Assembly: GCA_937995785.1 (NCBI GenBank) | Contig: CALKJQ010000065.1 | Location: 1 to 34,786, forward strand | Source: Candidatus Kapaibacterium sp. | Lineage (GTDB): Bacteria; Bacteroidota; Ignavibacteria; Kapaibacteriales; UBA2268 | Direction: 5' to 3' | Length of the DNA: 34,786 nucleotides | Shown: positions 1 through 34,786 of the stretch, one piece after another | Layout: every line of letters starts with the position of its first letter | How positions within the stretch are numbered: the first letter of the stretch is position 1 | The notes under the pieces: generated by a model | What the model saw: only the letters and a program-made list of their open reading frames with translations | Databases searched by the model: none | What the model was told of the DNA's origin: nothing | Position numbers and translations under genes: made by a program

Positions 1-1
1 A

Positions 2-192
2 TTAATTGGTGATCTACTTAAATCCAATAAGTTTTTTTAGTATTTGTCCAAGAAAAAGCAAATAAAGTTAAACTAAAACAGTTATCAGAAAAGTTATTTA
101 ATCTCAATTCCACTCGTTCTACCACTTTGCTGAATTTGCAACAAGAGTGCATTACCACCCTCGATATGCTTGTATATTTGTTGAATATCTAG
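2..192 (+). pseudogene. Possible 3' end of a broken or frameshifted gene at the left edge
   Basis: A reading frame enters from the left edge at position 2 and stops at TAG 38-40, just after a run of seven T (32-38). Shifting back by one base at that run opens a second frame (31-192) of 53 codons ending at TAG 190-192. It has no good start codon but a protein-like, helix-prone composition (segments such as QLSEKLFNLN and LLNLQQECITTLDMLVYLLNI are readable). This fits one C-terminal coding tail split by a homopolymer indel, either a real mutation or an assembly error. It could also be chance open sequence in AT-rich DNA. Product unknown. Confidence 0.25.
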
Positions 193-249
193 CAAGAGTA
201 TATAGAAACGACCGACAAATTTGAGTTCAATATAAATATACATATTTTT

Positions 250-2316
250 TTAATTTTCTTTAACTGAGCGCTGGATTACCATTTCGGTTAAGGCGGTGAG
301 CAAGGCAAGGATTAAGAACACTTGCCACAGTTCCGAACCCGTACGAACTTTTTGAATTTGTTTATTTAGCGAGGTCATATCTTCGATAAAAGCTACGGTT
401 ATTTTCTTTTTGAACTTTGCTTTAACCATTTCGGCAATAATTTTGTCTTCTAATATTTCCATTACGGATTCTTTTGGGTTGATATTCGCAGATATTATTC
501 CCACTGGTTGATTTTCGTTGTTGAGAATAAGATAGTTGCCGGGAATTTCGAGCGTAGGAATATTAATTGTGATGCCACTGGGAAGGTTAGGAGCATATAG
601 AACCTGCTCGTTACCAAGTGGGTCGATGATTTTATAATTAGAACCTGTTGCGAATTTTTCGGGAACTTGTATTTGAACGCCGCTACCAATTGAGATATTA
701 TAAGATAATTCAGGTAAAGACGACAAATATAGTACTGAACGATATATCATTATGGGAAACAAAGTGGATGTGGGCAAATTGCTCCATTCCAGCGAGGGGG
801 CAACTCCGATGAACAAATATTTACCCTTGTCCAATCTATATTCTGTTAATAAATTTCCTATTGATGTTTGAATTACAGGTATACCACTAATTGTGTTAAT
901 TTCTTTTAGTATTCGAATTTTGTCGGGTAATTCGCTGCTTTGGTCGGCAAATACTCCGTCGAATATTGGATGCGTGCGATTTATTTGAGTGATGGTATTT
1001 GCTTGGGGGGAGGGGTAAGATGATAATTGAACTTCGGGCAATGCCAATTGCGTTTTCAACTCGTTGTTTTGAGCAAAATCATCACTTGCAAAGAAAATTG
1101 CTCTCCCCCCTTCGGCTAAGTAGTTAATTATTTTGGTGTAATTAATCGAGGCATAGTCCGAAAAAATTATTAAATCGAATTGGCTTGGATCAACACTATT
1201 AAAATTGGAGGAAGTAATTTGCTGGAATTCGCAGTAAGAATTTTGATAATTCTCGCCCAGAGCGTTTGCGAGATAGATGTTTTGGGAATTAGAAACCAAG
1301 CAAACTTTTGGCTTGATTGGTAAAATTAAACCAAAGTAACGAAAGTTGTCGTCGTTCAAGGCGTCGTTTTCCATTTCGATTTTGCCAAGAACTAAATCAT
1401 TTTTTGGTAAATTTGCACTTATATCTTGCAAAGATGTTGATTTACTTTTTAAATTAATGTTCTTTTGAGCAACTTTTATGTTATTGAAAATAAGGGAAAT
1501 AATATGATTTTTTTTGTCTTCGTTGGAGTGGTTGGTAATCTTTGTTTGTAAATTAAAAGGTCGATTAATTTGCAGGATTCGAGAAATATGTATAATGCTA
1601 TCGAGGGATAGATTTTTAATGTCCGATTTGCCGTCTTGAGCAACTTGTAAAAAGTATATTGCTGGCCGGATATCTTCGAAAATCGTTTTGTCGAAATCAT
1701 CAAAATTTATTGTCTGATTGTCCGAAATGATGAATATTTCTTTGTTCAGGTGATGTGCATTGTTTTTAAGCAATTCTACTGCAACCCCAATAGATTGGGA
1801 TATATTGATAGTTTTGTAACCAATTTTAATTTTTGAAACTTGTTCGCTGATATTTTTAATATTAGAATTAAAAGCATAATTGTCGGCGGCTTGGAGATTG
1901 GACATAGGGATAATGATTATTTCATCGCGATTGCTCATTTGGTCTAGCAATTTTTTAGTAATTCGTTTTGCAAAGTTGAATCGATTTCCGTATTGGTCGG
2001 ATATATTCATACTCGGGCTATTGTCGAATAAGATGATTATACTGGATTGAGCGTATTGCGAAAGTCCGGGTATGTGTCCAGTTGTGATTGGACGCGAAAA
2101 AGCAAGAACGAGAAATATGATTGTAAATATTCGTAACAACAATAATATCCATTGTTGTATTTTTAGCTTACGAATATGCGACTTTTGGAGTTCTTTAAGA
2201 AATTTTAAACTCGAAAATTCGATTGTTCGTAATTTTCGTAGATTAAGTAAATGTATGATTAATGGAATAGCCGATAAAAGCAAACCAAAAAGTATAATAG
2301 GATTTAAAAAATTCAT
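250..2316 (-). CDS. BatA-type membrane protein with von Willebrand factor A-like domain
   Basis: The protein opens with a BatA/aerotolerance-regulator N-terminal domain: a hydrophobic helix beginning NFLNPIILFG, a basic stretch LLNLRKLRTIEFSSLKFLKEL, and a second membrane helix around residues 50-75. A VWA-like domain follows, with the metal-site motif DNSPSM (DxSxS) near residue 98. The C-terminal half resembles the glutamine-amidotransferase-like region of large BatA-related proteins, and a final membrane helix lies near the C-terminus (WQVFLILALLTALTEMVI). These proteins are inner-membrane with a periplasmic middle; their exact role is unsettled. I chose the ATG at 2316 over two upstream TTG codons. 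It is divergent from the nucleoside phosphorylase gene with a short AT-rich spacer. Family assignment is firm, function uncertain. Confidence 0.85.
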   Translation of the reverse strand: MNFLNPIILFGLLLSAIPLIIHLLNLRKLRTIEFSSLKFLKELQKSHIRKLKIQQWILLLLRIFTIIFLVLAFSRPITTGHIPGLSQYAQSSIIILFDNSPSMNISDQYGNRFNFAKRITKKLLDQMSNRDEIIIIPMSNLQAADNYAFNSNIKNISEQVSKIKIGYKTINISQSIGVAVELLKNNAHHLNKEIFIISDNQTINFDDFDKTIFEDIRPAIYFLQVAQDGKSDIKNLSLDSIIHISRILQINRPFNLQTKITNHSNEDKKNHIISLIFNNIKVAQKNINLKSKSTSLQDISANLPKNDLVLGKIEMENDALNDDNFRYFGLILPIKPKVCLVSNSQNIYLANALGENYQNSYCEFQQITSSNFNSVDPSQFDLIIFSDYASINYTKIINYLAEGGRAIFFASDDFAQNNELKTQLALPEVQLSSYPSPQANTITQINRTHPIFDGVFADQSSELPDKIRILKEINTISGIPVIQTSIGNLLTEYRLDKGKYLFIGVAPSLEWSNLPTSTLFPIMIYRSVLYLSSLPELSYNISIGSGVQIQVPEKFATGSNYKIIDPLGNEQVLYAPNLPSGITINIPTLEIPGNYLILNNENQPVGIISANINPKESVMEILEDKIIAEMVKAKFKKKITVAFIEDMTSLNKQIQKVRTGSELWQVFLILALLTALTEMVIQRSVKEN

Positions 2317-2404
2317 ATTCAACAATAAAAAAAGGATAGACGAAAATTTAGAATAATTCTTAATAAAGTGTTATTTTTTTTAAATTTGTAAAAAAAATAT
2401 TGTT

Positions 2405-3241
2405 ATGGTTTTATTAAGTGAAGAAACTTTAGAAAAAATATTTTCTGTTTCCTATGAGGTTGCAGCGGTAATCAACTATATGCCTAATATAGTTATTTCG
2501 AGTGGTTCGGGACTTTGTGATATGTGGAAAAACTATAAAATTCTTCAATCCATACCCTATTCGGAAATTCCTTATATGCCTAAGTCGGATGTTGAGGGAC
2601 ATAATGATGAGCTAATTCTAATCGAGCATAATGGCAAGATTGCAATGGTTTTTGCGGGGCGTTTTCATTTATACGAGGGACATGGGTTAGAAAATGTCCT
2701 TTTGCCCGTTTTAATGCCATATTTGTATGGAGTTAAGAATTATCTGTATTTAAATGCCGCTGGTGGATTAAATAGCATCTATAAACAAGGGGATATAATG
2801 TTGATTACAAGTACTATCAACTTCACTTACAAGAAAATTATACATCTTTTTAACAAGCAGATTTTTGGCGTTAATAATATTGCAAAGAATTTGTTTAGCG
2901 AAGAATGGTCTCGTAATTTCGCAAACCAACTTGTGGAAAAGGGCATTCCATATCACAAAGGAACCTATATAGCAGTAACCGGTCCATCCTATGAAACACC
3001 TGCCGAAGTTAGGTTTTTCCGGCGGATGAAAGGCGATGCTATTGGTATGTCCACCGTTATCGAATCACTTGCGGGCAACCTGTTGGGATTAAATCAATTA
3101 GGTATTTCGATAATTACCAATACTTTAACAGAGCATAATTTTCAAAAGACAAATCATAAAGATGTGTTGGACACTATTACTGATAACATTGGGAGGATTA
3201 GTGAAGTAATTGATGCTGCCATTGATAGTTCGCCCGTCTAA
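2405..3241 (+). CDS. punA: Purine nucleoside phosphorylase (trimeric class)
   Basis: Predicted to cleave purine nucleosides with phosphate, giving free base and ribose-1-phosphate, in cytosolic purine salvage. Class signatures in order: the phosphate loop GSGL (near residue 34), GRFHLYEGH (near 85), NAAGGLN (near 117), GPSYETPAE (near 193), GMSTVIE (near 214) and the base-contacting Asn in IITNT (near 239). Its 278 residues match the family. Two regions are unusual: the segment that is normally like DHINL with a following RFPDMS element reads TSTINF and is not recognisable further on, and the usual STVPE is STVIE. This suggests altered substrate preference or a divergent paralogue, though the fold and catalytic set look intact. 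It is alone in its transcription unit or leads the plus-strand group. Confidence 0.85.
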   Translation: MVLLSEETLEKIFSVSYEVAAVINYMPNIVISSGSGLCDMWKNYKILQSIPYSEIPYMPKSDVEGHNDELILIEHNGKIAMVFAGRFHLYEGHGLENVLLPVLMPYLYGVKNYLYLNAAGGLNSIYKQGDIMLITSTINFTYKKIIHLFNKQIFGVNNIAKNLFSEEWSRNFANQLVEKGIPYHKGTYIAVTGPSYETPAEVRFFRRMKGDAIGMSTVIESLAGNLLGLNQLGISIITNTLTEHNFQKTNHKDVLDTITDNIGRISEVIDAAIDSSPV

Positions 3242-3300
3242 GTTAAACTTTTATAACTTGCTTATCGTCTAATAATTTAAATTAATAGTGTTTCCCTACG

Positions 3301-6300
3301 ATGAAATTGAAATTATCATATTATATAATTATGTTTTTAGCCATAGTGAATATTGGTTATTCACAATTTGGCAAAAACAAAGTGCAATACGAAGAATTTA
3401 ATTGGATGTATATCCAAACAGAACACTTCGATATTTACTATAATTACGGCTCTAAATATCTTGCCGAATTTGCCGCAATAGCCGCCGAAGAATCTTTGCA
3501 AGATATTCAAAATAGTCTAAATTATGCCATTAATCGACGAGTGCCCATAATTTTATATAATTCCCATGTTCAATTCCAGCAAACTAACGCAATAAGTAGC
3601 TATATGCCCGAGGGTGTTGGTGGTGTAACTGAATTATTCAAAAATAGGGTGGTTTTGCCATACGATGGCAATTGGGAAAGCTTTCGGCACGTAATTGCCC
3701 ACGAGCTTGTTCACGCCGTTATTAATGATATGTTCTACGGGGGAACTTTCCAAACTGCATTATCTACGGGTAGTTTGTTCGAATTTCCAATTTGGATGGC
3801 TGAAGGGTTATCCGAATGGCTTAGTTTGCGAACATTAACTACCCGGACCGATATGTTTATTCGCGATTTAGTTATCAACAATTTATTGCCCGAATTACCA
3901 AAGTTAGATGGTTATCTTGCTTACCGTGGAGGTCAAACCTTTTATTGGTATGTTGCAACCAATTATGGACAGGAAAAGATTGGTGAATTAATCAATAAAA
4001 TGGGTTCTTTTCGTAATGCCGATATGGCTTTCAAAAACACTTTCGGACTTAATTTAGAAGAGTTTTCGGATAAATGGATGAAAGATATAAAAAGGATGTA
4101 TTTGCCCGATGTTAAGGAATTCCAAGATCCCGACGAATTTGCCGAAAATCTTACAAACCACAAAAAAACAAGAAATTATTGGAATACTTCACCCTCTATT
4201 TCGCCCAATGGACAAAAATATGCTTATATTGGCGTTGAGGATGGAGTTTTTGCGATTTTTGTAAGGGATTTCTCCACCAAAAGCGAACCTCGCAAACTTG
4301 TGAGCAGTTTTCGTCAATTAGATTTTGAAGAATTGAATATTCTCACACCAGGAATATCTTGGAACCCCAAGGGAGATAAATTAGCAATCTCAGCCAAAGC
4401 TGGTGGCGAGAATGCAATCTTTATTGTCGACGAAAAAACAGGTAAATACGAAAAACTAACTTTTGGATTAAAATCAATAACTTCGGTTACTTGGTCGCCC
4501 GATGGTCGATATTTAAGTTTTACGGCATCTCTACCTTATCAATCCGATATTTTTATTTATGAATTCCAAACCAAAAAACTCATAAATCTAACTAACGACA
4601 TTTACTCTGACGCTATTCCCGAATGGGGACACGATTCTAAAACGCTTTTCTTTGTGTCGGACCGCGGGGACGATTTATCGACTGGTACTGGAGCAGCCGA
4701 CAAAAAAATATGGATGGAAAAATACGATAAACAAGATATTTACTCCATAGATATCAATACTAAAACAATAATTAGGTGGACATTCGACGAACAATCACAA
4801 AAAACCTCTATTGCCGCATCCCAAAATCCTACTAAGATTCTATTTGTCTCCGATATTAACGGCATTAGCAATTTATACGAATTAGATTTAAACACCCGGA
4901 AAGTTACAGCCAAAACCAATTCGATTGTCGGCATCAACCAAATATCGCTGTCGCCCGATGGCAGTAAACTCCTTTTTTCGGGTCAAACCAATGGAGGATA
5001 TGATATTTTTTTAATGAACTTTCCATTCGAGAAGAGAATTGAAAAGGGTAATTTGCCTCTCACAACTTATAAGCAAGGTTTAATAGACAACAAAAAAATT
5101 GTTGAAGATTTTGAAAATACTCATAATTCAATATCAAATCCCGATACCACAACAATAAATTATGGGAAGTTTTCCGTTGATTTTAGCCGTCAAAACTTCG
5201 TGGAGCCCAATCCCGATGCGGCAACCCGTAATCCAAATTTAATAAGTAAGGGCGAAAGTATTTCAAAAGACCAAAATTTTATTGAAAAACCATACAAAAT
5301 TACATTTACCCCCGATGCAATAATAGGGAATCCCAATTACAATACTTTTTATGGATTTCAAAGCCTTACGCAGATGTTATTTAGTGATATTATGGGTGAC
5401 CATCAAATTTATGCTCAAGGTAACATACTTGGCGATCTAAGAAATAGCTCGTTTTTGATTAATTATAGTTATCTACCGGGCTTGATAGATTATGGCTTTA
5501 CTTTTTATCATAGTTCATTACTTGCATATCTATCCGATTCATATATTTATAGGTTGAGGAATTATGGCGTATCGGTCGATGCATCAATGCCATTCGATTT
5601 GTTCCGTCGATTGGAATTCAACGTGGGATTTATGAATTTATCAAAGGAAAATGTTGATATCCCACTAATTCCATCTGTGGATAGGATGTTGGTTTTGCCA
5701 TCAGTCCGATATGTGTTCGATAATGTAATCGGAAATTATTACGGACCCTATCTTGGTATGAGATATTATTTCTCTTTAATTGGCTCGCCCAAGATTTCGA
5801 ACAACGGAGCAAGTTTTATCAACTTTGATACGGATATAAGGGGTTATTTGCCAATTATTTCCAATTATTTAACATTAGCATTAAGGGGGACAGCCGGAGC
5901 GAGTTTCGGACCGAATCCCGTTAAGTATTATTTAGGTGGAACAGAAAATTGGATAAATTCAACATTTTTTGGAAATGGCTATCCATTCGACGACCCTATC
6001 GACTTTGGTTTTATGAATTACAAGATGCCAGCTCGTGGTTGGTCGGTCGGGCAACATTATGGCAGCAAGTTTTTCTTGGTTAACACAGAATTGCGTTTTC
6101 CACTTTTCACTGCTTTGGTTGCCGGTCCTATCCCTATTTTGCTTCAAGGAGTAATGGGTAATATGTTTTTGGATGTTGCCGGAGCATTTAACGAGAAATT
6201 CATCGCCTCGCAAACGGATGTTTTTGGCAATAAAATTCCAAAAGACCTTTTTATTTCTGCAGGAGTTGGCGCCAGAACGTTTTTGCTAGGATTACCAATT

Positions 6301-6381
6301 AAAATGGATATAGCTTGGCGAAATGAATTTAGGGTTTGGTCTGAACCTTATTATCTTTTCTCACTTGGTTACGATTTTTAA
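3301..6381 (+). CDS. Secreted peptidase MA-like / TolB-type propeller / outer-membrane barrel fusion protein
   Basis: A cleavable Sec signal occupies residues 1-21 (hydrophobic core then GYSQ). A gluzincin (peptidase MA-like) domain follows, with HELVH at about 134-138 and the third-ligand context WMAEGLSEW near 165. Residues about 280-580 carry PD40/TolB-like propeller repeats (SPNGQKYAYIG, NPKGDKLAIS, SPDGRYLSF, SPDGSKLLFSG). The C-terminal third (from about 680) has the alternating pattern of an outer-membrane beta-barrel resembling the surface-antigen/BamA type and ends in an aromatic residue (SLGYDF). Such fusions are known in Bacteroidota-type genomes and are annotated as Tol-like or peptidase MA proteins; the substrate is unknown. 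The product is probably periplasm-facing and anchored in the outer membrane. It ends 13 bases before the glycosyltransferase gene. Confidence 0.85.
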   Translation: MKLKLSYYIIMFLAIVNIGYSQFGKNKVQYEEFNWMYIQTEHFDIYYNYGSKYLAEFAAIAAEESLQDIQNSLNYAINRRVPIILYNSHVQFQQTNAISSYMPEGVGGVTELFKNRVVLPYDGNWESFRHVIAHELVHAVINDMFYGGTFQTALSTGSLFEFPIWMAEGLSEWLSLRTLTTRTDMFIRDLVINNLLPELPKLDGYLAYRGGQTFYWYVATNYGQEKIGELINKMGSFRNADMAFKNTFGLNLEEFSDKWMKDIKRMYLPDVKEFQDPDEFAENLTNHKKTRNYWNTSPSISPNGQKYAYIGVEDGVFAIFVRDFSTKSEPRKLVSSFRQLDFEELNILTPGISWNPKGDKLAISAKAGGENAIFIVDEKTGKYEKLTFGLKSITSVTWSPDGRYLSFTASLPYQSDIFIYEFQTKKLINLTNDIYSDAIPEWGHDSKTLFFVSDRGDDLSTGTGAADKKIWMEKYDKQDIYSIDINTKTIIRWTFDEQSQKTSIAASQNPTKILFVSDINGISNLYELDLNTRKVTAKTNSIVGINQISLSPDGSKLLFSGQTNGGYDIFLMNFPFEKRIEKGNLPLTTYKQGLIDNKKIVEDFENTHNSISNPDTTTINYGKFSVDFSRQNFVEPNPDAATRNPNLISKGESISKDQNFIEKPYKITFTPDAIIGNPNYNTFYGFQSLTQMLFSDIMGDHQIYAQGNILGDLRNSSFLINYSYLPGLIDYGFTFYHSSLLAYLSDSYIYRLRNYGVSVDASMPFDLFRRLEFNVGFMNLSKENVDIPLIPSVDRMLVLPSVRYVFDNVIGNYYGPYLGMRYYFSLIGSPKISNNGASFINFDTDIRGYLPIISNYLTLALRGTAGASFGPNPVKYYLGGTENWINSTFFGNGYPFDDPIDFGFMNYKMPARGWSVGQHYGSKFFLVNTELRFPLFTALVAGPIPILLQGVMGNMFLDVAGAFNEKFIASQTDVFGNKIPKDLFISAGVGARTFLLGLPIKMDIAWRNEFRVWSEPYYLFSLGYDF

Positions 6382-6394
6382 AAAAGGAATTTAG

Positions 6395-7357
6395 ATGGAA
6401 ATATCTGCCACGATTATTGGCAAAAACTCGACAAAAACACTTGAATATACTCTGCTTTCACTTCGTGGAATTTGTAACCAAATAGTATTTGTCGATACGG
6501 GAAGCACCGATGGCACTCCAGAATTGGCAACCCGTTTGGGTGCCGAAGTATATTTCTTTGTTTGGCAAAACGACTTTGCATTAGCTCGTAATTATGCCCT
6601 AAAATTTGCAAGAATGGATTGGATTTTGGTTATCGACACCGACGAAATTTTATCAAAAATAGATTTACAAAGTTTGGATAAAGAATTAACACTTAACCCA
6701 AATATCGGTGGATTTAACGTCGAAATTAAGAATTATCTCAATAAAGAAGACTTGGAGCAATACAGCACTCATACATATACAAGATTGTTCCGAAAGCATC
6801 CTTCGATTAATTTTGTCGGTAAAATCCACGAGCAAGTTCGTTCTTCAATAGATAAATTAGGTTTGGATATTTTGGATAGCGATATTGTAATCGAACATTT
6901 CGGTTATATCGAAAAATCCCAAGAAAAGCAAAGCCGCAACCTTGAAATACTCAAAAATGAAATTAAGCAAAATGATAATGATGTTTATTTAAAATATCAT
7001 TTAGCCCAAACCGAATTCAGTATGAAAAATTTTGAGAGAGCAATGCAGATATTCCAAGAAATTTACTTATCGCCATTCTTGTCAGATGAACAAAAAGATT
7101 TTGCAAGAATTAGGATAGGTCAAATTCTTATTAGCGAAAGTAGATTTAAAGAAGCCGAACAATATTTGTTGGAAAAATCTCACGATGAAAATTTGGATGG
7201 ATTAAGGTTGTTCGTGCTTGCTGCAGCCAAAATGAGCCAACACGATTTTCGCACTGCGCTCGAAATATATCAGAACCCGAATCTATTAAAATCGTCGTAT
7301 GTAGACAAGAATATTGTTGACCAAGCAATAAGTGCAATAAAACAAATAGTAATATGA
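6395..7357 (+). CDS. Family 2 glycosyltransferase with C-terminal TPR-like repeats
   Basis: The N-terminal GT-A domain begins almost at the start (ISATIIGKN) and shows DTGSTDGT at residues 34-41 and the nucleotide-sugar/metal motif DTDE at 81-84. The insertion typical of the WaaE/SunS-like subgroup follows (HEQVRSS, then IEHFGY). Residues about 195-310 form helical repeats of TPR type (YLKYHLAQTEFSMKNFERAM, FKEAEQYLLE, FRTALEIYQ). It should transfer a sugar from an activated donor to a lipid, glycan or protein acceptor; the acceptor cannot be told. The start is supported by an AAGGAA-like ribosome site ahead of ATG 6395. The stop overlaps the ATGATG start of hslO, so the two are translationally coupled. 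Confidence 0.85.
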   Translation: MEISATIIGKNSTKTLEYTLLSLRGICNQIVFVDTGSTDGTPELATRLGAEVYFFVWQNDFALARNYALKFARMDWILVIDTDEILSKIDLQSLDKELTLNPNIGGFNVEIKNYLNKEDLEQYSTHTYTRLFRKHPSINFVGKIHEQVRSSIDKLGLDILDSDIVIEHFGYIEKSQEKQSRNLEILKNEIKQNDNDVYLKYHLAQTEFSMKNFERAMQIFQEIYLSPFLSDEQKDFARIRIGQILISESRFKEAEQYLLEKSHDENLDGLRLFVLAAAKMSQHDFRTALEIYQNPNLLKSSYVDKNIVDQAISAIKQIVI

Positions 7358-8271
7358 TGCAAAATATAGAAGAAATCAAAGATAGTTATAAAAACCGCGA
7401 CAAGATTATTGGAATATTGTCCGAAAATCAACATTTCCGAGCTGCTTTCATACGCAATACCAATACAGCAAAAACAGCACAATTAAATCATAAACTAACA
7501 GCGGTGCCTGCATCTTTCCTGGCTCGTGCTTTAATGGGAGCATCTATGATTGCCAATTTTTTGAAAGGTGAAGAAAGAGCGATTGTTGAACTCATTGGCA
7601 ATGGACCAATTTCTAAAATTTATGCCGAATCGAGCAATAACGGCGAAAGTCGTGGCTATGTCGAGTTCTCGGATAATGTCGGTAACGTCGAGAGAGTGGA
7701 GAATTCCGAAAATGTTATTGGGGTTGGTTTTCTTAAGGTTACACGAATTTTATACGACCACGCCGAACCCGTAACGGGAATAATCGAATTATCACAAAGC
7801 GATGTTGCCTCGGATATTGCTTATTATTTTAATAAGTCTGAACAAATTCCGACAGCTGTTTTAATGGAAGTTGAACTGGACGACAAAGGAATAATATCCT
7901 CATCAAGTGGGTTAATAATCCAAGCAATGCCCGGAAGTGTTTTTGAGGAATTGCAAATTGTTTTCCAAAAAGTGGACGAATTATTAAAAAAAGGAAAATT
8001 ATTCGATAATTCAAAGTCGATTGAAGAACTGCTGAACGAAATCATTCCGTTCCATTATTCTATTACAAAGAAGAGTGCGATAGATTTCTTTTGCCGATGC
8101 ACAAAAGATAATTTTCTAAATGCATTAATTACACTCGATTTAAAAGAAATTGAAGAAATGCAACATCACGAGCAAAACGAACTTGTGTGTAAATACTGTA
8201 ACAAACATTATTACTTAGAAAACGAAGATTTCACGAAAATAAGCGAAATAATTAAATCGCGAAAGAATTAA
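7354..8271 (+). CDS. hslO: Hsp33 redox-regulated chaperone
   Basis: Hsp33 is a cytosolic holdase activated by oxidative unfolding. The N-terminal domain is characteristic (RNTNTAKTAQLNHKLT, LARALMGASMIANFLKGEE, GNGPISKIYAES, GVGFLKVTR). The C-terminal zinc switch is present: CRC near residue 247 and CKYC near 279, giving the CxC-x(~30)-CxxC arrangement that holds Zn in the reduced form. Length 305 is normal. The ATGATG start overlaps the preceding stop codon, so either ATG may be used. The gene converges on the RidA-like gene with a 4-base overlap of the coding ends. Regulation is expected to be mainly post-translational through the four cysteines. Confidence 0.95.
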   Translation: MMQNIEEIKDSYKNRDKIIGILSENQHFRAAFIRNTNTAKTAQLNHKLTAVPASFLARALMGASMIANFLKGEERAIVELIGNGPISKIYAESSNNGESRGYVEFSDNVGNVERVENSENVIGVGFLKVTRILYDHAEPVTGIIELSQSDVASDIAYYFNKSEQIPTAVLMEVELDDKGIISSSSGLIIQAMPGSVFEELQIVFQKVDELLKKGKLFDNSKSIEELLNEIIPFHYSITKKSAIDFFCRCTKDNFLNALITLDLKEIEEMQHHEQNELVCKYCNKHYYLENEDFTKISEIIKSRKN

Positions 8272-8711
8272 ACTTTAATCTTATTTATGATTGCTAAGGC
8301 ATCCATCTCGATAAGCAATTCCGGACGGCACAGCACAGCCTGAACACCAACCGAAGCTGGATAGGGCTCCACTCCTTCGTCATTGAAGAATTGAATTCTA
8401 ATTTTATTGAACTCGTCGTAGTATTTATCAATTTCTTTTATATATACCGTTGTTTTAACAACGTCGCTCCACGAAGCCCCTTCGGATTCCAACAATTTTT
8501 TTATATTATAATAAACGCGTTCAGTTTGCTTGCGAAAGTCTTCCAAATGTATTGATTGTCCATTTTCGTCGATGCTGGCTGTCCCCGAGATAAATAGCAT
8601 CACAGCATCCCCGATTTCTACCCTCATACCTCGGCTAAATCCAGATGGTTTGGCGTAACAATATGCTTCGTTCAATACCTCAAGATTAGTTATTGGTCTT
8701 TTATTTATCAT
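8268..8711 (-). CDS. RidA/YjgF family protein
   Basis: This is a 147-residue member of the RidA/YER057c/UK114 family, trimeric proteins of which the RidA branch deaminates reactive enamine/imine intermediates. Family marks are FISGTASID near residue 41, the central segment SWSDVVKTTVYIKEI, and the C-terminal PASVGVQAVLCRPELLIEMDALA region (given here in parts: PASVGVQ, CRPELLIEMDA). The Arg in CRPELLIE lies where the catalytic Arg of RidA binds the substrate carboxylate. The N-terminal extension (about 20 residues, SGFSRGMRV) is like that of RidA relatives outside the core RidA subfamily, so the substrate may differ. It is convergent with hslO. Confidence 0.85.
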   Translation of the reverse strand: MINKRPITNLEVLNEAYCYAKPSGFSRGMRVEIGDAVMLFISGTASIDENGQSIHLEDFRKQTERVYYNIKKLLESEGASWSDVVKTTVYIKEIDKYYDEFNKIRIQFFNDEGVEPYPASVGVQAVLCRPELLIEMDALAIINKIKV

Positions 8712-8797
8712 TTTTCAACCTACATTTTATGAACAAAAATACATAAAAGTAATTTTTATACAATGATTGACCTAAAAAAATCGTTTTCTCAAACTAT

Positions 8798-8823
8798 AAA
8801 AAAAATGCCCGAGCATTCGGGCA
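8798..8823 (-). terminator. Intrinsic terminator after rpsO
   Basis: On the minus strand TGCCCGA (8823-8817), a 4-base loop, and TCGGGCA (8812-8806) form a perfect 7-bp GC-rich stem, directly followed by a run of eight T (8805-8798). It lies about 30 bases past the rpsO stop codon, where a terminator is expected. Confidence 0.9.
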
Positions 8824-8854
8824 GTTCATTATAAATTTATTATTTGTAGAAAAA

Positions 8855-9121
8855 TTATTTACGAAGTGATAATTCTTTAAGGATTTTACGGTAAGCGTTG
8901 ATATCGCGAGCCATTAGATAATCCAAAAGACCTCGTCTTTTACTAACCAATTGAATCATACCACGACGCGTGTGGTAATCTTTGGGATGTTTGATTAAAT
9001 GACGTGTTAAATCTGCTATTCTTTCCGATAATATAGCTATTTGAACTTCGGGCTTACCAGTGTCCTTGGGTGATTCGCCAAACTTTTCAACCAATGTTGC
9101 TTTTCTTTGCTTAGTAATCAT
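8855..9121 (-). CDS. rpsO: 30S ribosomal protein S15
   Basis: S15 is a primary binder of the central domain of 16S rRNA in the small subunit. The 88-residue product matches the family length and its signatures: FGESPKDTGKPEVQIAILSE, LTRHLIKHPKDYHTRRG, LVSKRRGLLDYL. The start ATG has AGGAAAG a few bases upstream. A strong terminator follows the gene, and tRNA-Pro lies about 70 bases upstream on the same strand, so rpsO appears to be a short unit of its own. Confidence 0.98.
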   Translation of the reverse strand: MITKQRKATLVEKFGESPKDTGKPEVQIAILSERIADLTRHLIKHPKDYHTRRGMIQLVSKRRGLLDYLMARDINAYRKILKELSLRK

Positions 9122-9190
9122 TAATCTTTCCTACTTAAAAATAGTTTACAAAATTACGAAAAATAATTTGAATAACAAAATTTTTTTTTG

Positions 9191-9265
9191 TCGGCGTGAC
9201 TGGATTTGAACCAGCGACCCCTACTACCCCAAAGTAGTGCGCTACCCGGGCTGCGCCACACGCCG
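9191..9265 (-). tRNA. tRNA-Pro (anticodon GGG)
   Basis: The minus strand folds as a cloverleaf: acceptor stem CGGCGTG/CACGCCG with discriminator A, a D-arm containing GCGCAGCCCGGGTAGCGC, anticodon stem CTACT/AGTAG around the loop TTGGGGT (anticodon GGG), and a T-arm with GGTTCAAATCC. The sequence closely resembles bacterial tRNA-Pro. The 3' CCA is not encoded (CAA follows the discriminator), so it must be added enzymatically. Confidence 0.96.
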
Positions 9266-9326
9266 ATTTTACATTTTCGAGGATTACAAAATTACGAAAT
9301 TTTTCTTTGTTAGCGTAACTTTTATT

Positions 9327-11474
9327 TTAAATTACTGGAATTCTCCAAACAAATTTACTTAGAATTGTAGTATTCTCGATTGACCAATTTTTGTTGTTTG
9401 GCGATATCGATTGATTGATAACGAAATAAACATCACTTCCGACAACGGGAATCCAATTAATCCTGAAATTAATTAATATTTCCTTGAAAAAATCACTATA
9501 CTGTGCATAAAGAGATGAACTTAATTTTGGATTTATCGAAAAATCAACTCGAGTGGAAAATTTGTTCTCCAAAAACTCAGCATTATCTTTATTCAATTTA
9601 TTAATGGAATAAGTTATATTCATATTCAAGTGCCTATTGAAATTGTAAGCCAAAAATCCATAAAAATTTAAATAATCAGCATCGTAATAATTTCCATATT
9701 TGATTAAAAACCAACTTGTTAGCGGTCGTCCACCATAGGTATCGAATTCGATACTGTAGCTATTAAACCAGTATTCTCCTGGCTCGAATGTGAAATCATC
9801 TTTTAAATTAAAACTATTATCTAACCTATCAAATTTTCTGTGGAATTGAAAACTGATAAAATCCCCTGAGTTGAATGATATCCCAATTGGCGTAACCGAT
9901 ATATTCATCGACTCCAATTCTCCCGTGCTGTTTGTCCAATATGAATTTAATGATATTGGTCGAATAAATAGATTTCTTATTAAATCACCATCAATTCTTG
10001 GTCGTAATTCCAAATTGTAATTTAAGTTCTTTATATTTGTCCTTTCGATAAAACCAAGTTCTGCATTAAAATTATCTTGAATTTGGGTAAACATCAAGCT
10101 TGTTTCTATTAAGTTATTTGGATATATTACACCAAGAGCAAAAGCATTGTTGTTTGTGTTGATTGCATTTGTTGTATTTGTCCGAGCCAACCTTCCCGCA
10201 AGAACGAGGTTTTTGTCGCCCAAAAAATCATTGGTCGTGTAATTCAAATCAGTTCCATAAACAAGATTAGAATACTTTTGGTCGATTCGAGAAGTTAATA
10301 TACCTCCAAATTTGATTTTATCTCCCACGCTTTGCTCCAATCTCACAATAGAACTATTGATTGAGGGATTATCTTCAAATTTATCATTTTGGATAGAAAT
10401 AATCCCAAAAGTAGTGTTATCAATTCTTCCCGTAAGTTTGGCACCTGCTATAATTGGTATTAATTGATTCTGATTGATTCCGATTCGTCGTGAATAAAAT
10501 AACGAGCCTCCGTCTTCGGAAAGTGCAAAATCGAATATGTTGTTACTTTCCAAAAAAAAATCTCGCTTTTCGGGAAAATACAACGAAAAACGCGTTAAAT
10601 TTACCTTTAATTCATCCGACTCGACTTGTGCAAAATCGGTATTAAATGTTAGATTTAGTTTCACATTCTGCGTGATTCCAATGTTGGCATCTCCACCTAA
10701 TTTACCGATTTGAGTTGGTGGAGTGGATGGATGCAACTCTGCCCCGAACATAGCGTAGGGTTTTAATTCGAGAATTTGTTTACCACTTATTCTATCGTTG
10801 AAAACAATTTTTCCGGCATTGTATAAATTGGTAACATTGCTGTTTCTGCTCCAACCTTGCCAAAGAACCTCTTCAACTTTATGGCGTATGTCTCGCTTGA
10901 AATTTATTCCCCATTCTTGGGATTCTTTTTCGGAAAAATTCAATGTTGAAAAAGGGATTTCGATTTCGGCAAACCAACCTTCGTCGGTTAGTTGGGTGGC
11001 AACATCCCATATTCCGTTCCAACTGTAGTTAACATTACCAAATTTCGACAATGTGCCATCACGCCGAGCACCATTGGAATTAATTATAAATACATAACCA
11101 CTTGTTTTGTCGTTGTTGGGGTCGATTACTAAACTAAAAGTGTCGTCGCGCCAATTTTCGAAATCACGTCTCATTCCCTTGCGTATTATTTTGCTGGGAT
11201 TTTTGTCGTAACACCAAATACCGACATATAATTTTTCGTCGTCATAGCAAAATGCTACTTCTGTTTTCTCAGTTGCGGGTTCACCATTTTGGGGCTCGCG
11301 TTGAGTGAAATTGTCTGTTTGTTGTAGTTCTTTCCAAATTTTCTCATCTAAATTGCCATCTAACTTGATACTTTGATTAATTTTTGTTGGTATAATCTTG
11401 CTCGTTTGTTGCGAATTCATCATTAATGTTGATAATTCAAAAGAAATTAAAATAATTAGAAAAAACTTATTCAT
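9327..11474 (-). CDS. DUF5916 outer-membrane protein with CBM9-like N-terminal domain
   Basis: A signal peptide occupies about residues 1-22. Residues about 30-230 form a CBM9-like beta-sandwich (LDGNLDEKIWKELQQTDNF, KTEVAFCYDDEKLYVGI, DDTFSLVIDPNNDK, WFAEIEIPFSTLNF, WGINFKRDI). The remainder is the DUF5916 beta-barrel-like region (FPEKRDFFLESNNIFDF, LFYSRRIG, AGAKLTGR) with repeated aromatic beta-strands to the C-terminus. Length 715 is at the lower end for the family. Members occur widely in Bacteroidota and relatives; the role is unknown, with carbohydrate or polymer binding at the outer membrane a guess from the N-terminal fold. The gene stands alone between the tRNA and a long AT-rich spacer. 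Confidence 0.85.
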   Translation of the reverse strand: MNKFFLIILISFELSTLMMNSQQTSKIIPTKINQSIKLDGNLDEKIWKELQQTDNFTQREPQNGEPATEKTEVAFCYDDEKLYVGIWCYDKNPSKIIRKGMRRDFENWRDDTFSLVIDPNNDKTSGYVFIINSNGARRDGTLSKFGNVNYSWNGIWDVATQLTDEGWFAEIEIPFSTLNFSEKESQEWGINFKRDIRHKVEEVLWQGWSRNSNVTNLYNAGKIVFNDRISGKQILELKPYAMFGAELHPSTPPTQIGKLGGDANIGITQNVKLNLTFNTDFAQVESDELKVNLTRFSLYFPEKRDFFLESNNIFDFALSEDGGSLFYSRRIGINQNQLIPIIAGAKLTGRIDNTTFGIISIQNDKFEDNPSINSSIVRLEQSVGDKIKFGGILTSRIDQKYSNLVYGTDLNYTTNDFLGDKNLVLAGRLARTNTTNAINTNNNAFALGVIYPNNLIETSLMFTQIQDNFNAELGFIERTNIKNLNYNLELRPRIDGDLIRNLFIRPISLNSYWTNSTGELESMNISVTPIGISFNSGDFISFQFHRKFDRLDNSFNLKDDFTFEPGEYWFNSYSIEFDTYGGRPLTSWFLIKYGNYYDADYLNFYGFLAYNFNRHLNMNITYSINKLNKDNAEFLENKFSTRVDFSINPKLSSSLYAQYSDFFKEILINFRINWIPVVGSDVYFVINQSISPNNKNWSIENTTILSKFVWRIPVI

Positions 11475-11917
11475 TGTTGTTCAACTCCATAAAAATAGTT
11501 TTTGTAGATGTATTGCTCGTAAATATTTTTTAATTGACAATTTTTCGGCTTATAAGTTGAATTACAAATTATATAGTAATAACCTTTTAAAATATATGTA
11601 ATTACGATATAGTGTATTAGAAAAAAAATATCTTTCATTATTTTAGAAATCCATAAATATAAATATCAAGCAAATATGACTTAGATAATGTTATCAATCA
11701 GTGAATATTTTGATTTTAAAAAAATCTATCTTAACCAAGTTTTCTTTTTTCATAATCTATAATTTTGTTTCATAAAATTACTAATATATTCGAATATTAT
11801 ACTTTGAATCATCGGCTTGGTTCATATACGGTTATCGAACGAATTTAAATACAAAAAAAGTTTATTTTTACAGCCAAAAGAGCATCAACTTTAAAAAAGT
11901 TGCTAATTGTTTGTTTG
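11475..11917. other. AT-rich intergenic spacer
   Basis: About 440 bases between the DUF5916 gene and the remains of hepT, visibly richer in A+T than the genes on either side. No credible gene is seen on either strand. It should hold the promoter of the DUF5916 gene near its left end. A short AT-rich inverted repeat CAACTTT-AAA-AAAGTTG lies at 11886-11902, just past the end of the hepT reading frame; it is too weak to call a terminator with confidence. Confidence 0.6.
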
Positions 11918-11998
11918 TTAATCATTATTTTTGTAACTTGAAGGGAGTAAGGCATTAACTTCTTTCTTTAAAATTGGAAGGTGTCTCATTATTACACC
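11918..11998 (-). pseudogene. Detached C-terminal end of the HepT-like HEPN gene
   Basis: Directly after the TAG stop of the hepT-like gene the same frame stays open for 26 codons to TAA (11918-11920). It reads like the normal end of DUF86/HepT proteins (GVIMRHLPILKKEVNALLPS). Members of this family usually have a Trp or other hydrophobic residue where the TAG stands, so a single TGG to TAG change explains the split. With this tail the protein would be about 117 residues, a normal HepT length. I see no ribosome site or start for independent translation. Confidence 0.75.
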
Positions 11999-12271
11999 CT
12001 ACACTATTTCATCGTCAACTTTATCATAACCATGAATAACCCTATTTCTCTTTGAAATAATTTTTTGTTTGCTTGATATTTCGATATTGTTTGATATTTG
12101 ATTTAATTTATTGAGAGCTTCGCCAATAATTTCGAATTCTCTTTCGACGGCTCTTCGTAACATTTTATTGGATTTATATTGTGAAAATTCGCTTATCCCA
12201 TCAAGATAGTCCTCTATGGAAAGGATTGATTCTGATATATCCATAAGGTATTTGTCAGGAGACTTTTCCAT
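11999..12271 (-). CDS. hepT: HepT-like HEPN ribonuclease toxin (DUF86), shortened by an amber codon
   Basis: HEPN toxins of the HepT/MntA type are RNases held in check by AMP transfer from the paired nucleotidyltransferase. The active-site motif Rx4HxY is present (RNRVIHGY; R75, H80, Y82 counted from the ATG at 12271), preceded by the family segment AVEREFEIIGEALNKL. I chose ATG 12271 because family members start just before DKYLMDI; it overlaps the mntA end by 17 bases. The product stops after 90 residues at TAG 11999-12001, although homologous sequence continues beyond. The lost last helix packs in the HEPN bundle, so the toxin is probably inactive or unstable unless the amber codon is read through. 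Confidence 0.85.
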   Translation of the reverse strand: MEKSPDKYLMDISESILSIEDYLDGISEFSQYKSNKMLRRAVEREFEIIGEALNKLNQISNNIEISSKQKIISKRNRVIHGYDKVDDEIV

Positions 12272-12566
12272 AAATTTGTTTTTTGGATTTGTTGATGGAT
12301 TCAATCAAAAAAGGATTTTTTAATGATTTTGTTGTTATTAAGTCAACCCGCCTGTTAAATAATTCTTCAAATTCTTCGGCAATGTCCAAGTAAGAATCAG
12401 CATAGTCTGCAAAATTCACATCAGATAATTCAATCAGCAAATCGATATCCGAACTTTCACTTAATTCATTTGAAACCGCAGAGCCAAATATGTATAAACT
12501 ATTAACATTGTATTTTTGGCATAATTGCCTAATTTTTAGAATATTATTAGAAATGATAGTATTCAT
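12255..12566 (-). CDS. mntA: MntA-like minimal nucleotidyltransferase antitoxin
   Basis: A 103-residue minimal nucleotidyltransferase with the signature GSx10DxD (G28-S29, D40, D42) and a third acidic residue in RRVDLIT (D75). In studied HepT/MntA pairs this enzyme adds AMP units to the Tyr of the HEPN Rx4HxY motif and so disarms the toxin. All catalytic residues visible here are intact, in contrast to the interrupted partner gene that overlaps its 3' end. The gene order antitoxin then toxin, on one strand with overlap, is normal for this system. Confidence 0.9.
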   Translation of the reverse strand: MNTIISNNILKIRQLCQKYNVNSLYIFGSAVSNELSESSDIDLLIELSDVNFADYADSYLDIAEEFEELFNRRVDLITTKSLKNPFLIESINKSKKQIYGKVS

Positions 12567-12649
12567 TAATCTGGTCTGACTATTATTTGATACAAAATTA
12601 CAAATTTTTTTGGATATAGTTTTAGCCGTATTCTCTTTTTGATTGCAAT

Positions 12650-12850
12650 CTATGATAGATAGATTTCGTCCGAACTTTTATTGTTTATTTTTCCCTTTTC
12701 GTTCCTGCCTTGAAAATATTCTTTGATACCATAGAGCAATTCTGCAATGATTCGCCTCCGCAAGTCGAACGCTAAAAGAGTTGACAAAAAAATTGAATAA
12801 ACAACTTTGTTGTAAGCCGATAAATAAACTATGTTACTATATGGCTTCAT
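12650..12850 (-). CDS. Small hypothetical ORF or gene remnant
   Basis: A 66-codon open frame directly downstream of rsgA. The first half is low in information; the second half (LRRRIIAELLYGIKEYFQG, then a charged tail) looks like the C-terminal end of a real protein. I recognise no family. It may be the tail of a decayed gene, a small real protein, or chance. No convincing ribosome site is seen ahead of the ATG. Confidence 0.2.
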   Translation of the reverse strand: MKPYSNIVYLSAYNKVVYSIFLSTLLAFDLRRRIIAELLYGIKEYFQGRNEKGKINNKSSDEIYLS

Positions 12851-12855
12851 TGAGT

Positions 12856-13875
12856 TTAATCTAAAGAATCATAAATATTGCAATAACTTTCGTAACGGAT
12901 AGGATTAATCAATCCGTGTTGGACCGCTTCTAAAACGCTACAACCCGGTTCGTGTATGTGGGAACATAATGGATATTTACACTGCTCTGCATACGGATAA
13001 AAGTCGTTAAAATAAAAGGTTAAATCTTGTTTGTCCAATCCCCATATTCCATATTCACGTATTCCGGGGGAATCTATTATTTTGAACTGATTTTTATAAT
13101 TAAACATTTTTACGAAACTTGTGGTGTGTCGCCCTTTTGTGGAGTAGAGACTAATTTCATTGGTTTTTTGTAACTCTTCACCAAAAATCAAGTTGATTAG
13201 CGAAGACTTTCCTACTCCGGATTGCCCAATCAAAGCTACTTCTTTCCCTTTTAGATAATCGATAAATTGCTTGATTCCAATTTGATTTTCGACACTTATA
13301 TAAAAGATATCGATTCCTAATTTTTGATATATTTCGAAATCGGGTTCTATTTCCTTTGGACTAATTAAATCTACTTTATTTATGCAAATAGAAGGTTTTA
13401 GTCCATTGAGCTGACCGGAAATTATTATCCTATCGATTAATTTTAGATTATATTGTGGGTTGGCGGCGGCAACCAACACGATAACATCGGTTATGTTGCT
13501 GGCAATAATTTGTTCGAATGGTTCATAACCACTTGATTTTCGACTAAGCAGTGTTGTCCTTTCCATTATTTCGTGAATAATGCACAATGGCAAGCCTGTA
13601 TCGCCGATGTGCCCTTCTTTGGGTTCAATTTTAACAAAATCGCCAACCGCTATTAACGAACTTGATTGATTGGATGTTACTATTACTCCTTTGACCAATG
13701 CTTCAAAAAGTCTTTCGTCCGAACATTCAACGAATATATTTTTAGAAATTATGGCAACTATCCGCCCATCTAAAATATTAAAACCAAAATCGAGTGGTTT
13801 GGTTTTTACTAATACTCGTTTTTTGGTTTTTCGGGGAATAAAATTATTATTTGAGAGGCGTTTCTTCAATTGCAA
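12856..13875 (-). CDS. rsgA: Ribosome small subunit-dependent GTPase RsgA
   Basis: A circularly permuted GTPase that aids late maturation of the 30S subunit. An N-terminal OB-like region (about residues 30-100) is followed by the permuted G motifs: NKVD at 166-169, the P-loop GQSGVGKSS at 217-225, a switch segment with the permuted-GTPase mark STKGRHTT near 245, and DSPG at 268-271. The C-terminal zinc site has C299, C304, H306 and C312 (CSHIHEPGC context). Length 339 is typical. The assigned ATG overlaps the end of pyrF by 29 bases; a later start is possible but would cut little. Cotranscription with pyrF is likely. Confidence 0.95.
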   Translation of the reverse strand: MQLKKRLSNNNFIPRKTKKRVLVKTKPLDFGFNILDGRIVAIISKNIFVECSDERLFEALVKGVIVTSNQSSSLIAVGDFVKIEPKEGHIGDTGLPLCIIHEIMERTTLLSRKSSGYEPFEQIIASNITDVIVLVAAANPQYNLKLIDRIIISGQLNGLKPSICINKVDLISPKEIEPDFEIYQKLGIDIFYISVENQIGIKQFIDYLKGKEVALIGQSGVGKSSLINLIFGEELQKTNEISLYSTKGRHTTSFVKMFNYKNQFKIIDSPGIREYGIWGLDKQDLTFYFNDFYPYAEQCKYPLCSHIHEPGCSVLEAVQHGLINPIRYESYCNIYDSLD

Positions 13876-14656
13876 GTAAATGTTTATAATAACTTGTTTT
13901 CTTTATTACTTCCAACTGATAATCGTTCGATATGCCGGGATAGAGTATATCTCGCGAAACATTTACTAATGAGGGATATAGTCCAATTTTCTTGAGTTTG
14001 GACAGATCGCCACCTTGGGCGCCAACTCCTGGAATTAATAAATTATGGAGTGGCACTACTTTTCGTATTATTTCAAAATAATCTGACTGTGTTGCACCGA
14101 CAACAAATCCTATATTTTCTACCGAATACCAATCTGCTAATTTTTCGATGATTAATTGGTATAGTGGTTTTTGTATCCACATTGTTTGCTTAAAAAAGTC
14201 GTCGGCTCCGGGATTAGATGTTAACCCTAAGGAGTATGCAAATTTATTTGAATAATTCAAAAATGGCTCAATTGAGTCGCGTCCCATTAATGGATTGATA
14301 GTAATTGCATCGAAATCGAAGTATTCAAAAATTGTTTTAGCATAAAATTTTGCTGAATTACCAATATCTGAGCGTTTAGCGTCTGCAATTGTAAAAATAT
14401 TGTCGGGAATTGATTGCCGTAATTTTTCTATCACTCCAAAACCTTCTTTACCGAAAACTTCGAAGAATGCGAAGTTGATTTTATAGGCTGCTGTGTGATT
14501 TTTTGTATAATCTATCACATCACTACAAAAAGCAAATACGCCTTGTATATCGCGTGAATAATTCTGAGGTATTTTATCTAAATCAGGATCTAAACCAACA
14601 CAAAGAAAGGTATTTCGTTCGTTTTGAATTTTATTGAGTTTTTCTATTGCTTTCAT
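13847..14656 (-). CDS. pyrF: Orotidine 5'-phosphate decarboxylase, type 2
   Basis: Last step of de novo UMP synthesis: OMP to UMP plus CO2. The long (269-residue) type 2 form shows LCVGLDPDLDKIP near residue 18, the catalytic DAKRSDIGN at 92-100 (Asp-Lys-Asp set; the usual Gly after Arg is Ser), AITINPLMGRDSIEPF near 120 and PGVGAQGGDL near 212. Its ATG directly follows the stop of the M48 peptidase gene and its end overlaps rsgA, so the three form one unit. The Gly to Ser change does not remove a catalytic residue. Confidence 0.95.
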   Translation of the reverse strand: MKAIEKLNKIQNERNTFLCVGLDPDLDKIPQNYSRDIQGVFAFCSDVIDYTKNHTAAYKINFAFFEVFGKEGFGVIEKLRQSIPDNIFTIADAKRSDIGNSAKFYAKTIFEYFDFDAITINPLMGRDSIEPFLNYSNKFAYSLGLTSNPGADDFFKQTMWIQKPLYQLIIEKLADWYSVENIGFVVGATQSDYFEIIRKVVPLHNLLIPGVGAQGGDLSKLKKIGLYPSLVNVSRDILYPGISNDYQLEVIKKTSYYKHLLAIEETPLK

Positions 14657-15499
14657 TTAGGGCAAGGAGTTCTTAAATTGTGCATAACGGCTCGAGAATA
14701 AATTATTTTCGGTTGCCGGTGGTATGTTTTTGTCCTTCAAATACTTATTGATTTGATCCATTCGTTTTTGGTCTAATGGGTGGGTGGAGAGCAATTCTTC
14801 GAAATCGGATGGTTTGCTTTTTTGTTGCTCTTGAATTTTAACAAAAAAGTAGTTGATTCCGCCGGGGTACCATTGAGTTGTAAGTAGATACTTAAAGGAG
14901 TATTCATCTGCTTCGTATTCGTCGTCTCGACTATTTTTTAGCAAGGCTAATCCTGTGAGCAAATTAGCGGCAAGTTGTTCCAAAGCCGAGGCATCATTGC
15001 CCAACAATATACTTGTAAGTAGGGTCAACCCGTAGGCTTTAGTCATACGTTTAGTGCTATGGCGGCGTTCGGCGTGTGCAATTTCGTGGGCTAAAATGCC
15101 AGCTAATGTTGCTTCGTTATCCACGAATTTCAAAAGACCTTTATAAACATAAATAAAGCCACCCGGGGTTGCAAATGCGTTGATAGTGTTTGTATTGATA
15201 ATTTTGATAGTGTATGCAAAAGTTCCACGATACTTAATTTCGGGAGATTGTATAATCTCGTTCATCATATTTTGTAGATATTGGATATGGTTAGGTGAAT
15301 TAAGTATGGGATATTCTTTGGTGTTATTGGTAATTTCGTTATCAACTTGTTGACCCAATTGCACATCATCGGAAGGCGAGAATAAATTGATATCTAATGG
15401 ATTAGTGGATTCGTCGCATCCCGATAGAAACAAAATAGGGAAAAGCAATATAATTGCTTTTCCCATAATCAATTTAGTAAAAACGATAAATTTATTCAT
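14657..15499 (-). CDS. M48-family metallopeptidase lipoprotein
   Basis: A zinc peptidase related to BepA/LoiP, which handle misfolded outer-membrane proteins in the periplasm. It has a lipoprotein signal (hydrophobic stretch then LSGC, Cys near residue 28), the zinc motif HEIAH at 138-142 with AERRHS after it, and the third ligand in EYEADEYS (near 196). The C-terminal THPLDQKRMDQI is typical of the family. A second ATG 11 codons in (MGKAIILL) would give a more usual lipoprotein signal length, so the start is uncertain. It is immediately upstream of pyrF (adjacent stop and start) and 9 bases after rny. Confidence 0.9.
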   Translation of the reverse strand: MNKFIVFTKLIMGKAIILLFPILFLSGCDESTNPLDINLFSPSDDVQLGQQVDNEITNNTKEYPILNSPNHIQYLQNMMNEIIQSPEIKYRGTFAYTIKIINTNTINAFATPGGFIYVYKGLLKFVDNEATLAGILAHEIAHAERRHSTKRMTKAYGLTLLTSILLGNDASALEQLAANLLTGLALLKNSRDDEYEADEYSFKYLLTTQWYPGGINYFFVKIQEQQKSKPSDFEELLSTHPLDQKRMDQINKYLKDKNIPPATENNLFSSRYAQFKNSLP

Positions 15500-15508
15500 A
15501 ACAAAACC

Positions 15509-17074
15509 TTATTTTGCTATTGCTACACTTCTTTTTTCACGAATTAAAGTAACTTTTATTTGTCCGGGATATTCCATTTCACCTTCGATTCTACTTGCAA
15601 TTTCCGAAGCCATTTGGTCGGCAGTAATATCATCAACTTTTTCGGGTTCGACGATTACGCGGATTTCGCGACCAGCTTGTATGGCGTAAGTTTTGCCCAC
15701 ACCATCGAAACTTTTGGCAATTTCTTCTAATTTTTCTAATCTTTTGATATAAGTTTCGAGCGATTCGCGGCGTGCGCCCGGACGTGCACCCGAAATACTA
15801 TCGGCGGCTTGCACCAAAACAGCGAAAGGGGTTTCCATCTCTATATCTTCGTGGTGCGAACCAATTGCATTGCACACTGCAGGATGTTCTTTAAACTTTT
15901 TGGCAATTTCGTATCCAATCAAAGCGTGCGGTCCCTCGGCATCGTCCACACATTTACCAATATCGTGCATCAAAGCAGAACGCTTGGCTAATTGCATATC
16001 CAGACCTAATTCTCCCGCCATTATACCGGCGATTTTTGCAACTTCGATCGAGTGGGTGAGGAGGTTTTGACCATAACTACTTCGGTATTTCATCTTGCCA
16101 ATAAGTCGGACAAGTTCCTTGTGCATAGTTTTTATACCTAAATCGAGGAGTACATTTTCGCCAACTTGAAGGATTTCTTCTTCGAGTTCCTTGCGGGTTT
16201 TTTCTACGATTTCTTCGATGCGCGCGGGGTGGATTCTGCCATCGAGCATAAGTTTTTCCAATGCTTTTTTGGCTACTTCGCGGCGGAATGGATCGAATCC
16301 AGAAATCACAACGGCTTCGGGTGTGTCGTCGATAATTAAATCTATTCCCGTAGCAGATTCGAATGCACGAATGTTGCGACCTTCGCGACCTATAATCCGT
16401 CCTTTCATTTCGTCGCTGTCCAAATTGACAACCGAGACTGTGGATTCTATACTATGGTCTGTTGCTGTTCTCTGTATGGCTTGGATTATAATGCTTTGAG
16501 CTTCGCGTTCGGCTTTTTGTTTGGCTTCTTCGCGTATTTGTCTAATTTTATTGGCAGCTTGTTCTTTCGCTTCGTTGATTAACGAATCGAAAAGTATTTT
16601 TTTGGCTTCTTCACGGGTTAATCCAGCAAGTTCCTGTAGTTTTTTCATTTGCTCTTGGTGCATTTCTTTCAATTTTTCTTGTTTTTGCTGTATTTCGTTG
16701 AAAGCGAGTTTAATTTTTCCTTCTTCTTCGTTTAGTTGTTTTTCGCGTTTCAGAATCATATCCAAGCGATTTTCTAAATTTTCTTCCCTCTTTTTTAATT
16801 GCTGTTCTGCTTGATTAACTTTTTGTAATTTGGCATTTTTTTCTTGGTCGAATTCTGTTTTGCGTTTATGCCATTCTTCTTTAACTTCTAATAATTTTTC
16901 CTTCTTAATATGTTCGGATTGTTTCTCGGCATCAGTTATTATTTGTTTTGCTCGGTTTTCGGCATCTGCAATAATTTGTGAAGCCTGCTTTTTGGCAACC
17001 GATACAGTTGCAAAGTAACCAATTAGAGCAGCTACCACAAATCCTATAATACCAAAAATTATTGTCATTTCCAT
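15509..17074 (-). CDS. rny: Ribonuclease Y
   Basis: A membrane-anchored endoribonuclease that starts mRNA decay. The N-terminal membrane helix ([18 protein letters not shown]) is followed by a long charged coiled coil (about residues 30-200), a KH domain ([15 protein letters not shown], near 230), and the HD domain ([17 protein letters not shown], with MHDIGK near 365 and SHHEDIEME near 405). Length 521 matches the family. Its place after pheT, zapA and 6S RNA is the order often seen in Bacteroidota and relatives. The lipoprotein peptidase follows by 9 bases and may share the transcript. Confidence 0.97.
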
Positions 17075-17129
17075 TTATTATAACCTCATAATTAAATTAA
17101 TAATATAAAAACTAAATATTCATAAAAAT

Positions 17130-17322
17130 AAAAAAACTGCATCATCCCATCAAAGGTGCCTAAGAACCCAACCTGGCACGCTCGGGTAAAATTGACCTGA
17201 CTACCGCTAGTTTCCATCTAAGCTCTTTTAGAGAACTGAGGCCTACTATTGATAACCAATAGCCAAATCCCATAAAGATCAACTATAGTTCTTGCAAAAA
17301 AATATGATAGGATAATGCAGCA
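17130..17322 (-). ncRNA. ssrS: 6S RNA
   Basis: Located between zapA and rny. On the minus strand the 5' arm (17320-17306, CTGCATTATCCTATC) pairs along its full 15 bases with the 3' arm (17151-17137, GATGGGATGATGCAG), the only departures being G-U pairs. Between the arms lie about 150 bases with a local hairpin CTATTG/CAATAG and a 3' hairpin closed by GTGCC/GGCAC. A run of seven T follows the closing stem, suggesting factor-independent termination. A long rod of about 185 bases with a strong closing stem, placed next to zapA, fits 6S RNA, which binds the housekeeping RNA polymerase by mimicking an open promoter. The assignment comes from shape and context. Confidence 0.8.
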
Positions 17323-17342
17323 AATATTTAAAAGAACGCCTT

Positions 17343-17639
17343 TTATTTTTTCATAAGTTGGTTCAACTCGTTTTGAACAAAAGAAATCATCTTATTTACT
17401 TCGTTTTCGACGAATTCGTCGGTATTTTCTTGTTGTAAATCGATTTCAATTAATTCTTCTGCTAAGTTTAGTGCCGAGAGCATATAAATATTTTCCTTCG
17501 TTGTTGCCGCCACACTTTGTTTTTTAATAATTTCGTATTTATTATTAACTAAATGTGCAGCTCGTGCTGTTAGTTCTTTATTATTCCCTGTTAACTTATA
17601 AGTTTGACCACCTATTTCAAAACTAATTACTTCTTGCAT
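17343..17639 (-). CDS. zapA: Cell division protein ZapA
   Basis: ZapA bundles FtsZ filaments at the division site. The 98-residue product has the N-terminal IGGQTYKLTG region that forms the globular head and the C-terminal coiled-coil helix (LNLAEELIEIDLQQENTDEF onwards). I chose ATG 17639 over an upstream TTG. The gene lies between a large coiled-coil protein gene and 6S RNA, as zapA does in many genomes, where a small ZapB-like coiled coil often precedes it. Confidence 0.9.
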   Translation of the reverse strand: MQEVISFEIGGQTYKLTGNNKELTARAAHLVNNKYEIIKKQSVAATTKENIYMLSALNLAEELIEIDLQQENTDEFVENEVNKMISFVQNELNQLMKK

Positions 17640-17707
17640 TCCTATCAATCTTTTTTAGTTCGACTTAGTTCGACGAATTAATCGTCTAATATATTTTTTG
17701 GTTCCGA

Positions 17708-19240
17708 CTAAATAACTTTACTATCTACAAGTAATTTCTTCAATTCGAGCATTTTATCTGTTAGTAAAACTACTTTATTTTTGCTCTTATTTTGTTCTTC
17801 CTCAAATTTATTTTTAATTTCTTTCAACTCATTTTTGGTTAAATTAAGTATTTTTTCGCTTTCCTCAATTTTTTGGATTAAAATTGTATGTTCTTCTTTC
17901 AGTTTTGATAGTTCACTTTTTTGATTTTCGTTTTCAATAACAATTTCGTCAAATTTATCGGCAAAAAGCCCTGTGTTGAATAATTTAAACTTTTCGAAAG
18001 ATTTACTAATCTCTTCTATTTCATTGTTTTTGCTTTTAATCTCACGAATTTTTTCGTCTAATTGTATTTTGGAATTTGTTACTTGGGATTCCAATTTTGC
18101 AATAATCACTTGCTTATCGCTCAATTCGTTTTGTAATTCTGTTAAGTTATTCTTTAAATTCTCAATTTCTTTATCTTTTTCCATACTATTTGCTTTTATT
18201 TGTTCAATTTGATTTTTTAATGTGGCTTTGTCGGAGCGAAGTGCAATCAAATCCTCATCCATTAATTCAATTTTTTTATTAAGAGCATTGGAATGTTTTT
18301 CTAATTGCTCCATCTCGGCACGGAGAGTGTATAATTCATTATCCCGATAATTGATTTGATTGAAGTATTCCTCGCGTAATTTTTCTATATCTTCTGATTT
18401 TTTCAACAAAATTTCTATTTGTTTGGTCTTTGTCGTGATTTCTTCTTGAAGATTCGTATTGTTTTCCGTTATATCCTTAATTTGATTGGTTAATTCATTA
18501 ATTTGGCTATTGAGATTGTCCAATTGTGCTCTCAGTAGTCTATTTTCGTCTTCCAATTTTCCTTTCAGAAGCATATTGCTTTCGAGCAATGCAATTTGCT
18601 GTTTGTATTCGGCAATTTCCAGATTCAAGTCAATTATTTTATCGTTCTTTTCCTTGATGGACGAAAGACTTATTTCATTTTCTCGTATTTTATTTTGTAA
18701 TTCGATTATTTTGGTTCTACTTTCCTCGATTTGTTGTTCGTAGTTAGCAATCATATCATTTTGTTGTTGCAAATTGGCAATTTGGGCTGTTAATTCTTCA
18801 ATTTTCTGAGATTGGAACTTATTCTTTTCTTGCAATAACGAAAATTGACTATTCATTTTATTATATTCGTTTTCGAAGAACTGCCCTTTTCTAATAATTT
18901 CCTTATCTGCCAAAAGCACCTTGTTTATCTCGTCGATTTGCCAACTTAACTCGCTAATTTTTTCGTTCAATATTTTATTTTGGTTCGAGTATTCATCTGA
19001 TTTTTTTTGTTCTTGCTCTATTTTTGAGTATAATTCTGCAATAGTTTTGGATTTAGCCTCCGATTCGGTTCTCAAGGATTCTAATTGCTCTTTTATCGAT
19101 TGACTATCTTTGCTTAATTCTTTGTTTTGCTCGATTAATGTTTGAATATGTTTAAGCAAAGTGCGAACCAATTCCCATATTTTGGAAATTGATTTTTGCA
19201 GCCTTGGGCTTACTTCAATATTTTTCTCGTCTTCGAACAT
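17708..19240 (-). CDS. Large coiled-coil protein between pheT and zapA
   Basis: 510 residues, almost entirely heptad-repeat coiled coil rich in Glu, Lys, Gln, Asn and Leu (for example LKNQIEQIKANSMEKDKEIE), from about residue 20 to the end. No signal peptide, membrane segment or enzymatic domain is visible. The short head SPRLQKSISKIWELVRTLLK is the least repetitive part. In related genomes the slot between pheT and zapA often holds a much shorter coiled-coil protein comparable to the FtsZ-ring factor ZapB, so a role in division with ZapA is an inference from position. It could also be a filament- or scaffold-forming protein. Coiled-coil similarity alone gives no family. Confidence 0.75.
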   Translation of the reverse strand: MFEDEKNIEVSPRLQKSISKIWELVRTLLKHIQTLIEQNKELSKDSQSIKEQLESLRTESEAKSKTIAELYSKIEQEQKKSDEYSNQNKILNEKISELSWQIDEINKVLLADKEIIRKGQFFENEYNKMNSQFSLLQEKNKFQSQKIEELTAQIANLQQQNDMIANYEQQIEESRTKIIELQNKIRENEISLSSIKEKNDKIIDLNLEIAEYKQQIALLESNMLLKGKLEDENRLLRAQLDNLNSQINELTNQIKDITENNTNLQEEITTKTKQIEILLKKSEDIEKLREEYFNQINYRDNELYTLRAEMEQLEKHSNALNKKIELMDEDLIALRSDKATLKNQIEQIKANSMEKDKEIENLKNNLTELQNELSDKQVIIAKLESQVTNSKIQLDEKIREIKSKNNEIEEISKSFEKFKLFNTGLFADKFDEIVIENENQKSELSKLKEEHTILIQKIEESEKILNLTKNELKEIKNKFEEEQNKSKNKVVLLTDKMLELKKLLVDSKVI

Positions 19241-19320
19241 AAAAAATCAATAATTCTAATGAATTATGAAAATTTCTAAATAGTAAATTAACAATTTTTT
19301 TAGTAAATAAATTGATAATT

Positions 19321-21738
19321 TTAAATTTTTCTTAATGATGCAGAGAATTGTGATTCAACGGCTTCAATAATTTTCGACATAACAGGCTCTATCTCTTGGT
19401 CTGTTAATGTTTTAGTTGGTGAAGAAAATTCTAAGCTAAATGCAATACTTTTTTTACCATCTTCTATTGATTTTCCTTTGTATAAGTCGAACAGCTGGCA
19501 CCTATTAAGCAAGTTTCCTCCATTGGATACAATAGAGTTCAAAATTGCTCCAGCTGCTACTTTATCGTCCACGACAAAAGCCAAATCTCTGTAAACTGAA
19601 GGATAGGGCGACAATGGCGAATACTTACCCGAAGATTTATCCAATTTGTATAACTTTGTTAAATTGATTATTGCACAGAACACAGGCAACGAAATATCGT
19701 AATACTTCATTAAATCTGCATTTATTTCTCCAAACACTCCAATCTCTTGCCCTTTGTTTACAATTTGCATTTTGTTTGCCGAAAAACCAGCAATCTCTTC
19801 TTGTGTTTCTACGAATTTTATTCCTTTGAAACGGAAAAATTCAAATAATTCCGACGTTATCCCTTTGATGTCGTAGAAATCAACTTTTCGCTCGGCTATT
19901 CCCCATTGCTTTTCATTACTAAAACCACTTATTGCAATAATCAAGTTTTCTTCTTCAGCAATTCCATCTATAAAACTACTTTCGTTTGTTGAGTTTATGA
20001 ACACTTTGCCTATTTCATAAAATTTAAGGATGTCGTTCCCCACTCTTTCGTTGTTTCGAATGGTTTTGAGCATCGAAGGTAAAATTGAGGGTCGCATAAC
20101 TGATAATTCTTCACCCAATGGATTTGCAATTTCCACAAATTCATTGGTAAAAAATTTGGCGGCTTTGGGTTCAATCATATTTTGAGTTAAAACTTCGTTG
20201 AATCCACGATTGGTTAGAAAATCTTTAATATTTTTTCGAAGTTTAGGAATTGCAAGATTATTGGGTATTGGCTGGGCATTTGTATCGATTTGCGAGACAA
20301 ACTGCGGAGTAATGTTGTCATAGTCGTGCAATCGAGCAATTTCTTCAATTAAGTCGATTTCGAGCGAAACGTCGCTTCGCCAAGAGGGAACAGATACATT
20401 AGCATCAATGTCAGTAAGATTATCTGCATCAAAATTCAATCGAGATAATAATTCAATAATATATTCATTCGCTAAATTGATACCTAAAATTTTGCGAACA
20501 CGATCGAATCGCAACTCGATTTGTTTGTTCAAAATTGGATTTGGGCAAGCATCAATTAAACCTGCTACTATTTCGCCACCACCCAGTTTGGCAATTAATT
20601 GGGCGGCATGATTAGCGGCAAATTCCGCCATCTGCCAATCTGCTCCTCGCTCAAATCGGTAGGAGGAATCGCTCGAAAGACCCAACTTCTTGGATGTTCG
20701 TCTCACCGATGATGGATTAAAATAAGCAGATTCGATTAAAACATTGGTTGTTGAGTCAGTTATCTCGGAATTCTCGCCCCCCATCACTCCCGCAATCGCA
20801 ACAGGTTTTTCGCCATCGCAAATCATCAGCATCTGACCATCCAATTGTCTTTCTTTGCTATCGAGTGTTGTGAATTTATCGCCATCTTGGGCGGTTTTCA
20901 CAATAATTTTGCCGCCTGCTAATTTATCAAAATCGAAAGCGTGCAATGGTTGGTTCAATTCGTAGAGGACATAATTGGTTACATCGACAACATTGTTTAT
21001 TGGTCGTAATCCCACCGAAGCAAGTCTTTTTTTGAGCCAATCGGGTGACTCTTTAACGCTAATACCTCTCACCATTCGGGCACAATATCGTGGATTTTTA
21101 TCTGCATCAAGTATTTGTACACTTGCAAAATTATTTATATTTTGATTGTTTTCAATTAAAGATATATCTGGATATTTCACTTTTATTTTGCAATATGCGG
21201 CAATTTCGCGTGCAATTCCAATATGCGACAAACAATCGCCGCGATTGGGAGTTACCGAAATTTCGAATATAATATCATTCAAACCGTACCAATCCACAAA
21301 CTTCTCGCCAATTGGAGCATCATCGGGCAATATCCATATTCCGCTGTGGTCGTCGTCGATACCCAATTCATATTTGGAACAAATCATACCATTAGACACC
21401 AATCCACGAATCTTTCTTTTTTCCAATTTCAATCCATTAGCAGGAAGAATTGCTCCTGCCAAACCTAATACAACACTTTGACCAACCGCAACATTTGGTG
21501 CACCACAAATAACATTATAGACCTCCCGATCATCAGTAACCTCGCAATAATGCAGATGGTCGCTACCCTCCACAAAATCGCATTTCAATACCTTGCCAAT
21601 AACAAAATTCTGATATGTTTTGGAATAATCTTCGATTTTTTCTACTTCTATGCCCAATCCTGTAAGAATTTGGTCGATTTTTTCCGGCGAAAGTGAAATA
21701 TCAATATATTCCTTTAACCAATTATAAGAAATCTTCAT
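19321..21738 (-). CDS. pheT: Phenylalanine-tRNA ligase beta subunit
   Basis: Beta chain of the alpha2beta2 synthetase that charges tRNA-Phe. Domain order is complete: N-terminal B1 (MKISYNWLKEYID), the EMAP-like tRNA-binding domain (about 40-150; VICGAPNVAVGQ), B3/4 editing region (PNRGDCLSHIGIAREIA, then RPINNVVDVTNYV and LNQPLHAFDFDK), B5 domain near 410-480, the synthetase-like core, and the FDX-ACB anticodon-binding end (SPYPSVYRDLAFVVDD). Length 805 is normal. The alpha subunit gene pheS is not in the window, so the two subunits are unlinked here or pheS lies elsewhere. Confidence 0.97.
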   Translation of the reverse strand: MKISYNWLKEYIDISLSPEKIDQILTGLGIEVEKIEDYSKTYQNFVIGKVLKCDFVEGSDHLHYCEVTDDREVYNVICGAPNVAVGQSVVLGLAGAILPANGLKLEKRKIRGLVSNGMICSKYELGIDDDHSGIWILPDDAPIGEKFVDWYGLNDIIFEISVTPNRGDCLSHIGIAREIAAYCKIKVKYPDISLIENNQNINNFASVQILDADKNPRYCARMVRGISVKESPDWLKKRLASVGLRPINNVVDVTNYVLYELNQPLHAFDFDKLAGGKIIVKTAQDGDKFTTLDSKERQLDGQMLMICDGEKPVAIAGVMGGENSEITDSTTNVLIESAYFNPSSVRRTSKKLGLSSDSSYRFERGADWQMAEFAANHAAQLIAKLGGGEIVAGLIDACPNPILNKQIELRFDRVRKILGINLANEYIIELLSRLNFDADNLTDIDANVSVPSWRSDVSLEIDLIEEIARLHDYDNITPQFVSQIDTNAQPIPNNLAIPKLRKNIKDFLTNRGFNEVLTQNMIEPKAAKFFTNEFVEIANPLGEELSVMRPSILPSMLKTIRNNERVGNDILKFYEIGKVFINSTNESSFIDGIAEEENLIIAISGFSNEKQWGIAERKVDFYDIKGITSELFEFFRFKGIKFVETQEEIAGFSANKMQIVNKGQEIGVFGEINADLMKYYDISLPVFCAIINLTKLYKLDKSSGKYSPLSPYPSVYRDLAFVVDDKVAAGAILNSIVSNGGNLLNRCQLFDLYKGKSIEDGKKSIAFSLEFSSPTKTLTDQEIEPVMSKIIEAVESQFSASLRKI

Positions 21739-21792
21739 TTGTTTTACTTATTAAAAATTATAAAGATTTCAAAAATAAGAAATTTACGTTAA

Positions 21793-22398
21793 TTATTGAA
21801 TATTATTTGGGATTGAATCATCACCGAAATCGAAGCGAATTACAATTTTTTCGCCATCTTTGCAGTAAACTTCCAAGCTTTCGATTTCGCCTTCGAGGTT
21901 CCGGTTAACTATTACTGAACTTTCGTTCGAAGAAATATCGCCGAATGGTGGTTTGTTCGAAATTTCTACTTGAGCACCTTCTTGAATTTGTTCTCTATCG
22001 ATTATATTTTTGGAGCCTTTTATTGGACGGGCACCCGAAATACGAGGCAAAACTAAGAAATCCCGGAAATTGCGTATTAACACTTCTTGATGGTCTTCGG
22101 GTTCGTCGGTATCCTGTTCTTTGGGTATAAATGCAGGTTCGAATGCTTTCTTTTTGGCAGCATCGTAATCTTCTTTTAAAAATTCTTCAGCAGATTTTTC
22201 ATCATAATTTGGAATTTCTGTTTCTATATCTTTTTTCTTGATGACTTTTACGCTTGGCGAAACTTGCTGTCCCTTACTAACTGCATCCTGAATATCTTCG
22301 GATAAATCGCCAAAGTCGAGTAGAGGAGAAAATTCTTCATTTGATTGTTTTTCTTCATCTTTGCCACCGAAACCTTGTTGAAACTTATCATCATTCAT
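21793..22398 (-). CDS. Acidic protein of unknown function between cheB and pheT
   Basis: 201 residues, soluble, no signal or membrane segment. The N-terminal half (about 1-105) is low-complexity, acidic and charged (FSPLLDFGDLSEDIQDAV, later EQDTDEPEDHQEV), likely disordered. The C-terminal half looks folded and beta-rich (VLIRNFRDFLVLPRISGARP, VIVNRNLEGEIESLEVYCKD, GEKIVIRFDFGD). I recognise no family. It follows cheB by 15 bases, so the two are probably cotranscribed, which hints at a link to signalling but does not show one. Confidence 0.7.
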   Translation of the reverse strand: MNDDKFQQGFGGKDEEKQSNEEFSPLLDFGDLSEDIQDAVSKGQQVSPSVKVIKKKDIETEIPNYDEKSAEEFLKEDYDAAKKKAFEPAFIPKEQDTDEPEDHQEVLIRNFRDFLVLPRISGARPIKGSKNIIDREQIQEGAQVEISNKPPFGDISSNESSVIVNRNLEGEIESLEVYCKDGEKIVIRFDFGDDSIPNNIQ

Positions 22399-22413
22399 AT
22401 CTACCTCGTTTTT

Positions 22414-23544
22414 TTAGAAAATGGAATTAATAAAATCGGCAATCTTGCCCAAAGGAATAATCTCATTAACAATTCCCGCATTGACCGCAGCAGAGGGCAT
22501 TCCCGATACTATACACGATTCAAAATCCTGCGAGATTATGTACCCTCCCATTCTTGCCAATGCCGAAAGCCCATTTTTCCCGTCGTCCCCCATTCCCGTC
22601 ATAATTATTCCCAAAGCCTTTCCTTGGGAATAATAACCAATTGATTCAAAGAGGATATTTGCCGATGGTTTATAAAGTTCTCCATCAATATTATCGATAA
22701 TTTGAACTAACCCGTTTCGCATCAATTTAAAGTGGTGTCCGCCTTGACCAATATAAACAAATCCAGGACGAACTCGTTCGTTGTTTTCGATTTCCTTAAC
22801 TTTTAACTTGCTTTCGGAATCTAACCTTTCGGCAAGTGATTTGGTAAAAAACTGTGGCATATGTTGAGCTATCAATATTGGAACGGGAATATTTGCTTTC
22901 AACTTTGGTATCACTTGCATTAGTGCCGTAGGCCCACCAGTGGATATACCAATTCCGATAACTTCGATGTCGCTTGCTTTGGGTGGAGTGCGTTTTCTCA
23001 GTTTGGACAATTGTTCATTTTCTTGCGAAACTGCTTGTGATTTTTTTTTCAATCTGTCTTGGGTTTCTATTTTTTCCATTTCCTCGTGTGATATTTCGCC
23101 ACGGTTCATTTTATTAAGGAGTGACCTTCGACGTATTCGATTTTGCATATTGCTGCTGCGTGCAATACTTGTGATTTTGGTAATTAATTCATCTTTTAGG
23201 CTGTTCATTTCGGCAAAGGCGGCTTTTTTGGTGATGAAATCGACAGCACCATAATCCAAAGCCTTGATTGTGGCATCAGCTCCTTCGGAAGTTAATGTGG
23301 ATAGCATCATTATTGGTATTGGATGCTCTTCCATAATTCGTTGGACAGCAGTCAATCCATCCATAACGGGCATCTCTATATCCATTGTTGCTAATGTGGG
23401 ATTTAGTTGCTTCACTTTTTCGATTGCCTCGGCACCGTTCGACGCAGTTCCAACAACTTCAATTTCGTCTGTTGATATTATCTTGCTAATTGCATTACGC
23501 ATAAATACTGAATCATCGACAACAAGAACTCGAATTTTTTCCAT
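22414..23544 (-). CDS. cheB: Chemotaxis response regulator / protein-glutamate methylesterase CheB
   Basis: An N-terminal receiver domain (VLVVDDSVFMRNAI; phosphorylated Asp in ATMDIEMPVMDG near residue 55; STLTSEG; Lys in FITKKA) is joined by a charged linker to a methylesterase domain. The catalytic triad is visible: Ser in GISTGGPT (near 190), His in AQHMPQFF and Asp in MTGMGDDG. It removes methyl groups from chemoreceptor glutamates and can deamidate glutamine. Length 376 is typical. No receptor, cheA or cheR lies nearby, so it is an orphan here and may serve a chemosensory system encoded elsewhere. Confidence 0.95.
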   Translation of the reverse strand: MEKIRVLVVDDSVFMRNAISKIISTDEIEVVGTASNGAEAIEKVKQLNPTLATMDIEMPVMDGLTAVQRIMEEHPIPIMMLSTLTSEGADATIKALDYGAVDFITKKAAFAEMNSLKDELITKITSIARSSNMQNRIRRRSLLNKMNRGEISHEEMEKIETQDRLKKKSQAVSQENEQLSKLRKRTPPKASDIEVIGIGISTGGPTALMQVIPKLKANIPVPILIAQHMPQFFTKSLAERLDSESKLKVKEIENNERVRPGFVYIGQGGHHFKLMRNGLVQIIDNIDGELYKPSANILFESIGYYSQGKALGIIMTGMGDDGKNGLSALARMGGYIISQDFESCIVSGMPSAAVNAGIVNEIIPLGKIADFINSIF

Positions 23545-23659
23545 CGTTTTTTTTATTATTTGCTAATTCGTAAACCTGAAAATTAAAGAATTTTTGTCAA
23601 ATTTATTCAAAATTGAGTAATTTATCATAATTTTGATATTTATAAATATAGATAAGAAA

Positions 23660-24514
23660 ATGACAGATATTTCACAATTAATTGAAAAAACTGATTTTTT
23701 TGCTCAGCTTTCAGAATTGGATAATAGCAATTTGGATAGTTTCGTTTCCTTCACCCATAGTTTGATATCGGGCTTGAACACGGGAAAAATCCGCACTGCA
23801 TATAAAGACGAAAATAACGAATGGATTGCAAACCAATGGGTTAAGAAAGCAATTTTGGTGTTGTTCAAATTTGGGAACTTAGCAGATTTTTCGATTAATA
23901 ATAAATTTCCATTTTTCGACAAACATACCATTCCCACTCATCCTTTTTCACTTGATGATAAAGTGAGAATAGTGCCGGGAGGAACTTCTGTTCGGAATGG
24001 GAGTTACATTGCACCAGGAGTGATAATCATGCCCCCAGCCTATGTTAACATAGGGGCTTATGTAGATAGTGGCACAATGATAGATTCTCACGCATTGGTT
24101 GGCAGCTGTGCTCAATTAGGTAAGAACATCCACCTTAGTGCCGCATCGCAAGTTGGAGGAGTGCTCGAACCCGCTAACGCTGTTCCGGTCATCATCGAGG
24201 ATAACGTTATGATTGGAGGCAACTGCGGTATCTACGAAGGTGTTATCGTCCGCAAAGGAGCAGTTCTTGGCTCGGGCGTTATCCTAACATCCTCGATGAA
24301 AGTTTATGATTTAGTTAATGAAAAAATTATCCAATCAGTCGATGGCAAACCTTTGGAAATCCCCGAAAATGCCGTCGTTGTTGCTGGCAGTCGCCCGCTA
24401 TCAAGCCAATTTGCAAACCAAAATGGTTTGTCGGTCTATACTCCAATTATAATAAAATATCGCGATGAACGAACTTCCTCGAAAGTTGCCTTAACGGAAT
24501 TATTGCGTCAGTAG
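23660..24514 (+). CDS. dapD: Tetrahydrodipicolinate N-succinyltransferase
   Basis: Succinyl-CoA-dependent step of lysine/meso-diaminopimelate synthesis. The C-terminal left-handed beta-helix of hexapeptide repeats is clear ([76 protein letters not shown]), with the family end [12 protein letters not shown] chose ATG 23660; the frame extends 9 codons up only to a TTG. About 284 residues is usual. It is 3 bases ahead of the flippase gene, so lysine synthesis and envelope genes may be on one transcript. Confidence 0.96.
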
Positions 24515-24517
24515 ATA

Positions 24518-25921
24518 ATGTCGAACATCAAAGTAACTTTAAAAAACATAATAAGCCTATCGACAGCCGAAGTTGCAAGTAGGTTTCTAACAGTTATTTA
24601 TTCTATTTATCTTGCCCGTGTTTTACTTGTCGAGAATTTTGGTATTTTTGGCGCCGCCAAGTATTTTGTGGTATATTTTATCCTTCTTTCAAATATGGGT
24701 TTGGACTCGGTGGGGACTCGCGAAGTTGCCGCAAACCAATCTAACTACAAGAAAATTGTCGATAATGTGTTTACTCTCCGATTTTTTATGGGTTTGATTG
24801 GCTACTTACTTTTATGCCTTATTACTTATTTTTTGCATAAGCCATTAGAAGAGAAGATAATAATCCAAATTTTAGGCATTAATATTCTCACCAATAACAC
24901 CTTGATGAATTGGGTGTTCCAAGGATTAGAGAAAATTGATATTTATGCAATGCGGACGATTGTAACTAATGTATTGAACTTCGCCGGTATCTTGCTTTTT
25001 ATAAATTCGCCTGATGATTTGAGACTTACGGCTATTATTATTGTTGTTTCGCTTTCTTTGAATTCTTTGATTTTAATATTATATTATCACAATAAAATTC
25101 AAAAATTAAGTTTTGCTTTTCAATTTAATCTCTGGAAAAAATACTTTGCCGAAGCGTTTCCGATTGGAATAACATTCCTAATTATAGGAATTTACAACTT
25201 TCTTCCTATCGTATTATTAAGTTTGATGTCGGATAATTACCACACGGGATTATACACATCGGTTACCAATATATTTTTGATAACTACATTATTTTCCACA
25301 GTAATCCAAGCAGTGTATTACCCACAATTTGCCCAAAATAAGAACAATGACGACAAAATGGGTACCTTTTGGCAATTTACTAAGTTTATGTTCACTATTG
25401 GCACTTTTATTCCGTTGTTTTTGTTTGTTTTTGCCGACAAAGTCGTATTGATTTTTGGCAAAGATTACTCGCCCGCAATGCCTTCAATTCAGATTGTTAT
25501 GATTGCATCTTTGTTTGCATATTATAGTGGAAGTATGTTTTGTGCGTTGCTTGCGTGGAAACAAGAAAAAAAGGTAATTTTTGCAATATTAACAGGGCTA
25601 ATAGTTACTGTTGTTGTCAATTTGCTCTTTATCCCAAGCTTAAAAGAGCAAGGTGCGGCGATTGCGGCACTTTCGGGCGAGTTTTCTGTGTTCGTTGCTT
25701 TATCTTTGATTTTTTATAAAAATCTCCAAAGATTATATTTATTACAATATTTAAAATTACTTGCCTTATCGTCGATATCTACTTTGCCATTTTTATTTAT
25801 AAAATTGAACTCTTATCAAACTTTTTTTCCAATGTTATTTTCAATTTTAATATTTATGGCACTAATTTTTCTTACAAAAATCATTACTTTTAACGATATT
25901 AAACGGGTTATAAACAGATGA
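24518..25921 (+). CDS. Wzx-like polysaccharide flippase (MOP superfamily)
   Basis: 467 residues with about 12-14 hydrophobic segments throughout, typical of oligosaccharide flippases that move lipid-linked repeat units across the inner membrane. The N-terminus carries the family pattern (KNIISLSTAEVASRFLTVIY, then LARVLLVENFGIFGAAKY; GLDSVGTREVA). The neighbour UDP-galactopyranose mutase (4-base ATGA overlap) suggests that the exported glycan contains galactofuranose. No glycosyltransferase or polymerase follows, so the rest of the pathway lies elsewhere. Confidence 0.9.
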   Translation: MSNIKVTLKNIISLSTAEVASRFLTVIYSIYLARVLLVENFGIFGAAKYFVVYFILLSNMGLDSVGTREVAANQSNYKKIVDNVFTLRFFMGLIGYLLLCLITYFLHKPLEEKIIIQILGINILTNNTLMNWVFQGLEKIDIYAMRTIVTNVLNFAGILLFINSPDDLRLTAIIIVVSLSLNSLILILYYHNKIQKLSFAFQFNLWKKYFAEAFPIGITFLIIGIYNFLPIVLLSLMSDNYHTGLYTSVTNIFLITTLFSTVIQAVYYPQFAQNKNNDDKMGTFWQFTKFMFTIGTFIPLFLFVFADKVVLIFGKDYSPAMPSIQIVMIASLFAYYSGSMFCALLAWKQEKKVIFAILTGLIVTVVVNLLFIPSLKEQGAAIAALSGEFSVFVALSLIFYKNLQRLYLLQYLKLLALSSISTLPFLFIKLNSYQTFFPMLFSILIFMALIFLTKIITFNDIKRVINR

Positions 25922-27048
25922 AATGCGACGTATTAATAGTTGGAGCGGGGTTGGCTGGCTCGATTCTTGCCGAACGAATTGCTAATGAATTGAACCGAAA
26001 GGTGATTATTATCGACAAAAGATTCCACATCGGTGGCAATTGTTACGATTATCGCCAGGAGGATGGGGTATTAATTCATAAATACGGACCTCACATTTTC
26101 CACACAACTAATCAAAAGCAATTTGAATATATTTCACGATTTACGGAATGGAATAAATATTTCCACAATGTGCTTGGTTCGGTAGATGGCAAATTAGTAC
26201 CAATTCCTTTCAATTTCAATTCTTTGTATGCTCTTTTTCCATTTAAATTTGCTAAGCGATTAGAAGAAAAATTGATTTCCAAATATGGTTTTGGTATTAA
26301 AATTCCAATTCTAAAGATGAAAGAAGAACAAGACGAAGATATTCAATTCCTTGCAGATTATGTTTATCGTAATGTTTTTTTGAACTACACCACCAAGCAA
26401 TGGGGATTAACACCCGAAGAATTAGACCCAACCGTAACGTCGAGAATACCTGTGTTCCTTTCGAGAGACGACCGATATTTTCAGGATACATACCAGGGCA
26501 TTCCAAAGGAAGGATACACAAAAATCTTCGAACGAATGCTTAACCATCCAAATATTAAAGTTATGCTGAATACCGATTTTGCCGAAGTGAAGGACGATAT
26601 TATATATAAATACCTAATCTATACGGGTGCTATCGACGAATTTTTTGATTACAGATATGGCGAATTACCCTATCGTAGTCTTCGGTTCGATTTGCAAAAG
26701 TTCGATATGCCAAAGTACCAATCCGTTGCCCAAGTAAATTACCCAAACAATCAAGCATACACACGAATTACCGAATTCAAGCACTTTTTGCCAAACAATT
26801 CATCCACCACTACGGTTGCTTTTGAATATCCTGAACAATTTCAATTAGGTCGTAACGAGCGTTTCTATCCTATTCCACGAACCGAAAATCGTTCAGTTTA
26901 CGAAAAATACTTAGAACTTGCAAACGAAATTTCGTCCAACACCTTGTTTGTTGGCAGATTGGCTGAATACCGATACTATAATATGAACGAAGTTGTTGGT
27001 GTTGCCTTGATGATGTTCGAAACAAAAGTAAAAAATCTTAAATTTTGA
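25918..27048 (+). CDS. glf: UDP-galactopyranose mutase
   Basis: A flavoenzyme that converts UDP-galactopyranose to UDP-galactofuranose. The FAD-binding Rossmann motif GAGLAGS is at residues 9-15, followed by the family signatures GGNCYDY near 40, HKYGPHIFHTTN near 56, PIPFNFNSLYALFP near 98, FLNYTTKQWG near 155 and the conserved Arg region SRIPVFLSRDDRYF. The C-terminal FVGRLAEYRYYNMNEVVG is also typical. Length 376 is normal. Start overlaps the flippase stop and its end overlaps the next gene (TGATG), so the three are translationally coupled. Confidence 0.97.
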   Translation: MKCDVLIVGAGLAGSILAERIANELNRKVIIIDKRFHIGGNCYDYRQEDGVLIHKYGPHIFHTTNQKQFEYISRFTEWNKYFHNVLGSVDGKLVPIPFNFNSLYALFPFKFAKRLEEKLISKYGFGIKIPILKMKEEQDEDIQFLADYVYRNVFLNYTTKQWGLTPEELDPTVTSRIPVFLSRDDRYFQDTYQGIPKEGYTKIFERMLNHPNIKVMLNTDFAEVKDDIIYKYLIYTGAIDEFFDYRYGELPYRSLRFDLQKFDMPKYQSVAQVNYPNNQAYTRITEFKHFLPNNSSTTTVAFEYPEQFQLGRNERFYPIPRTENRSVYEKYLELANEISSNTLFVGRLAEYRYYNMNEVVGVALMMFETKVKNLKF

Positions 27049-27545
27049 TGGAAAACCACAAAATTCATCATCCGTTGAGGAAAAAATTTCCTCCATCAGA
27101 GTCCTGTAGCTGCAACATTTGCAAAGGATTTTGCATCCGACCTGGTTGGTGGATAGTATCCGAAGCTCAATTAGCCATACAAAACGGGTTTGCCCACCGA
27201 ATGATGCTCGAAATATCACCTGATAGTGCTTTTGGGGTTCTTTCTCCAGCGTTTAAAGGTAACGAGGGATTGATAGCGATGCAAGTTTTCTCGAAAAATT
27301 ACTGTACTTTTTATTCCGAGGGATTGTGTGAACTTTTCGGTCGTGAATACCAGCCTCTGGAATGCCGTTTTGTCCATCATCGGCGAAAAGGTCAAGGCAT
27401 GGTTTGCCATGCCGCAATCGAAAAAGATTGGAACACGATGGCGGGCAAAAAACTCGTTAAAACTTGGATAGAAATTACGGGTTTTGTCGGAAAAATTTCC
27501 AAACTATATCCAAATGAAATCATACAAAAAATTAAATTTCTGTAG
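27048..27545 (+). CDS. Cysteine-rich putative metal-binding protein
   Basis: 165 residues with cysteine clusters suited to zinc or iron-sulfur binding: CSCNICKGFC near 20-29, followed by IRPGWW, then CTFYSEGLCELF near 87-98, ECRFVHHRR near 104 and VCHAA near 118. The pattern is loosely like the YkgJ/UPF0153 cysteine-cluster proteins, but I cannot assign it firmly. I chose ATG 27048, which overlaps the glf stop as TGATG; an upstream TTG is less likely. Coupling to glf suggests cotranscription, and no functional link is shown. It converges on prfB. Confidence 0.7.
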   Translation: MENHKIHHPLRKKFPPSESCSCNICKGFCIRPGWWIVSEAQLAIQNGFAHRMMLEISPDSAFGVLSPAFKGNEGLIAMQVFSKNYCTFYSEGLCELFGREYQPLECRFVHHRRKGQGMVCHAAIEKDWNTMAGKKLVKTWIEITGFVGKISKLYPNEIIQKIKFL

Positions 27546-27570
27546 ATTTCTATTTGAAATAATAATAGGA

Positions 27571-28669
27571 TTATTTGTCGCCAAGCAAAAGATATGCTTT
27601 TAGGAAATCGTCCAAATCGCCATCCATAACTCCCAAAACGTCTGTTTTCTTCAATTCGGTTCTGTGGTCGTTCACCATCGTGTAGGGTTGGAAAACATAT
27701 GATCGGATTTGACTTCCCCACTCGATTTTCATTTTTTTGCCTTCGATTTCGGCTCGCTTGGCTTCTTCCTCTTCTCGCTTAATTTGATACAAACGCGATT
27801 TGAGCATTTTCATTGCTCTTTCGCGATTTTGAAGTTGCGAACGCTCTTGCTGGCACGAAACCACAACTCCCGAGGGGATATGCCGCAGGCGGACTGCTGT
27901 TTCGACCTTATTAACATTTTGCCCACCTTTGCCGCCACTGCGGAATGTGTCCATTTCGATATCATCGGGATTGATTTCGATTTCCACATCGTCCTCGATT
28001 TCGGGATAAACATAAACAGAAGCAAAAGATGTGTGGCGACGGGCATTAGAATCGAATGGCGATATCCGAACCAATCGGTGAACTCCGTTTTCGCCTTTCA
28101 ACAACCCAAAGGCGTATTTACCTTGAATTTCCAATGTTGCCGATTTAATTCCAGCACCATCACCCTCCAATTCATCAACTAAATATGCTTTGAATCCACT
28201 ACGCTCGCACCAACGCGTATACATTCGCAACAGCATCTCAGCCCAATCTTGTGCTTCGGTTCCTCCCGCACCCGAATGTATAGTTAAAATTGCGTTTCGT
28301 TCGTCGTCCACTCCCGAAAGCAAGTTTTTAATTTCCACTTCTTCTACTGCTTTTTGCAGTTGTTCCAATTCGTTATCAATTTCGCCCGTGAACGATTCGT
28401 CCTCTGCCGCTTCTGCCAATTCAATTAGTGCCACTATATCTTCGTAGTTTTTGTATAGGTTTTCGTAAGTAGCAATCCAATCCTTTAATGAAGAAATTTC
28501 TTGTAGAATTTTTTTTGCTGTATTTTGGTCGTTCCAAAAATCAGTTTCTTGGGTTAGTTGGTCTTTTTGGCGAACTAATTCGCACTTTGTATCGACGTCA
28601 AAGAAACCTCCGTATTTGCTGGATTCTTTCGTCGAGCGATTTTAATATCTCTTTTTGTGGTTCGAACAT
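27571..28669 (-). CDS. prfB: Peptide chain release factor 2, with programmed +1 frameshift
   Basis: RF2 ends translation at UGA and UAA. The gene starts at ATG 28669; codon 23 is CTT (28603-28601) followed by in-frame TGA (28600-28598). Skipping one T gives GAC and a frame that runs to 27571, 365 residues in all, the usual RF2 length. Downstream signatures are the domain 1 region, [11 protein letters not shown], the stop-codon tripeptide SPF ([15 protein letters not shown]), and the peptidyl-release motif GGQ ([19 protein letters not shown]). The segment CGGAGG a few bases before CTT TGA C is the internal Shine-Dalgarno element of the known autoregulatory signal: low RF2 favours frameshifting. 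Confidence 0.96.
28598..28614 (-). promoter_or_regulatory. RF2 autoregulatory +1 frameshift site
   Basis: On the minus strand GGAGG (positions 28611-28607 within ATACGGAGG) stands three bases before CTT TGA C. This is the canonical RF2 recoding element: a Shine-Dalgarno-like stimulator, a slippery CTT and a poorly terminated TGA followed by C. The 0 frame upstream and the +1 frame downstream both encode RF2 sequence, which proves that the shift is used. Confidence 0.95.
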
Positions 28670-28863
28670 TTTTGTTTATTATTTGTAAAATTATTAACAA
28701 TGTTTTAACGAAAGAATCAAAAAAAGATTGAAAGTTAGTTAATTATTCTTAACTGCTGTTCCTTTTATCAAATCACTTTATAAATAATTTACTTTCCATT
28801 CACATCCCTTGATTTTAGTTTTGCGTTGCAATTAATTATTTGTCTCACAAAACTTAATATAAT

Positions 28864-29706
28864 ATGTGGATAGAAATATTTAAGACGGGCACTCACACAA
28901 GCAGCAACGGAAATGACCACGATTTTTCGGTGGAAGATTTGGATAAAATTGCCAATCAATACAATCAACTAAATTCTAACAATAATAATCTTGCTCCACT
29001 TGTGAAGGGTCATCCTTCGACCGACGCACCTGCATACGGTTGGGTGGAGCGACTTGCCCGCCGAGGCAACTATCTTATGGCTAAAATTCGTGATTTAACA
29101 CCCGAAATAATCGAAGAAGTCCGCAACAAAAAATATCAAAGAATATCGATATCTCTCACTCCAAAACTTCACCTAAATCACGTTGGTTTGCTGGGGGCAG
29201 CCGTGCCGGCTGTCGATGGTTTAGCCCCCGTCTCTTTTGTGGAATTGGACGACAACATAGAACTGGAATATTCACAAAATGATGGAAGTTTCACTTATTT
29301 GATTCATCAAAATAACGAATTAAAAGAAAAAGTGGAGAATTACGAACGGGCATTAGTTAGCAAGGATTTAATGGAATTTACTTCGAACTTAGTGGAAAAG
29401 AAAATAATATCAAAACATCAAAAGCACAATGCTCAAGATTTGTTGGAATTGGCTTACGATATCGACAAAGCTAATCCAAACGAATTCAATTTGCTTGAAA
29501 AAGTAAAATCGTTTTTCCAGAAAATGCAATTCAATTCATTGCAAAAAGAATTTGCAACAAACCAAACTACCAACAAAATTGGCGAATTACTAAACACCCG
29601 AGAATTACTAAACGACAGGGGCGAATTGCATCGAACCATTTTGGAATATATCGAGCAAAATCCCGAAATAAGTTACGAACAAGCATTATCTGAAATTATA
29701 AAATAA
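28864..29706 (+). CDS. Mu gpI-like phage protease/scaffold protein
   Basis: 280 residues. The N-terminal half matches the Mu I-protein family: IEIFKTGTHT, a middle segment with VKGHPSTDAPAYGWVE, LMAKIRDLTPEIIEE, YQRISISLTPKLHLN, LGAAVPAVDGLAPVSF. These proteins mature phage heads, and a scaffold is often made from the same gene. The C-terminal half is helical and charged (NELKEKVENYERAL, then FNLLEKVKSFFQKMQF), as expected for a scaffold. It is the first gene of the phage-derived cluster, 14 bases before the capsid gene. Catalytic residues cannot be assigned with certainty by eye. Confidence 0.75.
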   Translation: MWIEIFKTGTHTSSNGNDHDFSVEDLDKIANQYNQLNSNNNNLAPLVKGHPSTDAPAYGWVERLARRGNYLMAKIRDLTPEIIEEVRNKKYQRISISLTPKLHLNHVGLLGAAVPAVDGLAPVSFVELDDNIELEYSQNDGSFTYLIHQNNELKEKVENYERALVSKDLMEFTSNLVEKKIISKHQKHNAQDLLELAYDIDKANPNEFNLLEKVKSFFQKMQFNSLQKEFATNQTTNKIGELLNTRELLNDRGELHRTILEYIEQNPEISYEQALSEIIK

Positions 29707-29719
29707 ATTAGGAGAAATA

Positions 29720-30640
29720 ATGAACAGCAGATTGGATAATTTGAGAATTGTTGACCCAATTTTAACTAATATCGCCGCCGGATATACACCAGCAAATTTG
29801 GTTGGACGATACCTATTCCCAACGGTGAAGGTAAAATCTCAAAAAGGCAGAGTGCCCGTGTTTGGCAAGGATTCCTTTGTATTGAGGGATAGCAACCGTG
29901 CAATTCGAAGCAATTCGAACCGAATACCCACTATGGATTTCGAAACGATTGAATTTTCGTTGCAAGAGCGCGACTTAGAAGTTGCAATGGATTATTTAGA
30001 AGAGTTGGAAACATATGATTTGTTGCAATACGAGCAAAAATTAGTAACTGATTTACTTAACATTTTGGAACTCGAGAAAGAAAAGACAATAGCCGATTAT
30101 GTTCAGAACCCCGATAATTTTGGTTCCAACAACAAACTTGTGTTGGATGAAAGCAATAATTTTACTGCTGGGGGTAGCCCAAAAACAATAATAATGGAGT
30201 CGATTGAGCAATTAAGAAAGCAAATATCGCGGATGCCCAATTTGATGATAATTGGAACTGATTCATTCAACAAAATTTTAAGCAATTCCGAAATTAATTA
30301 TCCCCTGAATAATATTGGCAAAATGACTGCCGATACTAAATATATTGGGGAGGCATTTGGAATTAAAAATGTATATGTGGGACAAAGTGTTTATTCCGAC
30401 GATGGCAGAGTTTTCAAGGATGTATGGCGAGATAATATAATAATAGCCTATGTTGATCAATCTCAAAACAAATCACAATACAATCCAAGTTATGGCTATA
30501 TTTTCCAGCGTGATGGGATGCCCGAAATCGATTCTTACTACGAAAATGGAGGTAAAGTAAAAATAATTCGGGCAACCGACAATTGGGCAATGAAAATTGT
30601 TGCCCCCGAAGCCGCTTTTTTAATAAGTAATACAAATTAA
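29720..30640 (+). CDS. Phage major capsid protein
   Basis: 306 residues. The N-terminal segment VDPILTNIAAGYTPANLVGR and YLFPTVKVKSQKGRVPVFGK are typical of a capsid subfamily found in Mu-like and other tailed phages. The body (LLNILELEKEKTIADYV, LRKQISRMPNLMIIGTDSF, FGIKNVYVGQSVYSDDG, VDQSQNKSQYNPSYGYIFQR) and the end ATDNWAMKIVAPEAAFLI fit an HK97-type fold in which the axial and peripheral domains follow the N-arm. A strong ribosome site (AGGAGA) lies 5 bases before the start. Its place after the protease and before the decoration protein supports the call. Confidence 0.85.
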   Translation: MNSRLDNLRIVDPILTNIAAGYTPANLVGRYLFPTVKVKSQKGRVPVFGKDSFVLRDSNRAIRSNSNRIPTMDFETIEFSLQERDLEVAMDYLEELETYDLLQYEQKLVTDLLNILELEKEKTIADYVQNPDNFGSNNKLVLDESNNFTAGGSPKTIIMESIEQLRKQISRMPNLMIIGTDSFNKILSNSEINYPLNNIGKMTADTKYIGEAFGIKNVYVGQSVYSDDGRVFKDVWRDNIIIAYVDQSQNKSQYNPSYGYIFQRDGMPEIDSYYENGGKVKIIRATDNWAMKIVAPEAAFLISNTN

Positions 30641-30651
30641 GGGAGAAATTT

Positions 30652-30990
30652 ATGATATCCAGATTATCTTATCAGCCTTTGTTAAGGCTAACTATTACTG
30701 CAGCCGAGGCAATCCCCGCCCATAAATTTGTGAGTATTAACGGAGGATTATGCACTGGATCTCAAAAAGCATTGGGAGCAAGCGATTATCCCGTTTTGAG
30801 TGGCGAGCAAACATCGGTAATTGCTTTGGGCACTGCAATATTGCAGGCAACGGGCTCAATATCCAAAGGAACTTTGGTTGCCGCTGATGCTACGGGCAAT
30901 GCCAAACCAATCGAAAGCGGAGAGTCGCCGCTGGGCATAGCAATTAGCGATAAAGTTGGCGATTTTGTGGAAGTTCTGATAACGCATTAG
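30652..30990 (+). CDS. Capsid decoration protein, DUF2190-like
   Basis: 112 residues of beta-rich, Ala/Gly/Ser-rich sequence (ITAAEAIPAHKFVSINGG, VIALGTAILQATGSISKG, LVAADATGNAKPIESGES, PLGIAISDKVGDFVEVLI) as in DUF2190/cement proteins that stabilise phage heads. It lies 11 bases after the capsid gene with GGGAG ahead of the start, the usual place for such a protein. Confidence 0.75.
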   Translation: MISRLSYQPLLRLTITAAEAIPAHKFVSINGGLCTGSQKALGASDYPVLSGEQTSVIALGTAILQATGSISKGTLVAADATGNAKPIESGESPLGIAISDKVGDFVEVLITH

Positions 30991-31070
30991 TTCTTTGAAA
31001 AGGATTATTAATTGGTGTGTTCCAGGGGAAAAAAACAATAGAGCTCATTCATATAACATTGTGAACTCAC

Positions 31071-31113
31071 CCCCTTACCCCCTCTCTTAAGAAGAGAGGG
31101 GAGAGAGAAGGGG
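31071..31113. repeat. Nested palindromic repeat (REP-like)
   Basis: A perfect 10-bp inverted repeat CCCCTCTCTT (31079-31088), loop AAG, AAGAGAGGGG (31092-31101) sits within an outer CCCCTT (31071-31076) / AAGGGG (31108-31113) pair. It occupies the spacer between the decoration protein and the small membrane protein gene. The strand bias of C then G tracts is like dispersed palindromic repeats of many bacteria. It may also act as a transcript-stabilising hairpin or as an attenuator. No T-run follows on the plus strand. Confidence 0.7.
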
Positions 31114-31174
31114 AAAACTATCGCCCACACTTTGTGGAGAATATAAAAAAATCAAATAAAAAATGGAGTTAATT

Positions 31175-31456
31175 ATGTTCGAGAAAATTAAAGATTTTAT
31201 TTTAAGAAATGGTTTGTGGTTGCTAATCTCGGCGATTGTTTTATTAGTTTTGGCACCGCAAGTGAGCGAATTGAGGATGTTGATGTTGATTGTATTCATC
31301 GAATTAGTTGCATTGGCGATGTCGGGTATTGCAAGTTATGTTTTCACCAAAGTAGATTTTATCGAAAATCGTTCCTATAACGCACTTGGGGCTATATTTC
31401 TGGGAGTTCATTTCTTGGTGGGACTTGGTGTGGTAGGATTGTATTATACGATATAA
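31175..31456 (+). CDS. Small membrane protein, holin-like by position
   Basis: 93 residues with three hydrophobic segments (NGLWLLISAIVLLVLAPQ; LMLIVFIELVALAMSGIAS; LGAIFLGVHFLVGLGVVGLY). I chose ATG 31175 because GGAG stands seven bases before it; an ATG four codons upstream lies on top of that element. Holins have this size and topology and the next gene is a peptidoglycan hydrolase, but the sequence belongs to no family I recognise. Confidence 0.6.
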   Translation: MFEKIKDFILRNGLWLLISAIVLLVLAPQVSELRMLMLIVFIELVALAMSGIASYVFTKVDFIENRSYNALGAIFLGVHFLVGLGVVGLYYTI

Positions 31457-31477
31457 TTTTTTTTAGACGAGGTTGTT

Positions 31478-32047
31478 ATGTTGAAAAAAATAATCATTAT
31501 TTTTCTTATTCCACTTGGATTGATGTCGCAATCCAAATTCGAACTACCTTGCAACTCCGCTTTACTCGAAAAATCCTTGCAAGTTGGATTAAAGCAAATT
31601 GGAACTATCGAAAAATCGAACCGAAACGATGGTGAAGTGGAAAAATACTTACTTGCAGTGGGCTTAACCAAAAGCAACCCCTATTGTGCCGCCGGTCAAT
31701 ACTATTGCTTTTTGCAAGCAGCTAATCAGTTAAAATTGACTGAAAACTTAATTCCAATACCCAGAACTGGACTGGCTAATGCAATATATGATTTCGCTAC
31801 ATTTAAGGGTCGTAAGATGCCTTACCGCGGAACCACGCACGATTTGATTGTATGGCGGCGTGGGAATTCAATATTCGGTCATATCGAACGAATTATCGAA
31901 GTTATGGATAAAGGCAACGTGCTCACTCTTGCTTTTAATGTTGCCGACGAAAAGGGCCGGCAAGGCGTATTTGTGAAAAAGCGGAACATTTATAATCCTA
32001 TCCGACGACTTAAAATTCGTGGCTTAATTGGTTTTCGAGGTGTTTGA
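31478..32047 (+). CDS. Secreted peptidoglycan hydrolase, CHAP/NlpC-like (putative endolysin)
   Basis: 189 residues. A Sec-type signal peptide covers about the first 18 (KKIIIIFLIPLGLMSQSK). The catalytic Cys is seen in NPYCAAGQYYCF near residue 67 and the His in GHIERIIEV near 130, the Cys/His dyad of CHAP and NlpC/P60-type amidases/endopeptidases. The rest (LQVGLKQIGTIEKSNRNDG, VWRRG before the His) fits this group. In the phage cluster it could serve host lysis, with export by Sec instead of a holin. A host cell-wall enzyme cannot be excluded. GAGG precedes the start. Confidence 0.75.
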   Translation: MLKKIIIIFLIPLGLMSQSKFELPCNSALLEKSLQVGLKQIGTIEKSNRNDGEVEKYLLAVGLTKSNPYCAAGQYYCFLQAANQLKLTENLIPIPRTGLANAIYDFATFKGRKMPYRGTTHDLIVWRRGNSIFGHIERIIEVMDKGNVLTLAFNVADEKGRQGVFVKKRNIYNPIRRLKIRGLIGFRGV

Positions 32048-32472
32048 TGAAGTCATTTTTGGTTATTATTAGCGTTTTAGCTTTTGCATTATTACTTTTA
32101 TTTTTATTAATAAATAATTTACCACTCAAAAAGCAAGACTATGTTGTTCATAAAATCGACACAATCATTAAAATAATTCCCCAAAAAGAAATAAAAATCG
32201 TCGAAGCCAAACCAAAAATCAAATTCATACTCGATACAATTATCCAAACCAAGCCATTCGTTGCCACAATCGATACAGTGATAGTTCGCGACACACTCTA
32301 CGCCCAATTTATGTTTCCCGATAATTTAATGTCGATAAATGTTCGAAGAAGTTCCGACAGCGTATTATTGCCCCAAATTACTATCGAAAAAACAAAATAC
32401 GAACGAAATTGGTACGAAACTGCCGCCGCTTTTGGTGGTGGTTTAATTTTAGGCTTAATAATAGGAAAATAA
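32047..32472 (+). CDS. Bitopic membrane protein of unknown function (spanin-like by position)
   Basis: 141 residues with a hydrophobic N-terminal helix (SFLVIISVLAFALLLLFLL), a beta-rich, Lys/Ile-rich middle of about 80 residues, and a hydrophobic Gly-rich C-terminal end (AAAFGGGLILGLIIGK). The start ATG 32047 overlaps the preceding TGA. Proteins with this plan follow endolysin genes in many phages and can act as spanins or tail-sheath accessory factors, but I recognise no family here. It is 3 bases ahead of the portal gene. Confidence 0.6.
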   Translation: MKSFLVIISVLAFALLLLFLLINNLPLKKQDYVVHKIDTIIKIIPQKEIKIVEAKPKIKFILDTIIQTKPFVATIDTVIVRDTLYAQFMFPDNLMSINVRRSSDSVLLPQITIEKTKYERNWYETAAAFGGGLILGLIIGK

Positions 32473-32475
32473 ATT

Positions 32476-33504
32476 ATGATTGGAATTAACAACACAAACT
32501 ATTTAACCAACGAGTTGATTACTCGAAATAATTTTTATTCTATCCATCGCACTATTGGAATATTGCCAAATATCGCGAAATTGTCGGTAACAAATTTGGA
32601 TTACATTCGCTCGCTCGACGAAGTTAGAAGCGACCCACACGTCCACAGCTGCATTCAATCCCGTAAGTCGGGTACTATGGCAATGAATTGGGAAATTATT
32701 GAATGTAGCAACAAAGATATGAACTCAATTATCAAATGTAATTTAGAAAAAATCGATGTTCTGGGTGTAATTTCGAACATTTTAGATGCGATATTTTATG
32801 GTTTCCAAGTACTGGAAATAATTTGGACGGAGGACAACAAAGGAAGTTTAATCGTGGACTCAATCAAGCCCAAACCTATGGGCTGGTTCTTTTTCGATAA
32901 TGAAAACAATTTAAGATTTAGGAGTAGGAGCAGTGCTAACGGAGAATTGTTGCCCGAGAACAAATTTTTAGTTCCACGCCACAACCCCAAATACGAAAAT
33001 CCCTATGGCGATGCTCTGCTGGGCAAATGCTATTGGGCAACAACATTGAAAAATATGGGCTTCAGATTTTGGATTAATTTCTTGGAAAAATACGGGATGC
33101 CTTTAATTATAGGTCAATACACTTTCCCATCGAATCCCGAAGAATTGGCAACTTTGAGCCAGAGATTGAATGAATTGCTCAATTCGCAAACTATCGCAAC
33201 GCCATCGGATGTGAATATCGATATTAAAGACATAGGACAATCGAAATCTGTAGATTTGTATTTGCAACTGATAAAAATTGCAAATGCCGAAATTTCTAAG
33301 GCATTGCTATCCGAAACATTAACAACCGAAATGGATTCGGGTTCGTATGCTGCCTCAGTAACCCATTTTAAGGTTCGACGCGAAGTAATTTTAGGCGATA
33401 AATTCTTAGTTGAACAAACGATGAACAAATTGATTGAATATATAGCGAAAGTAAATAATTTTGAATTTTGGAATTTGCCCAAATTTGCCCTTATGGAACA
33501 ATGA
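32476..33504 (+). CDS. Phage portal protein, DUF935 / Mu gp29-like
   Basis: 342 residues. The DUF935 marks are DPHVHSCIQSRKSGTMAMNW near residue 53, LDAIFYGFQVLEIIW near 103, HNPKYENPYGDALLGKCYW near 175, FWINFLEKYGMPLIIG and the C-terminal LLSETLTTEMDSGSYAAS with SVTHFKVR and VLGDKFLVEQTMN. Portals form the dodecameric DNA channel of the head. It is shorter than Mu gp29 (about 500 residues); the conserved core is present and the missing part is the variable C-terminal extension. Its TGA overlaps the umuC ATG. Confidence 0.85.
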   Translation: MIGINNTNYLTNELITRNNFYSIHRTIGILPNIAKLSVTNLDYIRSLDEVRSDPHVHSCIQSRKSGTMAMNWEIIECSNKDMNSIIKCNLEKIDVLGVISNILDAIFYGFQVLEIIWTEDNKGSLIVDSIKPKPMGWFFFDNENNLRFRSRSSANGELLPENKFLVPRHNPKYENPYGDALLGKCYWATTLKNMGFRFWINFLEKYGMPLIIGQYTFPSNPEELATLSQRLNELLNSQTIATPSDVNIDIKDIGQSKSVDLYLQLIKIANAEISKALLSETLTTEMDSGSYAASVTHFKVRREVILGDKFLVEQTMNKLIEYIAKVNNFEFWNLPKFALMEQ

Positions 33505-34781
33505 AGAAACCAAACATAATCGCGTTGGTTGATTGCAACAACTTTTATGCTTCGTGCGAGCGTGTGTTCAATCCCAAATTAAATGGTCGCCCCATCGTAG
33601 TTCTATCGAACAATGATGGGGTGATTATCGCTCGTAGCGAAGAAGCCAAAGCACTGGGGATTAAGATGGGTGACCCTTTTTTCAAGGTGGAACAGCTAAT
33701 CAAGCAAAAAAAAGTTGCAGTTTTTTCGTCCAACTATACCCTGTATGGAGATTTGTCGGCACGGGTGATGACAACACTCGAACGCTTTTCGCCCGAAGTA
33801 GAGATTTATTCAATCGACGAGGCATTTCTGAATTTAACGGGAATTGAATCCGAAAATCAAACACGGTATTTACACAACATTCGCAATACCATCAAAAAGT
33901 GGCTTGGATTGCCAGTTTCGATAGGAATGGCACCAACCAAAACTTTAGCAAAATTGGCAAACCGATTAGCCAAGAAAAATAAGGAGTACAATGGTGTTTT
34001 GAATTTGTATGAATATGATAATTATGAAAAATTTTTAGAATCAATCGAGGTTGAGGACATCTGGGGAGTCGGGCGGCAATACTCGGCTATGCTACATCGA
34101 AACAATATCCATACTGCATTGGATTTAGCCCGCTCCGACCGCAAATGGATAAAAAAACGAATGACCGTAGTTGGATTGCGAACTGTTATGGAACTCAACG
34201 GAATACCTTGCATCGATTTGGAACACACCCCACCCACAAAAAAATCCATAGTATCCTCGCGTTCTTTTGGCGACTATCTCACAAAATTCGACGAACTGAA
34301 GGAGGCAGTGTCCTATTTTGTTGCCCGTGCATCCGAAAAAATGCGTTCGCAGGGTTCGGCTTGCAGAATTTTGAATGTGTTTATCCGAACGAATCCATTC
34401 AAGAACTCCCCGCAATACTATAATTCAGCAGAGGTTCGATTGCCATATCCAATGAATGGGACAAACGAACTATTGCCATTTGCCAATCAAGCTTTAAAGA
34501 AAATATTCCGAGATGGGTATTACTATCAAAAAGTTGGAGTTTTGTTGATGGATTTTGTTCAAACCAATAATATGATGGTATCGCTATTCGACCCACCAAA
34601 CCGATTGAACCAAATAAAAGCAACTGAATTGATGGACAAAATCAACAAAAAATACGGACGCGAAGCCATTTACTTTGCCGCAGCTGGAATGAAAGAACAC
34701 CGACGATGGCAAATGAAACGGGAATTACTATCGAACCATTTTACAACTAATTGGAAGCACCTTCCCGAGGTAAAAGCATAG
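33501..34781 (+). CDS. umuC: UmuC-type Y-family DNA polymerase
   Basis: Catalytic subunit of DNA polymerase V-type translesion enzymes. Catalytic residues are visible: the first Asp in LVDCNNFYASCERVF, and the SIDEAFLNL motif near residue 105. The finger region VVLSNNDGVIIARSEEAK is typical, as are the helix-hairpin-helix (VEDIWGVGRQ) and the little-finger domain; the C-terminal DUF4113-like region (YGREAIYFAAAG ... RRWQMKRELLS) is complete. About 426 residues is usual. I chose ATG 33501; it overlaps the portal stop as ATGA, so it is translationally coupled to a phage gene. No umuD is seen in the window. Confidence 0.95.
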   Translation: MKKPNIIALVDCNNFYASCERVFNPKLNGRPIVVLSNNDGVIIARSEEAKALGIKMGDPFFKVEQLIKQKKVAVFSSNYTLYGDLSARVMTTLERFSPEVEIYSIDEAFLNLTGIESENQTRYLHNIRNTIKKWLGLPVSIGMAPTKTLAKLANRLAKKNKEYNGVLNLYEYDNYEKFLESIEVEDIWGVGRQYSAMLHRNNIHTALDLARSDRKWIKKRMTVVGLRTVMELNGIPCIDLEHTPPTKKSIVSSRSFGDYLTKFDELKEAVSYFVARASEKMRSQGSACRILNVFIRTNPFKNSPQYYNSAEVRLPYPMNGTNELLPFANQALKKIFRDGYYYQKVGVLLMDFVQTNNMMVSLFDPPNRLNQIKATELMDKINKKYGREAIYFAAAGMKEHRRWQMKRELLSNHFTTNWKHLPEVKA

Positions 34782-34786
34782 AAAAG

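What the first reader, a model, noticed from the sequence alone, without database searches (positions are those of the whole stretch)
11918..12271. Amber codon splits the HepT toxin while the MntA antitoxin stays intact
TAG at 11999-12001 ends the HEPN protein after its Rx4HxY motif, yet 26 codons of family-like sequence follow in frame to TAA. One base change (TGG to TAG) explains it. The antitoxin keeps all visible catalytic residues. This suggests recent toxin loss, or a leaky toxin made only by amber readthrough.
Basis: partly seen in the sequence, partly recalled or inferred. Interest (0 to 1): 0.6.

Follow-up and report, generated by a model that had tools for sequence, protein, structure and literature searches.

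The report
Broken toxin beside intact antitoxin
A common bacterial toxin-antitoxin pair (HepT/MntA) in this genome has had its toxin gene cut short by one stop codon while the antitoxin gene stays whole; a survey of 190 related pairs shows that toxins break this way in about one in ten and antitoxins almost never, so it is an ordinary, fresh case of toxin loss.

Summary
On the minus strand, a class I HEPN/MNT pair (mntA 12255-12566, hepT 12271-11918) has an in-frame TAG at 12001-11999 that ends HepT after 90 residues. Another 26 family-like codons follow in frame before TAA. The stop is not a natural end: 136 of 137 related loci have Trp (TGG) at this codon, and none ends there. Amber read-through is unlikely: release factor 1 is present, none of 40 tRNAs has a CUA anticodon, and TAG ends 4 of 27 other window genes. 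MntA is open with its GSX10DXD motif intact. The tail after the stop has not drifted, so the mutation is recent. AlphaFold predicts that the lost part is the last two helices of the HEPN bundle, so the 90-residue product is most likely a dead toxin. In 190 unique HEPN/MNT loci, 20 toxins are broken (19 nonsense, 1 frameshift): 19 lie beside an open antitoxin and 1 beside a broken one. No broken antitoxin lies beside an open toxin (p about 4e-6). This is ordinary toxin-first decay of a type VII-like toxin-antitoxin pair. Read support and activity of the 90-residue form could not be tested. Interest is low to modest.

The parts
12255..12566 (-). mntA: MNT-domain adenylyltransferase antitoxin, 103 aa, intact, GSX10DXD motif
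   Evidence: Pfam Polbeta E 3.1e-16 and NTP_transf_2 E 3.4e-13; PADLOC PDC-S09 E 9.3e-29; conserved motif residues kept
11918..12271 (-). hepT: HEPN RNase toxin reading frame, 117 codons with one in-frame TAG; overlaps mntA by 17 bases
   Evidence: Pfam PF01934 E 1.4e-19 when read through; relatives
12002..12271 (-). the 90 codons actually translated before the stop; contain RX4HXY
11999..12001 (-). premature TAG stop at a codon that is Trp in 136 of 137 relatives
11918..11998 (-). 26 untranslated in-frame codons plus TAA, coding for the last two predicted HEPN helices (most of helix 87-96 and all of helix 98-108)

Best explanation
This is a HEPN/MNT (HepT/MntA, type VII-like) toxin-antitoxin operon in the first stage of decay. 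A recent point mutation made a premature stop in the toxin gene at a conserved Trp codon. Shown: the stop, the conservation of the codon, the intact antitoxin, the lack of drift after the stop, the ordinary use of TAG, and the excess of toxin breakage over antitoxin breakage in relatives. Inferred: the 90-residue product lacks the two C-terminal helices of the HEPN bundle, so it misfolds or cannot form the active dimer and is not a working RNase. MntA is now an orphan antitoxin without its target, expected either to decay next or to be kept only if it neutralises other HepT toxins. The order toxin first, antitoxin later follows because losing the antitoxin first would leave the toxin unchecked.
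For: Stop confirmed. The codon is Trp in 136 of 137 relatives and none terminates there. RF1 is present, no CUA tRNA was found among 40, and TAG ends 4 of 27 window genes. The MntA frame is open with its motif kept. The tail after the stop is as similar to relatives as the part before it (mean difference -0.001, against -0.09 for other pairs). The last two helices are lost in the AF2 model, pLDDT 81.8, whose best PDB match is Shewanella HepT 5yep. Among 190 unique loci, 20 HepT genes are broken, 19 of them beside an open MNT, with no broken MNT beside an open HepT. The binomial test after correcting for the number of stop-prone sites gives p about 3.5e-6.
Against: No reads were available, so an assembly or sequencing error is not excluded. 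The genome is a 94% complete draft of 153 contigs, so a suppressor tRNA could lie in a missing part. The 90-residue form keeps RX4HXY, and its inactivity is inferred, not measured.
Confidence: 0.85

Rival explanations
1. The TAG is a sequencing, assembly or strain-mixture error, and the real gene is intact.
For: Draft genome of 153 contigs with no reads at hand. A single substitution is all that is needed. The tail shows no drift.
Against: Substitution errors in consensus contigs are rare. Errors would hit both genes equally, but in relatives nonsense falls on HepT and not on MNT (20 against 1). Broken HepT genes also occur in assemblies of named strains, not only MAGs (L138, L155).
Confidence: 0.07
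2. The toxin is made at a low level by amber read-through, as a leaky or conditional toxin.
For: A single amber codon with an intact tail that keeps family identity.
Against: RF1 present. No CUA anticodon among 40 tRNAs. TAG is an ordinary stop elsewhere. No relative shares this stop. Stops in relatives are at scattered positions and mostly TAA, so no read-through design is conserved.
Confidence: 0.05
3. The 90-residue HEPN fragment is a functional product, for example a non-toxic partner or decoy for MntA that still carries the tyrosine that MntA modifies.
For: RX4HXY is kept in the fragment. In Shewanella HepT the equivalent Tyr104 is the site that receives AMP (PMC7641770).
Against: No homologue naturally ends there. 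Trp91 and the last two helices are conserved parts of the bundle. Truncations in relatives fall anywhere, many before the motif.
Confidence: 0.03

Closest known systems
HepT/MntA of Shewanella oneidensis (SO_3166/SO_3165), type VII toxin-antitoxin
   Same: Same gene pair, RX4HXY and GSX10DXD motifs, adjacent genes. The predicted HepT fold matches 5yep (PMC7641770).
   Different: Here hepT is interrupted. The sequences are distant, below the NCBIfam equivalog cut-offs.
HEPN/MNT pairs of Bacteroidota and related MAGs (e.g. L102, L104, L011)
   Same: 60-67% identical HepT, same order mntA-hepT, same Trp codon.
   Different: Their toxin frames are open.
Decayed chromosomal toxin-antitoxin pairs, such as ccdO157 and hok/sok copies in E. 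coli (PMC2654758), and orphan antitoxins in Klebsiella (PMC7192599)
   Same: Loss of a working toxin, with antitoxins left unpaired (reported for Klebsiella).
   Different: Different toxin families. The toxin-against-antitoxin count made here is for HEPN/MNT.

Membership tests
Class I HEPN/MNT (HepT/MntA) toxin-antitoxin pair as defined in PMC7641770 | HEPN protein of PF01934 with RX4HXY | tested here: met
   PF01934 E 1.4e-19, 70.5 bits against cut-off 23.5 (read through); R75-x4-H80-x-Y82
Class I HEPN/MNT (HepT/MntA) toxin-antitoxin pair as defined in PMC7641770 | Neighbouring MNT protein of PF01909 with GSX10DXD | tested here: met
   NTP_transf_2 50.2 bits against cut-off 21; G28, S29, D40, D42
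Class I HEPN/MNT (HepT/MntA) toxin-antitoxin pair as defined in PMC7641770 | Complete toxin reading frame | tested here: not met
   In-frame TAG at codon 91; hence a decayed member, not a working pair
NCBIfam NF047751 HepT_toxin / NF047752 MntA_antitoxin (type VII equivalogs) | Score above the curated cut-off | tested here: not met
   36.2 and 48.9 bits against cut-off 60
HEPN toxin fold | Helical bundle like solved HepT | tested here: met
   AF2 model of the read-through form, best match 5yep chain C, probability 1.00, TM 0.66, but E 4.8e-3
Type VII toxin-antitoxin function | MntA adenylylates the HepT tyrosine and neutralises an RNase | not testable with these tools
   needs biochemistry

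The most novel reading that the evidence does not exclude
HEPN/MNT pairs pass often and repeatedly through a short-lived toxin-off, antitoxin-on state (about one pair in ten at any time). The orphan MntA is kept for a while because it protects against HepT toxins carried by incoming elements (anti-addiction). This window would be one snapshot of that cycle.
Probability: 0.12. Interest if true: 0.5.

Novelty: new member of a known kind. Interest (0 to 1): 0.22.

Why it matters
One broken toxin gene matters little by itself. The count behind it is more useful: in 190 HEPN/MNT loci, toxins are broken in about 10% and antitoxins in under 1%, with no antitoxin-only breakage. That agrees with the pair being a working addiction or defence module in most hosts, and it makes the order of decay measurable for what is described as the most abundant toxin-antitoxin type in prokaryotes (PMC7641770).

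Tried and rejected
Natural end at this codon: rejected, 0 of 137 relatives. Recoded TAG or a suppressor tRNA: RF1 present and no CUA tRNA found. A second intact copy in the same genome: none found. Empty-site comparison in sister genomes: rsgA and the 715-aa neighbour gene lie on separate contigs in the sister genomes that hold both, so no shared empty site could be read. Phage or plasmid carriage of close relatives: no match in phage records, 10 mostly distant matches in plasmids, 4 in viral contigs. Two apparent breaks (L016, L232) were removed from the tally because the stop lies before the real start codon. Direct sequence search of the PDB gave only chance matches for HepT.

Full report
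What is there. On the minus strand between a 715-aa secreted-protein gene (11474-9327) and rsgA (13875-12856) lies a two-gene operon. mntA (12566-12255, 103 aa) is followed by hepT (ATG at 12271), which overlaps it by 17 bases. hepT has an in-frame TAG at 12001-11999 after 90 codons, then 26 sense codons and TAA. Read through, it matches PF01934 HepT-like at E 1.4e-19 over profile positions 1-119 of 120. The partner matches Polbeta and NTP_transf_2 and PADLOC PDC-S09. Both signature motifs that define class I HEPN/MNT pairs in PMC7641770, RX4HXY and GSX10DXD, are present. Scores are below the NCBIfam type VII equivalog cut-offs, so this is a distant member.

Is the stop natural? No. Relatives were collected from the window's genus, family and class, from GTDB genomes and from viral contigs. 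At the stop codon 136 of 137 have Trp (TGG) and one has Leu. None ends there, and intact proteins end 15-33 codons later. Trp91 is an invariant column in alignments of 15 and 42 sequences; in the window's own row that residue is the read-through placeholder, not an observed one.

Is TAG really a stop here? Yes, as far as can be tested. RF1 (prfA) is encoded at C71. None of the 40 tRNA genes found has a CUA anticodon. TAG ends 4 of 27 other window genes. The draft is 94% complete, so a missing suppressor cannot be fully excluded. ARAGORN on the loci showed no Ala or Ile tRNA, which suggests that the rRNA operon region is missing from the draft.

What is lost? The AlphaFold model of the read-through protein (mean pLDDT 81.8) has helices 5-23, 29-34, 36-59, 68-80, 87-96 and 98-108. 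Its best PDB matches are the Shewanella HepT structures 5yep, 6m6w and 6m6u (probability 1.00, TM about 0.65, E not below 0.001). The stop removes most of helix 87-96 and all of helix 98-108. Loss of function is inferred from this and was not measured.

How old? The segment after the stop is as similar to relatives as the segment before it. The mean difference is -0.001 for the window against -0.09 for pairs of intact relatives. The conserved positions of both genes are kept. The mutation is therefore recent.

Is it unusual? Extra loci were added and three duplicates removed, giving 190 unique HEPN/MNT loci. An MNT gene is present in 189, and the one without it lies at a contig edge. After removing two false breaks before the start codon (L016, L232), 20 HepT genes are broken: 19 by nonsense and 1 by frameshift (L019). 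Of these, 19 have an open MNT and one (L138, Mucilaginibacter galii) a broken MNT as well. No locus has a broken MNT beside an open HepT. The two genes offer nearly equal targets for nonsense (49.9 against 46.7 one-step sites), and the corrected binomial probability is about 3.5e-6. The stops are at scattered positions and mostly TAA, which is the pattern of independent decay, not of a conserved read-through signal. Caveats: loci were found through HepT, and events were not placed on a tree. Most genomes are MAGs, although L138 and L155 are deposited as named strains.

Interpretation. The best-supported reading is toxin-first decay of a HEPN/MNT pair, caught soon after the nonsense mutation. 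Decay of chromosomal toxin-antitoxin pairs and abundant orphan antitoxins are already described for other families (PMC2654758, PMC7192599), so the kind of event is known. The asymmetry count for HEPN/MNT is the only part that goes beyond routine, and I did not find it in the papers searched. That was a limited search.

Noticed in passing
190 HEPN/MNT loci (L003-L249): HepT is broken by nonsense or frameshift in 20 of 190 unique loci, while MNT is broken in 1 and never alone.
   Followed up: yes
27571-28575 (-): prfB (RF2) needs a programmed +1 frameshift: GGAGG TTT CTT TGA C before the main frame, the classical RF2 autoregulation signal.
   Followed up: partly
28864-34781 (+): Part of a Mu-like prophage: head maturation protease, major head protein and portal protein, followed by a 437-aa DNA polymerase (PHROGs).
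   Followed up: partly
12664-12722: A stretch of about 50-60 bases between mntA and rsgA is 83% identical to single places in two sister genomes (G002 C487, G004 C4). It lies in a 66-aa frame (12650-12850, -) that looks like a dispersed element or degraded gene, not a conserved protein.
   Followed up: partly
L209 and L224: Two HepT genes from different families of the same class carry TAG at the same second conserved Trp codon (alignment position 69), so Trp codons recur as nonsense sites.
   Followed up: no

Follow-up and report, generated by a model that had tools for sequence, protein, structure and literature searches.

The window, that is, the whole stretch of 34,786 nucleotides analysed here, is the entire contig C65 of its genome and carries, towards its right end, a run of seven genes on the forward strand (hereafter the cassette), in which Mu-type head genes (protease/scaffold, capsid, cement and portal) surround a lysis-type module composed of a holin-like protein, a secreted CHAP/NlpC-like endopeptidase and a spanin-like protein. 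The first gene (28864..29706, 280 aa) encodes a head maturation protease/scaffold similar to Mu gpI (phrog_976, E 6e-50; Mu-like_Pro PF10123, E 3.2e-4, below the cut-off), a protein of 264-390 aa in the cassettes versus 380-517 aa in prophage homologues. It is followed by an HK97-type major capsid protein (29720..30640, 306 aa; phrog_1005, E 1.5e-70), whose profile from 10 relatives matches the solved phage-related protein 3bjq with an E of 3.5e-59 over positions 7-306 of 307; a match of capsid residues 47-127 to DNA_pol3_delta (Pfam E 9.1e-6, above Pfam's cut-off) was judged spurious. The cement/decoration protein (30652..30990, 112 aa) is supported by PF09956 (E 3.5e-8) and phrog_673 (E 1.1e-20).

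The next gene (31163..31456) encodes a small membrane protein of 97 aa with homologues in cassettes across the family but without a Pfam match, its best PHROG match reaching merely E 0.13, and its assignment as a holin is inferred from its position and hydrophobicity. The following protein (31478..32047, 189 aa) has a signal-peptide-like N-terminal segment and is endolysin-like. It matches the CHAP family PF05257 only weakly (E 9.7e-4, 20 bits, below Pfam's cut-off of 26), whereas its structure model (pLDDT 85, against 41-42 for the remaining four models) resembles CHAP/NlpC endopeptidases with Z up to 10.8 (endolysins LysIME-EF1 and Ly7917; rmsd 3.0 and 3.4 Å), and Cys70 and His135 are invariant in an alignment of 5 rows. 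An alignment of 8 homologues shows a hydrophobic segment at each end of the membrane protein encoded at 32044..32472 (142 aa), whose spanin-like function is inferred from position and topology. The run ends with a Mu-type portal protein (32476..33504, 342 aa; PF06074, E 8.6e-76), the stop codon of which is overlapped by the ATG (ATGA) of a umuC-type Y-family polymerase gene (33501..34781, forward strand; PF00817, E 1.2e-42, PF11799 and PF13438). To the left, the boundary is the host gene prfB on the reverse strand (27571..28669, with PCRF and RF-1 domains in 27571-28434), its start at 28669 being our reading of the sequence across a frameshift site.

The gene order and coordinates given in a preliminary description, made from sequence alone, held, as did its claim that the base usage is like that of the host flanks: codon usage of the cassette correlates with that of the other long reading frames of the window (RSCU r 0.965, 1467 cassette codons), the value for another, prophage-like contig of this genome being 0.873 (946 codons), both on small samples. 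The "secreted hydrolase" proposed there is the endopeptidase described above, for which the structural evidence is the stronger. Among the cluster's own genes we recognised neither an integrase nor a repressor or terminase, and for the terminase that claim held only locally. Extension to the right was impossible in this contig, which ends 5 bases after umuC, and the suggested synteny next to prfB failed, since neither prfB nor umuC has a counterpart in the other 40 loci. Besides the window, the umuC gene was seen only in a close relative from a metagenome, L274 (same junction, 86% match), and it lies outside the family-wide cassette.

The portal lacks the C-terminal extension found in full phages. 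Its model (pLDDT 74.9) matches the JBD30 portal with a Z of 23.0 (rmsd 5.8 Å), the Mu portal with 21.8 and an RcGTA neck entry with 16.7; it aligns with residues 41-370 or 41-372 of the Mu/JBD30 portal chains (369-405 residues resolved) and reaches residue 358 of an HK97 portal chain (367 residues resolved). The idea that the portal crown was lost since nothing is packaged was rejected, because the model covers most of the Mu, JBD30 and HK97 chains and because the extension is likewise absent from the portals of mini-head elements despite their linked terminase.

Across the family, the head cassette occurs in 49 of 54 genomes, essentially as a single copy, with a cassette-type capsid in 46/54 and a cassette-type portal in 48/54, three of those being broken or interrupted. 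These counts rest on our own sorting, in which capsid, portal and terminase hits were classed as cassette or stand-alone versus prophage by identity, frame length and contig neighbours, and absences are soft since the genomes are partly metagenome assemblies. A peptide-pattern scan for the capsid among genome contigs found just two relatives. The lysis-type genes are retained in nearly all cassettes, some of which also carry a fibre-like or LamG protein; in genus g23 the cluster lies in two parts, both of which persist. Decayed-looking copies exist (portal interrupted in G091 and G083, CHAP gene interrupted in G085, cluster broken in G070), assembly errors not being excluded. The flanks vary from genus to genus: they are common to several pairs of close species, not to more distant ones nor to the cassettes within the window's own genus, and their restriction to close pairs fits a vertically inherited cassette in genomes whose gene order is fluid, the lack of common flanks within the window's genus speaking against it. 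A scan of 10 proteins from the flanks, 6 next to cassettes and 4 near the terminase gene, gave matches to cellular-type Pfam families for 7 and no match for 3. In relatives with longer contigs, nothing akin to the genes of the available prophages was found 3' of the portal, and no gpF or tape-measure homologues were found near cassettes.

The inheritance of the cassette follows that of its hosts. Capsid identity tracks gyrB identity (r 0.71, 42 genomes, 0/2000 permutations as high), and the capsid+portal tree has 22/36 splits in common with the gyrB tree (random mean 0.13, max 2) without any conflict among strong splits; of the 44 genomes for which gyrB was available, this tree includes 39, the other 5 having been left out because capsid or portal was missing or short. 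The cassette portals (46 sequences) form one group (SH-aLRT 98), separate from the 19 portals of mini-elements and the 20 of full phages. The two latter sets were our picks, from which the 392-aa portal of G000:C97 and frames of at least 560 aa were excluded, and among the 48 cassette portals G070 and G083 (<300 aa) were left out and G091 was entered as its longer piece. In unsaturated pairs dN/dS is far below 1, at 0.016-0.096 for the capsid and 0.038-0.086 for the portal, and all nine tested genes, with values below 0.25, are under purifying selection. The carbon content of the cassette proteins was not clearly below that of phage homologues; a reduced-carbon bias has been reported for RcGTA-like proteins (PMC9662315). 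A sigma-70 promoter scan gave no enrichment (20 matches versus 20.1 in shuffles), and PADLOC models gave no result for five proteins.

The terminase missing from the cluster exists elsewhere in the genome. The conclusion that there was no terminase anywhere had to be rejected when the phrog_38 profile recovered a stand-alone large terminase (TerL) in 48/54 family genomes (our sorting), the copy of the window's genome being G000:C22. The phrog_2 profile had missed this partner gene, with strong matches (E<1e-10) in just 13/54 genomes; among its weaker matches, the three loci inspected are taken to be host-type helicases or ATPases, one of them PhoH-like; the family's prophages use terminases other than the phrog_2 type. 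TerL is mostly unlinked to the cassette: it lacks recognisable phage neighbours in 20 of the 21 loci examined and adjoins the cassette in the remaining one (G051), and no gene was found that adjoins it at every locus. In G074, whose genome is a single contig, about 0.96 Mb separates the cassette from TerL, assuming that this contig is circular, a distance that makes their joint packaging implausible, the head size being unknown. The TerL sequences form one group (SH-aLRT 100, 21 rows), with intact Walker A/B motifs and nuclease acidic residues in the rows printed, and their dN/dS is 0.03-0.19 in unsaturated pairs. Their tree has 12/24 splits in common with gyrB (random mean 0.2, max 3; 27 genomes) and no strong conflicts; compared with the head tree it shows two such conflicts, each in the region of G071. 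Head and TerL occur together in 47 genomes, head only in 2 (G073, G092), TerL only in 1 (G090) and neither in 4 (Fisher p 2.3e-4), genus g10 lacking both in 2/2 genomes; this test rests on our sorting, and the genomes are not independent.

Tail genes were sought family-wide with three profiles only: tape measure (phrog_58), sheath (PF04984) and gpF (phrog_220). None of them is conserved across the family, although the profiles do recover tailed prophages there (gpF in 18/54 and tape measure in 12/54 genomes), among which L073 carries tape measure, gpF and TerL, and L071 and L072 do so in part. By our count, gpF, tape measure (E<1e-10) and sheath are all missing genome-wide from 29 of the 49 genomes with a head cassette, one of which, that behind G052, is 99% complete. 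The gp36 head-tail adaptor was not found in 7/7 genomes of g1 and g25, in a search whose controls were partly members of the query alignment, and is absent from the window's genus; the profiles used found no adaptor or tail gene in the window's genome, and its cassette has no receptor-binding gene. The lack of conserved tail genes together with the absence of gp36 from the window's genus indicates that the particle probably has no tail or only a very short one, a divergent tail elsewhere not being excluded because so few tail-type profiles were sought.

Gene transfer agents (GTAs) have been described from few lineages (PMC12946183). RcGTA, BaGTA and BhGTA/VSH-1 of Alphaproteobacteria and Spirochaetes resemble the present system in their caudoviricete-derived proteins, endogenised TerL and lysis genes, frequent distribution over several loci and mostly vertical inheritance (PMC9662315), but here the head ancestor is of Mu type, TerL stands alone and usually away from the head genes, and no conserved tail is recognised. 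FpGTA of Faecalibacterium (PMC12946183), whose first operon was present in 12/12 genomes examined of its genus and whose particles were shown by experiment to hold about 9 kb of DNA, likewise has a small head operon, a second locus (about 125 kb off in one strain), lysis genes and no identifiable tails; unlike here, its TerL lies within the head operon, the second locus holds the genes for fibre, baseplate and lysis, and its host is a Gram-positive bacterium. Mu-like phages (Mu and JBD30, prophages L071-L073, and L259 from IMG/VR) share homologous protease, capsid, cement, gp36 and portal, and L072, L073 and L259 have the membrane-CHAP-spanin-like genes in the same order, whereas the cassette has neither gpF nor tape measure, a 3'-terminal portal without the C-terminal extension, and a mostly unlinked terminase. 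Mini-head elements (L186, L188, L189, L191 and most of L194-L212) likewise have head genes with a short portal and no recognised tail genes, but their TerL is linked and their portals and TerLs fall in separate groups. Capsid-forming PICI-type satellites are single mobile islands with an integrase and a linked terminase; they too have head genes with a short portal and no recognised tail genes.

Conserved head and lysis-type genes plus a separate one-gene TerL locus are thus inherited with the chromosome under purifying selection in this family. Two features of GTAs, caudoviricete-derived proteins and mostly vertical inheritance with host co-diversification, are present, and dispersal over loci is supported, by sequence evidence alone, by the separate TerL locus, the flanks without recognised phage genes and the split cluster of g23. 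Those of Mu-like transposable phages (head genes with gpF, tail and transposition genes) are not fulfilled on the basis of gpF and tail, transposases not being among the genes sought, nor are those of PICI-type satellites (TerL beside the cassette in 1/21 loci, host co-divergence; integrase not profiled). We therefore consider it likely that this cluster provides the head and lysis functions of a GTA-like system which is domesticated, dispersed over loci and passed on vertically in this Bacteroidota/Ignavibacteria-related family, without particles, packaged DNA, expression or transfer having been shown. The domesticated, possibly GTA-like nature put forward in the preliminary description is supported in this sense, by the near family-wide and essentially single-copy presence, gyrB co-phylogeny, low dN/dS, flanks and co-inherited TerL, whereas its alternative of a normal prophage continuing to the right failed, relatives with longer contigs showing no related phage genes past the portal. 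In the proposed mechanism, the two loci would be switched on together in some cells, heads would assemble on the portal, the stand-alone TerL would pack fragments of the chromosome into them, and the cell would be burst by the holin/endolysin/spanin-like module, which would set the heads free; since no gene is constantly beside TerL, packaging may be unspecific. A bolder reading, which falls just short of what we would call probable, is a tailless gene-transfer system fixed early in the family, in which the unlinked TerL would fill a portal-bearing capsid released by lysis, with fibres or nothing replacing the tail, and which in the window's genus would have been reduced to seven genes and one terminase gene.

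Several other explanations could be proposed. (i) It remains possible that the system is GTA-like and has an ordinary tail encoded at additional loci that have diverged too far to be picked up by the profiles used: GTA genomes are often spread over multiple loci (PMC9662315) and TerL itself surfaced in trans only after a change of profile, but the profiles that recover the family's tailed prophages reveal nothing conserved and gp36 was not found in g1 and g25. (ii) Pure protein particles without DNA would agree with the 29/49 head genomes without gpF, tape measure and sheath, the missing gp36, the lysis-type genes kept in nearly all cassettes and the occasional fibre-like or LamG protein; this is unlikely, since strong purifying selection on a TerL with intact motifs and on a portal that retains most of the known core would not be needed without DNA. 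(iii) A capsid-forming satellite (cf-PICI-like), a mobile island making its own heads and borrowing tails from helper phages, could be suggested by the tailed prophages around and by related mini-head elements, which occur in IMG/VR as well as in further families of the class, combine protease, capsid, cement and a short portal with a linked TerL, and in some cases neighbour defence-type genes; it appears very improbable, the parts here being mostly unlinked, essentially single-copy and co-divergent with their hosts, with no recognised phage genes in the flanks examined, and the mini-element portals and TerLs grouping separately. (iv) The phage-type matches of every matching cassette gene, the few broken copies and the related tailed prophages would point to a prophage, ordinary or in decay, that the end of the contig truncates; this is all but excluded and already refuted for the family as a whole by the roughly single copy in nearly all genomes, the gyrB-like tree, the dN/dS and the absence of prophage-like neighbours in long contigs.

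No report of a GTA-like system in this lineage was found in the open-access literature searched, the coverage of which was partial; PMC8597652 contains both "Kapabacteria" and "gene transfer agent" but is not about such a system. For viral surveys the result is a warning, since one such cassette, L274, is catalogued among viruses (IMGVR_UViG_3300010248_000041) and screening for terminases by a single profile overlooked the partner gene. Although neither particles nor transfer have been shown, this GTA-like system is a strong candidate for a previously undescribed virus-like DNA-transfer particle, possibly without a tail. A family-wide system with an unlinked TerL and no conserved tail makes it possible to test what minimal part of a phage is enough to make a DNA-transfer particle, and if such a particle can do without a tail.

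In the genome to which the window belongs (G000, 2.25 Mb in 153 contigs, 94% complete), the window being its entire contig C65, seven closely spaced plus-strand genes follow the minus-strand prfB (cassette, 28864-33504) and encode, in order, a protease/scaffold, a capsid, a cement protein, a 97-aa membrane protein, a secreted CHAP/NlpC-like peptidase, a protein carrying hydrophobic segments at its two ends and a portal of Mu type. A structural model of the portal (pLDDT 74.9) could be aligned to the portals of JBD30 (Z 23.0) and Mu (21.8) and to an RcGTA neck entry (16.7). The peptidase scores under Pfam's cut-off for CHAP, its confident model, one of five, matches endolysins and NlpC/P60 peptidases with Z up to 10.8, and its Cys70 and His135 are invariant in all five aligned rows.

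The start codon of umuC and the stop codon of the portal gene share bases (ATGA), and the contig stops right after umuC. This arrangement (33501-34781) has a counterpart in one close metagenomic relative, L274, where umuC is also 3' of the portal (4563-5840), and umuC was not found in the seven other loci compared, which belong to the window's own genus, g1, or to the sister genus g25; it is possible that the overlap puts umuC under control of the cassette. L274 (IMGVR_UViG_3300010248_000041) carries a window-type cassette whose capsid gene reads as two frames, and is catalogued in IMG/VR as a viral contig, being apparently chromosomal. Upstream of the cassette, prfB contains an in-frame TGA close to its start, within AGGTTTCTTTGAC (28598-28600, minus strand; read directly from the sequence), which resembles the known prfB frameshift site. 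The 166-aa frame between UDP-galactopyranose mutase and prfB (27045-27545) had no match in Pfam.

Across the order (123 genomes) the capsid query had 50 matching genomes, 47 among the 54 of the window's family and 3 among the 69 others; by our sorting, 46 of the 47 family matches are of cassette type, G055 having only a distant, prophage-like capsid. The portal query matched 50 of 54 family genomes, 48 being sorted as cassette-type, including a fragment (G070) and two interrupted copies (G083, G091). Combining both lines of evidence, the head cassette is present in 49 of 54 family genomes, and neither query revealed it in G054, G055, G058, G069 or G090.

The usual order in a genus is protease, capsid, cement, gp36 adaptor, membrane protein, CHAP, c8, variable genes (some fibre-like or LamG), c11 in part of the genera only, spanin-like protein and portal. 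Neither gp36 nor c8 nor the variable genes occur in the cassettes of g1 and g25; the gp36 profile gave no match in any of the seven genomes of these genera and recovered the cassette copy in three of three others, which are partly members of the query. In genus g23 the cluster is split between two sites, one with protease-capsid-cement and the other with gp36-to-portal; G079, G080 and G081 have both parts, and G082 has the second. The flanking frames vary from genus to genus and are common to several close species pairs; seven of ten scanned flanking proteins belong to cellular-type families (nucleotidyltransferase, histidine kinase, glycosyltransferases, MFS transporter, secretion tails) and three had no family match. 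Uninterrupted cassette portals measure 335-405 aa versus 461-504 aa for family prophage copies, the gap being a C-terminal extension, with the exception of a 392-aa prophage portal on contig C97 of G000. This short prophage-like contig (L083, L123) bears another terminase and another portal, and its terminase frame continues from an apparent galactokinase end, judged by eye.

The identity of gyrB between genomes correlates with that of the capsid (r 0.71, 42 genomes) and of the portal (r 0.83, 39 genomes). The capsid-plus-portal tree has 22 of 36 splits in common with the gyrB tree, 0.13 being expected by chance, without conflict between strongly supported splits (39 genomes), and in the portal tree the cassette portals form a single group separate from full phages and mini-elements. 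In unsaturated pairs dN/dS ranged from 0.016 to 0.096 in the capsid gene and from 0.038 to 0.086 in the portal gene, and none of the nine genes tested reached 0.25; some of the dS values are high.

The preliminary description had seen no terminase in the cluster. For the family genomes, the first profile, phrog_2 (strong matches in 13/54), suggested that the terminase was missing, and this was overturned by phrog_38, which matched 51/54 genomes. A stand-alone large terminase (TerL) occurs in 48 of 54 family genomes, three fragmentary (G047, G059, G082), according to our sorting, which excludes weak matches and copies adjoining prophage-type portals; in the window's genome it is at 2594-3982 of contig C22. 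The N- and C-terminal parts in G059 are on separate contigs (C30 and C53), by a split gene or an assembly break. TerL was away from recognised phage genes in 20 of 21 loci inspected and abuts the cassette in G051; both share a contig, some distance apart, in G052 and G091, and in the single-contig G074 (2.66 Mb) TerL is at 0.95 Mb and the cassette at 2.64 Mb. The Walker A (PPRHGKS or PPRYGKS) and Walker B (DDP) motifs, as well as the acidic residues of the nuclease, are preserved in the six stand-alone sequences inspected, and 68 alignment columns are invariant across all 21 rows. The stand-alone copies form one group (SH-aLRT 100), with dN/dS of 0.03-0.19 in unsaturated pairs; outside the family 2 of 69 genomes match (35%, E limit 1e-30). 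The tree of the stand-alone copies and that of gyrB (27 genomes) agree in 12 of 24 splits and show no strong conflict; comparison with the head tree (25 genomes) gives agreement in 10 of 22 splits and two conflicts around G071. Forty-seven genomes have both head and TerL and four have neither; G073 and G092 have the head only and G090 TerL only. Conservation, selection and co-inheritance of two mostly unlinked loci are shown, as is their gene content.

Among tail genes, gpF was found in 18/54 family genomes, many matches adjoining prophage-type portals, the tape measure in 12/54 at E<1e-10 (18/54 at E<1e-3) and the sheath in 3/54; no strong tape-measure match lay within 20 kb of any cassette in the 54 genomes. 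Since none of the three, the only tail genes sought, is found in 29 of the 49 head genomes, a tailless or very short-tailed particle is favoured; a particle with no tail at all we hold to be slightly the less probable case.

Class-wide (391 genomes), 12 genomes outside the family matched the capsid. The eight loci inspected comprise four mini-head elements (L186, L188, L189, L191), two full-phage-like loci (L190, L192) and two too short to classify (L187, L193). Further mini-head elements are the IMG/VR loci L194-L212, L216 and L217, of which 21/21 have TerL and 16/21 a short portal. In the mini-head elements TerL and the short portal are divergent from the protease-capsid-cement genes; gpF, neck and tape measure are not among the labelled genes, and GmrSD, DUF2326, Schlafen/AlbA or STAND-type genes are close to some. 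They are candidates for capsid-forming satellites or tailless elements.

The best matches found among phage records are remote, at 31% for the capsid (Pasteurella phage AFS-2018a) and 38% for TerL (an uncultured Caudoviricetes record). The closest described architecture that we found is FpGTA (PMC12946183), whose genes lie at two loci and whose particles have no identifiable tail; no report of such a system for this lineage appeared in the open-access literature searched, a partial set without bioRxiv preprints. Within the definition of gene transfer agents (GTAs; PMC9662315), ancestry, endogenisation at several loci and co-diversification are met here; random packaging, limited capacity and delivery are beyond sequence evidence. 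We infer that both loci would be co-expressed, that heads would assemble and then fill with chromosomal DNA, and that particles would be freed by lysis and taken up by recipients. The GTA-like role raised in the preliminary description is retained as the likely action of the cassette and TerL system in this family.
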